Origin: Polynucleobacter meluiroseus
Lineage (GTDB): Bacteria; Pseudomonadota; Gammaproteobacteria; Burkholderiales; Burkholderiaceae
Direction of reading: 5' to 3'
DNA length: 64,000 bases
Assembly: GCA_945878885.1 (NCBI GenBank)
Contig: CAMCUP010000011.1
Coordinates: 1 to 64,000 of the forward strand
Below are positions 1 through 64,000 of the stretch, one piece after another. Within the stretch, counting starts at the first letter, position 1. The number at the start of each line of letters is the position of its first letter. The notes under the pieces were generated by a model that was not told the DNA's origin, searched no databases, and saw only the letters and a program-made list of their open reading frames with translations. The translations under genes were made by a program, and so were the position numbers.

Positions 1-813
1 GCAAATCCACAGTGGCTAGGACATAAAGCATTAGCGGTAAACCTCTCAGACCTAGCGGCAATGGGCGCACAACCAGTGGCCTTTACTTTAGCGCTGGCCT
101 TGCCTGCGAGTGATCCTGGGTGGATAGATAATTTTAGTAGGGGTTTATTTCAGCTTGCTAAACAATTTAACTGTCACCTCATTGGCGGAGACACCACTGC
201 TGGGCCGCTGACTATTTCGATCACCATCATGGGTAGCGTGGGCAATCAGCAGGTACTGCGCCGCGAAGGAGCAAAGCTTGGTGATGATATTTGGGTCTCG
301 GGTTGGCTTGGTGATGCACGTTTAGCGCTAGGTTCACTACGTCAGGAGTGGTCAATTAGTGATCTTGCTTTAGCTGAAGTCTTACCTCGCATGCATTTGC
401 CTACTCCACGCATTGCCTTGGGTCTCGGCTTAAGGTCACTAGCCAGTGCAGCAATTGATGTCTCGGATGGTCTTTTCGGTGATTTAAGGCACCTTTTAAG
501 AGCCTCACATGTTGGCGCTGTGATTGATATTTCAGCGCTACCAATTTCAGCTTCGCTGGCGCAGCAACCCGAAACGATTCGCTGGCAATGTGCAGCTGCA
601 GGCGGTGATGACTATGAATTATGTTTTACTGCTTCACCCGAGAAACGCGAACAAATAGAAGCCTTAAGTCAACAATTATCTCTACCCTTGACGCGTATTG
701 GTTTTGTAAGTGAGTCTGCTGAAGCCGACATCGATCTCTTAGATGGTCAAGGGCAAGCAATCGCAGCAAGCGTGGCCGTAAATTTACTGCGCTCATTTGA
801 TCATTTTGCATAA
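1..813 (+). CDS. thiL: Thiamine-monophosphate kinase, 5'-truncated by window edge
   Basis: ThiL phosphorylates thiamine monophosphate to thiamine diphosphate with ATP. The reading frame is open from base 1; the first ATG, at base 61, is internal, because the residues before it (VNLSDLAAMGA) belong to the conserved metal/nucleotide-binding loop. About 270 residues are present against a usual 320 or so, so roughly 50 N-terminal residues lie outside the window. Further family motifs are GGDTT, DVSDGL and AGGDDYELCF near the C-terminus. The next gene, pgpA, begins 6 bases after the stop, so the two are probably co-transcribed; thiL-pgpA-pncC is a common order in betaproteobacteria. Confidence 0.95.
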   Translation, partial: ANPQWLGHKALAVNLSDLAAMGAQPVAFTLALALPASDPGWIDNFSRGLFQLAKQFNCHLIGGDTTAGPLTISITIMGSVGNQQVLRREGAKLGDDIWVSGWLGDARLALGSLRQEWSISDLALAEVLPRMHLPTPRIALGLGLRSLASAAIDVSDGLFGDLRHLLRASHVGAVIDISALPISASLAQQPETIRWQCAAAGGDDYELCFTASPEKREQIEALSQQLSLPLTRIGFVSESAEADIDLLDGQGQAIAASVAVNLLRSFDHFA

Positions 814-819
814 TTACTC

Positions 820-1359
820 ATGCTGACCCAACCCCAAGTCTCATTACGCTGGATGCTACAAACTGGCAACCGCACTTTAGCACTTGGCTTTGGCAGTGGC
901 CTCAGCACTTTCGCGCCAGGTACCCTTGGTACTGTATGGGCTTGGGCAACATTTTGGCTGGGCAACTATTTTTTTTCAGCCAACGATTGGGCCTGGATTA
1001 TTGCGCTTGGTTTCATTTTTGGTTGTTGGCTTTGTGGTTCGGTAAGCAAAGAAATTGGGCAGACCGATTTCGGCGGTATTGTCTGGGATGAAATCATCGC
1101 CTTTTGGCTCATCTTATTTTTTATCATGCCTACAAACTATTGGATGCAGACTGCAGCCTTTGTTTTATTTCGCTTCTTTGATGCAATCAAACCTGGACCA
1201 ATCCGCGGAGTAGATGGCTATTTTAAAAAAGTTCCAGTAGTAGAAAACCCCAATTTTTGGCAAACCCTATGGCATGGTTTTGGCATCATGATTGATGATG
1301 TCGTGGCAGCCTTCTTTACACTCTTAGTCATTGCTTTATTTCAGACGCTGGTATCTTGA
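820..1359 (+). CDS. pgpA: Phosphatidylglycerophosphatase A
   Basis: PgpA is an inner-membrane phosphatase that removes phosphate from phosphatidylglycerophosphate in phosphatidylglycerol synthesis. The 179-aa product has the family's N-terminal signature (GSGLSTFAPGTLGT), a VWDEI motif that fits the metal-binding acidic site, and several hydrophobic spans. The stop codon overlaps the start of pncC in an ATGA arrangement, which suggests translational coupling. Length and motifs are normal for the family. Confidence 0.93.
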   Translation: MLTQPQVSLRWMLQTGNRTLALGFGSGLSTFAPGTLGTVWAWATFWLGNYFFSANDWAWIIALGFIFGCWLCGSVSKEIGQTDFGGIVWDEIIAFWLILFFIMPTNYWMQTAAFVLFRFFDAIKPGPIRGVDGYFKKVPVVENPNFWQTLWHGFGIMIDDVVAAFFTLLVIALFQTLVS

Positions 1360-1925
1360 TGAGCACAGAAAATTCGACCATAAACTCCATTGCGCAGTTA
1401 GCCCAGTTATTAGGCTCACAACTAAGCCAACATAGTTGGAGTGTGGCGCTTGCGGAATCATGTACAGGTGGACTGGTGTGCGCTAGTCTCACTGAAATTG
1501 CGGGGTCAAGCGCTTGGTTTGAGCGGGGTTACATTACCTATAGTAATCAAGCCAAGAGCGAGTGTCTTGGTGTTAGTGCTGAAATCATTGGTTCATTTGG
1601 CGCAGTAAGTGAAGAAGTAGCTAAGGCAATGGCGGAGGGCGCCCTGAAAAACAGCACAAGTAACCTTGCGATTGCCATTACTGGCATCGCCGGGCCGACG
1701 GGTGGTAGTCCCGGCAAGCCCGTTGGTACAGTTTGTTTTGGCTGGGCATTTACGCAGCTAGTAAACAATCTGCATTCGCCCGCGCTAGTGAAAGTTAACA
1801 CCCAATATTTTGCTGGCGATCGAGCAGCAGTGCGAACACAAGCTTGCGCCTTTGCCCTGCAAGGCGCACTGGCTTTAATTCATCCAACCTTTACGACGGA
1901 AATACCAAAGCGGAATGATGGCTGA
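1356..1925 (+). CDS. pncC: Nicotinamide-nucleotide amidase (CinA C-terminal domain protein)
   Basis: PncC deamidates nicotinamide mononucleotide to nicotinate mononucleotide in pyridine-nucleotide recycling. The 189-aa protein is the stand-alone CinA C-terminal domain, with AESCTGG near residue 30 and the ITGIAGPTGG segment near 110. The start is one of two tandem ATG codons; the first overlaps the pgpA stop. The last 51 bases overlap the 3' end of the convergent corA gene, so the final 17 codons are read on both strands. The C-terminal tail past the conserved domain is probably unimportant for catalysis. Confidence 0.92.
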   Translation: MMSTENSTINSIAQLAQLLGSQLSQHSWSVALAESCTGGLVCASLTEIAGSSAWFERGYITYSNQAKSECLGVSAEIIGSFGAVSEEVAKAMAEGALKNSTSNLAIAITGIAGPTGGSPGKPVGTVCFGWAFTQLVNNLHSPALVKVNTQYFAGDRAAVRTQACAFALQGALALIHPTFTTEIPKRNDG

Positions 1926-2840
1926 AATCATCATGATGCCAATAGCCATGGGATAACCGAGTTCCCACTGAAGTTCAGGCATAAAGCGGTAGTTCATTCC
2001 CCAAATACTAGCTAATAAAGTGGGTGGCATTAAAGCCACAGAAACCACCGAGAAGATCTTAATAATTTTGCTTTGGTTCAAATTAATAAAACCAACCGTT
2101 GCATCCATTAAGAAGTTAATTTTATCGAATAAGAAAGCTGTATGATTTTCTAATGAGTCAATATCACGCAAAATTTGACGGGCTTCTTCTTGCTGCTCAT
2201 CGGAAAGTAATTTGCTACGCATGAGAAAAGATAAAGCGCGCCGAGTATCCATCACATTACGCCGAATGCGTCCATTGGTATCTTCTTCTTTCGCAATGGT
2301 TTCGAGGACATCGGCGGCATCCGCATCGGTAATATCATCGGACAAAACCTGTTTACCAGCGAGCTCTAAATTTTCATAGACTTCTTCTAAAGCATCGGCA
2401 GAGTATTCGGCATCGGTGGAATACAGGTCTAATAAAACATCTTTCGCATTACTGACCGAGCCCGGACGCAAACGAGCGCGGAGCCGCACTAAGCGGAAAA
2501 CCGGCAAATCTTCATCATGAATCGAAAACAGGACATTTTTTGTGAGCACAAATGCTACCCGCACGTTACGTGAGGTTTCGTCTTCATCTAACAAGAAGTC
2601 AGTACGAATATGCATATGGCCATCATCTGCCTCAAAATACCGCGCAGATGCCTCCAGGTCACCCAAATCATCGAGCTCTGGTAAAAGCACATCGAATGCC
2701 TCTTTAATCCAGATCAACTCTTCCTCTTCGGGATCAACCACATCAATCCAAATGGGATTAACGTGCTGGAGTAGTTCATTGCGATCTTCGACTTGCTCTT
2801 GAGAGAGTCGACCGTTTTGCAGGACGAACAAGTTGATCAT
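1875..2840 (-). CDS. corA: Magnesium/cobalt transporter CorA
   Basis: CorA is a pentameric inner-membrane channel for Mg2+ (also Co2+ and Ni2+). The 321-aa product has a long acidic cytoplasmic N-terminal region, two C-terminal transmembrane segments, and the selectivity motif GMN in the context SIWGMNYRFMPE after the first span. The sequence AGGAG sits six bases upstream of the ATG, which supports the start. The protein ends WYFRRKGWMN, a typical positive CorA tail. It converges on pncC with a 51-bp overlap and diverges from pyrF. Confidence 0.95.
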   Translation of the reverse strand: MINLFVLQNGRLSQEQVEDRNELLQHVNPIWIDVVDPEEEELIWIKEAFDVLLPELDDLGDLEASARYFEADDGHMHIRTDFLLDEDETSRNVRVAFVLTKNVLFSIHDEDLPVFRLVRLRARLRPGSVSNAKDVLLDLYSTDAEYSADALEEVYENLELAGKQVLSDDITDADAADVLETIAKEEDTNGRIRRNVMDTRRALSFLMRSKLLSDEQQEEARQILRDIDSLENHTAFLFDKINFLMDATVGFINLNQSKIIKIFSVVSVALMPPTLLASIWGMNYRFMPELQWELGYPMAIGIMMISAIIPLWYFRRKGWMN

Positions 2841-2912
2841 GGTGAACTCCTAAGGAATGCGCTAGTTTATCCTATGAGCTATGACAAATTCACCAAATGA
2901 ATCATCTCCATT

Positions 2913-3785
2913 ATGAAATCAAATTCAATCAGCTTTATTGAGCAAATTCAGGCGGCCTGGGCGGCACAAGAAAGCCTGCTGTGCGTAGGCTTTGACCCTG
3001 ATCCAAGGCGCTTACCAGCTTGCCTTATAGGCCAAAACGAGGCAATCTTTACTTTTTGTAAAGAAATAGCCGATGCAACTGCCGATTTAGTCTGCGCCTT
3101 TAAGCCCCAATTTGCCTACTTTGCTGCCCAAGGCGCTGAGCCGCAACTAGAAAAGTTGATGCATTACCTGAAAAAAACGTATCCCCATATTCCCATTATT
3201 CTAGACTCCAAGCGGGGTGATATCGGTAGTACCGCCGAACAATATGCAATTGAGACCTTTGACCGTTATGGAGCCGATGCAGTAACGGTGAGTCCATACT
3301 TAGGGCACGACTCGGTTGAGGCTTATTTACGCTACGCGGGTAAAGGTGTGATTATTTTGTGTCGCACTTCCAACCCTGGAGGTGCCGACTTGCAAGCCTT
3401 ACCCGTAATGGGCAAAGAAACCCCCCAACCCCTTTATTTGCATGTGGCTCGCTTAGCAAGCCAAGAATGGAATACCTCTGGACAAGTTGGGCTAGTGGTA
3501 GGTGCGACCTTTCCAGAAGAAATTACTCAGGTACGTGCCATCATCGGCAATATGCCCCTATTAATTCCTGGTATTGGCGCCCAAGGCGGTGATATTGAGG
3601 CCACAGTAAAAGCAGGGCAGATTGCCGGCCAGCCGGGCACAGGCATGATTATTAATTCATCGCGGGCCATTTTGTATGCCAGTGCTGGAGCTAATTTTGC
3701 TAACGCAGCCCGATCAGCCGCACTCAGTACTCGCGATGCACTTAGGGTCGCGGTAGCACAATGCGATCCATATTCTCCAAAATAA
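2913..3785 (+). CDS. pyrF: Orotidine 5'-phosphate decarboxylase, type 2
   Basis: PyrF decarboxylates OMP to UMP, the last step of de novo pyrimidine synthesis. The 290-aa product is of the longer subfamily 2: it starts with [12 protein letters not shown], and the catalytic Asp/Lys segment [16 protein letters not shown] lies near residue 100. The phosphate-binding C-terminal part carries [11 protein letters not shown]. Its last 44 bases overlap the 3' end of the convergent mtgA gene. Confidence 0.95.
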
Positions 3786-4458
3786 AAGCCTGCCTTGTTG
3801 GAAAATGAATGCTCGCCTTACGACAATATTTAAGTTTATCGAAACATTTCGGCGCAGGTAACGCTGATGCCAAAGCAGCAGCCTGATCACGGGTTAAAGC
3901 AGCTGGGGTGGTGACAAAATAATGCTGTGCAGCAGCACCTACTCCGAAAATCCCCTCACCCCACTCGACCGCGTTCATATAGACTTCAAACAGTCGCTGC
4001 TTCGATAAAATAAGCTCTAGCAGGCCTGTAATCACTAATTCTTGGGCTTTGCGGAAATAATTTTTCTCTGATGATAGAAATAAATTTTTTGCTAGCTGCT
4101 GCGTAATAGTCGAGCCGCCACGGACAGGCTGAGTCCCTTTTTGCTGATTGCGCTCCCAGGCTTTTTGCATATTCTCAAGGCGTACACCATGATGTTGAAA
4201 AAAAATATCATCCTCACTCACCAAAATAGCGCGCTTTAAATTACTGGCTATTTTCTGATACGGTGTCCAGCTAGATTCAATTGCGCAAGACCAATGCCAA
4301 GTGCATAAGCGCCAACGTTCGGCGCGCTCAAAGGCAGTCGAGCTCGGCTTGATTACTGACCACAGTGCAATTTGAATCACAAAATAAATTTGCATGGCCA
4401 CAATACCAAAAACCACACACTTCAAAAAATAACTAAGATAGGTTTTAAGCCAAAGCAT
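3742..4458 (-). CDS. mtgA: Monofunctional biosynthetic peptidoglycan transglycosylase
   Basis: MtgA polymerises lipid II into glycan strands in the periplasm and is held by one N-terminal membrane anchor. The GT51 motifs are visible: [29 protein letters not shown], and the downstream [14 protein letters not shown]. The ORF could start at 4515, but that would overlap aroE by 71 bases. The internal ATG at 4458 gives 238 aa, close to the usual 240, places the transmembrane segment at the N-terminus, and overlaps aroE by only 14 bases; it is preferred, although no strong ribosome site is visible. The 3' end overlaps pyrF on the other strand. Confidence 0.92.
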
Positions 4459-5362
4459 GACGTAATTCAGCCAAAACTTGACGCGGATTAATTGCGCTAC
4501 TGAAGCTTGCGCCACGCCAAATTAAAAAAGCGGCGGCGGCTTGTTCTACCAACATACCAAGCCCGTCACTCACGCGTGACCCATGTTGTAGGGCCTGCTG
4601 CATAAAGGGCGTCGGCTTACCATAAACTAAATCATAGGCAAAAGTACGAGGCTGAAAAAGCTGCGCGGCGACTTGATCACTAAGGGGAGAAAGAACATCT
4701 AAGCTAGCCGCAGTAGCATTAATCACTAAATCAAATTGACCGAGTACGCCCGAGCTCGCTTGAGTTGCTAAATCATCGATTGATTCTGCTAGCAATGTTG
4801 CTTCCACCGACTGGGCAAGCTCTCCAAATAGTATGGCTAAATGCTTGGCCTTGCCCAGAGAGCGATTGGCAATCATCATTACTGCCGGACCTTCAGTTAG
4901 CAAGGGGCCAATGATTCCGCGAGCGGCACCCCCTGCGCCTAAAATCAAGATCTTCATTCCCTTTAATTCAATTCCTTGTGCATCTAAATCGCGTACTAAG
5001 CCTAAACCATCGGTGTTATCACCATTAATTTGCCCAGCTTCTTGCCATAGGGTATTGACTGCACCGGCAAGTTGCGCTCGCGCAGTAAGTTGTTTAGCAA
5101 AGGCGCAGGCCTCTAATTTAAAAGGTACGGTGATATTGAGACCATGCCCACCTTGTTGAAAAAAAGCTTGTGCGTTGGCATTAAATTGTTCTACTGGCGG
5201 TTGTATGCGTCCGTAATACATTTTCTGCTCCGCCTGCTCAGCAAAGCGCTGGTGAATCCATGGCGACCTACTATGACCAATCGGATTGCCAACCACGGCA
5301 TAGCAAGTTCTACCCAAAATAGCTGCTGGGTCGACTTGATCGTAAAAAAGCTTGATATCCAT
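4445..5362 (-). CDS. aroE: Shikimate dehydrogenase
   Basis: AroE reduces 3-dehydroshikimate to shikimate with NADPH in aromatic amino acid synthesis. Substrate-binding residues are seen in the YAVVGNPIGHSRSP segment, the catalytic Lys in NITVPFK, Asn/Asp in NTDG, and the NADP-binding loop in ILGAGGAARG. The product is 305 aa, slightly long for the family because about 18 residues precede the conserved YAVVGNP start. It lies third from the end in a minus-strand run with the TonB-like gene upstream (9-base gap) and mtgA downstream (overlapping). Confidence 0.95.
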   Translation of the reverse strand: MDIKLFYDQVDPAAILGRTCYAVVGNPIGHSRSPWIHQRFAEQAEQKMYYGRIQPPVEQFNANAQAFFQQGGHGLNITVPFKLEACAFAKQLTARAQLAGAVNTLWQEAGQINGDNTDGLGLVRDLDAQGIELKGMKILILGAGGAARGIIGPLLTEGPAVMMIANRSLGKAKHLAILFGELAQSVEATLLAESIDDLATQASSGVLGQFDLVINATAASLDVLSPLSDQVAAQLFQPRTFAYDLVYGKPTPFMQQALQHGSRVSDGLGMLVEQAAAAFLIWRGASFSSAINPRQVLAELRHALA

Positions 5363-5371
5363 AGCGCTAGT

Positions 5372-6268
5372 TTACCGATTCAATTCCAAACGATTTAATC
5401 CGGGGGCGCTAGCATCGCGAGTAAATTCAAAAGTTGCAACCATATCTAAGCCATCTAGCTGGCGCAGCATCTCTGGGGAAAAGGCTCCAAAAGGCGCGGC
5501 GGCTCTAACTATCGCTAGGGCTTGGCGATCTAATTCAGCAATTCCTGAGGATCGGCTAATTTCAATGCCACTTGAATTGATTCCAGTCTTCAATAAATGT
5601 CCACTTGCATCAACCCTAATTAATAGAATCAGGCTCCCATAAATTGGTCGACCATTAGCACGGGGGAAAAAAGCGCTGCCATAAGCTTCAATTTTTTTGC
5701 GCATGGCATCGTAATATTGGGCAAATACTACTGCCTTAGCATTACTAGCAGTCAAAATTGCACGCCGTGGAGTATCACTACCTAGATTCTGTAAGCGCTG
5801 TGCCAGTTCTGCCTCTAAAGCATTGAGTTGGGATTTTGCAGTTTGCACTTCACCACTAAGACGGCCACCCGATTGTTTGCGCTCAGCATCAAGTTGCGCC
5901 AACATCTTCTTTTGCTGTTTTTCTAATATCTCTAACTGTGCTTCTGAACCTAAACGAGCACGCTGTATGGCGCTAGCTTGCTGAGGTGGCAAGGTACTAC
6001 TACCGCCCTGTAAGTCGGCTTGGGCCAATTGCTGCACTTTTTTAGGTTTACTCTGACTGCTTGCATTTACTAACACTACACTTAAGGCTGTATTTAAACG
6101 GCGATTTTGAACTTCTTGCCAACTCCACCGAAATGATAAAAAAAGTGCATGTAAAACAATGGACACAATTAAAGCGCACCAAAATGGTCGCCTAAAGCAA
6201 GCCTGCTTGAGGCTTACGCCAAACGACAGTGGCTGCTCAAATAAATCATGGGTTTGGCGTATTGTCAT
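5372..6268 (-). CDS. TonB-family protein (energy-transducer TonB C-terminal domain)
   Basis: The 298-aa product has a cytoplasmic start, one membrane span near residues 28-47 (FWCALIVSIVLHALFLSF), a glutamine- and lysine-rich coiled-coil stretch near 105-170, and a TonB-type C-terminal domain with the pattern VDASGHLLKTGINSSG. TonB proteins carry inner-membrane energy to outer-membrane transporters, or act as periplasmic linkers. No exbB/exbD pair is adjacent, and the proline-rich linker of classical TonB is replaced by coiled coil, so the partner is unknown. The start overlaps the end of the RNase gene by 23 bases. This gene between rnb and aroE is a conserved order in Burkholderiales, as I recall it. 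Confidence 0.8.
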   Translation of the reverse strand: MTIRQTHDLFEQPLSFGVSLKQACFRRPFWCALIVSIVLHALFLSFRWSWQEVQNRRLNTALSVVLVNASSQSKPKKVQQLAQADLQGGSSTLPPQQASAIQRARLGSEAQLEILEKQQKKMLAQLDAERKQSGGRLSGEVQTAKSQLNALEAELAQRLQNLGSDTPRRAILTASNAKAVVFAQYYDAMRKKIEAYGSAFFPRANGRPIYGSLILLIRVDASGHLLKTGINSSGIEISRSSGIAELDRQALAIVRAAAPFGAFSPEMLRQLDGLDMVATFEFTRDASAPGLNRLELNR

Positions 6269-8276
6269 TAATCTCGGGGGTTGCTGAATGTATAAGGTCT
6301 ACTAGGGTTTCGATTTCCTTCACGCGGGTACTCGCAGTTAGTTGCAATAAATCGACCTCAATCACCTCAATCATCGCACGCGTCATGCGCGCATGAGAAG
6401 TCAACTCAGGAATGGGTAAGTGCAGTGGAATTAATTCTGCCCGTGCCATGCCTTCTTTTAAATGCCGTACTGAAATTGCAGTTGGTAAACTATTTTGTAG
6501 CAGCCAACGCAAGCACCAATATTTTTCGAGGCGATCTTGATATTCTCCGTATGCTTGATAAGACGACTCAAAATCAGCTGCGATGCCCATCAAATTAGCA
6601 TCGCGCGGTGGAAAGGGAGCGACCATTTTTGCCGTTACACCATGCCGAATAATGGCTAATAATTGCCATTGATTGACTAAATCGGTATAGCGCCGCAGTG
6701 GTGAAGTACACCAAGCGTAATAATCTAAACCCAGGCCCTCATGCGGAGCAGGCGTGGTTTGCATCCGAGTGCGCAAAGGGCCCCAGCCTTTTTGGGTACG
6801 AAATAAACCGGGCAGGCCTTGCTCAGCAATCAGGCGACCCCAAGTGCTATTACAGTAGATCATCCACTCTGCCACCACGGTATCTAATACAGAGCCCCGC
6901 TGGCGGGGAGTAATATTAATTTGTTCAGTTCCCGAATTATCTTTAATCTCAAATAAAAAATCGCGGGCTAAGGCGCCTGGCTCTACCGGCCCCAACTGTT
7001 CAACCCGTAAGCCATTAGCTAGACGTTGAGTTTGACGCTGCGCGTGAAATAGTTTTGCGGTTCGCCATAAAACGCTTAATTCCATTTGAAATGGTAAAGC
7101 TATTGAAGGATTGCCAACTGCTATATTTTCTTCCAATCTTTCTGCAGTCAAATTATTTTCTAAGTCTTCCAAGCGCAAATTTGCTGCAATTGGCACCAAC
7201 TCAATTACCGAGCGTGGACTAATAGCGGTTAACTGACCCTCTGTATCAACATCGACATATAGCGATACGGCTGGTCGTAATGAGCCTGCATCAAGTGAAA
7301 ACTGTTGAATTAAAGCGGGGGGTAACATCGTAATTTTGTCGCCAGGGAAATATACCGTCGACATACGTGTCCGCGCAATTTGATCAAAGACATCATCTTT
7401 TTGGATCGCTAAGGCGGGAGCGGCAATGTGAACCCCAATTCGATAGCCTCCACTAGGAATTGCACTTACTGAAAATGCATCGTCTATTTCGGTGGTGCTA
7501 GCATCGTCAATTGAAAATGCTTGTACTGTCGCAACGGGTAAATTGGCAAGCGCAGTCCGCAAGGTATTTGCTTCAATACCATGCGCTATGGCATGCGCAG
7601 TACCATGCGGAAAATGGTGATGCAAAAACATGCCTTGGTGAAATTGCAAGGGTGATTCAACTGCACCACAGCGCAATAATAATTGTGCAGGGGTCTCGCC
7701 AACAATAGTGCAAGCAGCTATCACCGCCTTATAGGCTAGGCCATTTTTATCTGGGGCAAAAAGTAAGTTCTTTACTTGACCGCGCAAAGCCTCGGGACAA
7801 ATACCGACGACCAATTCATCGGCCCATCTTTCTTGTTGGGCTAACTCAGTTTTTTTGCGTTCGATAGCAACCAAGCCTGCCTGAAGTTGCTCGAGTGGAG
7901 CTCGGATAAAACAGCCTCGACCCTTACGCCGAAAATAAATCGGCGCGCCCTGTAAGGCGATGGCTAAAGCGATTTTTTGTACAGCCCCAATCGTATTCCC
8001 GAAATACTCTAGCGCTAAATCAGTAAAACTAAATTCATCAGTGGGGGCGCAATCCCAGAGTAACTGCAAGTCGATCTCCTGCGCTAAAGCATGGGCTTGA
8101 TTGATAGCCAATTGTGCACTGGGCTCTTCAAAGCGTAGCCAAACTTCTTTGGCTTTTAACTTCAGCTGTTTACCAGAAAGGCTAGCAGCTAGCCATGACT
8201 CAGTGTCACCCGAACCGGATGAAGATAAAACGGTTGCAGCACGAATTTCGCCGCCTTCTTCATAAACAAGTTGCAT
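6246..8276 (-). CDS. Exoribonuclease of the RNase II/R (RNB) family
   Basis: RNB-family enzymes degrade single-stranded RNA 3' to 5'. The 676-aa product has the RNB catalytic signature FSIDDASTTEIDDAFSV (four acidic metal ligands) near residue 260, followed by GVHIAAP and the STVYFPGDKITMLP segment typical of the family. The C-terminal region contains YAWCTSPLRRYTDLVNQ, a conserved RNA-contact motif. The length matches RNase II better than RNase R. It starts two bases after the SDR gene ends, so they are probably translated from one mRNA. The symbol is left blank because rnb and rnr are not certain to be separable by eye. Confidence 0.9.
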   Translation of the reverse strand: MQLVYEEGGEIRAATVLSSSGSGDTESWLAASLSGKQLKLKAKEVWLRFEEPSAQLAINQAHALAQEIDLQLLWDCAPTDEFSFTDLALEYFGNTIGAVQKIALAIALQGAPIYFRRKGRGCFIRAPLEQLQAGLVAIERKKTELAQQERWADELVVGICPEALRGQVKNLLFAPDKNGLAYKAVIAACTIVGETPAQLLLRCGAVESPLQFHQGMFLHHHFPHGTAHAIAHGIEANTLRTALANLPVATVQAFSIDDASTTEIDDAFSVSAIPSGGYRIGVHIAAPALAIQKDDVFDQIARTRMSTVYFPGDKITMLPPALIQQFSLDAGSLRPAVSLYVDVDTEGQLTAISPRSVIELVPIAANLRLEDLENNLTAERLEENIAVGNPSIALPFQMELSVLWRTAKLFHAQRQTQRLANGLRVEQLGPVEPGALARDFLFEIKDNSGTEQINITPRQRGSVLDTVVAEWMIYCNSTWGRLIAEQGLPGLFRTQKGWGPLRTRMQTTPAPHEGLGLDYYAWCTSPLRRYTDLVNQWQLLAIIRHGVTAKMVAPFPPRDANLMGIAADFESSYQAYGEYQDRLEKYWCLRWLLQNSLPTAISVRHLKEGMARAELIPLHLPIPELTSHARMTRAMIEVIEVDLLQLTASTRVKEIETLVDLIHSATPEINDNTPNP

Positions 8277-8278
8277 GC

Positions 8279-9013
8279 TTAGAGTGAAATTCCGCCACTA
8301 GCTTCGAGCGCAATACCGTTGACGTAACTGGCCTCATCACTGGCTAAAAATAAATAGATATTGGCCATTTCTACAGGGGTGCCTAGTCGCCCTAACCAAC
8401 AACGCCTTTCAATATCGGCCAAAATAGAAGTCGGCATGGCCTTCACCATTTCGGTGGAAATAAAGCCTGGGCAAACTGCATTGACTCGTATACCTTTAGG
8501 TCCTAATTCGCGCGCCCAAGTTTTCGTAAACCCAATCACGCCAAACTTCGAGGCAGAATAATTAGTCTGCCCAAAATTGCCATATATACCGACTACACTT
8601 GAGGCATTGACGATGGCACCTTTGCCAGCCTCTAACATATAGGGGGCCACTAATTGCGTGCAATTAAATACGCCTTTTAGATTCACATCAATGACTGCGT
8701 CAAATTGAGCTTCTGTCATTTTAATTAAACGTGCATCTTGAGTTATGCCTGCGTTGTTAATTAATATATCAATGCGCCCATGGCGCTGCATAATCATTTC
8801 AATTGCCACTTGAATTGAAACCCGATCGGTCACATTAATCTCGTAGGCTTCAGCGTTACTAAGTTGAGCGGCGGACTTTTGTACTGCCTCAAGATTGACG
8901 TCGGCTAACATCACCTTAGCTCCCTCTGCAGCAAAGCGTTGTGCGGTTGCCAAACCAATGCCTTTGGCTCCACCAGTAATAATGGCTACTTTATTCTGCA
9001 AGCGTTGCTGCAT
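8279..9013 (-). CDS. SDR-family oxidoreductase, FabG/PhaB-like
   Basis: This is a classical short-chain dehydrogenase of 244 aa: cofactor-binding TGGAKGIG near residue 14, NNAGIT near 87, and the catalytic Ser/Tyr/Lys in NASSVVG and YSASKFG. The closest functional groups are beta-ketoacyl-ACP reductase (FabG) and acetoacetyl-CoA reductase (PhaB); the sequence alone does not separate them. The fatty-acid synthesis genes that normally accompany FabG are not here. It begins 58 bases downstream of mpl on the same strand and is followed directly by the RNase gene. Confidence 0.85.
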
Positions 9014-9071
9014 AATGCATTTCCTTTTGATGAAAACAATCGAAGCTTAGAATAGACTAACTAAGAATAGA

Positions 9072-10496
9072 CTAGGTGAGACGCGCTAAAATTTTCTGGT
9101 GAACTCCACCAAATCCGCCATTACTCATCACCAAAATATGGTCGCCCGGCTTAGCCTCGGCCACAACAGCTGTAACAAGTTGATCTAGTTCTGTAAAAAC
9201 CAATGCTTTCGGTAAAACGTTTGCTGAACCCTTTTCAGCTCCTAGCGCCTGATTAAGGGGTGCAAGTGCCGCATTTAAATCCCAGCCGAGCGCCTCTTTA
9301 TCTGAGGTAGCACCATAAGCAAAAACATGATCGGCCAAACTTAAACTTGCAGGTAATTGGGCTTTCATCACGCCTAATTTCATGGTGTTTGAACGTGGCT
9401 CCAGTACCGCCAAAATACGCGCTTGACCCACACGTCGACGCAAACCATCAAGGGTGGTGGCTATAGCTGTAGGGTGATGCGCAAAATCATCGTAGACCGT
9501 AATGTTCTTTTTTATACCAAGCAGCTCTAAGCGCCGTTTAACATTACGAAAAGTACTTAATGCTCGCGTTGCATCAGTGGGACTAATGCCAATATGATGG
9601 GCTGCTGCAATTGCTGCTAAAGCGTTAAGTTGATTGTGCGTGCCCATCACACCAGAATTTTCTGCCCATACAAGCTGCGCCACTGGCTGGCCTTGATGCA
9701 GAACAGTGAATGCATCTTGGGCTTGGGGAAATAATGACCAGTTAAGCTGACTATCGACGCCAAACCCTTCTACTGGAGACCAAACGCCTCGTTGCAATAC
9801 CCGCTCTAAGGCTGGCTCGCCTGCGTTAACAACAATCAATCCGGTACTTGGCACAGTTCTCACTAAGTGATGAAACTGGGTTTCAATGGCTGCTAAGTCA
9901 GTGAAAATATCGGCGTGATCAAATTCCAAATTATTGAGCAAGGCAGTACGTGGGTGGTAATGGACAAATTTACTGCGCTTATCAAAAAATGCTGTGTCAT
10001 ATTCATCGGCCTCAATCACAAAAAATTGTCCAGCGCCTAACCGAGCTGAGACCGTGAAATTAAGCGGAACGCCGCCGATTAAATAGCCTGGTTCACGGCC
10101 ATTGCTGTCTAAGATCCAAGCCAACATAGCTGCTGTTGTGGTTTTACCGTGAGTGCCGGCCACCGCCAATAAATGTTGCCCTGCCAGCACCTGTTCGCCT
10201 AACCATTGCGGGCCAGAGGTATAAGCAAGGCCTTGATTCATAATCGCTTCCATCAGCGGGTTGCCACGAGAAACAACATTGCCAATCACAAATAAATCGG
10301 GCTTAGACTTAAGCTGTAATAATTGGTCGGGAGAGTATCCTTCAATCAATTCGATACCTTGCGCCTCTAGCTGTGTGCTCATCGGCGGATAGACATTGGC
10401 ATCGCAGCCTGTGACTTGATGTCCGCACTGCCTTGCAATTGCTGCAATGCCGCCCATGAAAGTACCGCAAATGCCCAAGATGTGAATATGCATCAC
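9072..10496 (-). CDS. mpl: UDP-N-acetylmuramate:L-alanyl-gamma-D-glutamyl-meso-diaminopimelate ligase
   Basis: Mpl re-attaches murein tripeptide to UDP-MurNAc in cell-wall recycling. The 474-aa Mur ligase starts HIHILGICGTFMGG, has the ATP-binding loop AVAGTHGKTTT near residue 115, and the Mpl-type EADEYDTAFFDKRSKF segment. The C-terminal Mur domain includes DDFAHHPTAI. The first codon is one of two adjacent ATGs. An AmpD-type amidase in the same recycling pathway is encoded at 21437-22222. Confidence 0.93.
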   Translation of the reverse strand: MMHIHILGICGTFMGGIAAIARQCGHQVTGCDANVYPPMSTQLEAQGIELIEGYSPDQLLQLKSKPDLFVIGNVVSRGNPLMEAIMNQGLAYTSGPQWLGEQVLAGQHLLAVAGTHGKTTTAAMLAWILDSNGREPGYLIGGVPLNFTVSARLGAGQFFVIEADEYDTAFFDKRSKFVHYHPRTALLNNLEFDHADIFTDLAAIETQFHHLVRTVPSTGLIVVNAGEPALERVLQRGVWSPVEGFGVDSQLNWSLFPQAQDAFTVLHQGQPVAQLVWAENSGVMGTHNQLNALAAIAAAHHIGISPTDATRALSTFRNVKRRLELLGIKKNITVYDDFAHHPTAIATTLDGLRRRVGQARILAVLEPRSNTMKLGVMKAQLPASLSLADHVFAYGATSDKEALGWDLNAALAPLNQALGAEKGSANVLPKALVFTELDQLVTAVVAEAKPGDHILVMSNGGFGGVHQKILARLT

Positions 10497-10521
10497 TGAA
10501 TTTTAGCTAAGGAGAGCTGGT

Positions 10522-11061
10522 GTGAGTCAAAGAATGAACCGAAGACAGTGGCTAAGTGTGGCACTGATTGCCATTATTGCCCTTTTGGCCGGAATTGGAA
10601 CTTCGCGCTGGTTGGCTGAAAATCGTTTAAGTAGCGACCCCAATGCGCAAGCTTTTTTTCAGCATGGTTGGCTTATGCCCGATGGTCAGGCACTCAACCC
10701 AGCAATCTGGCAAAACCGTTTAGTACTAGTTAATTTTTGGGCATCTTGGTGCCCGCCCTGTGTGGCTGAAATGCCTGCCTTAGACCAACTGAGTCAAGAT
10801 TTAACGCAACGCCAAGTAATTTTTATTGGTGTTGGCATTGATTCGCCAAGTAATATTCGTGAATTTTTATTGAAAACCCCTGTTTCCTACCCAATCGTGA
10901 TTGGTGGCATGGAAGGCAGCCAAATTGGTAAATCTCTTGGCAATACTCAGGGGGCACTACCTTTTACCGTAATTATCGACTCAAAAGGACAAATTATTTA
11001 TCGAAAACTGGGTAAGATAGATGAAGATGAAATTAAAAGCGTAATTTTAAAAGCACTTTAA
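10522..11061 (+). CDS. TlpA/ResA-family thiol:disulfide oxidoreductase
   Basis: A membrane-anchored periplasmic thioredoxin of 179 aa. One N-terminal span (near residues 10-27, WLSVALIAIIALLAG) acts as signal anchor. The redox motif is WCPPC in NFWASWCPPCVAEMPAL, and the cis-proline loop is ALPFTVIID. Such proteins reduce disulfides, often for cytochrome c maturation. The start is a GTG preceded by AAGGAG at good spacing. It diverges from mpl with 25 bases between the two starts. Confidence 0.88.
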   Translation: MSQRMNRRQWLSVALIAIIALLAGIGTSRWLAENRLSSDPNAQAFFQHGWLMPDGQALNPAIWQNRLVLVNFWASWCPPCVAEMPALDQLSQDLTQRQVIFIGVGIDSPSNIREFLLKTPVSYPIVIGGMEGSQIGKSLGNTQGALPFTVIIDSKGQIIYRKLGKIDEDEIKSVILKAL

Positions 11062-11198
11062 TCAAAATTAGCTTACTTTAGTGTATTTTATTCAACTTGA
11101 GCTTTCCCATGTCTCAATCTGCTTCTGTGAATATTTTTAACCTTTTACGCTAACTAGTACTATTTTTTGAGCTCAAAAGGGTATACTTTCCCGGTGAT

Positions 11199-11221
11199 AA
11201 AGGCTGATTTGCAGCCTTTTT
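11199..11221 (+). terminator. Rho-independent terminator-like hairpin after the TlpA-type gene
   Basis: AAAGGCTG (11199-11206) and CAGCCTTT (11212-11219) form an 8-bp stem with a 5-base loop, followed by a short T run. It lies about 140 bases after the oxidoreductase stop and just upstream of aroQ. Because it sits so close to aroQ it could also act in the aroQ leader. Confidence 0.6.
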
Positions 11222-11251
11222 ATCTTTAAGTGCATCTAAAAGTTGTTATTT

Positions 11252-11710
11252 ATGTCAAAAAAACCATTAATTCTCGTTATTCAGGGTCCTAACCTTAATT
11301 TATTAGGTACCCGTGAACCTTCAGTTTACGGTTCAACGAGCTTAAATGAGATTCACGCTAAGCTTAGTTTAATTGCAAATGCTGCTGGTATTGGCCTAGA
11401 GACCTATCAAAGCAATCATGAGGGCGAGTTAATCGATCGCATTCAAAAGGCCAAACAAGATGGAGTTGATTTTATTTTAATTAATCCAGGTGGTTTTACC
11501 CACACTAGCGTTGCCTTACGTGATGCCTTGGCAGGTGTGGCAATTCCCTTTATTGAAGTGCATTTGTCCAATATTCATCAGCGCGAAGCGTTTCGTAAGC
11601 ACTCTTATCTATCTGATATTGCCACCGGCGTTATTTGTGGTCTTGGTCCTATTGGCTATGAGTTAGCCCTCAAAGCGGCTGGGCAACACCTTAACTTGCC
11701 AACCCAATAA
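11252..11710 (+). CDS. aroQ: 3-dehydroquinate dehydratase, type II
   Basis: AroQ dehydrates 3-dehydroquinate to 3-dehydroshikimate in the shikimate pathway. The 152-aa product carries [17 protein letters not shown] with the catalytic lid residues, [11 protein letters not shown], and the catalytic His in [14 protein letters not shown]. The frame also has a TTG three codons upstream (11243), but the ATG at 11252 gives the usual [11 protein letters not shown] start. It is followed by accB, accC and prmA, a conserved betaproteobacterial order. Confidence 0.95.
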
Positions 11711-11788
11711 GAGCCAATTAAATGATTGGTCTAAGCACGCAATGTCTTTTAATCTCAGTTACACCTTATTTAAGTAAGTAGAAGGAAA

Positions 11789-12283
11789 ATGGCGATGGAT
11801 CTAAGAAAACTGAAAACCTTAATCGATCTGGTTTCCGAATCGGGTATTTCTGAATTAGAAGTGAACGAAGGCGAAGATCGCGTGCGCATTGTGAATGCGC
11901 GTGAGCCCCAAGCCCACCATCCGCAAATGATTAGCCACCCCTCTGCCAACATCAATCTACCTCAGGCAAACCCTGCGAGTAATACCAATCTAGATATAAA
12001 TTCAAGCAGTGGTCAGATGCAAGATGACGCTCCTGCCCTTGAGCCCGAAGGTGTTATTGCCCGCTCACCCATGGTAGGCACTTTTTACCGTGCACCAAAT
12101 CCAGAATCGCCTAATTTTGTACAAGTGGGTGATCGTGTCACAGTTGGCCAAACCCTGTGCATCATCGAAGCCATGAAATTGCTAAATGAAATTGAAGCCG
12201 AAACTGCCGGTGTGATTAAACAAATTTTGTGCGAAAACGGCCAAGGGGTTGAGTATGATCAACCCCTCTTTGTAATTGTTTAA
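11789..12283 (+). CDS. accB: Biotin carboxyl carrier protein of acetyl-CoA carboxylase
   Basis: AccB carries the biotin that is carboxylated by AccC in fatty-acid synthesis. The 164-aa product has an N-terminal helix ([20 protein letters not shown]), a low-complexity Pro/Asn/Ser linker near residues 45-85, and a C-terminal biotinyl domain with the modified Lys in EAMKL. A GAAGGA ribosome site precedes ATG 11789; a second in-frame ATG lies two codons further. accC follows after 20 bases. Confidence 0.96.
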
Positions 12284-12303
12284 TTTACTTTTCCGAAACG
12301 CAT

Positions 12304-13668
12304 ATGTTTGACAAAATTCTGATTGCCAATCGCGGAGAGATTGCCCTACGCATTCAGCGCGCCTGTCGCGAGCTCGGCATTAAAACTGTGGTGGTTTACT
12401 CAGTTGCTGATAAAGAGGCAAAGTATGTCAAATTAGCTGATGAAGCGGTTTGTATAGGGCCTGCGCCCTCGCCATTAAGTTATCTCAATATGCCGGCAAT
12501 TATTTCAGCGGCAGAAGTAACAGATGCCGAAGCAATTCATCCGGGTTATGGTTTTCTTTCTGAAAATGCTGATTTTGCTGAACGAGTTGAAAAATCAGGT
12601 TTTGCATTTATTGGTCCACGGCCCGAAACAATTCGCTTAATGGGCGATAAAGTGTCTGCTAAACGGGCGATGATTAAAGCTGGCGTACCTTGTGTGCCGG
12701 GTTCAGATGGTGCGCTACCGGACAACCCAAAAGAAATTATTGCTGCTGCTAAACGCGTTGGCTATCCTGTCATCATTAAAGCTGCTGGCGGTGGTGGTGG
12801 TCGAGGCATGCGCGTCGTACACACCGAAGCAGCACTTATCAATGCCGTTAACATGACACGTGAAGAGGCGGGCCGAGCTTTTGGTAATCCTGAAGTCTAT
12901 CTTGAGAAATTTCTGGAGAAGCCCCGCCACATTGAAATTCAAGTTTTGGCTGATACCTATGGCAATGCAGTTTGGCTGGGTGAGCGAGATTGCTCTATGC
13001 AACGCCGTCACCAAAAAATTCTGGAGGAAGCTCCAGCCCCCGGGATTGACCGCCGTTTAATCGCAAAAATTGGCGAACGCTGTGCCGAGGCCTGTAAAAA
13101 AATGGGTTACCGTGGTGCCGGCACCTTTGAATTTTTATTTGAGAATGGTGAATTCTTTTTTATTGAAATGAATACCCGTATACAAGTTGAGCATCCTGTC
13201 ACCGAAATGATTACTGGCATTGATATTGTGCAAGAACAAATTCGTATTGCAGCTGGTTTAAAATTAGCCTTTCGTCAAAAAGAGATTGTTTTTCAAGGTC
13301 ACGCCATTGAATGTCGTCTCAATGCCGAAGATCCATTCAAATTTACGCCCAGTCCTGGCCGGATTCAATCTTGGCATATGCCAGGCGGTCCTGGTATTCG
13401 TGTTGATTCTCATGCCTACAGTGGGTACATGGTTCCGCCCAATTATGATTCAATGATTGGCAAGTTAATTTCTTATGGAAAAACTCGCGAGCAAGCGATT
13501 CGTCGCATGCGCATTGCCTTATCTGAAATGGTTATCGATGGTATTCAAACGAATGTTCCCCTGCACCGCGAGTTAATGCTGGATCCCAATTTTGTAGAGG
13601 GTGGTACGAGCATTCACTATTTGGAACATCGCCTTGAGGAACAAGCAGCAAGCCGCGGCAAAAGTTAA
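12304..13668 (+). CDS. accC: Acetyl-CoA carboxylase biotin carboxylase subunit
   Basis: AccC carboxylates AccB-biotin using ATP and bicarbonate. The 454-aa product begins [15 protein letters not shown], has the glycine-rich ATP-grasp loop [12 protein letters not shown] near residue 160, the [12 protein letters not shown] segment, and the metal-binding [14 protein letters not shown] motif. Length and motifs are as expected. It forms an operon with accB and the prmA fusion gene, which starts two bases after its stop. Confidence 0.97.
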
Positions 13669-13670
13669 TC

Positions 13671-15203
13671 GTGTCTTACTGTGAACTCATTTTCATGGTG
13701 GCAGCTGAAACTGCCGAGCCTCTTGGTGATGCTTTGCTTGAATTGGGTGCCCTAGCAGTTACTGTCGAAGACGCGGCTGCAGGTGGCTATGATGAAAGCC
13801 CCCTTTACGGCGAACCCGGCCTAGTACCAGATTTGCAAGCGTGGGAACGCTCAACAGTTACAGCGCTCTTGCCGGCTAGTGGTGGTGATGCCCAGATAGT
13901 GCGCACAGATATCTACGAGACATTAACGACAGCAGGCTTTATGCTTGCGCAGCCCATCGTAAAACTAGTTGCTGAACAAGATTGGGTACGCCTCACGCAA
14001 AGTCAATTTGACCCAATTCAAATCGGTCGACGGATTTGGATCGTGCCATCGTGGCATGAGGCTCCAGTAGCTACAAATGCAATTCGCTTAGCGCTTGACC
14101 CTGGCCTCGCCTTTGGAACTGGCAGTCACCCCACCACACGACTTTGTTTGGAATGGCTAGAAAATCAATTTAATTTACAGCAACGTAGTCTATTAGATTA
14201 CGGCTGCGGTTCTGGCATTTTGGCCATTGCGGCAAAAAAATTGGGGTGCGAACCTGTGTTGGGCGTTGATATCGATCCCCAGGCGATTATTGCTGCCACC
14301 AGTAACGCTGAAATCAACCAAGTGGCTGTGCAATTTCTTTTGCCAGACAATCCAAGTTCTGGCGCATCTGTACCAAGCCAATTTGATATCGTCATGGCAA
14401 ATATTTTGGCCAACCCATTACAAGTGCTAGCTCCTTTGCTGATCTCGCGCTTGCGTCCCGGCGGGCATTTGATTCTTTCAGGCATCTTAGCGCGACAAAC
14501 TACTGAAATTTGTGCCACCTATAGCCAATGGCTAACGCTCACAGTTGCAGGTGAAAGTGAAGGCTGGATTTGTTTACATGGTATCTTGCCACAACCCCTT
14601 TCTGCATCCTTCCCTAATCAGCGGCTTAGGCTTAGTAAGCCCAAAAAAAAATGGCCCCTGTATGCCTTAGTAATTAGTTTGCTAGTTTTATTTTTACTCG
14701 TAATGGGTGCCCATTTTTTTAGAACGTCTTTGCTGCGCTCGCTAGCACCGCGGCAAGATGAAAAAGTAAATTTAGTCAGCAGCACTGCTTTCTCGGCATT
14801 TTTAGGTCTTGATAAAACGCTCTGCAAATTATTCCCCTGCAAGAAGGTGCCAATTCAAGTGTTTGAGGCGTGGAAAATTGATTCTGCCAGTTTGGGCATG
14901 GAAAATAAAAATAATGCCTCTACGGGCGCTGAAATCACCGCGATTATGTCTTTTGAATTACAAAATCGCTTTGCCTTACCAGTTGCATGGCCAAACTTAG
15001 AGCTCACGCTAACTGATACCGCTGAAAACAGCCTCACTCGGATTGAGTTACAACCCGCAGTTTGGCTTCCGCCTACTTATCAAACTAGCCATCCCGATTA
15101 TTTAGCAATCGGGGCACCAGCTAACTTGCAGATAAATTGTTCAGTGCCCTTAAAGTTACCAGCTCAAGCTGCAGGCTATCGCTTGCGTATTTTGTATCCT
15201 TAA
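13671..15203 (+). CDS. prmA: Fused ribosomal protein L11 methyltransferase (PrmA) and DUF3426 membrane domain
   Basis: Residues 1 to about 305 are PrmA, which trimethylates ribosomal protein L11: it shows GTGSHPTTRLCLEWL, the SAM motif LLDYGCGSGILAIAA, and the NILANPL catalytic loop, ending in GWICLHG. The same frame then continues through a basic linker, one membrane span (near 325-345, YALVISLLVLFLLVMGAHFF) and a DUF3426 domain marked by CKLFPCKKVP. In related bacteria, as I recall, these are two adjacent genes and the second begins with a zinc ribbon; here that ribbon is absent and the ORF is continuous for 510 codons. The start is GTG, two bases after accC. The symbol covers the PrmA part only. 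Confidence 0.9.
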   Translation: MSYCELIFMVAAETAEPLGDALLELGALAVTVEDAAAGGYDESPLYGEPGLVPDLQAWERSTVTALLPASGGDAQIVRTDIYETLTTAGFMLAQPIVKLVAEQDWVRLTQSQFDPIQIGRRIWIVPSWHEAPVATNAIRLALDPGLAFGTGSHPTTRLCLEWLENQFNLQQRSLLDYGCGSGILAIAAKKLGCEPVLGVDIDPQAIIAATSNAEINQVAVQFLLPDNPSSGASVPSQFDIVMANILANPLQVLAPLLISRLRPGGHLILSGILARQTTEICATYSQWLTLTVAGESEGWICLHGILPQPLSASFPNQRLRLSKPKKKWPLYALVISLLVLFLLVMGAHFFRTSLLRSLAPRQDEKVNLVSSTAFSAFLGLDKTLCKLFPCKKVPIQVFEAWKIDSASLGMENKNNASTGAEITAIMSFELQNRFALPVAWPNLELTLTDTAENSLTRIELQPAVWLPPTYQTSHPDYLAIGAPANLQINCSVPLKLPAQAAGYRLRILYP

Positions 15204-15236
15204 TTTTTTCATCTTCTTTTATGCAGAAAGTACAAC

Positions 15237-16196
15237 ATGGCTAGTTTGATTTGTGGTTCGGTGGCCTACGACACCATCATGAACTTTGAGGGGCGCTTTC
15301 AGGAACAAATTTTGCCTGATCAAATTCATATTTTGAATATCGCCTTCCTAGTGCCGAAGATGCGCCGTGAATTTGGTGGTTGTGCCGGTAATATCGCCTA
15401 CAACCTAAAACTATTGGGCGGTGAACCTATTATTATGGCTGCCGTTGGCGGTGATGCTAAGCCTTACCTTGAGCGCTTCAGTGCACTTCAAATTGATGCT
15501 AGCCATATTCGTGAAATACCTGCGGCTTTTACAGCGCAAGCAATGATTACAACAGATCTTGCCAATAATCAAATTACCGCATTTCATCCTGGAGCAATGA
15601 ATGATTCGCACCTTAATACGGTGGCGCAAGTTTTAGAGCAACGCCGTCAAGTACAAAAACCCTTACCCACCTTAGGCATCGTTGCCCCCGATGGTCGGCA
15701 GGGTATGTGGGAGCATTGCCATCAACTGGCTCAAGCACAAATTCCTTTTATTTTTGATCCTGGCCAAGGCTTGCCAATGTTTGATGGTAAAGAACTGCTT
15801 GAATTAAGTGCTCTCGCTAGTTATTTAGCGGTGAATGATTATGAAGGTGAGATGCTTGCGCTACGCACTGGTATGCCACTGAAGCAATTAGCTGAACGCG
15901 TTAAAGCTTTAATAGTGACCAAAGGTGCTGCTGGAGCAAGCATTTTTACCAATGGCAAGGAAATTGCAATTCCGGTCGTCAATGCAGCGCAATTGATCGA
16001 CCCAACAGGTTGTGGCGATGCTTTTCGAGCCGGCTTGCTGTATGGCCTAAATCAAGGCATGGATTGGGAAACTACCGGTAAATTAGCCAGCCTGATGGGT
16101 TCAATCAAAATTGCCCATCAAGGCCCACAAAATCATCGCCAAACAACGGCTGAAATTGCTGACTTATTTACCAAAGCCTTTGGCTATCGCTATTAA
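15237..16196 (+). CDS. PfkB-family carbohydrate/nucleoside kinase
   Basis: A 319-aa ribokinase-fold sugar or nucleoside kinase. Substrate-binding GGCAGNIAYNLKLLGG lies near residue 45 and the C-terminal signature DPTGCGDAFRAGLLYG, with the catalytic Asp and anion hole, near 255. The N-terminal part resembles the adenosine-kinase-like PfkB group common in betaproteobacteria, but the substrate cannot be told from sequence. It follows the prmA fusion gene after 33 bases and may share its transcript. Confidence 0.87.
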   Translation: MASLICGSVAYDTIMNFEGRFQEQILPDQIHILNIAFLVPKMRREFGGCAGNIAYNLKLLGGEPIIMAAVGGDAKPYLERFSALQIDASHIREIPAAFTAQAMITTDLANNQITAFHPGAMNDSHLNTVAQVLEQRRQVQKPLPTLGIVAPDGRQGMWEHCHQLAQAQIPFIFDPGQGLPMFDGKELLELSALASYLAVNDYEGEMLALRTGMPLKQLAERVKALIVTKGAAGASIFTNGKEIAIPVVNAAQLIDPTGCGDAFRAGLLYGLNQGMDWETTGKLASLMGSIKIAHQGPQNHRQTTAEIADLFTKAFGYRY

Positions 16197-16216
16197 TTAA
16201 AAACAATTAGCCCAAT

Positions 16217-16239
16217 AAAAAGGGGTCCCGAAGGACCCC
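16217..16239 (-). terminator. Strong intrinsic terminator of the H1-like gene
   Basis: Read on the minus strand, GGGGTCC and GGACCCC make a 7-bp GC-rich stem closed by the stable loop TTCG, followed by TTTTT. It is placed to end transcripts of the minus-strand H1-like gene. The same stem could act weakly for the plus-strand kinase gene, which has no T tract on its side. Confidence 0.85.
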
Positions 16240-16282
16240 ATCCAAGTAACTATACGTCCATGAGCGTCAGAAAACTTGAAGC

Positions 16283-16416
16283 CTAAGGACGGCTACCGGT
16301 TGGGAAGGGCCAGGCAGCTGCAGGATTCAACGCAGTTTGCGTTGACGCTGCAGCTGGTTTAGCCACGGGCTTTTTTACTGCTGAGCCCGTTTTCTTCTTG
16401 GCGGCAGGTTTTTTAG
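16283..16416 (-). pseudogene. Out-of-frame 3' continuation of the H1-like gene
   Basis: After the stop of the upstream ORF, the minus strand continues in another frame with a tail of the same composition: VTKKPAAKKKTGSAVKKP, then a Pro/Ala linker, then a tail ending AAAWPFPTGSRP and a TAG stop at 16283. The two parts would join if the run of nine A at the junction (complement of 16421-16429) had one more base. This may be a sequencing or natural indel, or a slippage site. It is probably the true C-terminus of the H1-like protein. Confidence 0.7.
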
Positions 16417-16620
16417 TTACTTTTTTTTTGCAGCTTTCTTCTTGGCTGCTTTTTTAGCAGGCTTTCTTTTTGCAGCTTTTTTGGCGGCTGGCTTCTTTTT
16501 GGCGGCTGGACGCTTTTTGGCGGCTGGACGCTTCTTAGCAGCTGGGCGCTTCTTAGCAGCTGGGCGCTTCTTAGCAGCTACTTTTTTCTTTGCAGCAGGT
16601 TTTTTCTTGGCCATGGCCAT
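16417..16620 (-). CDS. Histone H1-like lysine/alanine-rich DNA-binding protein
   Basis: The 67-aa ORF is almost only Lys, Ala, Pro and Arg, with tandem AAKKRP units, like bacterial H1-like nucleoid proteins (AlgP/HctA-type tails). Such proteins bind DNA non-specifically through charge. GAAGGAG stands seven bases before the ATG at 16620. The ORF ends in a run of nine A directly before TAA, and the sequence after it continues the same protein in another frame, so the natural product is probably about 112 aa. A strong terminator lies beyond that longer end, at 16217-16239, not near this stop. Confidence 0.8.
   Translation of the reverse strand: MAMAKKKPAAKKKVAAKKRPAAKKRPAAKKRPAAKKRPAAKKKPAAKKAAKRKPAKKAAKKKAAKKK
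16501..16572 (-). repeat. Four 18-bp tandem repeats inside the H1-like gene
   Basis: Four successive 18-base units run from 16501 to 16572, two of the type GGCGGCTGGACGCTTYTT and two identical units AGCAGCTGGGCGCTTCTT (plus-strand reading). Each encodes one AAKKRP hexapeptide. Copy number in such coding repeats often varies between strains. Confidence 0.9.
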
Positions 16621-16959
16621 AGTATTACTCCTTCAATGAAGTTTAAAACGAACTTCCGATTAAGAAGACCCGACCATTTAGCTTTGCCTTACCTTGCGGC
16701 ATTGCAGAACAAACGAGCGAGCCATTCATCGGCATGCGGCCTAATACACAATGCTGCACGCTAATGAATCTTGGAAAAAAAGCCGTAATCCTTGCGGATA
16801 ACGGCTTTTTAAATAGGTTGGAGAAAAGGGGAAGAGCCTTCCACATACCCAGTTGAAAGGGTTTTCGGAATTCTGTTTGGCTCAAATATCGACTGCTAAT
16901 ACTATTCAACCGGCTAATCTCCTATTCATCTGATTAGTACGCTTACAACCGTTTAGTAC
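16621..16959. other. Intergenic region between nrdB and the H1-like gene
   Basis: This 339-base stretch holds no convincing gene. An 88-codon minus-strand ORF (16643-16909) crosses a terminator hairpin and has no family features. The upstream part should contain the promoter of the H1-like gene, but I could not single out a convincing -35/-10 pair. Confidence 0.6.
16775..16810 (-). terminator. Intrinsic terminator downstream of nrdAB
   Basis: AAAAAGCCGT and ACGGCTTTTT flank a second small stem ATCC-TTGC-GGAT, giving a long hairpin with A and T tracts on both sides. It lies about 150 bases past the nrdB stop and is followed by T residues on both strands, so it could end transcripts from either side. 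Confidence 0.85.
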
Positions 16960-18150
16960 TTACTCCCAATTCAGCGCACCACCAGTTTGGTACTCAATAA
17001 CACGGGTCTCAAAAAAGTTACGTTCTTTTTTCAGATCAATCATTTCTGACATCCATGGAAATGGATTCTCTTCATTTGGGAACATAGAGTCAAGTCCTAT
17101 TTGCATACAACGACGATTACAGATGTATCGAAGGTAGCCTTTGAACATCGGCGCGTTCAATCCGAGCACCCCTCTTGGCATCGTATCTTCGGCATATCGG
17201 TACTCTAATTCAACCGCTTTTTCGAAGATGGTTTTAATCTCATCTTTGAACGCGGAAGTCCATAACTGCGGGTTCTCCAGCTTAATCTGATTAATTAAAT
17301 CGATGCCAAAATTACAATGCATTGACTCATCGCGCAAGATGTATTGATACTGCTCAGCAGCCCCCGTCATTTTGTTTTGACGACCCATTGCAAGTATTTG
17401 CGTAAAACCAACATAAAAGAATAAACCTTCCATTACGCAAGCAAAAACGATTAAAGATCGGAGCAATATTTGGTCGTTTTCTAATGTTCCAGTCTTAAAT
17501 GCAGGGTCAGTTAGGACATGAATATAGGGAATTAAGAACTCATCTTTGTCGCGAATGGAGGCAATTTCGTTGTACGCATTAAAAATTTCGCTCTGATCGA
17601 GGCCTAATGATTCAACAATATATTGGTAGGCATGGGTATGAATTGCCTCTTCAAATGCTTGACGCAAAAGATATTGGCGGCATTCTGGCGCAGTAATTTG
17701 ACGATAAGTGCCCAACACAATATTATTGGCAGCCAAAGAATCTGCAGTAGTAAAAAAGCCTAAATTACGCATAATAATTCTGCGTTCGTCGTCCGTTAGG
17801 CCATTGGGATCCTTCCAGAGCGCAATATCGCGATTCATATTGATCTCTTGCGGCATCCAATGATTAGCGCAACCTGCTAAATACTTTTCCCAAGCCCATT
17901 TGTATTTAAAAGGCACCAATTGATTGACATCGGTTGTGCCGTTAATCACCCGTTTATCAGCCACATTAACCCGCCGCGCAACTGCATCATCTTTGGCGGC
18001 CAGAGGCATTGCCACCTGTGGCGCTGCAATTGCGACCTCATCGGCCTTAAGTTGCGGTGACTCTACCCGCTTTACCTCAACTACCGTTGGCTGAGGGGCC
18101 AAACCCACCTTAGCTAGGGCTGGCGCAACATCCTCTTCCCAATTCAACAT
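16960..18150 (-). CDS. nrdB: Ribonucleoside-diphosphate reductase class Ia, beta subunit
   Basis: NrdB houses the diiron-tyrosyl radical cofactor that starts radical transfer to NrdA. The 396-aa product has the iron ligands in [13 protein letters not shown] near residue 170 and [12 protein letters not shown] near 280. About 50 N-terminal residues are a poorly conserved, Val/Ala-rich extension ahead of the core, which begins around residue 60. It lies 42 bases after nrdA, in one operon. Confidence 0.95.
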
Positions 18151-18192
18151 ATTCTTCTCCTTAATACATTCTTACTTGTTGTAAGCAGTGGC

Positions 18193-21168
18193 TTACTGAC
18201 AAGCTTCACATTCATCAAATCCAGCATCACCTGGGCGCATTGTGCAAGCTGGACCATCAGTGCTGATTGCCGCGCTAGCTCCAGCAGCATCAGTGCCGGC
18301 CACCCCCCCGCCGCTCGAAACAGAATTCAACTGCCCACTAGTAACAGTAGATTTTTCAACGTGAGTTGCCGCCATGGTGCGCAAGTAATAGGTGGTTTTA
18401 AGGCCACGCAACCAAGCTAACTTATAGGTGTCATCAAGTTTCTTACCCGAAGCCCCGCCCATATAGATATTGAGCGATTGCGCTTGATCAATCCATTTTT
18501 GACGGCGCGATGCAGCTTCCACCAACCAGCTTGGCTCGACTTCAAAAGCGGTAGCATATAAATCACGTAAATCTTGGGGCACACGATCAATTTTTGATAA
18601 GGTGCCATCAAAATATTTTAAATCAGCGATCATGACTTCATCCCACAGGCCGCGATCTTTTAGGTCGCGCACCAAGTACTCGTTCACCACAGTAAATTCA
18701 CCCGATAAATTCGATTTCACAAACAAATTCTGGAAAGTGGGTTCAATGCAGGCCGATACGCCAATAATATTTGAAATTGTCGCCGTTGGCGCAATTGCTA
18801 CGCAATTCGAGTTGCGCATACCATGTTGCTTAATTTTGCCGCGCAGCCCATCCCAGTTAAGCGTTGAGGACATGTTTACTTCCACATAACCACCCCGCTC
18901 TTCGGCCAATAAACGCACTGAATCTTGCGGCAAAATGCCACGATCCCATAGTGAGCCACTGTAGGTGCTATAGGTGCCGCGCTCTTCGGCTAACTCGCTC
19001 GATGCTTGATAGGCGTAGTAGCACACCGTTTCCATCGAACTATCAGCAAATTGCACTGCTTGCTCGCTGGCATAAGGAATGCGCTGCATGTGGAGGCAAT
19101 CTTGAAAACCCATAATACCCAGACCTACGGGACGATGCTTCAAATTCGAGTTACGTGCTTTGGCCACTGCATAGTAGTTAATATCGATTACGTTATCTAA
19201 CATGCGCATCGCAGTGCGAATGGTTTTCTGTAACTTGGCGTGATCTAAAACCATTGTGCCGTTGGCATCGGTGGTCATGTGGGCGGTTAAATTTACTGAG
19301 CCTAAGTTGCAAACCGCAATTTCAGTCTCATTGGTATTGAGCGTAATTTCGGTGCATAAATTAGATGAGTGCACCACACCAATGTGTTGCTGGGGACTAC
19401 GAATATTGCAGGGGTCTTTAAATGTAATCCAAGGATGGCCTGTTTCGAACAACATGCCCAACATCTTGCGCCAGAGTTGTTGCGCAGGAATTTTACGGCT
19501 TGGCTTGAGCTCTCCACATTCGGCCTTTTGCTCATAGGCAACATAAGCAACTTCAAATGCTTTGCCAAACTTATCATGCAAATCGGGTGTGTTAGAGGGT
19601 GAAAATAAAGTCCAATCGCCATTTTCCATCACCCGCTTCATAAATAAATCAGGAATCCAATTCGAGGTATTCATGTCATGCGTACGGCGACGATCATCGC
19701 CGGTGTTTTTACGTAACTCTAAAAACTCTTCAATATCTAAGTGCCAAGTTTCTAAATAAGCGCATACTGCACCCTTGCGCTTGCCGCCCTGATTAACAGC
19801 AACGGCGGTGTCATTGACTACTTTTAGAAAGGGGACAACACCTTGCGACTTGCCATTGGTGCCCTTAATATGACTACCGAGGGCGCGAACATTAGTCCAG
19901 TCGTTGCCTAAACCGCCGGCAAATTTAGAGAGCAAGGCATTTTCTTTGAGTGCCTCATAAATACCATCTAAATCATCATCTACAGTGGTGAGATAGCAAC
20001 TCGATAACTGTGGTCGAGTCGTAGCAGAATTAAACAAGGTCGGCGTGCTTGACATGAAATCAAAGCTTGAGAGAATTTCATAAAATTCAATTGCCCGCCG
20101 TTCACGATCTAATTCATTGAGCGCCAAGCCCATTGCGACGCGCATAAAAAAGGCTTGGGGCATTTCAATACGATGGTCTTCAATGTGTAAAAAATAACGG
20201 TCATACAAAGTTTGTAAGCCCAGATAATTAAATTGCAAATCGCGATCTGCGTTTAATGCTGCTGATAAGCGAGTGAGGTCATACTCCATCAAGCGGGGAT
20301 CGAGTAACTCGGCATCAATGCCTTGACGAATGTACTTGGGGAAATAATTTGGGTACTCTGCTTGCATATCGCCTTGCAGTACTTCGCGCCCTAAAATTTC
20401 TTTACGAATCACGTGCATTAAGATGCGCGCAGTCACTGGGCTATAAGCTGGATCTTTTTCAATTAAGGTACGGGCAGCTAAAATGGCCGAATCATAGACT
20501 TGCGTTAAAGGTACACCATCGTATAAATTTTTAATTGTTTCAGTAATGATTGGGCTAGCGTCAATATGATTACCTAGACCCTCACATGCAGCTTCAATGA
20601 TGGTACGTAATGCACCCATATCCAGCGGTCTTGAAACACCCTCATCCATCACTTGTAAGGTTGGTGCCGCTACTTCAGGCTGACCTTTTGCATCTGTAGA
20701 TAAAATCTGCTGTGAAGCGCGCTCTTGATTGCGTTTTTCACGATAAAGTACATAAGACCGCGCAACATTGTGCTCACCACCACGCATTAAAGCCAATTCA
20801 ACTTGATCTTGGATATCTTCAATATGAAAGGTTCCCCCGTTGGGGCGGCTACGTAATAATGCGCGCACGACAACGCTGGTTAATTGCTCAACTTGCTCAC
20901 GGACCCGTGCTGAAGCTGCGCCCTGCCCACCATTAACCGCTAAAAATGCCTTGGTCACCGCAATCGCAATTTTGGAGGGCTCAAAAGCCACCACCGAGCC
21001 ATTACGGCGAATAATTTTGTAATCAGATAATTGGGTGGTTTGCCCCGCACCAACTCCGCCGGCAATAAAACCGGCCGATGGGGTTTGGCTAATTGGGGCC
21101 CCAGGATTAAGGCCTGTGGCTTGGTTACTGGATGCCAAACCAGCCGATTGTGGATTTGCGAAAGACAT
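18193..21168 (-). CDS. nrdA: Ribonucleoside-diphosphate reductase class Ia, alpha subunit
   Basis: NrdA reduces ribonucleoside diphosphates to deoxyribonucleotides. An ATP-cone lies near residues 55-145 (starting YKIIRRNGSVVAFEPSKIA). Active-site cysteines are in SSCYLTT and NLCTEITLNTNETEIAVCNLGS, and the C-terminal redox pair is in the final ECEACQ. The frame is open to 21240, but the ATG at 21168 has AGGAG five bases upstream and gives a 991-aa protein; the extra 24 codons look non-coding. Paired NrdR-like boxes lie upstream at 21255-21301. Confidence 0.95.
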   Translation of the reverse strand: MSFANPQSAGLASSNQATGLNPGAPISQTPSAGFIAGGVGAGQTTQLSDYKIIRRNGSVVAFEPSKIAIAVTKAFLAVNGGQGAASARVREQVEQLTSVVVRALLRSRPNGGTFHIEDIQDQVELALMRGGEHNVARSYVLYREKRNQERASQQILSTDAKGQPEVAAPTLQVMDEGVSRPLDMGALRTIIEAACEGLGNHIDASPIITETIKNLYDGVPLTQVYDSAILAARTLIEKDPAYSPVTARILMHVIRKEILGREVLQGDMQAEYPNYFPKYIRQGIDAELLDPRLMEYDLTRLSAALNADRDLQFNYLGLQTLYDRYFLHIEDHRIEMPQAFFMRVAMGLALNELDRERRAIEFYEILSSFDFMSSTPTLFNSATTRPQLSSCYLTTVDDDLDGIYEALKENALLSKFAGGLGNDWTNVRALGSHIKGTNGKSQGVVPFLKVVNDTAVAVNQGGKRKGAVCAYLETWHLDIEEFLELRKNTGDDRRRTHDMNTSNWIPDLFMKRVMENGDWTLFSPSNTPDLHDKFGKAFEVAYVAYEQKAECGELKPSRKIPAQQLWRKMLGMLFETGHPWITFKDPCNIRSPQQHIGVVHSSNLCTEITLNTNETEIAVCNLGSVNLTAHMTTDANGTMVLDHAKLQKTIRTAMRMLDNVIDINYYAVAKARNSNLKHRPVGLGIMGFQDCLHMQRIPYASEQAVQFADSSMETVCYYAYQASSELAEERGTYSTYSGSLWDRGILPQDSVRLLAEERGGYVEVNMSSTLNWDGLRGKIKQHGMRNSNCVAIAPTATISNIIGVSACIEPTFQNLFVKSNLSGEFTVVNEYLVRDLKDRGLWDEVMIADLKYFDGTLSKIDRVPQDLRDLYATAFEVEPSWLVEAASRRQKWIDQAQSLNIYMGGASGKKLDDTYKLAWLRGLKTTYYLRTMAATHVEKSTVTSGQLNSVSSGGGVAGTDAAGASAAISTDGPACTMRPGDAGFDECEACQ

Positions 21169-21254
21169 AGAACTCCTGCACTCAAATAGGGTAAAAAAGG
21201 TAAAAAACTCAATGCATATATAGCTGTAACAGCAGACCACCGCAGCGGTTTAAA

Positions 21255-21301
21255 ACACTAGATCTAGTGGTTCAGGCGCTGATTTGTACTAAGTATAGGG
21301 A
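21255..21301 (-). promoter_or_regulatory. Paired NrdR-like boxes upstream of nrdA
   Basis: Box 1 (21255-21270) contains a perfect 14-bp palindrome, CACTAGATCTAGTG. Box 2 (21286-21301, GTACTAAGTATAGGGA) matches box 1 at 9 of 16 positions. They are 31 bp apart start to start, that is three helical turns, the known spacing of NrdR boxes in front of ribonucleotide reductase operons. Box 2 covers the proposed -10 element, as expected for repression. nrdR itself is not in the window. Confidence 0.7.
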
Positions 21302-21320
21302 ATTATTCCATCTTTTGTAA
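21292..21320 (-). promoter_or_regulatory. Candidate sigma-70 promoter of nrdAB
   Basis: Minus-strand TTACAA (21315-21320), a 17-base spacer and TATACT (21292-21297) form a plausible promoter about 120 bases upstream of the nrdA ATG. The -10 is close to consensus but the -35 is poor. The -10 lies inside the second NrdR-like box. Confidence 0.5.
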
Positions 21321-21436
21321 GCCTTTTCTGACAATTTTTTGTCAGGGTTTTCCTTAGGTTTGTAGGAATTTACCTAGGCTACCTTGCCTAGATTTATGTA
21401 AGCAAGTACTCACATATAAGCAAGGATCAGCCTTAA

Positions 21437-22222
21437 TTAGGCTCTTGGCTCAAGACCATATGGGAGTTTTTTTTGGCTGAGATTATTTTCGCGCTGCAAA
21501 CGTCGCCAATCAAAATGAATACCTGGATCTGTTTTCCGCTGCGGGGAAACATCACTATGGCCTGCAAAGCTTAAGTTGGTATACGTTTTAGCAAGAACTT
21601 TTAGCAGTTGCTCTAAAGCAACATACTGCACATCAGTGAAGGAAGTTTGTCCGTCACCCTCTAACTCAATGCCAATGGCAAAGTCATTGCATTGCTCTCG
21701 TCCACAGAAATTGGAGACTCCCGCATGCCAAGCACGTTTTTGAGTAGATACAAATTGATTAATAAGTCCATTACGATCGATCAAAAAGTGGCTCGAAACC
21801 TGCTGCCCAGAAATTTCCGCAAAATAGGCATGCGCCGTGAAATCGAGCTTATTTTGAAAAAAATCGCTGATGTAATTGTTACCAAATTGACCTGGTGGCA
21901 GACTGATATGATGCATTAGAACTAAATCAGGCACCGTCTCATTCGGCCGCGCATCATGGTTAGGTGAAGGGCGCCATTGGGCTTGGCCATACCACCCAGC
22001 TGGGTCAAGCGCATTGCGGTGATCGGGGCAACAATAGTGCCGTTGCTCATATTCAATGCAATCTTGCGCCGGCAAGTGCACGCCGCAATAAGCGCAAGGT
22101 ACTATTTTTAACGGCTCAGGAATAAGGGGCTTAGGAGTAAAAACGTGGCTTACTATTTTTGGTCTTTTTAACCAAAAATAAAGCACCGCCACCAAGCCAA
22201 CTAGTAAGACCCATTTCAACAC
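21437..22222 (-). CDS. ampD: Fused PP0621-type zinc-ribbon membrane protein and AmpD amidase
   Basis: The C-terminal 190 residues are AmpD, the cytoplasmic amidase that cleaves 1,6-anhydro-MurNAc-peptides in wall recycling: zinc ligands are in LVLMHHISL and GHSDVSPQRKTDPG. The first 75 or so residues are a membrane span (WVLLVGLVAVLYFWL) and a zinc ribbon (CAYCGVHLP, then CCPDHRNA) of the PP0621 family, which is usually a separate gene next to ampD. The frame extends to 22294 but the GTG at 22222, four bases after the ccsA-like stop, is the more likely start. A membrane-tethered AmpD would be unusual. The symbol refers to the amidase part. Confidence 0.85.
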   Translation of the reverse strand: MLKWVLLVGLVAVLYFWLKRPKIVSHVFTPKPLIPEPLKIVPCAYCGVHLPAQDCIEYEQRHYCCPDHRNALDPAGWYGQAQWRPSPNHDARPNETVPDLVLMHHISLPPGQFGNNYISDFFQNKLDFTAHAYFAEISGQQVSSHFLIDRNGLINQFVSTQKRAWHAGVSNFCGREQCNDFAIGIELEGDGQTSFTDVQYVALEQLLKVLAKTYTNLSFAGHSDVSPQRKTDPGIHFDWRRLQRENNLSQKKLPYGLEPRA

Positions 22223-22226
22223 TGAC

Positions 22227-23075
22227 TTAAATCCGCTGCAAAATAACTTCGAGCACAAAGCGGCTGCCCACATACGCCAACAGAAGTGCGGCAAAGCCCC
22301 ATAAGACCCAACGTAGCGCAGATCGCCCTCTTAAACCAACCCGTAAACGCGCCACAATTAAACCGCCAAATAGCAACCATGAAGCGAAAGCAAAAATAGT
22401 TTTGTGGTCAAACATCAATGGTTTACCAAATAAAGTTTCAGAAAAAAAGATGCCAGAGAAAATGGTCAAGCTCAATAGTGCAAAGCCAAAATAAATTAAA
22501 TTAAAGAGTAAATTTTCCATGGTTAATAAAGGCGGTAAACCTTCAAGCCAATGGGCTAAACGACTATCTGGAGCATACGCAAGAGTGCGTCGTAAAGCCC
22601 GATCTTGTACCTCCATCAGTACGGCCATCATCGCTGCCAAGGTAAGTAGTCCAACGGCAATTGTGGCCACAATAAAGTGGGCCTTAAACCAGGGATCAGC
22701 AACGGCTCGCGGAGAAATCAACGCTCCAGGAAATAAAATGGGTAAAAAAGCACACAACATTGCAAAGACTAAGACCATTAAACGCAAGCTAGCAATAGGC
22801 AAATACCAGCTTTGTAGCCAATAAAATAAGAGCCCCACCCAAGCCATGAGCGATAAATCTTGGGCAAAACCAAAAACAAAGCCCGCGGGAGTAAACACCG
22901 AATCGTGCAAATAGATGCCATGCATCAGCAAACTCAATAAAATCAAGGTCTGTACCAAAATCATAAATGCCTGCGTATCTGGCCGCGACCGTGGGCGCCA
23001 GCTTAAAACCACCAGCAAACCCAGATAAAGTAAGGAGGGCAGCCATGGGCTGCTTTGATAACCTAAAATTGACAT
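22227..23075 (-). CDS. CcsA/YpjD-like inner-membrane cytochrome c assembly protein
   Basis: The 282-aa product has about eight hydrophobic segments and the tryptophan-rich, heme-handling-like region typical of the CcsA/CcmC family (HFIVATIAVGLLTLAAMMAV, then FDHKTIFAFASWLLFGGLI). In proteobacteria this short YpjD-type protein is encoded beside ffh, as here, where the two genes diverge with only 20 bases between their starts. Its exact role is not settled. The PP0621-ampD fusion gene follows immediately. Confidence 0.85.
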   Translation of the reverse strand: MSILGYQSSPWLPSLLYLGLLVVLSWRPRSRPDTQAFMILVQTLILLSLLMHGIYLHDSVFTPAGFVFGFAQDLSLMAWVGLLFYWLQSWYLPIASLRLMVLVFAMLCAFLPILFPGALISPRAVADPWFKAHFIVATIAVGLLTLAAMMAVLMEVQDRALRRTLAYAPDSRLAHWLEGLPPLLTMENLLFNLIYFGFALLSLTIFSGIFFSETLFGKPLMFDHKTIFAFASWLLFGGLIVARLRVGLRGRSALRWVLWGFAALLLAYVGSRFVLEVILQRI

Positions 23076-23095
23076 AACTAAAGTCTAATCGATAA

Positions 23096-24478
23096 ATGCT
23101 AGCAAACCTCACTGATCGTCTTTCGCGTGTAGTTAAAACCATGCGGGGACAAGCTCGCCTCACTGAAAGCAATACGGCAGAAATGCTACGAGAGATCCGC
23201 TTAGCCTTGCTAGAGGCGGATGTTGCCCTACCAGTTGTGAAATCATTACTTGAGCAAATTAAACTGAAGGCCTTTGGCGAAGAAGTCATTGCTAGCCTTA
23301 ATCCAGGTCAAGCCTTAGTGGGAATCGTGCAACGCGAGTTAACCCGCACTATGCAAGGTAATTCTGGGGTAAGTGGTGAACTCAATTTAGCCACCCAACC
23401 CCCTGCAGTGATTTTGCTGGCTGGCCTACAAGGAGCAGGTAAAACAACTTCAGTAGGGAAGCTAGCCAAATGGTTACATGAAAAAAAGAAGAAGAAAGTA
23501 CTCACTGTCTCTTGCGATATTTATCGTCCTGCGGCAATCGAACAATTGCAAACGGTGAGCACTCAGGTTGGCGTTGAATTTTTTCCTAGTTCGACAGACC
23601 AACGTCCTGAAGCAATTGCGCTGGCGGCACTAGATTGGGCTAAACGACATTATTTTGATGTGTTAATTGTTGATACTGCCGGACGTCTAGGGATTGATGC
23701 TGAACTAATGCAAGAAATCAGTGTCTTGCATGCTCAACTTAAGCCAATTGAAACTCTTTTTGTGGTTGATGCAATGCTGGGGCAAGATGCGGTCAACACC
23801 GCTAAAGCATTCCATGAAGCGCTCCCACTAACTGGGGTAATTTTGACCAAACTAGATGGTGATGCCCGTGGTGGTGCAGCATTATCAGTACAAGCTATTA
23901 CTGGAGTGCCCCTCAAGTTTATTGGGGTTGCCGAAAAAATGGATGGTCTTGAGCCATTTGATGCAGCACGAATGGCAAATCGCATTCTGGGCATGGGCGA
24001 TATTTTGGCCTTAGTTGAACAAGCCCAAGAGCATGTTGATCTTGCAAAAGCGGAAAAGTTAGCTAGCAAAATTCAAAAAGGTGGTTTTGATTTAGGCGAT
24101 TTTCGTGCGCAAATTAGCCAAATGCAACAAATGGGCGGGATGGCCAACATGATGGATAAATTACCGAATCATTTAACCCAAGCCACTAATAAGGCGAATT
24201 TGGGGCAAGCCGATGCACAAATAAAACGCATGCAAGGCATTATTGATAGCATGACGCCCAAAGAGCGAACTAAACCAGATTTACTGAAGGCCAGCAGAAA
24301 AAGACGAATAGCTACTGGCGCTGGAGTACAAGTTCAAGAAGTAAATCGCTTGTTAGCCCAATTTGAACAAATGCAAACCATGATGAAGCAATTTAAAGGC
24401 GGCAAAATGGCACGCATGATGGGCTCAATGGCAGCGCGCGGTGCAGCCAAAGGTCTGGGTGGTTTATTTAAAAAATAA
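23096..24478 (+). CDS. ffh: Signal recognition particle protein Ffh
   Basis: Ffh binds 4.5S RNA and signal peptides and delivers ribosomes to FtsY. The 460-aa product has an N helical bundle, the G1 loop AGLQGAGKTTSVGKL near residue 105, DTAGRLGID, TKLDGDARGGAALS, and a methionine-rich M domain from about residue 325 (QMQQMGGMANMM). Length and motifs are normal. It converges on proS with 10 bases between stops. Confidence 0.97.
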   Translation: MLANLTDRLSRVVKTMRGQARLTESNTAEMLREIRLALLEADVALPVVKSLLEQIKLKAFGEEVIASLNPGQALVGIVQRELTRTMQGNSGVSGELNLATQPPAVILLAGLQGAGKTTSVGKLAKWLHEKKKKKVLTVSCDIYRPAAIEQLQTVSTQVGVEFFPSSTDQRPEAIALAALDWAKRHYFDVLIVDTAGRLGIDAELMQEISVLHAQLKPIETLFVVDAMLGQDAVNTAKAFHEALPLTGVILTKLDGDARGGAALSVQAITGVPLKFIGVAEKMDGLEPFDAARMANRILGMGDILALVEQAQEHVDLAKAEKLASKIQKGGFDLGDFRAQISQMQQMGGMANMMDKLPNHLTQATNKANLGQADAQIKRMQGIIDSMTPKERTKPDLLKASRKRRIATGAGVQVQEVNRLLAQFEQMQTMMKQFKGGKMARMMGSMAARGAAKGLGGLFKK

Positions 24479-24488
24479 GTTACTTACT

Positions 24489-26234
24489 TCATTCGCTTAT
24501 TCTATTTTTCGCTGCATTCACTGTAGTCACAATATATTTTGTAATATCTGCCAGTGGAATTAATTGCGCTTCAAGCTCGCTTCGCTCCTGAAATTCGACT
24601 ACCTCATCTTTGAGTCCGCGCGCTCCAACTACGACCCGAAATGGCACGCCAATTAATTCCCAGTCGGCAAACATCACGCCTGGGCGTTCACCACGATCAT
24701 CTAGCACTACGTCAACGCCTGCAGCATGTAATTCAGCATATAAATTATCAGCCGCTGCACGTACTAATTCTGATCGATCGTAATTCATCGGGCAAATTAC
24801 GATTTCAAATGGGGCCATTGAAACTGGCCAAATAATACCGCGTCCGTCATGACCTTGTTCAATTGCTGCCCCCAATAAACGCGTGACACCGATACCGTAA
24901 CACCCCATCACCAAAGGCTGAGCTTTACCTTGGGCATCAAGATAGGTACATTTCATGGCGGTGGAGTACTGGGTGCCTAACATGAACACATGACCGACTT
25001 CAATACCCCGGCAAATATCAACCAACCCTTGACCATCGGGCGAAGGATCTCCGGCCACCGCATTACGTAAATCAAAAATACTCGTCTCAGGCAAATCACG
25101 TCCCCAATTGACACCCTTAAAATGGTATCCAGCTTCGTTGGCGCCACAGACAAAATCAGTCATGTTAGCAACGGTGCGATCGGCGATGATGGTAACAGGC
25201 AGCTTTAATCCAATTGGACCAATGTATCCAGGGGTTGATTCGCAAGCTGCTAGTACTTCGGCTTCACTAGCAAAACGAAATTGCGCCAAACCCGGCACTT
25301 TGCTGGCCTTAATTTCATTTAAATCATGATCGCCTCTTAGCAAGACCATAAATAATTGTGCCGGACCGTTAGCTTGATCAGCTGCTAGCAACAAGGATTT
25401 CACAGTTTGTTGCAGAGGTAAACCTAAAAAGTGGGCAACCTTTTCACATTGCACTTGTTCTGGGGTAGCGACTTTTTCTAAGGCAACACTGGGTATGTCA
25501 CGTTGCGGCAATAAAGGCAGTGATTCTGCTGCCTCTAAATTCGCTGCGTAATCAGAACTAGGGCAATAAACAATAGTATCTTCACCAGTTTCAGCAATCA
25601 CATGAAACTCTTGACTGCCCGACCCGCCGATTGAGCCGTTATCTGCTGTAACTGCTCTAAATTGCAAACCCATGCGTTTAAAAATTTGCGTATAGGCCGC
25701 AAACATTGCGTCATAAGAGCGCTTTAGGCCAGCAGTATCACAATCAAATGAATAAGCATCTTTCATGGTGAATTCGCGACCCCGCATAATGCCAAAACGC
25801 GGGCGGCGTTCATCGCGAAATTTTGTTTGAATTTGATAAAAATTGATCGGTAACTGTTTATAACTTTTAATTTCTGCGCGCGCTAAATCGGTAATCACTT
25901 CTTCAGAAGTGGGTTGGATAATAAAGTCGCGCTGATGACGATCTTGGATACGCAATAGCTCTGGTCCCATTTTTTCCCAGCGGCCCGTTTCTTGCCACAA
26001 CTCGGCAGGCTGAACTATGGGCATCAGTAATTCGATTGCGCCAGCCCGATTCATTTCCTCACGAATGATATTTTCGACCTTACGAATTACCCTTAAACCC
26101 AATGGCAAATAGGAATAAATACCGGCACTTAGCTTACGAATTAAGCCGGCGCGCACCATCAGCTGGTGCGACACGACTTCAGCATCGGCGGGAGCCTCTT
26201 TAAGGGTGACTAGAAATGATTGAGATGCTTTCAT
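24489..26234 (-). CDS. proS: Prolyl-tRNA synthetase, bacterial type with editing domain
   Basis: ProRS charges tRNA-Pro. The 581-aa product has class II motif 1 ([20 protein letters not shown]), motif 2 ([23 protein letters not shown]), the INS editing insertion near residues 225-400, and motif 3 ([16 protein letters not shown]). The C-terminal anticodon-binding domain is present. It is the long bacterial form. It diverges from rppH with about 48 bases between starts. Confidence 0.97.
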
Positions 26235-26282
26235 GTGTGGATATAATCAAATCATTGATTTTAAAGGATTCGGAGCGCTATT

Positions 26283-26858
26283 ATGCTCGACCGTGAAGGG
26301 TATAGACCCAATGTCGGCATTGTCCTCCTTAACGGCCACAACGATGTTTTCTGGGGAAAACGCGTTGGGCAGCATTCGTGGCAGTTCCCGCAGGGCGGGA
26401 TTCAATATGGCGAAAGTCCTGAACAGGCCATGTTCCGCGAATTGCACGAAGAGGTTGGCTTGCTGCCAGAACACGTCCAAATTATTGGGCGTACTAGGGA
26501 TTGGCTTCGTTACGAAGTGCCCGAGGAGTTTTTGCGTCGCCAAAATGCGAGTCGACCTCACCGCATAGCCTATCGCGGTCAAAAACAAATTTGGTTCTTA
26601 CTGCGCTTAACAGGCTTAGACAGCGATATCCATTTGCGCGCTTCTTCCCATCCCGAATTTGATGCTTGGCGTTGGCATCCCTACTGGATTGAATTAGCAA
26701 CGGTGATTGATTTCAAACGAGAAGTGTACCAACAGGCACTGTCGGAACTAGCGCGTTTCATTACTAGCGGGATGCGCATGCAAGATGCAACTTGGGGGGC
26801 TCCCATTGAATCTCATTCGGCGCAAAAGAAAGTGACTGATCTTGACTCAACCAAATAA
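26283..26858 (+). CDS. rppH: RNA pyrophosphohydrolase RppH
   Basis: RppH removes 5' pyrophosphate from mRNA and so starts decay. The 191-aa Nudix protein begins [17 protein letters not shown] and contains the Nudix box [20 protein letters not shown] near residues 38-58. The tail beyond residue 165 is polar and variable. The 3' end overlaps the TTG start of the next gene by 17 bases. The proS-rppH divergent pair is a familiar order in betaproteobacteria. Confidence 0.95.
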
Positions 26859-27438
26859 ATTACCCCCAGGACCTCAGGTAAACCAATTGCTAACATGGCT
26901 TAGCTGGCCTTTTACCTTGCTAATTGCATTCTTATTTTCTGCTTGCGCCGGTACAACGCCCGACGCCTACGAAGACCCCTTTGCACCCAAGGTATTTAAG
27001 GAAGACACGGTTGTGCCCCTGCCTACTAAGCCACCCAATACGGCGAATCTAATCGCCTTTCATGTTTCTCAACACTCCGTTTTTAAATTTGCGGTTGATC
27101 CTGATTCAATTCGCATCGATCCTGATGGCGTAACGCGCTATGTACTTGTAATTACTAGCCCAAGTGGAAGTCAACAGGTTAATTTTGAAGGTATTCGCTG
27201 CGAAACTTTTCAGTTTGCTTTGTACGCCACTCTAAATACCAGCTCAATTTGGCAGGTGAATCAACGTAAAACTTGGACAGATATTAAAAATACTGAGGCG
27301 AATCGATACCATGGCGCACTTGCACAAGGTGCTTTTTGCAACAATAAATCGCAAGTAAAAAATAAAGCGCTAATCATGGACTTGCTACAGCCTAATAAAT
27401 TTACTGGTAAGCCTAGTTCTGGCGCTCATCAATTTTAA
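26842..27438 (+). CDS. CNP1-like family lipoprotein
   Basis: The 198-aa product has an N-terminal hydrophobic signal ending FLFSACAG, which fits a lipoprotein cleavage site, then a domain like the CNP1-like family ([20 protein letters not shown] and the conserved Cys in IRCET). The function of this family is unknown. The likely start is TTG at 26842 inside the rppH 3' end; no better start exists before the signal sequence. The stop overlaps the proB stop on the other strand by four bases. Confidence 0.7.
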
Positions 27439-28220
27439 TTTATTGCTTTAAGCAGACTTCCAATTGGCAGGCCTTGTGTAATCTGATTTAACACTTGGGG
27501 TTCATGGCCAGATGCAATTACAGTTGACGCACCTGTTTGAGCAGCAGTTTTAGCAGCTAAAATTTTTGTAAGCATACCGCCCTTGCTAATTGCACTACCA
27601 ACACCTCCAGCCATTTTCTCTAACTGAGGATCGCCGGCGAAGGCTTCCTGTACTAAAGTTGCAGTAGGGTCTTGCCTCGGGTCAGCGGTAAACAAACCGC
27701 CCTGATCGGTCAGAATAATTAAGAGATCGGCTCCAATTAAATTGACTACTAAGGCAGCAAGGTGGTCGTTATCGCCAAATTTAATTTCATCGGTAACTAC
27801 CGTATCATTTTCATTGATGATGGGCACGACGCCTAAGCTTAGCAAAGTCTCTATCGTTGCCTTCGCATTAGCCCGGCGCTCAGGATGATCAAGGTCGGCA
27901 TTCGTTAATAAAACTTGTGCACTATGTAAATTAAAGCGCTTGAAGCAACGCTCATACATTTGCACTAAACCCATTTGACCTACTGCAGCAGCAGCTTGTA
28001 ATTGATGAATTGCAGTGGGGCGTAATTGCCACCCCAAACGTTGCATACCCTCAGCAATTGCGCCCGAACTAACCATTAAAACCTGAATGCCGGCCTGTAA
28101 AAGCATGGCTACTTGCTCAGCCCACCGTTCAATTGCCGCTCGATCTAAACCATCACCATTATTAGTGACTAGGCTAGACCCCACTTTTACTACGATACGT
28201 TTTATTGGCTGAACTGTCAT
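27435..28220 (-). CDS. proB: Glutamate 5-kinase without PUA domain
   Basis: ProB phosphorylates L-glutamate in proline synthesis. The 261-aa product is a complete amino-acid kinase domain: [12 protein letters not shown] at the start, VSSGAIAEG near 52, [17 protein letters not shown] near 137, and the lysine loop [16 protein letters not shown] near 205. It stops directly after the kinase fold; the C-terminal RNA-binding-type PUA domain found in most proteobacterial ProB (about 370 aa) is absent, and none is seen out of frame downstream. It follows obgE after 54 bases. Confidence 0.92.
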
Positions 28221-28274
28221 GGCGAGGCTCTCATCTTAATTCTAATCTACTTAAACGCTCTGCAGGCTTGGCTT

Positions 28275-29360
28275 TTAAGGCTTATCTAGATCGATACTGC
28301 CTTGATAGCGGGGATCGACTGCCTGCTCTTCTAACTTATCGCGCTCACGCCGCAGTGAATCGAGATAGTCTTGCAAGGCGTAACATAAACGATCGCAACC
28401 CTCTCCTGTCAAAGCCGAAATTTCAAAGACGGGGCCTGACCACTTAAAGCGCTTAATAAAATCAGCGATAGTTTTTTTGCGTGCCTCTTCGGGAATCATG
28501 TCGACTTTATTTAAAACCAACCAGCGTGGCTTTTCATACAAGGCTTCGTCATATTTACGTAATTCATTCACAATGGCTTTAGCATCGGCAACGTTATCAA
28601 CTGCTTCATCGAAAGGAGCAATATCAACTAAGTGCAATAAAACTCCGGTACGTTGTAAATGTCGTAAAAACCGGTGCCCTAAACCAGCGCCTTCAGCAGC
28701 GCCCTCAATTAAGCCCGGAATATCGGCAATCACAAAACTACGCTCTTGCCCAACCCTCACTACCCCTAAATTTGGATGTAATGTTGTAAATGGATAGTCG
28801 GCAATTTTGGGACGAGCATTTGATACAGCGGTAATCAGGGTAGATTTACCGGCATTAGGCATGCCCAACAAACCAACATCGGCCAAGACCTTTAATTCCA
28901 ACTTTAATTTTTTGCGATCACCCTCTTTGCCGTTAGTTTTTTGGCGGGGAGCACGATTAGTACTGCTTTTAAAATGAATATTACCCCAACCGCCCACACC
29001 GCCCTCAGCCAAACAGAGGCGCTCACCATGGGTTGTTAAGTCGGCAATGGGCTCGCCCGTTTCAAAATCGCTAATGATGGTACCTACAGGCATACGAAGT
29101 TCAATATCTTCACCAGCTCGGCCGTAGCAATCTGCGCCACGTCCTGGCTCACCATTTTTAGCTAAGTGGGTTTTGGCATAACGATAATCGATGAGCGTAT
29201 TAATATTGCGATCAGCAATCGCGTAGACACTACCGCCCCGACCGCCATCACCGCCATCAGGACCACCAAACTCAATGAATTTTTCGCGACGCATTGAGGC
29301 ACTGCCAGCTCCACCGCTACCAGCGATTACTTCAATTCGGGCTTCATCAATAAATTTCAT
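28275..29360 (-). CDS. obgE: Obg GTPase (CgtA)
   Basis: ObgE is a ribosome-associated GTPase involved in large-subunit assembly. The 361-aa product has the glycine-rich Obg fold (residues 1-158, with [15 protein letters not shown]), then the G domain: [10 protein letters not shown] near 168, [13 protein letters not shown] near 284. The start is ATG 29360; the only purine-rich sequence in front of it lies in a terminator hairpin. It is the third gene of the usual rplU-rpmA-obgE order. Confidence 0.96.
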
Positions 29361-29364
29361 AAAT

Positions 29365-29392
29365 AAAAAAGGCCTCGCTATCTGCGAGGCCT
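29365..29392 (-). terminator. Intrinsic terminator between rpmA and obgE
   Basis: On the minus strand AGGCCTCGC and GCGAGGCCT form a 9-bp stem with loop AGATA, followed by TTTTTT. The T tract ends four bases before the obgE ATG. The GAGG of the 3' arm is the only Shine-Dalgarno-like sequence near obgE, so the hairpin could set both read-through and translation of obgE. Confidence 0.88.
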
Positions 29393-29478
29393 GCTTCTGA
29401 GGGTTATAAGTTCAGTTCAATTCAAGTAAACCATCGAATTGCCAAGAAATTGGTCTCAGCCAGGCGCCTAATAAAAAT

Positions 29479-29742
29479 TTAGGCCTTAGGTGGCAGGACC
29501 GATACTTGTGCTTTATTCAAAGCACCCTTCACGCTAAATTGCACTTGTCCGTTAATTAATGCAAATAAAGTGTGATCTTTACCAATACCGACATTGATAC
29601 CAGGATGTACTTTGGTGCCCCGTTGACGAATAATGATGCTACCGGCATTAATATGCTCGCCACCGAAAACCTTTACGCCTAAGCGTTTTGATTCGGAATC
29701 GCGACCATTACGTGTAGAACCGCCGCCTTTTTTCTGTGCCAT
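29479..29742 (-). CDS. rpmA: 50S ribosomal protein L27
   Basis: L27 lies near the peptidyl-transferase centre. The 87-aa product begins [18 protein letters not shown] and has the typical [20 protein letters not shown] segment. A strong ribosome site (AGGAG) precedes the ATG. It follows rplU after 33 bases. Confidence 0.98.
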
Positions 29743-29775
29743 TGTTCTTTCTCCTGCTTGACAGCTTTAGCCTAA

Positions 29776-30087
29776 TTAGGCTTTGATGGTGTTAATCAGA
29801 ATTTCAGTGAAATTCTGGCGATGGCCTTGGTGCTTTTGATAATGCTTGCGCCGACGCATCTTGAAGATTGTCACTTTATCGTGACGTCCCTGTGAGATGA
29901 CAGTGGCCATCACAGCGGCACCATTAACCAATGGATCACCCAATTTGAGTGAAGCGCCTTCGCCTACGGCGAGAATTTGGTCGAGGGTAATTTCGCTGCC
30001 GATATCCGCTGGTATCTGTTCTATTTTCAATTTTTCACCTGCAGCAACTTTATACTGTTTGCCACCGGTTTTTATGACCGCGTACAT
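29776..30087 (-). CDS. rplU: 50S ribosomal protein L21
   Basis: L21 binds 23S rRNA. The 103-aa product starts [20 protein letters not shown] and ends with the basic [19 protein letters not shown] segment. It is the first gene of the rplU-rpmA operon, driven by the consensus promoter at 30162-30190. The leader has a 19-bp inverted repeat near its 5' end. Confidence 0.98.
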
Positions 30088-30131
30088 GGTAGAAACCTCA
30101 ATTTAAGACTACTTTTAAACTACTTTTACGA

Positions 30132-30150
30132 CTAATCCACCGTGGATTAG
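30132..30150 (-). promoter_or_regulatory. Inverted repeat at the 5' end of the rplU leader
   Basis: CTAATCCAC and GTGGATTAG are perfect 9-base inverted arms around a single C. In RNA this would fold as an 8-bp stem with a 3-base loop, starting within about 5 bases of the predicted rplU transcription start. It could be an mRNA-stabilising or regulatory hairpin, or a protein-binding palindrome just downstream of the start. Confidence 0.6.
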
Positions 30151-30161
30151 CCAAGCCGATT

Positions 30162-30190
30162 ATTATATCCTGCATGACAAACAGTGTCAA
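30162..30190 (-). promoter_or_regulatory. Perfect-consensus sigma-70 promoter of rplU-rpmA
   Basis: On the minus strand TTGACA (30185-30190), a 17-base spacer and TATAAT (30162-30167) match the consensus at all twelve positions. The -35 lies inside the first codons of the divergent ispB gene. The predicted start is about 30155, leaving a 68-base leader. Confidence 0.88.
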
Positions 30191-31178
30191 AAACATCGAA
30201 TTAGCCCCTATATTGGCTCCCATAGCCCCTGATTTAAAGGCTTTGGATGAGGTAATCAAGCGAAGACTAGCGTCTGAAGTGGCCTTAATTGACCAAATTT
30301 CAAGCTATATTATTCAAGCTGGGGGTAAGCGCATCCGACCCACCTTGCTCCTCCTCACTGCTAAAGCCTTAGCCGATGGACAAGCTACACCTCACACTCT
30401 AGAAATTGCGGCAGTAGTGGAATTTATCCATACTGCTACCTTACTACACGATGATGTGGTTGATGAATCAACCCTTCGTCGTGGTCGTGAAACTGCCAAT
30501 GCTGCGTTTGGCAATGCTGCCAGCGTGCTGGTTGGGGATTTTTTATATTCTCGCGCCTTCCAAATGATGGTTACACCAAATGATTTGCGCATTATGCAAA
30601 TTTTGTCTGACGCCACCAACACTATTGCCGAAGGCGAAGTTTTGCAACTACTCAATATGAATGACCCCGAAGTAAGCGAATCAAGTTATTTGCAGGTGAT
30701 TCGCTATAAAACAGCGAGATTATTTGAAGCTTCGGCTGAGTTGGGCGCTTTATTAGCCCGTTCTTCAGAAATTGATCGTGAATTAGCAGCAGCTTTTGGT
30801 CGGCATATTGGTACTGCCTTTCAGTTAATGGATGACATGCTTGATTACACTGCCAATGCAACGCAAATGGGTAAAAATGCTGGTGATGATTTGCGCGAAG
30901 GCAAACCTACCTTGCCGCTAATTTTTTTGTTAGAGAACGGCAGTCAAGATGAACGCTTATTAGTGCGCGAAGCAATCACGCAGAACACCGATCTACCCGA
31001 TGATGTTTTTAGTCAAATATTAAGAGCAGTACAAGAGTCTGGGGCGTTGGAATATACCCATCAAGCCGCTGAGCGTGAAGCCAATTTAGCCTTAGCAACG
31101 ATTCGTAATTTTCCTGACAACGAAGCTACAAGCGCATTACGGGCATTATGTGCGTACTCTCTGAATCGGCAAACCTAA
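30174..31178 (+). CDS. ispB: Long-chain all-trans polyprenyl diphosphate synthase
   Basis: IspB makes the octaprenyl side chain precursor of ubiquinone. The 334-aa product has GGKRIRPTLLLL near residue 45, the first Asp-rich motif LLHDDVVDESTLRRG near 98, and the second QLMDDMLDY near 222. It lies opposite rplU, as in many proteobacteria. GGPP synthase (CrtE) for carotenoid and phytyl synthesis belongs to the same fold, but motif spacing and context favour IspB. The ATG has only a weak ribosome site. Confidence 0.92.
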   Translation: MTNSVKNIELAPILAPIAPDLKALDEVIKRRLASEVALIDQISSYIIQAGGKRIRPTLLLLTAKALADGQATPHTLEIAAVVEFIHTATLLHDDVVDESTLRRGRETANAAFGNAASVLVGDFLYSRAFQMMVTPNDLRIMQILSDATNTIAEGEVLQLLNMNDPEVSESSYLQVIRYKTARLFEASAELGALLARSSEIDRELAAAFGRHIGTAFQLMDDMLDYTANATQMGKNAGDDLREGKPTLPLIFLLENGSQDERLLVREAITQNTDLPDDVFSQILRAVQESGALEYTHQAAEREANLALATIRNFPDNEATSALRALCAYSLNRQT

Positions 31179-31207
31179 GCTACAGGGCTAAAATAGACTA
31201 ATTAGCA

Positions 31208-31284
31208 CGGAATGTAGCGCAGCCTGGTAGCGCACCTCGTTCGGGACGAGGGGGTCGGAGGTTCGAATCCTCTCATTCCGACCA
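31208..31284 (+). tRNA. tRNA-Pro, anticodon CGG
   Basis: A 77-base cloverleaf with encoded CCA. The acceptor arms CGGAATG and CATTCCG pair fully. The anticodon stem CCTCG/CGAGG encloses TTCGGGA, giving anticodon CGG, which reads CCG. The T arm contains GGTTCGAATCC. Confidence 0.97.
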
Positions 31285-31322
31285 TTTTTCACCTTTAAAA
31301 TTTATTCTATTTAATCTCAATC

Positions 31323-32090
31323 ATGGCTCAATGGCTTCGTTTTAATCATCATGGAAAGGCCTACTTTGGCCAATTAAACCAATCTCAAATTATGGTCTAT
31401 GGAGGCAATCTTTTTGATCACCCTCAGGCCACCGGCGAAGTCTTTAATCTTGCTGAGGTAGAGCTTGATATTCCTTGCCTACCTACAAAAATGGTGGCTT
31501 TAGTTGATAATTTTTATGCTTTGGTGGAAAAATTAGCGCATGCTGTGCCAGCTGAGCCGCTCTATTTCCTTAAAGGTAATAACTCTTTTCTAGCTAGCGG
31601 CAAAACCATTTGCCTGCCCAAATCGTATAGCGGAAAAGTAGTTTATGAAGGTGAGCTAGGAATTGTGATTGGTAAAAAATCACAGAACTTAACTGAAGCA
31701 GAAGCCTTAGAAGCTATTTTTGGCTATACCTGTATCAATGATGTAACTGCAATTGAAATTTTACAAAAAGACCCTGGGTTTGCCCAGTGGACGCGGGCTA
31801 AAAGCTTCGATACCTTTGGGGTGTTTGGACCTTACATCACTACTGAGATTGATCCGCTGAACTTGATCATTCAAACTATTTTGAATGATCAAGAACGACA
31901 AAACTATCCAGTAGCAGATATGATTTTCCCGCCAGCAAAACTCGTTAGCTTGCTTTCCCAACAGATGACGCTTGAAGCAGGCGACGTCATTGCCTGCGGT
32001 ACTTCAATCGGCGTTGGTAGTATGAAACCGGGCAGTTCAGTTAGCATTGTGATTGAGGGCCTTGGTACCCTTACCAACCAGTTCGTCTAA
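31323..32090 (+). CDS. Fumarylacetoacetate hydrolase family protein
   Basis: The 255-aa product has the FAH fold: the metal-binding glutamates are in VVYEGELGIVIGK near residue 105, then YTCINDVTA and a C-terminal GDVIACGTSIGVGSMKPG. FAH-family members include hydrolases, hydratases and decarboxylases acting on dicarbonyl substrates. No aromatic-degradation gene is nearby, so the substrate is unknown. It starts 38 bases after the tRNA. Confidence 0.88.
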   Translation: MAQWLRFNHHGKAYFGQLNQSQIMVYGGNLFDHPQATGEVFNLAEVELDIPCLPTKMVALVDNFYALVEKLAHAVPAEPLYFLKGNNSFLASGKTICLPKSYSGKVVYEGELGIVIGKKSQNLTEAEALEAIFGYTCINDVTAIEILQKDPGFAQWTRAKSFDTFGVFGPYITTEIDPLNLIIQTILNDQERQNYPVADMIFPPAKLVSLLSQQMTLEAGDVIACGTSIGVGSMKPGSSVSIVIEGLGTLTNQFV

Positions 32091-32166
32091 GTTGGGCTTG
32101 AGCTCACCCACTATCTCATAAGCGCAATTAGCATTCTGTGTAAATCCTCTTTAACTCCTGTGTAAC

Positions 32167-33186
32167 TTAATAACCAGTTGCAAAAGGCAGCGCTAAGCTT
32201 GCCTTAGCGTTTTGTACATTAACATCTAAAAACTTGGTTAAAGCGTAAACACTGCTTAAGCATGGCGTTGGTATTTGCACAATTTGACCCAGCTCAATTA
32301 CCGAACCCAACAGCGCATCAATTTCAAGCGCCCGTCCCGCCTCTAGATCTTGCAACATTGAGGTTTTATGTTGCCCCACTTTTTCAGCGCCGGCAATGCG
32401 CCGCTCAATATCCACCCGAAATGTCACGCCCAATTTTTCCCCAATGATTTGGGCTTCCATCATCATGTTACGCGCTAGCTCGCGGGTTAGAGGATACTGG
32501 CATATGCCTTCAAGATGACCATGCGTCAGCGCACTAATGGGATTGAAAGTCATATTGCCCCACAGCTTAAGCCAAATTTCAGCACGAATATCTGCCAAAA
32601 CTGGTGACTTAAAACCTGCCTCAGCCATTAAGTTCGAAATAATCTGAATTCGATCAGACGTGCTGCCATCTAACTCACCCATCGGAAAGCGGGTGCCCTC
32701 AACGTGACGGATGACCCCAGGAGCTTGAGTTACGGTTGCCGGATAAACGACGCAACCAATAATATTGGCTGGATTGATGGCCCGCATGATGGCGCCTCCT
32801 GGATCAACCGTTTCGACCGAATGATTTTCATACGGCCCTGCAAGCTTCTGAAAATACCACCAAGGAATCCCATTTTGCATGGGAATCAAAATTGTCTCGG
32901 GCCCAATGATTTTTGCTAAATCGGCTACTAACGGCTCAACCTGGTGAGCCTTAACAGCCAAGATCACTAAGTCGGGCTTACCAGCATCGGTGATTTTTTC
33001 AACCACCCGCACTTCGGCATGTAATGGTTCGGGTTGATCCTCCATAATCAAGGCCAAACCACGTTCCTGAATCGCCCGCAAGGTTGCGCCGCGCGCGACG
33101 ACTGTAACCTCATTACCAGCTCGGGCTAACATTACGGCCAAATAACCACCAATTGCGCCACCACCACCAACGATACAAATCTTCAT
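32167..33186 (-). CDS. panE: 2-dehydropantoate 2-reductase family protein
   Basis: PanE reduces ketopantoate to pantoate with NADPH in coenzyme A synthesis. The product has ICIVGGGGAIGGYLA at the N-terminus (Rossmann loop), VKAHQVEPL and PMQNGIPWW near residue 105, and catalytic Lys/Asn in the AEIWLKLWGNMTFNP region. The ORF opens at 33201, but ATG 33186 has GGAG six bases upstream and begins MKICIVGG, giving 339 aa. The long variant with a GGAIMRAINPANIIGCVVYP segment is common in Burkholderiales and may act on another 2-oxoacid. It is probably not part of the photosynthesis cluster. Confidence 0.82.
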   Translation of the reverse strand: MKICIVGGGGAIGGYLAVMLARAGNEVTVVARGATLRAIQERGLALIMEDQPEPLHAEVRVVEKITDAGKPDLVILAVKAHQVEPLVADLAKIIGPETILIPMQNGIPWWYFQKLAGPYENHSVETVDPGGAIMRAINPANIIGCVVYPATVTQAPGVIRHVEGTRFPMGELDGSTSDRIQIISNLMAEAGFKSPVLADIRAEIWLKLWGNMTFNPISALTHGHLEGICQYPLTRELARNMMMEAQIIGEKLGVTFRVDIERRIAGAEKVGQHKTSMLQDLEAGRALEIDALLGSVIELGQIVQIPTPCLSSVYALTKFLDVNVQNAKASLALPFATGY

Positions 33187-33246
33187 TTCATTCTCCGCCA
33201 TCTTTTCTTTAATCTGCCTTGGTTTTCTTTACGTGAAGGCCGAAAA

Positions 33247-34563
33247 TTAGTGCAATTTCACATGCGGCTCAGTACGCCTAGTAATAAGTCGCGCCAATGT
33301 ATCTAAGGTAGTTTTTACCCAACCATGCAATGCTAACTCATGTAATTTATACAGCGATAAATACATCATTTTAGCAAACAATCCTTCAATCATGATCGAT
33401 CCGCCGATGAGGCCGCCCATCATATTGCCTACCGTACTAAATTTACCTAGCGACACCAGGGAGCCAAAATCACGGTAATAGTAGGGCTGCAATTCCTTGC
33501 CCGCTAAATACCGTTGAATTTGCTGGAACAAATGATTGGCTTGTTGGTGGGCGGCTTGCGCTCGCGGGGGTACCCACCCTCCATGGCCACCGGGTGCTTG
33601 TGGCCATGGGCAAGCGGCGCAATCACCCATCGCAAAGATATGGGGATCGCGGGTTGTTTGCAGCGTTGGCAAGACCAGTAACTGGTTAATGCGATTCGTC
33701 TCTAGGCCACCTACCTCTTTTAAAAACTCAGGCGCTTTTACGCCCGCCGCCCAAACCACTAACTCAGCTGGCAAAATTTGGCCGTTTTCAAACTGTACGC
33801 CATCGGGCAATACAGCGGCTACCTTCGAGTTAACATGCACATCAACCCCAAGATCTTTTAACAAAACTTCGGTGGCCAATGATAATCGCACGGGTAAGGC
33901 GGGCAAAATTCGATCGGCTGCCTCAATCACATTAATCTGTAAATCTTTATTTGGATCAACTCGGTCTAAACCGTATGCCACAACTTCACGTGTGGTGCGA
34001 TAGAGCTCAGCTGCCAATTCAACGCCCGTTGCGCCGGCACCAATAATGGCAACATGGAGTTGTCCAGCTTTTAGCGGTGTCTTTTGCGCTTGCGCCCGAA
34101 TACAGTCATTTAACATGCGCGTATGAAAACGTTCAGCATCCAATGGTGATTCGAGTCTTAAGGCGTATTGAGCTACACCTGGAGTACCAAAATCATTCGT
34201 TAGACTACCAACTGCAAGCACTAAAATATCATACCGTAATTTACGTGCCCCCATAACTTCATGGCCCGCTTCGTCTAAATATGCATTGAGAAATATGATT
34301 TGTTGTGCACAGTCAAGACCAGTCATTTCACCAATGCGATATTCAAAATGATGCCAATGAGCTTGCGCCATATAGTCAACTTCATGCTGGCTTAAATCCA
34401 TGCTGCCGGCAGCAATTTCATGCAGCTTTGGTTTCCAAATATGGGTGCGGTTTTTATCAACCAGAATAATGCGAGCCTGACCTTTACGGCCAAGGCTATT
34501 GCCTAGGCGCGTGGCCAGCTCAAGGCCGCCAGCACCGCCGCCCACGATCACGATCTGCTTCAC
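33247..34563 (-). CDS. ndh: Type II NADH:quinone oxidoreductase (NDH-2)
   Basis: NDH-2 is a non-pumping membrane-bound flavoenzyme that oxidises NADH and reduces quinone. The 438-aa product has two nucleotide folds, VIVGGGAGGLELATRLG at the start and VAIIGAGATGVELAAEL near residue 170, and FAMGDCAACPW near 310. The C-terminal helices can serve as membrane anchor. Nine bases separate it from tspO upstream, so it probably closes the bchF-to-tspO transcription unit. In a phototroph it could help set the redox state of the quinone pool. Confidence 0.88.
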   Translation of the reverse strand: MKQIVIVGGGAGGLELATRLGNSLGRKGQARIILVDKNRTHIWKPKLHEIAAGSMDLSQHEVDYMAQAHWHHFEYRIGEMTGLDCAQQIIFLNAYLDEAGHEVMGARKLRYDILVLAVGSLTNDFGTPGVAQYALRLESPLDAERFHTRMLNDCIRAQAQKTPLKAGQLHVAIIGAGATGVELAAELYRTTREVVAYGLDRVDPNKDLQINVIEAADRILPALPVRLSLATEVLLKDLGVDVHVNSKVAAVLPDGVQFENGQILPAELVVWAAGVKAPEFLKEVGGLETNRINQLLVLPTLQTTRDPHIFAMGDCAACPWPQAPGGHGGWVPPRAQAAHQQANHLFQQIQRYLAGKELQPYYYRDFGSLVSLGKFSTVGNMMGGLIGGSIMIEGLFAKMMYLSLYKLHELALHGWVKTTLDTLARLITRRTEPHVKLH

Positions 34564-34571
34564 TCGCTCAA

Positions 34572-35051
34572 TTAACCGAAGGGGCCATTAAGACGTACAG
34601 TATCCCAATTTAAGACAATGGCAATGCTCACCCAAATTAAATAGGGCAGCATCAGCAAGCTCGATTTTGGTGAGTAATGACGGGTGGTATAGATAATTAT
34701 AAAAACCGACAACCACAAAAAACTTGCCTCATAAAGAGCCCAATCAGGTCGCTCTAAGCGAAAATATAAAAAACTCCAGAGTAAATTGAAAACCCCATTT
34801 AGCACATACAAAATCGTCAGGTGGCGCACCGCTTCAGGGGCAGGATTTCGATCCCAAGCAATCACCCAGGCAGTGCCAGAACAGATAAATATAGCTGACC
34901 AGATGGGCCCAAATAGCCAATCGGGAGGCTTCCAGAAGGGTTCTTTTAGGGCGTGATACCAAGCATCTAAATTAGTTGCCCAGCCGCCCAAAATAGCAAT
35001 TGATAACCCCCACACAAGGGCGACAACAATCGGTTTCCTAAACATGCTCAT
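34572..35051 (-). CDS. tspO: TspO/MBR family tryptophan-rich sensory protein
   Basis: TspO is a five-span membrane protein that binds tetrapyrroles. In Rhodobacter sphaeroides it acts as a negative regulator of photosynthesis genes in response to oxygen. The 159-aa product has the signature WYHALKEPFWKPPDWLFGPIW near residue 30 and tryptophan-rich spans. Its place directly after bchP suggests the same tetrapyrrole-linked role here, which is inference. Confidence 0.93.
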   Translation of the reverse strand: MSMFRKPIVVALVWGLSIAILGGWATNLDAWYHALKEPFWKPPDWLFGPIWSAIFICSGTAWVIAWDRNPAPEAVRHLTILYVLNGVFNLLWSFLYFRLERPDWALYEASFLWLSVFIIIYTTRHYSPKSSLLMLPYLIWVSIAIVLNWDTVRLNGPFG

Positions 35052-35081
35052 AGCCTACTTTATACCTTAAGGAAAGGAACT

Positions 35082-36287
35082 TTAAACCTTAATTAACCCA
35101 AAAAGGTGCGCTAGATCTTTGAAAAAAATGCGGATATGGGCCAAGGGGTCGCGTTTTGCCAGTTTTTTATTCATATAAGCGTCAAAAGTGAGTTTTTGCA
35201 CATCCTTGTCTTCGCAAATCTTTACAAAACGCTCGCGCCGTTTATCGCTGATATACCAAAACCATTGCATGATGCCTAGTACCAAAAAGACTTTGCCATG
35301 TTCGCGCATAAAACGCTTACGCGCTTTGGCCAAACTCTTGGGATTATTTGTCAACAAGAGCTCACTGACCGCTTCCGCAGCTAAGCGCCCCCCAACCATG
35401 GCGTAATAAATGCCTTCGCCTGAAGCTGGCGCCACGACTCCAGCTGCATCGCCAGCTAACACCACGTCGCGATTGTTATCCCATTTTTTTAGCGGCTTCA
35501 TCGGTAAAGGTGCGCCCTCATGACGAAGCATTTCAATATTTTCCAGGCCAGTGATTTTTTTTAAATCGCCTACTGCGCTTCGCAATGAAAATCCTTTGTC
35601 TGCACTACCTGTGCCAATACTCATCGTTTTGCCATGCGGGAAAATCCAGCCATAAAAATCAGGGGAGATTGCGCCTTGATAAAAAACATCACAGCGCGAG
35701 CCATCAAAATCTGCTGGTGGCATATCGGGCGTGCGCAAAATTTCATGATAAGCAAAAACATATTCAACGTCTTTAGCGCTGGGGATGGCAGCCCGACCGA
35801 CACCAGACTTAGCACCATCAGCCCCAATAATCGCTTTAGCCTTCACCGCTATTGATGTACTAGGCTCATTTTTATTACTCGAGCGCACTAGGTAATGAAC
35901 AATACTGACTCCATCAGTATCACGCGATAACTTTTCAAAATTACCAACTCGTCTTTCGCAACCATCATTCGCTGCGCGCACGCGCAACCACTCATCGAAT
36001 TGATCACGATCAACCATGCCTACGAACCCCCCTTCAATGGGGATATCGACTTTATTATTTTTGGGTGAAATCATGCGTGCAGATTTAGCTTTCGCTACTA
36101 AGAGCTCATCTGGAATCTCAAAATCTTTAATGAGTCGAGGCGGTATTGCGCCGCCACACGGCTTAATACGACCAGCGCGGTCTAATAACAGCACCTTATG
36201 ACCCAAGCGCGCCAAATCACCGGCAGCAGTTGCTCCAGCTGGACCGCCGCCAACCACCACAGCATCGAAAAGTTCATACGAGCTCAT
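35082..36287 (-). CDS. bchP: Geranylgeranyl diphosphate/bacteriochlorophyll reductase
   Basis: BchP reduces the geranylgeranyl tail of bacteriochlorophyll to phytyl. The 401-aa flavoprotein starts with the FAD fold AVVVGGGPAGATAAGDLARL, followed by the family's KPCGGAIPPRLI and a second FAD motif VVLAGDAAGVVAPASGEGIY near residue 280. It follows bchG after 17 bases, the usual order. Confidence 0.96.
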   Translation of the reverse strand: MSSYELFDAVVVGGGPAGATAAGDLARLGHKVLLLDRAGRIKPCGGAIPPRLIKDFEIPDELLVAKAKSARMISPKNNKVDIPIEGGFVGMVDRDQFDEWLRVRAANDGCERRVGNFEKLSRDTDGVSIVHYLVRSSNKNEPSTSIAVKAKAIIGADGAKSGVGRAAIPSAKDVEYVFAYHEILRTPDMPPADFDGSRCDVFYQGAISPDFYGWIFPHGKTMSIGTGSADKGFSLRSAVGDLKKITGLENIEMLRHEGAPLPMKPLKKWDNNRDVVLAGDAAGVVAPASGEGIYYAMVGGRLAAEAVSELLLTNNPKSLAKARKRFMREHGKVFLVLGIMQWFWYISDKRRERFVKICEDKDVQKLTFDAYMNKKLAKRDPLAHIRIFFKDLAHLFGLIKV

Positions 36288-36304
36288 GCTTTTTCCTTCA
36301 GGCG

Positions 36305-37222
36305 TTAATTTAAATTGGCGACAGCAAAAGCGCTGACCATCATTCCGCTAACAAATAGGGGTACCCCAAAACCACTTAAGAATAAGGCGCGCTTAATGGG
36401 GTCTCGTAAAAAATACACCATCATTGCAAACTGACCAACCATCAGTAAGGCAATGGTTAGCGCACGCCAAGGCATATCCCAAGTAAATAAAATCAGCACA
36501 ATTAACGCTTGCGGTAATAACATAAGGCTACACGCATTCAGGGCTGCGCCTCGCACACCGAGTTGCACCGGTAAAGACCGCACCCCCATTTGCCGATCAC
36601 CATCGATGGCTTTGAAATCGTTTAGAGTCATAATGCCGTGGGCCCCAATACTATACAAAACTGCCAACATAACCGATTGCTTTGACGGCATCGCATCACC
36701 CATCATCACTGCGGTGCCAGTAAACCAAGCAATACCTTCATAAGCAAAGCCACAAGCTGCGTTACCCCACCAGCCGTTTTGTTTTAGCCGAAAGGGTGGA
36801 GCACTATAGAGCCAAGCCAAAATCAACCCAATGAGGGTAGCAATGAAAGCCCAAGTGCTAATGAAATAGCCTAATAAAGCCGACAATGTAGTCCAAGCAA
36901 TTGCGACATAAAGCCCCCAATGCCCCGGCATTCTGCCGGACGGAATTGGTCGTTGCGGTTCATTGATAGCATCAACATGACGATCAAACCAATCGTTTAC
37001 CGCTTGGCTTGCTGCACACACCATAGGACCAGCCAAGATAATACCGGCCACTAAAACGAGCCAATGGCCGCTAAAGGGAATGCCCGCTGCAACTGCCCCA
37101 CAAGCAAAAGCCCACATTGGTGGAAACCATGTAATGGGTTTAAGAAGCTCAAGGACAGTAGTGCCCGTTGGCCAAGTGCGGCTGAGATTCATGGGGTTTA
37201 AGCGCGAAAGCTCCATCGCCAT
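36305..37222 (-). CDS. bchG: Bacteriochlorophyll a synthase (tail prenyltransferase)
   Basis: BchG esterifies bacteriochlorophyllide a with geranylgeranyl or phytyl diphosphate in the membrane. The 305-aa UbiA-family protein carries the Asp-rich motif NDWFDRHVDAINEPQRPIPS near residue 75 and the second acidic motif DFKAIDGDRQMG near 190, in a bundle of about nine spans. Its start overlaps the puhE end by 25 bases; AGGG lies close to the ATG at 37222. Confidence 0.95.
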   Translation of the reverse strand: MAMELSRLNPMNLSRTWPTGTTVLELLKPITWFPPMWAFACGAVAAGIPFSGHWLVLVAGIILAGPMVCAASQAVNDWFDRHVDAINEPQRPIPSGRMPGHWGLYVAIAWTTLSALLGYFISTWAFIATLIGLILAWLYSAPPFRLKQNGWWGNAACGFAYEGIAWFTGTAVMMGDAMPSKQSVMLAVLYSIGAHGIMTLNDFKAIDGDRQMGVRSLPVQLGVRGAALNACSLMLLPQALIVLILFTWDMPWRALTIALLMVGQFAMMVYFLRDPIKRALFLSGFGVPLFVSGMMVSAFAVANLN

Positions 37223-37953
37223 AATCCCTCTGAAGAAATTGGTAACACCAGCAAAATATGCTCAAGAATTGCCAGCGACAATAGGGAACCTAAGATAGCA
37301 CATGAGGTAACCTGAAATGGGCTGGCACCTACTGCAAACGCAGCTTGCCAAATTGGAATTGCGACGATCGTTGCTGCAATCACCGAAATCGGCAATAAAG
37401 GATTCATTAAACTCCGAGAAAAATAACTATGAATATATTTGAGGTGGCTTGGCAAGAAATTTTCATTGAGGTTAAGCACCCCAAAAAATAAATTTAATTT
37501 AGCGCTTTGGCGCATGATCCATAAAATCATGAAGGTCCAAAAAGCGGTTTGATTAATTCCGCCCCAACTCGCCACTGTAACCACGATTGCCAACACCACT
37601 AAGGCTAACTCATGATGTTGAATAGTTTGAAATGCATAGCCGGCTTTTTTCCAGCCTGTTGCTTCAGGTGGGCACGGTATGCGCCGTGGTCCAGTAATAA
37701 AACCCAATAAAAAGCCAATTTCTTGCCAAGCCCAAACCAATAAAGCGCAAGTAAAGCCGCAATATGCTCCTGCTACGGTATCCATTGAACTACTAGTTTT
37801 AATGCCCACAATGGCGAACAACATTACACAGCCGCTTAACCAAAAAGTGCCTTGGTAAGTGGCTGGAGCACGCTGATTTAAAAATAAAATAATGCCAGTA
37901 CCAAACCACCATGCAAAGATGGTAAACAGCACAGGCCAAAGATAGATGCTCAT
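37198..37953 (-). CDS. puhE: Photosynthetic complex assembly protein PuhE
   Basis: PuhE is a polytopic membrane protein needed for normal reaction-centre levels in Rhodobacter; its biochemical role is unclear. The frame opens at 38079, inside acsF, but the ATG at 37953 gives MSIYLWPVLFTIFAWWFGTG, the natural N-terminal span, and a 251-aa protein with about seven hydrophobic segments. Family features include FFGVLNLNENFLP and the RQSAKLN loop. It lies 16 bases after acsF, between puhABC-acsF and bchG. Confidence 0.88.
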   Translation of the reverse strand: MSIYLWPVLFTIFAWWFGTGIILFLNQRAPATYQGTFWLSGCVMLFAIVGIKTSSSMDTVAGAYCGFTCALLVWAWQEIGFLLGFITGPRRIPCPPEATGWKKAGYAFQTIQHHELALVVLAIVVTVASWGGINQTAFWTFMILWIMRQSAKLNLFFGVLNLNENFLPSHLKYIHSYFSRSLMNPLLPISVIAATIVAIPIWQAAFAVGASPFQVTSCAILGSLLSLAILEHILLVLPISSEGLWRWSFRA

Positions 37954-37969
37954 GATTGTTTCGAATTGT

Positions 37970-39070
37970 TTACCAAGTAGGCACCATTCGCACTGAACTG
38001 GGCAAGGTATTGTCGTTAACCGGTAAAAAATAGACGCGAATAAACTCAATACCGACTTGAGCGCTAAGCCATGCAACATGTATTTTCTTAAACCAGGATG
38101 ACTGTTTTTTTACTGCTTCCATGCGGGTAAACAGCGCCAACATACGCTCTAAACCCTGATAAAAACGGGGGTCATCGAGATTTAAAGTTACCGGAAATAC
38201 TTGCTTAGTAATTTCATTTGTAATTTGCAAAACTTGGCGATCATAGTCGGCCGGAGAAATTTGTAAAGCCTTATATAACTGTGGTCGCGCATGATCGCGA
38301 ACGTACATCGTGGCATAGACCGCTAAAATAAAGAAGCGAATCCAATATTTATTGATACCAGTTAGCAATTTTGGATTTGCGCGCATGATTAAGGCAAACG
38401 ATTCGCCATGCCGAAATTCATCATTACACCATTTTTCAAACCATAAAAATATGGGGTGAAAACGTAATTCTGGCTTACGCTCAATTTGTCTAAAAATCGT
38501 AATATAGCGAGCATAACCAATTTTTTCTGAGAGGTAAGTAGCGTAGTAGATAAATTTTGGCTTGAAATAAGTATATTTTTTCGTTTTCGCTAAAAACCCT
38601 AAATCTATTCCAATACCAAAGTCTTTAAGCCACTGATTAATAAATCCTGCATGGCGGCTTTCATCACGTGCCATATAACCAAATAAAGTACGCATGTCTT
38701 CGTTTTTTACTTTGCGCTTAATTTCAGCATATAAAATACAGCCCGAAAATTCAGAGGTAATTGAGCTGATGAGAAAATCAACGAATTCATCGTATAACTC
38801 TGGATCTACTTTTGAATAGTCTTTGTCCATATCGGCAGGACGCTGGAAGTGATCGTTGTTGGTATCAGCCTCATACTCGACCATGAGTGCATCCCACTCA
38901 CGTCGCAAACTATCGATCTTGACTCGATCAATCTCAGCAAAATCCGTGGTGTAAAAACGGGGACTTAAAACTGCGTCTTCGAGTGCGCGCTCAGTCGATG
39001 AGTTTAACTGCGCTGTTTTGCTCATTTGCGAACCGAGTAAGGTCTCTACACTCTCCATTTTGACTTCCAT
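37970..39070 (-). CDS. acsF: Mg-protoporphyrin IX monomethyl ester (oxidative) cyclase
   Basis: AcsF forms the fifth ring of bacteriochlorophyll using molecular oxygen. The 366-aa diiron protein has the ligand motifs ESRHAGF near residue 145 and [11 protein letters not shown] near 225, and the family's [10 protein letters not shown] near 40. Its presence means this organism can make the pigment under air; the anaerobic cyclase BchE is not in the window. Its ATG overlaps the puhC stop as TAATG. Confidence 0.96.
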
Positions 39071-39525
39071 TATTTCTGCTCCTTAACAGGGATTATTAAC
39101 ATTCGTAAAAAATTTTCCGCATTGATCGGCCCGAATGAATCTAAATCAACCTTACGTTTAGTAACGGGATCCACCAGGGTTAGACGGCCATCGGTATGAC
39201 CAATTAATTCAAAAGGCCTCGAACCATCAAAACCCCCGCGCTTGCGCTCTTGCGCCAAACCACGCAAGACGCCTCTTACAAAGCCGCTCTCACCAACGAC
39301 ACTATCAATTTGCTGTCCACTCGTAAACTCAATTACCGCGATCGAACCATCGGCACGATCTTCAAAGCGTAATTGGCGCATTTGTTGGGTAGGAGCGTCT
39401 GGCTCACGGATATCGTGACCTTGTAGGCTGATGAAGGCGACCCAAGTAAAAGTAAGCAGTATGACTGAAAGCACTGCAACCCCCATACCTTTGGGAATTA
39501 ATTTTGGCTCTAAGGTCAGCCTCAT
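39070..39525 (-). CDS. puhC: Photosynthetic complex assembly protein PuhC
   Basis: PuhC supports assembly of the RC-LH1 complex. The 151-aa product has one N-terminal span ([20 protein letters not shown]) and a periplasmic domain with the family's [14 protein letters not shown] and [16 protein letters not shown] segments. It overlaps puhB by four bases (ATGA) and acsF by one (TAATG), which indicates translational coupling. Confidence 0.9.
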
Positions 39526-40190
39526 GCTACTTGTTCTTCTGCTACCAGCGCAGCAAATGAGTCGCCGGCATGGAAATTGCTAATGGGATGATCGGCATTT
39601 GCTGCCTGCCAAGCACTCGTAAGTTGCTGAGCAGCCACGGCGACATTGGGAATGCTTCGCAGCATGGGTTCAGGGTGAGCAAAATACCATGGACGTGCGT
39701 GCGGCCATAAATGAAAATAGGCAATTTTGTCGCTGGCAGCTAATTGCAAAGGAATATTGCCAGTGCCATCAGAAAACTCATGTATATCAGCACGCACAAT
39801 GCGCTTGAAAGGTAAATTAAAAGTAACTGTAAGCACAATGCCAACTCGCATCACTACCCGCTGCGTAGTAATAGTGTAAACCGTCGTTTGCGCTGATAAA
39901 TACGCCAAATACACGACTAAACCCAAGCCTAGAAAAGATAAAGCTAAAACTAAAGCAATACTTCCCAATTCAGCCAACCAAGCAACATCCCCTAGCGCCA
40001 CTGAAATTAATTTAGCCATAATAATCAAACCAAAATATGCGCTTAAAGCAGGTAGATGGAAAGCATGACGTGCTAATGAAAGCCAATTAGGGCTTCCCTG
40101 CCATAAAATTTTCTCACCAACTGGCAAGGCTTCTGGCAAACCATAACTAGACTCGAATTCATGCTCCGGTGAGCGGTGAAGCAAATTCAT
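39522..40190 (-). CDS. puhB: Photosynthetic complex assembly protein PuhB
   Basis: PuhB is a membrane protein with a PH-like domain that assists reaction-centre assembly. The 222-aa product has EALPVGEKILWQGSPNW near residue 20, two or three spans, then a PH-type segment TQRVVMRVGIVLTVTFNLPF. It ends overlapping puhC and starts overlapping puhA by four bases each, so puhA-puhB-puhC form one coupled unit. Confidence 0.92.
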   Translation of the reverse strand: MNLLHRSPEHEFESSYGLPEALPVGEKILWQGSPNWLSLARHAFHLPALSAYFGLIIMAKLISVALGDVAWLAELGSIALVLALSFLGLGLVVYLAYLSAQTTVYTITTQRVVMRVGIVLTVTFNLPFKRIVRADIHEFSDGTGNIPLQLAASDKIAYFHLWPHARPWYFAHPEPMLRSIPNVAVAAQQLTSAWQAANADHPISNFHAGDSFAALVAEEQVA

Positions 40191-40966
40191 ATTAAGGGCT
40201 CTCGCCGTTCAGGGGTCGCATATAAGGTTCCGGCGCCGTAATAGGCCATCACCCGCTCTTCTTCAAGCATGGTAATTTGATCCTGACTTTTTATTGCGGG
40301 TACTTCTGCAAACTGATTCCCTAAGATGGACTGGACTGCGATTTTTTTGCTCTGCACACGCGCAAAATTCATTGGCAGCATCACCCTGCGACTACCATTT
40401 TCGGCGGTAGTTTCTAATTCAAGGTAACGGATTACCATCTCAGCGCGGTCAACCCAAATCTCTTTAATAACACCCCCGCGTGCACCATCAGCACCAACAA
40501 CAGGCAAGCCACGCGGATCGATGTCGGGTTTGGCTACCGCAAAACCAGGCAAAATTCGCATGGGTGCAATGACTGGCTGGCCCTCAAAGGTAAGATCCGG
40601 GTAGTCGGGGCGATTGGCATATGAACCTGGACCTACAGCAGCTAACATTGGGTTACCAATGGGTTCCAGTGGGGCACCATTAAACCGATGCGCGGGTCGC
40701 GCATTGCGAATCACGTCTAGCGGCTCTGGGCGCGGATTGACGATATCACCATGAAATTGGGTTTTATAGATTTTAGGGGCGGGCATGCCAATTAAACCTG
40801 GATCACGCCTTACCTTGCCGGCTTGGTCATACTCTAAAGGAAAGCCTTCGCGCTTACTTTCAAGTGTGAGGTAATAAATTAAGCCGAAAAAGAATGCCCA
40901 AAATACATAAAGAATTAGCTGCGCTAAATCAACGTATTGTGTAATTGCTCCAGTTCCCATAATCAA
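40187..40966 (-). CDS. puhA: Photosynthetic reaction centre H subunit
   Basis: The H subunit caps the cytoplasmic face of the L-M core and guides protons to the secondary quinone. The 259-aa product has a single N-terminal span (QLILYVFWAFFFGLIYYLTL), then YPDLTFEGQPVIAPMRI and a beta-rich cytoplasmic domain including GGVIKEIWVDRAEMVIRYLE. It follows lhaA after 34 bases, the normal bch-lhaA-puhA superoperon order. Confidence 0.96.
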   Translation of the reverse strand: MIMGTGAITQYVDLAQLILYVFWAFFFGLIYYLTLESKREGFPLEYDQAGKVRRDPGLIGMPAPKIYKTQFHGDIVNPRPEPLDVIRNARPAHRFNGAPLEPIGNPMLAAVGPGSYANRPDYPDLTFEGQPVIAPMRILPGFAVAKPDIDPRGLPVVGADGARGGVIKEIWVDRAEMVIRYLELETTAENGSRRVMLPMNFARVQSKKIAVQSILGNQFAEVPAIKSQDQITMLEEERVMAYYGAGTLYATPERREPLI

Positions 40967-41000
40967 TTTCCTTTTAATTAAACAAACTTACAAACATCAA

Positions 41001-42428
41001 CTACCCTGGTAATTCAGCTAAACCAAACTTTTTTTCAACTGCATTTTCTGCTGCTATCTTGGGCGACCGATATGCAACTAATGGTCCAAGCACAACTAAA
41101 GTGGCAAATAGTAAATAAAATTCGATGTGGTACACAAAGCTATAGCCGGTTGCGCTCGAGTCGAGGGCAGAACCCAAAATGCCCGATTGGGCTAATCCTG
41201 AAATCAAATCGCGAATCAAGCCGCCCAAAGCAATTGCTAAGCCTGCGGCAGTAGCCTGCACAGCGCCCCAAGCCCCTAGTACCAGTCCATTCATATCATC
41301 GGTTTCAAATGACATTGCTGCCGTCAAGGTACTCACAGAAAATAAACCGCCGCCAAAACCAATCAGGAAGGCGCCGCAACGAAACAGCAAAGGCGACTGC
41401 AGTGGCTCAGAAAAAATGACGCAAGTAAATGCGAGAATACCCAATAGTGCGCCAATCGCGGCCAAGCGATAAGCCTCAATACTGCGATTAAGGTATTTGG
41501 CAGCTAATGCAAAAGCGCAAATTGCACCCACTGCAGTAATAAAAGTAAGCACGGTGGTAGAGCTAACTGACAAATGAAGTACTTCAGCTCCGTAGGGTTC
41601 CAAAATAATATCTTGCATACTAAATGCAGCCGTTCCAATACCTAGAGCCAATAAAAATCGCATCACTTTTTTTTGCGCAGAAAATAATTTCCACGACTCG
41701 CTGAAACTTTTGCGCGGTAAATGCGGGGCAGTTAAATGCGGCTGCCGTGCCTCTTGTTTCCATAAAGCAATTAAATTCAAAATTAGGGTAAGACTAGCGG
41801 CGCCTTGGATCACACGAATTAATAAAACTGGAGTGAAATCAATTAAAAGAAATCCCAAAACTAAACTACTCGCTGCCATACCTACTAATAGCATTAAATA
41901 CATTAAAGCAACTACTCGCGGGCGTAAGTTGGGGGTACTTAAATCAGAAGCTAAAGCGAGCCCAGCAGTTTGCGTAGTTTGCATGCCAGCACCAACCAAC
42001 AAAAAGGCTAAACCACATGCACCTTCACCAAACCACATGGGCCAATGGGTGTCTCCTGAAAGCAAAATCAAGGCAAATGGCATGATCGCTAAGCCGCCAA
42101 ACTGCAGCCACGTTCCAATCCAAATATAAGGCACCCTACGCCAGCCTAAAACAGATTTATGACGATCGCTACGATGGCCAATTAAGGCTCTAAATGGGGC
42201 AAACAGTAAAGGCAGTGCCACCATTAAAGCTACTAAGCCCGCGCTGACATTTAACTCAATAATCATGATGCGATTGAGTGTGCCAATTAATAACGCTGCT
42301 GCCAAACCCACCGAAAACTGAAACAGGGATAAACGCAAGAGGCGACCCAAGGGTAATTCAGCCGTGGCGACATCCGCAAATGGCATGAAGCGCGAGCTCA
42401 GACGGGGGAAGCGAGGCTTAAAATGCAT
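41001..42428 (-). CDS. lhaA: LH1 assembly protein LhaA (PucC/Bch2-type MFS)
   Basis: LhaA is a twelve-span membrane protein that aids LH1 antenna assembly, probably by handling bacteriochlorophyll. The 475-aa product shows the family pattern LNRIMIIELNVSAGLVA near residue 46, RALIGHRSDRHKSVLGWRRVPYIW near 80 (quoted here in part only as a position), and GMQTTQTAGLALASDLS. It starts 7 bases after bchM. Paralogues serving LH2 (PucC) exist, but the place next to puhA favours LhaA. Confidence 0.92.
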   Translation of the reverse strand: MHFKPRFPRLSSRFMPFADVATAELPLGRLLRLSLFQFSVGLAAALLIGTLNRIMIIELNVSAGLVALMVALPLLFAPFRALIGHRSDRHKSVLGWRRVPYIWIGTWLQFGGLAIMPFALILLSGDTHWPMWFGEGACGLAFLLVGAGMQTTQTAGLALASDLSTPNLRPRVVALMYLMLLVGMAASSLVLGFLLIDFTPVLLIRVIQGAASLTLILNLIALWKQEARQPHLTAPHLPRKSFSESWKLFSAQKKVMRFLLALGIGTAAFSMQDIILEPYGAEVLHLSVSSTTVLTFITAVGAICAFALAAKYLNRSIEAYRLAAIGALLGILAFTCVIFSEPLQSPLLFRCGAFLIGFGGGLFSVSTLTAAMSFETDDMNGLVLGAWGAVQATAAGLAIALGGLIRDLISGLAQSGILGSALDSSATGYSFVYHIEFYLLFATLVVLGPLVAYRSPKIAAENAVEKKFGLAELPG

Positions 42429-42435
42429 GATCTGC

Positions 42436-43137
42436 TTACTGTCGTCCTAAGGCCATGGCTTGTGATTTATAAAAGCCGCGCGAGATTTTTTTACTGCCAA
42501 TAATTCGCCATGCGCCTAAATCTTCACCCGTCTCAATCAGTTGGGAAAGTTTCTTTTCTGCTACCGGCTCAATGAAAGGAGCGCGATCGCCGCGGGGAAA
42601 TAAACGTCCAATACTAATCAAGGCCGCTAGGAATAGAGTTTTTGGAGCAAAGGTAAATACAATTATCTGATGGGTACGTGCCGCCAGTAAACCTAAAGCC
42701 TTTGTAATGTCTAAACGGTTGTAATGAATCATCGAATCCATACACACAACATAATCAAATTCCCCTAAGGCGGGGTCTAACATATCACCCGCAATAAACT
42801 CAATTGAACCACCGGCCAAATCAGTCGGCACACGATCTCGGCCTAATTGAACCAAGGTAGGAGAAATATCAATCGCTATCACGTGGGCACCTCGGCGCGC
42901 TAAATCGACTGCTAGCAAACCAGTACCGCAGCCGGCATCAAGCACCCGTTTACCGGTCAAATTAAGCGGTAAGTAAGCCAATATTGTCTTACGCATCTCG
43001 TCACGACCGGCCCGCACCGTTGCCCGAATGCCACTAACTGGAGCCGATGAAGTTAATCTTGCCCACGCTTCAACCGCAGTACGATCAAAGTACTGCTCCA
43101 GCTGATTGCGTTTATCGACATAAGAGCGATGCTGCAT
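42436..43137 (-). CDS. bchM: Mg-protoporphyrin IX O-methyltransferase
   Basis: BchM methylates the ring C propionate of Mg-protoporphyrin IX with SAM. The product has FDRTAVEAWARLTS near its start, ATVRAGRDEMR, and the SAM loop VLDAGCGTGLLAVDLARRGA. The frame reaches 43173, but the ATG at 43137 (MQHRSYVDKRNQ) agrees better with family N-termini and avoids the overlap with bchL, giving 233 aa. The ribosome site is weak at either start. Confidence 0.94.
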   Translation of the reverse strand: MQHRSYVDKRNQLEQYFDRTAVEAWARLTSSAPVSGIRATVRAGRDEMRKTILAYLPLNLTGKRVLDAGCGTGLLAVDLARRGAHVIAIDISPTLVQLGRDRVPTDLAGGSIEFIAGDMLDPALGEFDYVVCMDSMIHYNRLDITKALGLLAARTHQIIVFTFAPKTLFLAALISIGRLFPRGDRAPFIEPVAEKKLSQLIETGEDLGAWRIIGSKKISRGFYKSQAMALGRQ

Positions 43138-43150
43138 GGCTAAGCTTTCA

Positions 43151-44074
<924 letters not shown>

Positions 44075-44085
44075 TTATCCGCAAA

Positions 44086-45654
44086 TTAGCGGCTGTAATA
44101 CGCTTTGGCATCGTAAAGTGTTTCAACTGAAATTCTGTGTATACCCTGCTCCACGGCAAAACGCTCGGTATTTCGTTTTGCTTTACCACGCACAAAAAAT
44201 GGAATCTTTTTTAACTCTGATTGCGCCTCGTCATCCCAAATCGAAAGTGGCTCTTGTCGGTCTGATGCCTCGCTAATCTTAGGCTCTGATACCCGTTCTT
44301 GCATGGAGCCATGGCCCAAGTGGGAAGGCATCGCCTCTTCATGGAATTCACTATCGCCCCTAAACATCCCAATTAGATGCTCTTCCAAGCCCATCATCAA
44401 TGGATGGACCCAGGTGTCAAACAACACATTAGCGCCTTCAAAACCCATTTGCGGAGAGTATCGTGCAGGGAAATCTTGCACATGAACGGGGGCAGAAATA
44501 ACCGTACAAGGTATTTTTAGGCGCTTCGCAATATGCCGCTCCATTTGCGAGCCCAAAATTAATTCAGGTTGTAACTCGGTGATAGCGCGCTCAACCACCA
44601 AATAATCATCTGTTATTAGCGCTTCAATGCCATACTGTGTAGCTGCCTCACGTACCTCACGAGCTAATTCACGACTATAAGTACCCAAACCAACGACTTG
44701 AAAACCCATCTCTTCATGCGCTACTTTAGCGGCAGCAATAGCATGAGTAGCATCGCCAAAGATAAATACCCGTTTATTGGTTAAATAGGTTGAATCCACC
44801 GAAAGCGCATACCAACGTGCCCGTGAATTATTGACTAGCGCATCAACATCACATTTAATCTCAGCTAAAGCGCAGACTTCTTCAATAAATTGGCGCGTGG
44901 CCTTAAAGCCAATCGGAATGGTTTTAGTGTTGGCTTGATTGAAATTACGCGCCAGCCATTGCGCGGCTGAATTAGCGATTTCTGGATAAAGTACCACATT
45001 GAAATCTGCCTCGTGTAAGCGGGCAATATCTCTCGGCCTTGCTCCTAAGGGCGCAACAACACTCACTTCAATGCCAATTTGGTTTAGTAATTGGGTAATT
45101 TCTGCCACATCGTCCCGATGCCGAAAACCTAAAGCTGTAGGGCCTAAAATATTGCAACGTGGTTTTTGGCCAGCAGGTCGCTGAGATCTTTTCACGCCAG
45201 GCGCCAAGATATGTTCTGTGCCTAAGAGTCTTACCATTTGGTAGAACGTTTCGGCAGCGCCCCAATTTTCTTTCTTTTGATATGCAGGAAGTTCTAAGGG
45301 TAAAACTGGTAGAGGTAAATTTAGTGCAGCAGCCAAACCACCAGGATCATCTTGAATTAATTCAGCAGTACATGAAGATCCGACCATGAGCAGTTCTGGC
45401 TTAAACCGTTCGTAGGCATTGCGAGCTGCCTCTTTAAATAATTCAGCCGTGTCGCTACCCAAATCGCGGGCTTGAAAAGTAGTATAGGTCACCGGTGGCC
45501 GACGATTATTGCGTTCGATCATAGTAAACAATAAATCAGCATAGGTATCACCTTGGGGTGCATGCAATACATAGTGCACACCCTCCATGCCGGTTGCAAT
45601 GCGCATTGCTCCTACATGCGGAGGTCCTTCATAGGTCCATAAAGTTAATTGCAT
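44086..45654 (-). CDS. bchB: Dark-operative protochlorophyllide reductase, subunit BchB
   Basis: BchB forms the catalytic heterotetramer with BchN. The 522-aa product begins [20 protein letters not shown], with the conserved start and the Asp ligand region typical of BchB, then [18 protein letters not shown] near residue 95 and a PCP-reductase C-terminal domain ([19 protein letters not shown]) at the end. It begins one base after the bchN stop. Confidence 0.96.
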
Positions 45655-45655
45655 G

Positions 45656-47424
<1,769 letters not shown>

Positions 47425-47459
47425 CATTACTCTTAACCAAGGGTTTCGATTGCTCAATG

Positions 47460-47477
47460 TGTAAACAAAAGTTTACG
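47460..47477. promoter_or_regulatory. Imperfect PpsR/CrtJ-type operator next to bchF
   Basis: TGT (47460-47462), 12 bases and ACG (47475-47477) differ from TGT-N12-ACA only at the last base. Within it GTAAAC-AAAA-GTTTAC is a perfect inverted repeat. It lies just upstream of bchF and 61 bp from a perfect site, a pairing known for PpsR/CrtJ targets. Confidence 0.6.
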
Positions 47478-47520
47478 CTTTTTCTATTTTTTAGCCCACT
47501 AGGTATCTACCCCTAGTTTA

Positions 47521-47538
47521 TGTAAATTGAAATTGACA
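47521..47538. promoter_or_regulatory. Perfect PpsR/CrtJ operator TGT-N12-ACA
   Basis: TGT (47521-47523), AAATTGAAATTG and ACA (47536-47538) match the PpsR/CrtJ consensus fully. It lies in the divergent bchF/aerR region. The last six bases form the -35 TTGACA of the candidate aerR promoter, so binding would block transcription of the regulator genes. PpsR itself is encoded at 48533-49948. Confidence 0.75.
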
Positions 47539-47562
47539 TTAGGGCTATAAATTGCGTAATCT
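47533..47562 (+). promoter_or_regulatory. Candidate promoter of aerR-ppsR-crtADC
   Basis: A perfect -35 TTGACA (47533-47538) is followed after 18 bases by TAATCT (47557-47562), a weak -10. Spacing is one base longer than ideal. It would give a leader of about 65-80 bases ahead of the aerR-like start. Confidence 0.5.
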
Positions 47563-47633
47563 ATGGGCGTAGCACATAAGTCTTGGACGGACTTAGGGTT
47601 AAATAATTGTTGCGGTGCAATATTTTCACCTCA

Positions 47634-48506
47634 ATGACTGGAGTTTATGTGAATGTACTAAATCGGCCTTTACCAATATGTGATATTTCCACATCGGCTT
47701 CCGATCTTGAGCAAAACGTACTCCAAAAAAACAAGCGCACTAAACCCAGTTACCTCTCTAGCATTGTTGAAAAAAAGGCGTTGCCCAATTTATTGGCAGA
47801 TCACGCAAATATTAAACAGTTAAGGCTAGCCAATATTGCCCATTTACCATTGCATGTTTCCGCTCGGGAAATTAGTGCATTTTCAATCTTATTGCTAACT
47901 GCCCCCTATGAAGAGTGTCGCGATTACGCTTTGCGCTTATGTCATTCGGGTTGCTCAATTAATGAAATTTACTATAGCTTAGCGGTTGATGCGGCAAGAA
48001 ATTTGGAATACTTATGGGAGGTTGACGCCTGTTCGTTTGGCTCAACAACTATAGCGATTGGTCATTTACAAGCTATTTTGCGTGAGCTTAATCCGCTTTT
48101 TCACACTCAAGCAAATCTTCACTATCAAACCAAAGGGCATGCCTTTGCCTTTGCAATGCCTAATTCACAGCATACGCTAGGCGTATTTCTGTTAACTGAA
48201 AACCTGATTCAAAATGGCTGGAATGTTTTAGCGGCCCCCAAAACTACCAAAGCAGAAATACTCAATACCGTTAAAAGCGCTTTTTTCCATTTTGTTGCCA
48301 TTTCTATCGCCACGGTTAAGCATTGGGATGAGCTAGAAAAAATCATTCCACTCATTCGAAAACAATCATTAAACCCCCAATTACATATTATAGTTGGTGG
48401 TGCACTTTTTAGGGCGCAGCCCAAATTACTCGATCAATCGAGTGCCGATAGTTGTACTAGTAATCTTGATGTAGCCATTAAAACGGCGGCAAGCCTAGTA
48501 AAATAG
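47634..48506 (+). CDS. AerR/PpaA-like cobalamin-binding photosynthesis regulator
   Basis: AerR/PpaA proteins bind B12 and counteract the repressor PpsR/CrtJ. The product (290 aa from ATG 47634) shows the family helical region LTAPYEECRDYALRLCHSG and YYSLAVDAARNLEYLWE, then a B12-fold in which NSQHTLGVFLLTENL carries the lower-ligand His, and GWNVLAAPKTT and IIVGGALF follow. The usual Asp two residues before the His is Ser here. A GTG at 47649 has a better ribosome site (GGAG) and may be the real start. It lies directly before ppsR, the conserved pair. Confidence 0.85.
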   Translation: MTGVYVNVLNRPLPICDISTSASDLEQNVLQKNKRTKPSYLSSIVEKKALPNLLADHANIKQLRLANIAHLPLHVSAREISAFSILLLTAPYEECRDYALRLCHSGCSINEIYYSLAVDAARNLEYLWEVDACSFGSTTIAIGHLQAILRELNPLFHTQANLHYQTKGHAFAFAMPNSQHTLGVFLLTENLIQNGWNVLAAPKTTKAEILNTVKSAFFHFVAISIATVKHWDELEKIIPLIRKQSLNPQLHIIVGGALFRAQPKLLDQSSADSCTSNLDVAIKTAASLVK

Positions 48507-48532
48507 AGGGTTAAATTAACTCAAGGAATGTC

Positions 48533-49948
48533 TTGTCGTCCGCAACTCTAAATCCCCTCCTCCACATTGGCTCGCTCGCGCCGCAGGAGGTGGCAACCGT
48601 AATTCAAGCTGGATCAGATCTTGCTATTGTGATGGACGAACAAGCCATCATCCTGGGTTTGGCTTTCGGAAACTCTGAGCTGTATAGCAAAAATCTTCAA
48701 GCTTGGGTTGGGCAAAATTGGGAAGAGACTGTTTCGCTGGAAAGCCGCATTAAAGTTCAAACACTCATTAAGGATGCGAAAGAATTAGGCGCCTCAAGAC
48801 TGCGGCAAATTAATATTGCCATCCCCGGAGCAACTGATCTACCATTTCTGTGTGGCACTATTTATTTACCAAGTAGCAAACGAATTGTGGCTTTATACCG
48901 GGATTTACACGAGGTATCTTTATTACAACAACGCTTAATTGATGCCCAGCAAACAATTGACCTAAACTATGCTCGTTTGCGTGAAATGGAAACGCGTAAT
49001 CGTATTTTATTTCAAATTGCCGCCAGTGAAAATATCATTATCGATAGCGTGCATTTTAAAATTTTAGAAGCAAATACTCAGTTTGTTGGCATGGTGGGGG
49101 AACCGATAAAAAAAATTATTGGTAAATCTTTTCTTGATTATCTAGCTAAAAAAGATCTCGCTGCCGTCAGGGAGGCCTTAACCAAAGCAAGCTATGGTAG
49201 CGAGAAAATTGAATTCAATGCAAGCTTTAATAGCAGTAATATATTTTTCATCGCAGCCCCTTTTCGGAATGCAAATCAGTCTTTAATTTTACTCGCATTC
49301 AAAGCAATTCAAAATAATGAAATTGCTGGTATTAATGGCAGTCAAACCCTCGCTTTATTTGCCTTAGAAAATTCAGCCGATGCTTTTGTGGTTACTGATT
49401 TAAAGGGCTTGATAATCAGTACTAATCATGCTTTTCGTAAAATGATTATGGTCGAAAAGCCTGATCAACTCCTCCATGAATCACTAGAGATTTGGCTAGA
49501 GCGCGCCAGTATTGATTTAAAGGTAATGCTATCTAATTTACAGACAGAACGGAGTATTAAATTATTTACTACTGCAATTCGCGATGCCTTTGGCGCTTTT
49601 CATCCAGTTGAAATATCTGCATCTGCCATGACTAGCCCTAAAGCCTGTATTGGTTTTTCAATTCGCGAGGTTGGCTCCCGCATTCGACCCCATTATCAGT
49701 TCGGCGAAGGCATCTCGCGTTCGAATGAAGAACTAACCCAACTCGTTGGTCGCCTGCCACTAAAAAAAATACTGAATGAAACTACGGATTTAATCGAAGA
49801 GTTATGTATTAAAGCTGCACTCGATTTATCCCGGGGTAATCGCGTAGCAGCCTCTGAAATGCTTGGCGTATCGCGCCAAAGCCTTTATATCAAATTGAGA
49901 AAATTTGGCCTCAATGACCCTTCAAAAGAGAATGATTTGGAGCCATAA
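48533..49948 (+). CDS. ppsR: Transcriptional regulator PpsR/CrtJ
   Basis: PpsR represses bch, crt and puc/puf genes under air by binding TGT-N12-ACA. The 471-aa product has an N-terminal domain, two PAS-type domains near residues 160-265 and 275-390, and a Fis-type helix-turn-helix at the C-terminus (RVAASEMLGVSRQSLYIKL). A Cys in EELCIKAALDLS directly ahead of the helix-turn-helix matches the position of the redox-active Cys of CrtJ/PpsR. The start is TTG with AAGGA five bases upstream. crtA begins at the base after its stop. Confidence 0.92.
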   Translation: MSSATLNPLLHIGSLAPQEVATVIQAGSDLAIVMDEQAIILGLAFGNSELYSKNLQAWVGQNWEETVSLESRIKVQTLIKDAKELGASRLRQINIAIPGATDLPFLCGTIYLPSSKRIVALYRDLHEVSLLQQRLIDAQQTIDLNYARLREMETRNRILFQIAASENIIIDSVHFKILEANTQFVGMVGEPIKKIIGKSFLDYLAKKDLAAVREALTKASYGSEKIEFNASFNSSNIFFIAAPFRNANQSLILLAFKAIQNNEIAGINGSQTLALFALENSADAFVVTDLKGLIISTNHAFRKMIMVEKPDQLLHESLEIWLERASIDLKVMLSNLQTERSIKLFTTAIRDAFGAFHPVEISASAMTSPKACIGFSIREVGSRIRPHYQFGEGISRSNEELTQLVGRLPLKKILNETTDLIEELCIKAALDLSRGNRVAASEMLGVSRQSLYIKLRKFGLNDPSKENDLEP

Positions 49949-50647
49949 ATGCCCAGTCTAATGGGTGCACCCGTAGTAATCATGGTCTTAGTCAAAATCA
50001 CTGAAAATGCAAAATTGAGTGGCATTGCCAAGCTGATGTTTGGTCGTTATCGACTAGGATCAGTGCCTGGTCTACAACTGATTAAACACTTGGGATCAGG
50101 GGTTAACGGGGGATTCTCAGTTAAACCAAGCGCGCTCCATCAAGGCATTTTTGCAGCTTTTAATAGTCAAGATGAAGCAACGCAATTTTTGCATGAATCC
50201 GCTTTATTAGGCTGGTATCGCGATCATGCGGATGATTTTTTTACCGCGCAATTACAGACCTACTCTTGCAAGGGCAGTTGGGGTGGTAAGTCGCTACCAA
50301 TTTATGATGCCGAAATTCCAACTGGGACAATCGCTTCACTCACCAGAGCTTCGATTAAGCCTTGGTATGCGCAACAATTTTGGAGCAAAGCGCCCCCTGC
50401 TGAAACAGAGCTCCGACAAACTTCAGGCTGTCTTCTTGCGGCTGGCGTTGGTGAGGCCCCACTCTTAAGGCAGGCCACCTTTACAATTTGGGAATCGGAA
50501 GATGCAATGAATCACTATGCCCGATCTGGCAGTCATTTAAAAGCGATTCAAGCGGCCCATAGCCAACATTATTTTTCGGAATCGATGTTTGCCCGCTTTA
50601 AACCGATAAATCTACAAGGTAGCTGGGACGGTCGCTCGTTTGGATAA
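49949..50647 (+). CDS. crtA: Spheroidene monooxygenase
   Basis: CrtA adds the C2 keto group that turns spheroidene into spheroidenone in the presence of oxygen. The 232-aa product has the family pattern LGSGVNGGFSVKPS, SALLGWYRDHADDFFTAQL, SLTRASIKPWYAQQFW near residue 125, and AGVGEAPLLRQATFTIW. It starts at the base after the ppsR stop, and its own stop overlaps the start of crtD, so ppsR-crtA-crtD are tightly linked. The oxygen-requiring product fits an aerobic phototroph. Confidence 0.93.
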   Translation: MPSLMGAPVVIMVLVKITENAKLSGIAKLMFGRYRLGSVPGLQLIKHLGSGVNGGFSVKPSALHQGIFAAFNSQDEATQFLHESALLGWYRDHADDFFTAQLQTYSCKGSWGGKSLPIYDAEIPTGTIASLTRASIKPWYAQQFWSKAPPAETELRQTSGCLLAAGVGEAPLLRQATFTIWESEDAMNHYARSGSHLKAIQAAHSQHYFSESMFARFKPINLQGSWDGRSFG

Positions 50648-52181
50648 GTCAACGGTGATTGTGGTTGGTGGTGGTATCGGTGGGCTAGCGAGCGCACTTG
50701 CCCTCGCTTGCGCCGGGCTTGAAGTGACGGTGATCGAAAAGGCATCTACCTTGGGTGGGAAAATTCGACAGATTCAAGCTGGTGACCAAGTAATCGATTC
50801 TGGGCCCACTGTTTTCACCATGCGCTGGGTATTTGACGAGCTTTTTCGTCAAGCGGGTACACGTCTAGAAGATGAAATGCAAATTTCTCCTTTAGCCATT
50901 TTGGCTCGCCATGCCTGGAGTAAAGATGAAAGGCTCGATTTATTTGCCGACCGTCTGCAGTCGGCTGAAGCCATTGCTGAATTTTCTTCGCGGGCCGAAG
51001 CGAACCGCTTCCTTGATTTTTGTAGTCAAGCCGGCCAACTGTATCAGGTGCTAAAAAAACCATACATGCTTTCTGGGCGTCCAAGCATGGGTAGCATGAT
51101 GGCTAACTTAGGCGCTTCTGGTTCAAAAGCATTATTTGAGATTGGTTTATTTAGCAACCTTTGGAAAACCTTAGGTCACTACTTTCATGATCCGCGTTTG
51201 CGACAGCTCTTTGGGCGTTACGCAACTTACTGTGGATCCTCTCCTTTTCAAGCTCCCGCTACCTTAATGCTCATCGCTGAAGTAGAAATGCAAGGCGTCT
51301 GGAGCGTTGCTGGCGGAATGTCTGCCTTAGTTAAGACATTACAGCGCCTTGCAGAACAAAAAGGGGTGCGCTTCATTACGGGTCATCAATGTAATGAAAT
51401 TTTGCTAAAGAATGGACGCGCATGTGGGGTACGTCTCGATAATGATGATGTGTATCATGCCCATTCGATTATTTTTAATGGTGATGCGCGGGCTCTGCAA
51501 GTTGGCCTATTAGGTACAGGACTTAAAAATGCCAGTGCAATTGATCGCCAAGCAATTCCCTCGCTCTCGGCCTTAACTTGGTCGATGTTAGCTAAGCCTC
51601 AAGGATTTCCGCTTCTGCGGCATACTGTCTTTTTTAATGCAAACTATCAAGCTGAATTTGATGACATTTTTATTCGCCAGCAATTACCTAAATATCCAAC
51701 TGTGTATATATGTGCCCAAGATCAAACCGATGTCCATCTTGATCGACCCCATGAACAAGGTATTTTTTGCTTGGTCAATGCACCAGCGCAAATAAGCCCG
51801 CGACCCGAACTTACTACCGAGGAGATTGAAGTATGCGAAAGTCAGGCATTCGCTTTATTAAAACAATGTGGTCTCGAACTCAATCCCAATTTGAATACGG
51901 TTACGCGTACCTCGCCGCATACCTTCAGTCAGTTATTTCCCGCAACGGGCGGAGCACTCTATGGATCAGCCAGCCATGGCTGGATGGGAATCTTCAAACG
52001 ACCAGCGGCACAGAGTACTATTCCCGGTCTTTATCTAACGGGGGGCAGCACACATCCGGGGGCGGGAGTTCCCATGGCCGCTCTATCGGGACGCATGGCG
52101 GCCGCAACGCTGATGGGTCACCTCGGTTTGATCAAGCTCTCGGGAAAGGAGCTTATCTCTGGTGGTACCTCGATGCCCTGA
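50640..52181 (+). CDS. crtD: Methoxyneurosporene/hydroxyneurosporene dehydrogenase CrtD
   Basis: CrtD introduces the C3,4 double bond in the spheroidene pathway. The 513-aa CrtI-family flavoprotein starts VIVVGGGIGGLASALALACAG, has SGPTVFTMRWVFDELF near residue 58, and the C-terminal FAD signature GGSTHPGAGVPMAALSGR near 480. The start is TTG, overlapping the crtA stop by eight bases. The last 40 or so codons overlap conserved crtC sequence in the -1 frame, and a GGGAAAG heptamer lies at 52142-52148, 30 bases before the TGA stop. Confidence 0.92.
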   Translation: MDKSTVIVVGGGIGGLASALALACAGLEVTVIEKASTLGGKIRQIQAGDQVIDSGPTVFTMRWVFDELFRQAGTRLEDEMQISPLAILARHAWSKDERLDLFADRLQSAEAIAEFSSRAEANRFLDFCSQAGQLYQVLKKPYMLSGRPSMGSMMANLGASGSKALFEIGLFSNLWKTLGHYFHDPRLRQLFGRYATYCGSSPFQAPATLMLIAEVEMQGVWSVAGGMSALVKTLQRLAEQKGVRFITGHQCNEILLKNGRACGVRLDNDDVYHAHSIIFNGDARALQVGLLGTGLKNASAIDRQAIPSLSALTWSMLAKPQGFPLLRHTVFFNANYQAEFDDIFIRQQLPKYPTVYICAQDQTDVHLDRPHEQGIFCLVNAPAQISPRPELTTEEIEVCESQAFALLKQCGLELNPNLNTVTRTSPHTFSQLFPATGGALYGSASHGWMGIFKRPAAQSTIPGLYLTGGSTHPGAGVPMAALSGRMAAATLMGHLGLIKLSGKELISGGTSMP

Positions 52182-53050
52182 GTGATGATCGCCAACATGG
52201 CATTGTCATTATTGCTTTTGTAGGTAGCGTTTTTTCACCCTACTATGCGAAAGCTCATCAAAAATCAGGGAATGGTGATCCAGAAAATCACTGTACGCTT
52301 AATGTAGCAATTTATTCGCCAGGGAAAAACCGCTGGACCATGACCGAAAGAAGTGCGCGCAATTCATCACGTAGCGCTAGTGATTTTGTCGTTGGTCCAA
52401 GCTCATTGCGCTGGGAAAAAGATTGCCTCACCATTGAAATCAAAGAGCGAGCTGTGCCGTTTGGTCAAGCCGTTCGTGGCATAGTAAGAGTATATCCAGA
52501 GCAACTATTTAATTTTTCTACCGCGCTCGATGACCAAGGTCGTCATCGCTGGGGGCCCCTTGCTCCACGGGCGCGCGTCCATGTTGAGTTGAGTAAACCC
52601 GACTTACATTGGCAGGGTAATGGTTATTTAGATTCCAATGAAGGGGATGGCCCTCTAGCACCAGATTTTCATGAGTGGGATTGGTCACGCGCCGAATTGA
52701 GTAACAAACGTACCGCCGTCATTTATGATGTACGCCAAAAAAATGGGCTTGAAAAATTACACGCCCTACTATTCCATCCGGATGGGAGCATCGAACCCTT
52801 TAAGCCACCTCCGCGGCAAACTTTACCAAAAACTGCTTGGCAAATTCAACGGCAGATGCGCAATGCAGATCAGTCTTCATTAAAATTATTGCAAACCTTA
52901 GAAGATACGCCGTTTTATGCGCGCTCAATTTTGTCTTCAGAGTTATTGGGTGAGTCAGTGATCTCGTTTCATGAAACCCTCAATGTGCCTCGCCTCGCCT
53001 CGCCAGTTGTGCAATGGATGTTAGCTTGGCGAATGCCACGGGTGCGCTAA
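51833..53050 (+). CDS. crtC: Acyclic carotenoid 1,2-hydratase CrtC (start uncertain)
   Basis: CrtC hydrates the C1,2 bond of neurosporene or its derivatives. Conserved sequence begins at about 52121 (PRFDQALGKGAYLWWYLDAL, then IIAFVGSVFSPYYAKA) and runs to the stop, about 309 aa. No ATG, GTG or TTG occurs in this frame between 51866 and the conserved region. The ATG at 51833 has GAGGAG eight bases upstream, but it would add 96 residues read out of frame from the conserved end of crtD. A -1 shift from crtD at GGGAAAG (52142-52148) would instead enter this frame exactly at the WWYLDAL segment. The stop is 3 bp from the crtB stop on the other strand. Confidence 0.85.
   Translation: MRKSGIRFIKTMWSRTQSQFEYGYAYLAAYLQSVISRNGRSTLWISQPWLDGNLQTTSGTEYYSRSLSNGGQHTSGGGSSHGRSIGTHGGRNADGSPRFDQALGKGAYLWWYLDALSDDRQHGIVIIAFVGSVFSPYYAKAHQKSGNGDPENHCTLNVAIYSPGKNRWTMTERSARNSSRSASDFVVGPSSLRWEKDCLTIEIKERAVPFGQAVRGIVRVYPEQLFNFSTALDDQGRHRWGPLAPRARVHVELSKPDLHWQGNGYLDSNEGDGPLAPDFHEWDWSRAELSNKRTAVIYDVRQKNGLEKLHALLFHPDGSIEPFKPPPRQTLPKTAWQIQRQMRNADQSSLKLLQTLEDTPFYARSILSSELLGESVISFHETLNVPRLASPVVQWMLAWRMPRVR
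52142..52148 (+). other. GGGAAAG slippery heptamer at the crtD-crtC junction
   Basis: In the crtD frame the site reads G GGA AAG, the X XXY YYZ form that allows two tRNAs to slip back one base. The same heptamer is the known -1 site of the phage lambda G-T genes. A shift here leaves the crtD frame 30 bases before its stop and enters the crtC frame. No strong downstream stem or upstream SD-like stimulator was evident by eye. Confidence 0.45.
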
Positions 53051-53053
53051 AAA

Positions 53054-54103
53054 TTAGGCAGCAATTTTTTGTGGCTCTACTGGCACCTTAGCTTGTTCGC
53101 GACGCCGCATCTCAACCCGCTCTAATAAATTCACTACCCATACTAAACGCGCGTGAATTGAGCCCCCATAATGGGGTTGATGCGGCACCTTAATGACCGC
53201 TTCAATTAAATATTGAATTGACTGATGGGCTGGAATTAAGCGTTTACTCCAATTGCGCTTCGCGGTAACTAACATCGCACGACTTAATAAGTGAATTTTC
53301 TTTTGGCTAGAAACAATCGCACGTACAGCGATTGAATTCAGCTGATTTTGTTCAATTTGATGACCAATTTCAGCATAAATTAAACGCGCTGCTTGAATTG
53401 CTGGACGGCAATCCCAGGGCAGGTCAGTAATGCCAATTTCGGCTTGCTCGTATAAGGCATCTGCTTGCTTTAATAAGCGCTCGACTACCCGAGCAATAGC
53501 AGGATTAAAGTGGGGATTCTTCAGCCACTGATCGGGATCAATACCTTCTTCTACTAACCAACTACGCGGCAAATATAAGCGTCCATTCATGGCATCTTCG
53601 CCTATATCACGCGCAATATTAGTAAGTTGCATAGCCAAGCCAAGATCGCAAGCGCGGGCTAAGGTTGCTGGATCTCGCTTGCCCATCATTAGACACATCA
53701 TCGCACCGACTGAACCAGCAACACGCGCGCAATAATCTAATAAGGCATCTAAGGTCACGTACTGGCGATGCTGACTGTCCCATTCATAACCCTCAATTAG
53801 TGCGCGTAATAATTCTTGGGGAATATCGTAATAACGTACTACTTCAGCTAAGGCTCGATCAGCTGCTTGACGATCAGGCTCACCTTGATAAATGCGTTCT
53901 AAACGACCGTATAATTCCGTTATAGCGTCGGGCTTGGCATCGACTGCGTCGGCAATATCATCAGTCAGGCGACAAAAGGCATAGAGTGCAATTGCGGGAT
54001 CACGCACGCGCTTAGGCAAAAGACGTGATGCAGCAAAAAATGATTTTGAGCCGACTCGCATCGTTTCAGTGCACTGAGCAACATCGTTACTAAATTGACT
54101 CAT
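53054..54103 (-). CDS. crtB: Phytoene synthase
   Basis: CrtB condenses two geranylgeranyl diphosphates to phytoene. The 349-aa product has both Asp-rich motifs: AFCRLTDDIADAVD near residue 45 and QLTNIARDIGEDAMNGRLYL near 165. It overlaps crtI by four bases (ATGA). It is the last gene of the bchC-puf-crtIB strand and converges on crtC. Confidence 0.96.
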   Translation of the reverse strand: MSQFSNDVAQCTETMRVGSKSFFAASRLLPKRVRDPAIALYAFCRLTDDIADAVDAKPDAITELYGRLERIYQGEPDRQAADRALAEVVRYYDIPQELLRALIEGYEWDSQHRQYVTLDALLDYCARVAGSVGAMMCLMMGKRDPATLARACDLGLAMQLTNIARDIGEDAMNGRLYLPRSWLVEEGIDPDQWLKNPHFNPAIARVVERLLKQADALYEQAEIGITDLPWDCRPAIQAARLIYAEIGHQIEQNQLNSIAVRAIVSSQKKIHLLSRAMLVTAKRNWSKRLIPAHQSIQYLIEAVIKVPHQPHYGGSIHARLVWVVNLLERVEMRRREQAKVPVEPQKIAA

Positions 54104-55650
54104 ACCAAACTCTCCCTTAAAGACGGCATCGCGTTGGGCTGTTGATATATCGCTTTTGGTACAACCGACATCAAGGCCTTGGCAGAAGATAAAACCCCAG
54201 GAATGCCTGCTCCCGGATGTGTGCCAGCGCCCACCATAAAAAGCCCACGCACATCTTCGCTGCGATTGTGGGGCCTAAACCAAGCACTTTGCAGCAAGAG
54301 CGGTTCAAAACCAAAAGCTGCGCCTTTTACTGACAGTAAGCGATCTTGAAAATCTTGGGGCGTCATGCAAAAAGAGGTTTTAAGGTGCGCTTGAAAACCT
54401 GGCATGACTGTAGCCTCTAAATAATCGGCAATTTTTTGTCGGTAAGTTTTACCGTAGGCCTGCCAATCAGTGCCACTATCCAAATTAGGCACCGGAGATA
54501 AAACATAAAAAGTGTCACAACCCGCTGGGGCTAAAGATAGGTCAGTAGCAGTGGGTCGATGCAAATAAAGACTAAAGTCGTCAGCTAATATTTTGCGTTT
54601 AAAAATGTCTGTTAATAATTCTTTGTAACGCTTACCTAATAAAATCATATGATGTGGAATATCGTGATACTGCCGATCAATACCAAAATACCAAACGAAC
54701 AAACTCATTGAATACTTGCTATTCATTACTTTCTGATCAGTCCAGACACGGCGGTGTTCAGGATCAATTAATTTTTGATAAGTCCAGGCGGCGTCGGCAT
54801 TAGAAATGATGATATCAGCAGCAATAAAACTACCATCAGCCGTAGTGATACCAGTTGCCTGGCCATTTTTTACAACAATTTTCTTCACTTCAGTATTGCA
54901 TTCAATCTCGACGCCCTGATCGCGTAATAGCCTAACTAAGCCCTGAATAATTGAGCCAGTGCCACCCATTGCTGAAAAAACTCCATGCCTTCTTTCAAGC
55001 GAATTAATTAAGGCATACACTGCGGTTACAGAAAATGGATTACCACCAATTAATAAGGGATGAAAACTCATCACTTGGCGTAATTTCGGATTTTTAAAAT
55101 ACCGCGCTACCAGCGTATGAATACTTTCCCATGCTTTCATGCGAATCATCGCTGGAATGGCGGCGAGCAAATCTTTCAGTGAATCAAAAGCAACCGAACT
55201 TAAATCTTCAAAGCCTAATTTATAGCATTTCTCGGCCTCTTGAAGAAACTGGTCAAAGCCCACTAAATCTTCGGAAGCAAACTTGGCTACCTCTTGACGC
55301 ATTTGCGTTAAGTTACCGGTGTAGTCAAAGTGCGTGCCATCATCAAAACGAATCCGATAAAACGGATCCATGAGACGTAAATCAACATCGTCACTGAATT
55401 TTTCGCCGCATAGATCCCAAAGCTCTTCTAATAAAAATGGGGCCGTAATAATGGTGGGGCCAGCATCAAAAGTAAAGCCATCTTTTTTAAAGACAGATGC
55501 CCTGCCACCGGGTGCATCGAGTTTCTCAATAACCCGCACTTGATAGCCATGATGTGCTAAACGAATCGCTGCAGCTAAACCACCAAAACCGCTGCCTATA
55601 ACTAAGGCAACTGGGCGGTGATCATCAGCAAAAACAGTCTTTTTCAACAT
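54100..55650 (-). CDS. crtI: Phytoene desaturase
   Basis: CrtI desaturates phytoene to neurosporene or lycopene. The 516-aa flavoprotein begins with the dinucleotide fold ALVIGSGFGGLAAAIRLAHHG, has FDAGPTIITAPFLLEELW near residue 75 and the C-terminal GLFMVGAGTHPGAGIPGVLSSAK. It starts 29 bases after pufC; a short inverted repeat lies in that gap. Its partner crtB follows with a 4-base overlap. Confidence 0.95.
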   Translation of the reverse strand: MLKKTVFADDHRPVALVIGSGFGGLAAAIRLAHHGYQVRVIEKLDAPGGRASVFKKDGFTFDAGPTIITAPFLLEELWDLCGEKFSDDVDLRLMDPFYRIRFDDGTHFDYTGNLTQMRQEVAKFASEDLVGFDQFLQEAEKCYKLGFEDLSSVAFDSLKDLLAAIPAMIRMKAWESIHTLVARYFKNPKLRQVMSFHPLLIGGNPFSVTAVYALINSLERRHGVFSAMGGTGSIIQGLVRLLRDQGVEIECNTEVKKIVVKNGQATGITTADGSFIAADIIISNADAAWTYQKLIDPEHRRVWTDQKVMNSKYSMSLFVWYFGIDRQYHDIPHHMILLGKRYKELLTDIFKRKILADDFSLYLHRPTATDLSLAPAGCDTFYVLSPVPNLDSGTDWQAYGKTYRQKIADYLEATVMPGFQAHLKTSFCMTPQDFQDRLLSVKGAAFGFEPLLLQSAWFRPHNRSEDVRGLFMVGAGTHPGAGIPGVLSSAKALMSVVPKAIYQQPNAMPSLRESLV

Positions 55651-55662
55651 AAGTAATGGTAG

Positions 55663-55678
55663 TTACGGTAATCCGTAA
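55663..55678. repeat. Short inverted repeat between pufC and crtI
   Basis: TTACGG-TAAT-CCGTAA forms a 6-bp stem with a 4-base loop at the pufC 3' end. It has no T tract, so it is not a clear terminator. It may slow 3' decay of puf mRNA or partly separate puf from crtIB. Confidence 0.45.
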
Positions 55679-55679
55679 A

Positions 55680-56738
55680 CTATTTCACTGTCGATACACT
55701 AGTAAGACTGGTTTTAGTTGCTGCAGTAGTTGTGCCACTGCCACGTAAGTAAGGGTAATCAGTCAACATCGAAACGCCGTACAAAGGCTTGTACGCACCC
55801 TGATGGCAAGTACCACAATTTGCCTTAGCAACATCGCCAGTTGGACCCAAGCGATGGGCTGGAAATACTTTGGTTAGGGGCACCATAAAATTATTATTAA
55901 TATCTTGCGCCATACGAATTCCATACCAAGCAGTTGAGCGCTGTGGCGGGCTTTCTTCCCAGTTAGCAATAGCGCGGGTGTTATGGCAATAAGTACAATT
56001 AACTCCGAGCGATTTCGACATATGAATCATCAGGGCAAAGGTCTTTTCTGTATCTTTAATATTGCGCTTGTTATCAGTACGTAAAGCAGTATCACCATTA
56101 ACCTCAATCATGCTGTCTTTTAATAAAAAAGGCGTAAATGGATCATAGGGCAAACTTGACAACCCAACGGATTGACTGGGGGTATTTTGACCATTTTTAT
56201 TACCCAACCAACCATTACCCTGCTTTTGTTCCGGGGCAGTAAACCACACTTGCTGGGGAATATTATTCCCCCGGTGACAGGTATAGCATGTCACGCCAGT
56301 TTGCTTAACATGGGTTTGCCAGTTGCTATTAATACGCTGGTTCATTTGAATCATGCGCCGTGAAACTATCTTAGTGTACTTACTATCATCGGCAAAATTT
56401 TCAACATTATGGCAGTACGCACAACCTTGTTGCGGTGAAACCCAACTAGTCATCGAAACCATAAAAGCGGTAAATTGCGCGGTACTTAAGTTACCTAAAA
56501 CTTTGACATTTTTATATGCAGTGGCCGCCTTTGGCCCATCGGCAGGCACCGGATAAGAAGCAGGCACCACGTTATCGGGGGCTTGGGCGGCTAAGGTACG
56601 CGGGTTATATATAAGATCCATCGCGGTGCCGCGATAACCATGCTGAACAGCTTCTATGGGCGGGCGTTCACAGCCTACGAGTAATAGCATACTGAACAGA
56701 ATGGACAGTAGACTAAATTTGGCATAAATAGTCTTCAT
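55680..56738 (-). CDS. pufC: Reaction-centre tetraheme cytochrome c subunit
   Basis: PufC is the periplasmic lipoprotein that re-reduces the special pair. The 352-aa product has a lipoprotein signal ending [10 protein letters not shown] and four heme-binding motifs: CAYCH, CYTCH, CTYCH and CGTCH. The ATG overlaps the pufM stop (ATGA). Four hemes is the full number for this family. Confidence 0.96.
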
Positions 56739-57757
56739 GGTTTCATCCCCTGCATTGGAATCTGTGGAACTGGTGGTGGTGGAGCCACAAAAGTAGTGGC
56801 AGGATCAACCGTAATGCCGCCAAATACATTCGGGTAAGTTGGTGCAACATGGTGCTTAACAGCCCACAGATACCAATTATCGACTACGGTTCCAGTTAAT
56901 AGAATGCCGATGCCGCCAACTAATGGTGTGAGGACAGCAAACCACCAAGCCCATCGATGTATTGATTCCATGGTAGCGTTAAATCCCATCGTCCAGCGCC
57001 AAAATAAAGCGGCCCGCTCTGAGGCAGTTCCACGATCGACGATCTGCTCTATTTCACGCTCACCGCCAAAACGTGAGACTGCCAAAATTGTGCCGGCGTG
57101 CATCGCAAATAAGAGCACTGAGCCATAGAGGAAGGCAATTGAAAGCATGTGGAACGGGTTGTAAAACAAATTACCATAACGCAAAGAAAAAGCAGCTGTC
57201 CAATCGAGGTGCGAGAAAATACCAAATGGCACACCCTCGCTCCAACTACCCATCAGTAATGGCCGTAAAAATCCTAAAACTAAAAAGAGCCAAATGGCGG
57301 CTAAAAATCCCCAAGCTACATGGGTTCCCAGGCCTAGTGCGACTGCCCGTCGATAGGTACGCAACCACCATAATAAAATTGCGAGTGTCAAAAAGAAGCC
57401 AGCCATCATCCACCAGCCACCTTCAGCTAAAGGCATAAATAATTTCAAGCCATATTTGGGATTAGGCGGATCAAGAGATAACCAAAAAAATTGCTTTACA
57501 AATTGAATCGGACTCCAGTTCACCGAAGCCAGCATATTCCAGCCCATGATTTGAATTGCAATGGTGCCAAAAAATAAGGAAGCTATTCCAAGCCAGCCCA
57601 AATAAATCGGGCCAATTTGGGCATTACCAATGCGCCCCATTAAATGAAATAAGAAGGGCTTACCGATCCGATTACGTCGATCATACCGATCTAAAGGTAT
57701 GCCTTCATGAATGGGTCCAACGACCTGAACTTGGGTAAAGAGATTTTGATATTCCAT
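56735..57757 (-). CDS. pufM: Photosynthetic reaction centre M subunit
   Basis: The M subunit binds pigments and the primary quinone with PufL. The 340-aa product has five spans, the special-pair ligand region [21 protein letters not shown], the iron-ligand histidines in MHAGTIL and the [12 protein letters not shown] segment, and the quinone site around GFNATMES. It has the longer C-terminal tail (about 25 residues rich in Pro) typical of species with PufC. It starts 18 bases after pufL. Confidence 0.97.
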
Positions 57758-57775
57758 TTTATTTTTCCCTTAGGC

Positions 57776-58600
57776 CTATCGCCAAATTGGTAAGTTCAAC
57801 CACCAGCCCCACCATTCTGGCCAACCACGAGTCCAAAATGGGCCGCTAATCACAATGCAAACGGCACTCCAAAATACTGCAGCCAAGGCCAAGAACAAAC
57901 CTAAGCGGTGAATTCCTAAAGTACCAACTGAGTAACCAATAAGGTCTCTAAAAAAGGTATCTTCGTGCTCTGGCGTTTTAACTGGCTGCCCTTTTTGCGG
58001 ATTGGTTGAAGAAAGTACTAAACCACCATGCATACATAAGGCTAAGGTGGTCGTAAAAAATAATGTCACAGCGATCATGTGTGCTGGGTTGTAATGAAAA
58101 TGCAGGTACTGATAACCTGTATTTGATACCCAATCTAGATGACTCAAAATGCCATACGGAAAACCATGACCCCACGCACCCATCAAGACTGGGCGAATCA
58201 CAACTAAAGTAAAGTAAGCAAATACTGCCATGAGAAAAGCAAATGGCACATGTAGGCCCATGCCTAATTTGCGACAAATCTCAATTTCGCGCAAAGCCCA
58301 AGAGCCAAATGCGCCCAGTGCACAAATCGTAATTAATTGCCACAGGCCGCCCTCCATTAGGGGAGCAAAATGTAAGCCATATTTCAGATCAGGTGGAGCA
58401 ATATTAATTTGCCACAGATTCCAGGTGGGTCCTTGTGATGCACCCCACAGAATCATTGCCGTACCAAGAAAGGCAAAAAAGGCGGTGGTAACGCCAAAAA
58501 AACCAACATAAAAAGGGCCGACCCAAAAATCGAACAAATCTCCACCAATCAGGGTGCCGCCGCGAATCCGATATTTTCTTTCAAAACTCAACATTGCCAT
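57776..58600 (-). CDS. pufL: Photosynthetic reaction centre L subunit
   Basis: The L subunit carries the active electron-transfer branch. The 274-aa product begins [20 protein letters not shown] and has five spans, the pigment-ligand histidines in [20 protein letters not shown] and MHGGLVLS, and the [14 protein letters not shown] segment [18 protein letters not shown]. It is separated from pufA by 81 bases that contain a long hairpin. Confidence 0.97.
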
Positions 58601-58625
58601 TTTTACTTCTCCCCTCGCTGGAATA

Positions 58626-58661
58626 CAGATAAGACAAGGCTTAAGCTTCTTGTCTTATCTG
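58626..58661 (-). other. 13-bp hairpin between pufA and pufL
   Basis: CAGATAAGACAAG (58626-58638) and CTTGTCTTATCTG (58649-58661) are perfectly complementary arms around a 10-base loop. There is no T tract. In Rhodobacter capsulatus a hairpin at the same place protects the upstream pufBA mRNA and so gives more LH1 than reaction centre; the same role is inferred here. Confidence 0.85.
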
Positions 58662-58681
58662 TCTTCGTTCTCATACAGCAA

Positions 58682-58885
58682 TTACTTGCTAGCGGGCACA
58701 GCTGGTGGTGTTGCAGCACCAGCTGATTCAGCTGCCTTGAACTGAGCCTGGTTCATACCATCCAACCAGTTGTAGCGCACAGTACTGAGTAGAATTAAAT
58801 GAATCATTGCTGCTAAACCAAACAGGAAAATTCCCTGAATTACCATAGCGCGCAATGGGTCATATAGTTTCCATATTCTCCACAT
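58682..58885 (-). CDS. pufA: LH1 antenna alpha polypeptide
   Basis: PufA and PufB bind the bacteriochlorophyll ring around the reaction centre. The 67-aa product starts [18 protein letters not shown], with the conserved WKLxDPR-like motif, and the ligand His in [12 protein letters not shown]. The C-terminal tail is Ala/Pro-rich. AGGAGA lies just upstream of the ATG. It is preceded by an unknown 75-aa gene rather than by pufB directly. Confidence 0.96.
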
Positions 58886-58894
58886 ACATTTCTC

Positions 58895-59122
58895 CTAAGT
58901 TAAGTAAGACATAAAGCTATATACCGCGGTACTTGCATCCCTAGCTACTGAATGCTTGCCTTCTTCGATTGGCAACCAAGAGCTCCATTGTTTAGGCAAA
59001 AACTTTGCTGATAGGCAGATGATAAAAAACACCATAAAGCCTGAGAAAAAAATTGCCTTAAATTGCAAAGAATTCTTTTCCAGAAAATCCACATCGGCAT
59101 TCTCTAAAGTGATATTTTTCAT
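58895..59122 (-). CDS. Unknown 75-aa single-span protein encoded between pufB and pufA
   Basis: I do not recognise this protein. AGGAGG stands six bases before the ATG, and the stop is nine bases before pufA, so it is almost certainly translated. It has a polar N-terminus, one span near residues 22-42 (FKAIFFSGFMVFFIICLSAK), then WLPIEEGK and a C-terminal helix rich in Ser/Ala/Tyr. Aligned without gaps to PufB from this operon, seven of 22 positions in the span and its end agree (Gly, Phe, Ile, Ala, Leu, two Trp), but the pigment-ligand His is Lys. The layout of one span followed by LPI and a short helix also recalls PufX. It may be an LH1 accessory subunit; that is inference. Confidence 0.8.
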   Translation of the reverse strand: MKNITLENADVDFLEKNSLQFKAIFFSGFMVFFIICLSAKFLPKQWSSWLPIEEGKHSVARDASTAVYSFMSYLT

Positions 59123-59147
59123 ACTTTTACCTCCTGCTAATTTCTGC

Positions 59148-59300
59148 TTAATGGAACCAAGGACGCCAAGCCCACACTAAAATGTGCGCCACTACCGCTA
59201 TCGAAACAAACCCGACTAAGCCTTGGACATAAAACTGGTTAAACTCCTTAGCTTCATCGTCGGTGAGACCAGAGATTGAGTCTGTTCTGTTATCACTCAT
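59148..59300 (-). CDS. pufB: LH1 antenna beta polypeptide
   Basis: The 50-aa product begins [20 protein letters not shown] and ends with the LH1 beta core: pigment-ligand His in [13 protein letters not shown]. The ATG overlaps the stop of a 38-codon ORF (ATGA), and TAAGGAG lies nine bases upstream. It is too short for most automatic callers. Confidence 0.95.
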
Positions 59301-59413
59301 ACGAGATCACTCCTTAAAAAGGCCTTCCGGCCGTTACCGCGCAAAGCCCGCGCGCTAGGGGCATGTGGCGTACTACTGCCAAATTCTGTAAAGCCGATCA
59401 GCTGCTGTTTCAT
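59297..59413 (-). CDS. 38-codon ORF linking bchZ and pufB, possible pufK-like leader
   Basis: Start and stop both form ATGA overlaps: the ATG overlaps the bchZ TGA, and the TGA overlaps the pufB ATG. GGAG lies eight bases before the ATG. The peptide begins [14 protein letters not shown] and ends KAFLRSDLV; no known domain is seen. Near its end the RNA can form GGCC-GGAA-GGCC followed by TTTTT, just ahead of the pufB ribosome site. In Rhodobacter sphaeroides a small ORF, pufK, acts as a translational gate for pufB; a similar role is plausible. Confidence 0.6.
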
Positions 59414-60867
59414 GCTGTTTCTCCTGCCAAAATTTCTGGGCAAGAAATCCGTACCCGCTCTAAGCTAATTAATTCTTCGCCAGCTGTTTCGGCGGCTCGT
59501 TCAACCCGATCGCGTAATAATTTCGCCACTGAAATTTGCACCAGTACAGGCTGAGACTGCACATAATCGGCTACCGCTTTTTGCGCATCCTCTTCCCATT
59601 GCAAATTTGCCAGTAGCTTCTGCCGAACTAAGGTTGCGTCAACCTTATCCATCTCTGTTCCCAAGGGAATAATGTGGAATAAAGCGTCAAATAAACCGTT
59701 ACAAAATTCTTGAATTAAATAGGTTGCCCCGGCATAACCCATAAATGGCGTTCCCGTGTGGCGACGGATTAAAGCACCAGGATAGGATGCTGGAATAAAC
59801 GTCGCCTTTGAACCAATTTCACTTAAGTACATGCGCTCGTTGTAGCTGCCATACATAATGAGTGGTGTTTTTTCTTTAGTTAATTTACGCACCTCTTCGT
59901 TGTTGGTTTTTTCACCTGGTTTGCGTGCCACAGCAAAATTACAGGGCATGCCCATTTCATCTTCAAAGAAATGACGGATACCCCGTGAATAAGTTTCATT
60001 AGCCACGACTGCAAAACTGGCGGTACCAAAAAAATCTTGCGTAACTGAGCGCCATAAATCCCAAATCGGCTTAATCGTTGTGTGCTTCTCGCGCTCGATA
60101 AAAGGCTCGGGATCTAAGCCAAGATGCTCGCCCAGAGTATGTAAAAATTGGGTCGTACTATGCAAACCAATGGGGGCTTGTAAATACGGGCGCTCTAAGG
60201 CTTCACATAACATCCTTCCAAACTCACGGTACATACAAATGTTCACGTCAGCCTCAACTAAGCGCGCGACATCGGCCAGATGTCCGCCCAAAGGAAAAAC
60301 CAAATTAATTTCTGCGCCAATGCCTTGCACTAAGCGACGAATTTCAGCCAAATCACTAGGCATATTGAAAGTGCCGTAGCAAGGGCCAATAATATTGACG
60401 CGGGGTTTTTCGCCAGGCTGTTTAGGTGGGCGAGCGGGCACTATCTTCATGCCGTACTCACTCCACAACCAAAACATCGCGCGATTTGCGCATTGCCACT
60501 GATCCTCATCAATCGTACGCGGTAAAAAGCGTTGAATATTAGTGCCCTCTGGTGTCACCCCACCGCCAATCATTTCTGCAATCGAGCCAGTGACAACGAC
60601 TGAAGGCAGATCGGGGTCTAAAGTCGCATGGGCACGCTTCATTGCACCTTCGGTGCCTTCTCGGCCCAATTGTTCTTCTGCTAAACCGGTAACGACAATA
60701 GGCAGTTCATGAGGTGGTAGGGCATCGGTGTAATGCAATACCGAGGTAACTGGTAAATTTTCGCAGCCAACTGGGCCATCAATCACGACTTGCAAACCTT
60801 TAATTGAGGTAAACACATAAACTGCGCCCCAATATCCGCCCGCACGATCGTGATCAATGACAAACAT
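59410..60867 (-). CDS. bchZ: Chlorophyllide a reductase, subunit BchZ
   Basis: BchZ with BchY forms the catalytic part of chlorophyllide a reductase, which reduces ring B to give the bacteriochlorin. The 485-aa NifK-like product has the cluster cysteine in [19 protein letters not shown] near residue 35, [20 protein letters not shown] (near 95) and [19 protein letters not shown]. Its ATG overlaps the bchY stop (TAATG), and its stop overlaps a small ORF leading to pufB. Confidence 0.96.
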
Positions 60868-62402
60868 TACATCATCTCCTCAGCTTTGCGCTTCTTAATT
60901 TTTTTCTCTAACTTACGACGGGTTTCTGCTTTGAACTCAGGCCGATCTACCGGGACATCTTCCCAGACACCTGCCGCATGACCAGTGCCAACATTGCCAA
61001 AAAAGGCTTTCATCTCATCAAAACGTGCTTGATTCTTTAAAGCCGCGTTAATCACCTGCGCTAACGAACCAGCCCCAGCAGGCCCCATTAAGGGGCGAGC
61101 AGAAATTAAATTGGTGAAATATAAAGCCGGAATAGATGCTTGTTTAGCTGCCTGCACAACCGGAGTCGTACCAATTGCTAAGTCAGGCTTGTATTCAGCC
61201 ATGGCTGCTAAATCTTGCTCAAGTGAAGCTCGAAATACCACTTGCGCCCCTTTTGCCTCAAGCCACTCTAGGTCCGCTTGGCTCCACTCGGTACGAGGAC
61301 AAGCCGAACCAACATAGCGCACTTCAGCGCCACTCTCAATTAGTAAGCGCGCAACTAATAACTCAGAGCCCTCATACCCGCTGACGTTAATCCGTCCTTT
61401 GATTGGGGCTGCGCTCAGTACACCCTTAATGGCAGGTAAAAATTTATTTTGGGCCGCAGCAATTTTATCTGCGCTGGTGTTGGTAGCAGCACCAATTGCG
61501 GCCAACCAATTAGCGGTGCCCTCATAACCGACTGGGGCAGAGCCCACAATTGGTCTGCCTGCCGCTTGAAATTCACGAATACTCGCGGTGTAAAAAGGAT
61601 GAATAGCACCAACTACTGAACAATCGATGGCTTGATAAAGCTCTCGCCATTCGCGGGTTGGTACGGTCGCACCCACCGCTAGTTCCATTGGATCAAGCAA
61701 CATCCCAATCACTGCTGGATCAGCGGGAAACATTTCGCCTAGCAAGGTGACAGTCGGTTTTGACTGCTTACCCGCGCGCGGTGCTTGTACTGGTCCTGCA
61801 AGAATTTCATTGCGAGCATATTGCAACATTGCACCAGCTAAAACATCTTTTGCTTCGGCGTGGGTTGGCACGCCAAAGCCTGGTACATCAATTCCTATAA
61901 TCCGTACACCATTAATTTCTTTTGGCAGCAATTGCAAGGGCACACCGCTGGCAGTGGGTACACATAAATTAATGATGACAATTGCATCATACTTTTCTGG
62001 ATCAGCTTCTTTATAAACTGCTTCACGAATATCTTCGAATAACTTTCCAGTGACCAATGATTCAGAATTAAAAGGTACATACCCTACGCTGCGGCGCGCC
62101 CCATAAAAATGGGAAGTAAACGTGAGGCCATATACGCAGCAAGCAGACCCTGACAAGATCGTGGCAGTTCTCCGCATTCTTAGGCCCACTCTTAAAGAGC
62201 CAAATGCAGGGCACATACTTTGGGGCTGGTCGTGTGGTCCCTTTGGGTAATCTTTTTCATACTGCTGCAAAATTGCCGTTTTGCCTGCCGCGCGTGCAGC
62301 CAAGTTCATTTGCTCTTTGCCAGCATGACAGCCCACGCCATCACCTAAGGCTGGGTCTGTTAATAGTTTTTCCGGCACAATTGGAATGGTGGCTGTAGTC
62401 AT
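60867..62402 (-). CDS. bchY: Chlorophyllide a reductase, subunit BchY
   Basis: The 511-aa NifD-like subunit has cluster cysteines in [15 protein letters not shown] and [20 protein letters not shown] near residues 62-105, and [14 protein letters not shown] near 150. It lies 14 bases after bchX. The C-terminal tail is strongly basic ([12 protein letters not shown]). Confidence 0.96.
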
Positions 62403-62416
62403 GCTCAGTTAAATAA

Positions 62417-63442
62417 TTAAGCTTGGTCGTAAATCACTTCAAGGGATTCTTTAATAACTGCATCTTTACCCATCATGTCTTTCACCGTTGCTGGCTCTAG
62501 AACAAAGTTGCGGCCAGTAATATCGGCAGAAAACAGTCCGAGTAAATCATCCTGACTTAATGGCTTGGGGCGCACTGGCGGTGCTGTTGCAACATTACTA
62601 GCGAGTTCTTCAAATAGAGGTCCCCACTGGGTGCCTGGTCGGCCAATAATTTCATAGCTGGCACTTTTGCGCCGAATATCGTCATCCGCTGGAATGGCTG
62701 CCAATACTGGAATTCCCGCTTTTTCCGCAAAGGCTTGGGCTTCGCCAGTGTGATCATCTTTATTAATCACCATACCCGCCACGCCGACATTGCCGCCAAG
62801 TTTGCGGAAATATTCGACCGCTGAACAGACATTGTTGGCCACATATAACGATTGCAAATCATTACTGGCTACTACAATAACTTTTTGACACATATCACGT
62901 GCAATGGGTAAGCCAAAGCCTCCACAAACAACGTCGCCCAGAAAATCAAGCAAGACAAAATCAAAGCCCCAGTCGTGGAAGCCTAATTTTTCTAAAGTCT
63001 CAAAGCCATGAATAATTCCGCGACCGCCACAGCCTCGACCTACCTCAGGCCCACCTAATTCCATCGCATAGACACCATCACGCTTAAAACAAACGTCACC
63101 AATTGCAACTGCATCGCCCGATAATTTCTTTTTCGACGATGTTTCAATAATTGTTGGACACGCTTTACCGCCAAATAATAGAGAGGTGGTATCACTCTTT
63201 GGATCACAACCAATTAACAAGACTTTTTTACCTTGTTGAGCCATCATGTAGGATAAATTTGCTAAGGTAAAGCTTTTGCCAATTCCGCCTTTGCCATAGA
63301 TAGCAATAATTTGCGTTTCTTTGGTGATTGGACCAGTTGCAACTGCATCGGGCTCGATGGCCGCCTCTTTTTTCAAATTCATAAACTGAATCGTAGCCTC
63401 GCTTGGAATCCCGTCGATTTTCACTTTTGTTGGTGCGTCCAT
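62417..63442 (-). CDS. bchX: Chlorophyllide a reductase, iron protein BchX
   Basis: BchX is the ATP-dependent electron donor of chlorophyllide a reductase. The 341-aa NifH-like protein has the P-loop [20 protein letters not shown], the ligand cysteines in GRGCGGRG and [14 protein letters not shown] five codons upstream (63457) is possible, but the ATG at 63442 has GGAG at good distance and overlaps the bchC stop as TAATG. Confidence 0.96.
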   Translation of the reverse strand: MDAPTKVKIDGIPSEATIQFMNLKKEAAIEPDAVATGPITKETQIIAIYGKGGIGKSFTLANLSYMMAQQGKKVLLIGCDPKSDTTSLLFGGKACPTIIETSSKKKLSGDAVAIGDVCFKRDGVYAMELGGPEVGRGCGGRGIIHGFETLEKLGFHDWGFDFVLLDFLGDVVCGGFGLPIARDMCQKVIVVASNDLQSLYVANNVCSAVEYFRKLGGNVGVAGMVINKDDHTGEAQAFAEKAGIPVLAAIPADDDIRRKSASYEIIGRPGTQWGPLFEELASNVATAPPVRPKPLSQDDLLGLFSADITGRNFVLEPATVKDMMGKDAVIKESLEVIYDQA

Positions 63443-64000
63443 TACAGTGATCTCCAATCTAAAACCATTTTTAAACAGTCTTTGTTATGAAATGCAGTTC
63501 GATAAGCTTCATCTGCGTCTTGTGGTGTTGCACGATGCGTAATCAGGCCTGCGAGCGATAAGCTGCCGGACTCTACTAAACGATGAACTGCAGTTAGGTC
63601 AGTGGGTTGCCATTGCGCAGCAATGCGAATGCGGGCTTCGCGCATAAAGGCGGGGGCAAAAGCAAAAGTAATGGCGTCATAAAAACCGGCCAAAACTATT
63701 TCTCCACCAGGGGCCAACTGACTCAGTAAGGTATCGAGTAATTTGGCGTCGCCACTCACATCAATAATCGTTTTATATTTCGCCGCGGCACAGGTCTTGG
63801 GATCAACCACTTCATAGCCAACCGCACCTTCGCGACGCTGAGGGTCAATTTCCCAGACTACGGGTTGCTTGCCGGCTAGCACAGCAATTCGCGCTAGCAA
63901 TCGGCCAAGCACACCATGGCCTACAATTAAATCAGGCTGTTCATTGCCAAGGCCAGAAGTCACGTGATATGCAGTGGCAGCCAGTGCGTACAAAATAACT
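63442..64000 (-). CDS. bchC: Bacteriochlorophyllide a dehydrogenase BchC, 5'-truncated by window edge
   Basis: BchC oxidises the C3 hydroxyethyl group to acetyl in the last steps of bacteriochlorophyllide a synthesis. The frame is open through the window end (the first codons read here are [12 protein letters not shown]), so only the C-terminal 185 or so residues of a usual 310 are present. Seen are [11 protein letters not shown], the Rossmann loop [14 protein letters not shown] and [20 protein letters not shown]. It is followed by bchX-Y-Z and puf genes, the standard bchCXYZ-puf order. Confidence 0.94.

Follow-up and report, generated by a model that had tools for sequence, protein, structure and literature searches.

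The crtD/crtC locus

The window, by which we mean the whole 64,000-nt stretch of DNA analysed, belongs to a 2.2-Mb genome assembled in 98 contigs, and its crtC has its close named relatives in Polynucleobacter and other Burkholderiales. Positions 46939 to 57757 resemble what we take to be a photosynthesis gene cluster, with crtB- and crtI-like open reading frames (ORFs) and ORFs like reaction-centre cytochrome and subunit genes. Here crtD is followed on the same strand by crtC, and the two overlap (Table 1). CrtD scores 647.9 bits against NCBIfam NF045637, which passes that model's cut-off of 580. As listed, from a TTG at 50640, crtD shares 8 nt (50640 to 50647) with the stop end of an upstream 232-aa ORF (49949 to 50647).

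The crtC frame lies one base behind the crtD frame and is open to 53050. Conserved CrtC sequence begins at the P of a PRFDQ..YLWWY block at 52121, 61 nt before the end of crtD; this is position 0 in what follows. Reading upstream from the block, the first in-frame ATG, GTG, or TTG is ATG 51866, as the first-pass annotation of this DNA had observed, and the next is ATG 51833 (−288), where the crtD frame reads GTA TGC (Val-Cys). The same annotation drew attention to GGGAAAG, the −1 frameshift heptamer of the phage lambda G-T genes, and the sequence bears this out: the crtD frame reads G GGA AAG at 52142 to 52148, 30 nt before the stop at 52179 to 52181.

CrtC of the window matches NCBIfam NF045922 with an E value of 7.5e-73 but with 245.3 bits, below the cut-off of 400, and from residue 126 only. 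That model starts after the conserved YLWWY block and may have been built on truncated proteins. H238, W240, Y265, and D267 are invariant among 59 long CrtC sequences, and, matched by spacing, they are placed like the catalytic His239, Trp241, Tyr266, and Asp268 given in the covered parts of PMC4717167. Comparison of long CrtC by sequence with solved structures gave no match at E 0.01.

Table 1 Features of the overlapping crtD and crtC genes, in window coordinates
Feature	Position	Strand	Basis
crtD, 1-hydroxycarotenoid 3,4-desaturase	50640..52181	+	ORF list; TTG start as listed mechanically; TGA stop 52179-52181
GAGGAG, putative Shine-Dalgarno sequence of crtC inside crtD	51819..51824	+	Sequence; 8 nt before ATG 51833
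ATG, predicted start codon of crtC, embedded in crtD, −1 frame	51833..51835	+	Start-column conservation and wobble A
crtC, carotenoid 1,2-hydratase	51833..53050	+	ORF list; 405 aa with the embedded start; TAA 53048-53050
Predicted overprinted 96-residue CrtC leader, −1 frame of the crtD 3' region	51833..52120	+	Open frame and synonymous test
crtD/crtC overlap, 349 nt	51833..52181	+	Sequence
Part of the overlap with both products conserved (CrtC PRFDQALGKGAYLWWYLDAL; crtD C-terminus)	52121..52181	+	Synonymous test
GGGAAAG heptamer, judged incidental	52142..52148	+	Present in 3 of 150 loci

Loci compared

We gathered 212 loci (L001 to L212); the CrtC block begins within 210 of them, and 196 remain once duplicates are removed. 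Conservation was scored on 150 loci, taken from the 178 then gathered; these are non-duplicate and have a crtD that stays open over 340 codons or more and extends beyond the CrtC block in the +1 frame. Figures from this set are conditional, since its loci were picked for a crtD that runs past the block. The 28 loci left out comprise 13 duplicates and 15 with crtD open for fewer than 340 codons in the +1 frame, 7 of them cut by contig ends and 8 without the embedded-start arrangement. An order-level search around genome G1165 found CrtC in 1 of 53 genomes, G1165 itself, and no further CrtC. Counted from the start column through the last base of the crtD stop, the overlap has a median length of 349 nt (range, 298 to 427; 150 loci).

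A conserved start codon and ribosome site inside crtD

One reading offered by the first-pass annotation was a long CrtC starting at ATG 51833, with GAGGAG upstream and 96 residues overprinting crtD. The start column, the wobble base, the open frame, the synonymous rate, and mRNA folding all lend it strong support. In the start column, 143 of the 150 loci carry ATG, 4 GTG, and 1 each TTG, CTG, and ATA; the ATA locus (L144) has an ATG at −252 and the CTG locus (L032) has one at −222. None of the other crtC-frame columns (300 examined) reaches more than 26 ATG or more than 92 standard starts.

The A of this ATG coincides with the third, wobble position of the crtD codon before it, and that base is A in 144 of 150 loci versus 34.6 expected from each genome's codon use. 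The excess (z 25.5) ranks first among 389 crtD columns, the next being 8.4, and it holds across codons for 12 amino acids (Q, A, R, T, S, P, K, L, E, I, V, and G). Even at a GC content of at least 0.65, where 5.3% of crtD third bases are A, 64 of 68 loci keep the wobble A, and the remaining 4 have GTG or another triplet. Among 51 independent pairs of loci, the preceding crtD codon differs in 19, and in 16 of these both codons end in A; at six other variable columns, third bases agree in 2/21, 2/12, 10/24, 5/15, 7/25, and 7/23 of the differing pairs.

Positions −12 to −9 relative to the ATG read GGAG in 90 and GGAA in 26 of the 150 loci (together 116). At least 4 nt of AAGGAGGTGA, the anti-Shine-Dalgarno complement, are matched within −16 to −4 in 134 loci, and the site is weak (3 nt or fewer) in 16. 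Around the start, the mRNA folds less well than in synonymous shuffles with the site left intact (mean z 0.96; z positive in 84%); at four control places the mean z is 0.27, −0.15, −0.08, and −0.33. The ATG also forces a TGN codon on crtD, which encodes Cys in 145, Trp in 4, and Tyr in 1 (the ATA locus) of the 150 loci. Cys or Trp stands there in 3 of 9 loci in which crtC starts beside the crtD stop; their aligned residues (H, C, I, G, C, C, M, L, and F) are approximate, the alignment having used fixed-length addition. Locus L131 has Cys in crtD but CTG at the triplet.

Other candidate starts were considered and rejected. A recurring in-frame xTG at −141 corresponds to Gly-Trp in crtD (GGN TGG), and its first base varies freely, with ATG in 24 and any standard start in 42 of 150 loci, so that it makes a useful internal control. 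Starts at −255 and −222 are scattered among the 150 loci.

An open frame and selection on both frames

Between the start and the block, no stop interrupts the crtC frame in 146 of 150 loci, versus 44.6 expected when crtD codons are swapped for synonyms; 10 stops were seen versus 239 expected from these shuffles, all of them in four loci (L005, L006, L007, and L032). Below a GC content of 0.52 the frame is open in 35 of 39 loci versus 1.9 expected. The third frame, used as a control, is open in 9 loci versus 13.6 expected, so the shuffling method is not the source of the effect.

Synonymous change in crtD was compared with expectation over the 51 independent pairs, chosen greedily, with z values that assume independent sites. 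Upstream, the observed/expected ratio is 1.00; it falls to 0.51 at the ribosome site and start and remains low as far as the end of crtD, at 0.71 over the leader (−275 to −20; z −14.8) and 0.18 over the shared conserved block (z −20.9). Windows of crtD from −506 to −336 also dip, to 0.83. The drop recurs in separate sets (0.71 in 43 pairs, 0.68 in 8 pairs of later-fetched loci). Within the leader the ratio is 0.31 at sites where a T would make a stop and 0.73 at sites where no stop can arise. The leader sequence itself is poorly conserved among CrtC proteins. In crtI, a paralogous downstream gene used as a control (17 pairs), the ratio is 0.94, 0.95, and 0.98 for codons 115 to 90, 90 to 60, and 60 to 30 from the end, with small dips at the very end (0.84, z −2.1; 0.68, z −1.4, few sites). 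A sustained synonymous fall of the crtD kind is absent from crtI.

Distribution of the embedded start among relatives

In an unselected count, the embedded start is present in 180 of 193 classifiable loci and absent from 13. Of the 196 non-duplicate loci, 173 start at −345 to −260 with the crtC frame open and crtD in the same phase, a class that admits any ATG, GTG, or TTG in that range and so includes weak cases: L202 (GTG at −291, no clear ribosome site), L187 (no clear ribosome site), and L195 (printed at −270). An embedded start nearer the block (−252 to −216) is present in 7 more, and crtC of 9 others begins next to the crtD stop, at −18 to +3. Another 4 lack an upstream crtD and have their start no more than 72 nt from the CrtC block; the last 3 are truncated by a contig end. 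The long class spans beta-, alpha-, and gammaproteobacteria. Its named members include Polynucleobacter, Rubrivivax, Limnohabitans, and Hydrogenophaga, together with Roseobacter, Sulfitobacter, Novosphingobium, Methylobacterium, and the purple sulfur bacterium Thiodictyon. The Thiodictyon plasmid pTs485 (L175) carries two adjacent genes annotated crtD upstream of crtC (1 to 895 and 1032 to 2519).

Several of the short cases (L128, L192, and L211) are ATGA- or GTGA-type overlaps, whose phase the embedded start shares. Locus L192, with a GTGA-type start next to the crtD stop, was counted as short, yet it keeps an in-frame ATG at −312; it is possibly an intermediate state. Five Polynucleobacter-type loci (L005, L006, L007, L032, and L034) have an ATG at −222, behind a weak ribosome site (GGA), in place of −288. 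In L005, L006, L007, and L032, it looks as if the start moved downstream and the abandoned stretch decayed. On a tree of 193 CrtC sequences, midpoint-rooted and built from CrtC alone, parsimony places the embedded start at the root with six changes away from it, and on that rooting we infer that the embedded start came first and gave way several times to one next to the crtD stop.

How crtC is translated

The comparison of loci, in our view, settles the position of the start and its conservation, and at the level of sequence it shows an open frame and selection on both frames. On this evidence crtC very probably has a ribosome site of its own inside crtD, GAGGAG and ATG 51833, from which it is translated, with an overlap of 349 nt. 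Ribosomes reading crtD would pass through these 349 nt in the other frame. The predicted CrtC has two parts: a 96-residue leader, encoded by the −1 frame of the sequence for the conserved C-terminal region of CrtD, and behind it the hydratase domain. The crtD stop lies 349 nt downstream of the embedded start, and we infer that ribosomes initiate directly at the embedded ATG rather than stopping and restarting at the crtD stop.

The first-pass annotation had also proposed a programmed −1 frameshift at GGGAAAG that joins CrtD and CrtC in one chain of about 90 kDa, and a −1 shift at the heptamer, which sits in the crtD frame close to the stop, does enter conserved CrtC. However, of the 150 loci, 3 carry GGGAAAG: L001, which is the window's own locus, L003, and L019. 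Counting every X XXY YYZ heptamer that lies in the crtD frame from −60 up to the crtD stop gives 15 of 150. The crtC frame is, moreover, open and constrained over ~290 nt ahead of the heptamer, something that a shift at this point would not require. The same letters stand in the upstream frame in phage lambda G-T, whereas in crtD the heptamer is unconserved and the downstream frame appears to be separately started. An embedded start leaves the frameshift with nothing to explain, and we regard the fusion as extremely improbable. What relatives do share with the window, unlike the heptamer, is the lack of a nearby standard start: an ATG, GTG, or TTG in the 120 nt before the block occurs in 24 of 150 loci, over 11 positions, none common to more than 6 loci. 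The remaining suggestion was a non-standard start such as CTG. A non-AUG codon near the crtD stop, for example CTG 52178, which overlaps the stop as CTGA, is where public annotation often has crtC begin; six of 10 annotated plasmid records use CTG, ATA, ATC, or ATT, five of them at +57. Such a start would remove the conserved PRFDQ..YLWWY block, though, and would leave the conserved ATG, the ribosome site, and the open frame unaccounted for. No near-cognate codon is conserved between −120 and the block, and the best positions inside the block, counting CTG with ATG, GTG, and TTG, are +81 (69 of 150 loci) and +57 (50 of 150). We therefore consider it very unlikely.

That the overlap is an artefact of annotation or sequencing would accord with the covered parts of PMC2478687, in which all 715 co-directional overlaps of >60 bp examined were judged artefacts, and with an assembly in 98 contigs. 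Against this, 180 of 193 classifiable loci have the same arrangement with both frames intact, and the wobble-A, synonymous-rate, and open-frame statistics speak otherwise; because independent genomes share the arrangement, the artefact reading is already refuted, and we give it virtually no weight. Far more credible, though in our judgement somewhat short of an even chance, is that translation starts at ATG 51833 and the working enzyme is mainly a shorter form left after leader removal. According to the covered parts of PMC4717167, Thiocapsa roseopersicina CrtC in Escherichia coli gave bands of 44 and 38 kDa with cleavage at S57/S58 by mass spectrometry, and truncated CrtC forms stay active; in addition, the nine short-arrangement loci start at −18 to +3 of the block. 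The cleavage was, however, observed in recombinant protein, and leader removal is compatible with the embedded start, to which it adds an extra step.

Possible role of the leader

The leader may be tolerated and trimmed off. Tentatively, and with considerable doubt, we suggest instead that it may be an ancient working segment: an N-terminal domain that arose de novo, out of frame, from the CrtD motif and was kept because it helps CrtC in membrane placement, in assembly with CrtD, or in controlled trimming, with the embedded start setting the ratio of two consecutive pathway enzymes. This idea is favoured by the depressed synonymous change in crtD even at leader sites without a possible stop (0.73). 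It is disfavoured by the activity of truncated enzymes and by the roughly six losses inferred on the tree: the covered parts of PMC4717167 report full activity after removal of 45 (Rubrivivax gelatinosus) or 57 (T. roseopersicina) CrtC residues and call the N-terminal part unconserved and dispensable.

Public annotation and earlier descriptions

Eleven plasmid records have a match, all with the embedded ATG, and 10 of these are annotated here. All 10 annotations start CrtC downstream, at +3 to +150 of the block; nine lose at least part of the block's first residues, and one loses a single residue. The six non-AUG annotated starts are CTG, ATT, CTG, ATA, ATC, and CTG (L174, L178, L179, L181, L182, and L183, respectively).

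An older annotation of R. gelatinosus placed the start better than the plasmid annotations did. Eleven loci contain a match to primer Rg_45aa of PMC4717167. In 10 of them, among which are two Rubrivivax sp. metagenome-assembled genomes and R. rivuli, it lies at −153; in the eleventh (L156, start at −324), it lies at −189. A match at −153 implies that the first residue of the published R. gelatinosus CrtC falls at about −288, so that by primer match the cloned recombinant enzyme begins at the same place as the embedded start. The T. roseopersicina primer of the same study had no match among the loci. By their primers, the metagenomic constructs Fos06 and Fos13 begin inside the PRFDQ..YLWWY block; both were inactive, as were three longer enzymes there, so the cause is not assignable from the covered parts of PMC4717167. 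Those parts, on the R. gelatinosus and T. roseopersicina enzymes, make no mention of the crtD overlap or of start conservation. We found no description of the overlap in the portions covered of the open literature on a crtC/crtD overlap or start and on long same-strand overlaps; the word “overlap” is absent from PMC10604819, and the overlap passages in the covered parts of PMC4331045 concern pigments and spectra.

Implications and comparison with known overlaps

Annotation pipelines, and a widely used rule set out in the covered parts of PMC2478687, treat co-directional overlaps of >60 bp as errors. CrtC entries truncated inside the YLWWY block should be re-annotated. The locus is also a tractable case for internal initiation on an mRNA already under translation, and an instance in which the start codon of one gene can dictate which residue (Cys or Trp) a different enzyme carries.

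In the covered parts of PMC2478687 and PMC3887535, same-strand overlapping pairs, such as ATGA overlaps and holD-rimI, likewise consist of adjacent genes on one strand in different frames. The ATGA- or GTGA-type arrangement is listed as the commonest (PMC3887535, as covered), and the common 4-nt ATGA overlap has the same phase as the crtD/crtC overlap. Capture of an upstream start figures among the modelled routes to such overlaps in this literature. The 2008 survey (PMC2478687, as covered) counted none as real among 715 co-directional overlaps of >60 bp, its longest real one being 56 bp; judged from the comparative sequence evidence, crtD/crtC is a strong counterexample. Same-strand overlaps are common, but not of this length and age between two enzyme genes: the crtD/crtC overlap is 349 nt, with a start fixed in place across several proteobacterial orders. 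The Thermus rnpA-rpmH pair, according to the covered parts of PMC9841429, is likewise a long out-of-frame overlap involving a conserved enzyme subunit gene and an overprinted N-terminal part. The Thermus genes are fully nested, one within the other, and a single Shine-Dalgarno site serves both ATGs, whereas crtC appears to have its own, deep inside crtD.
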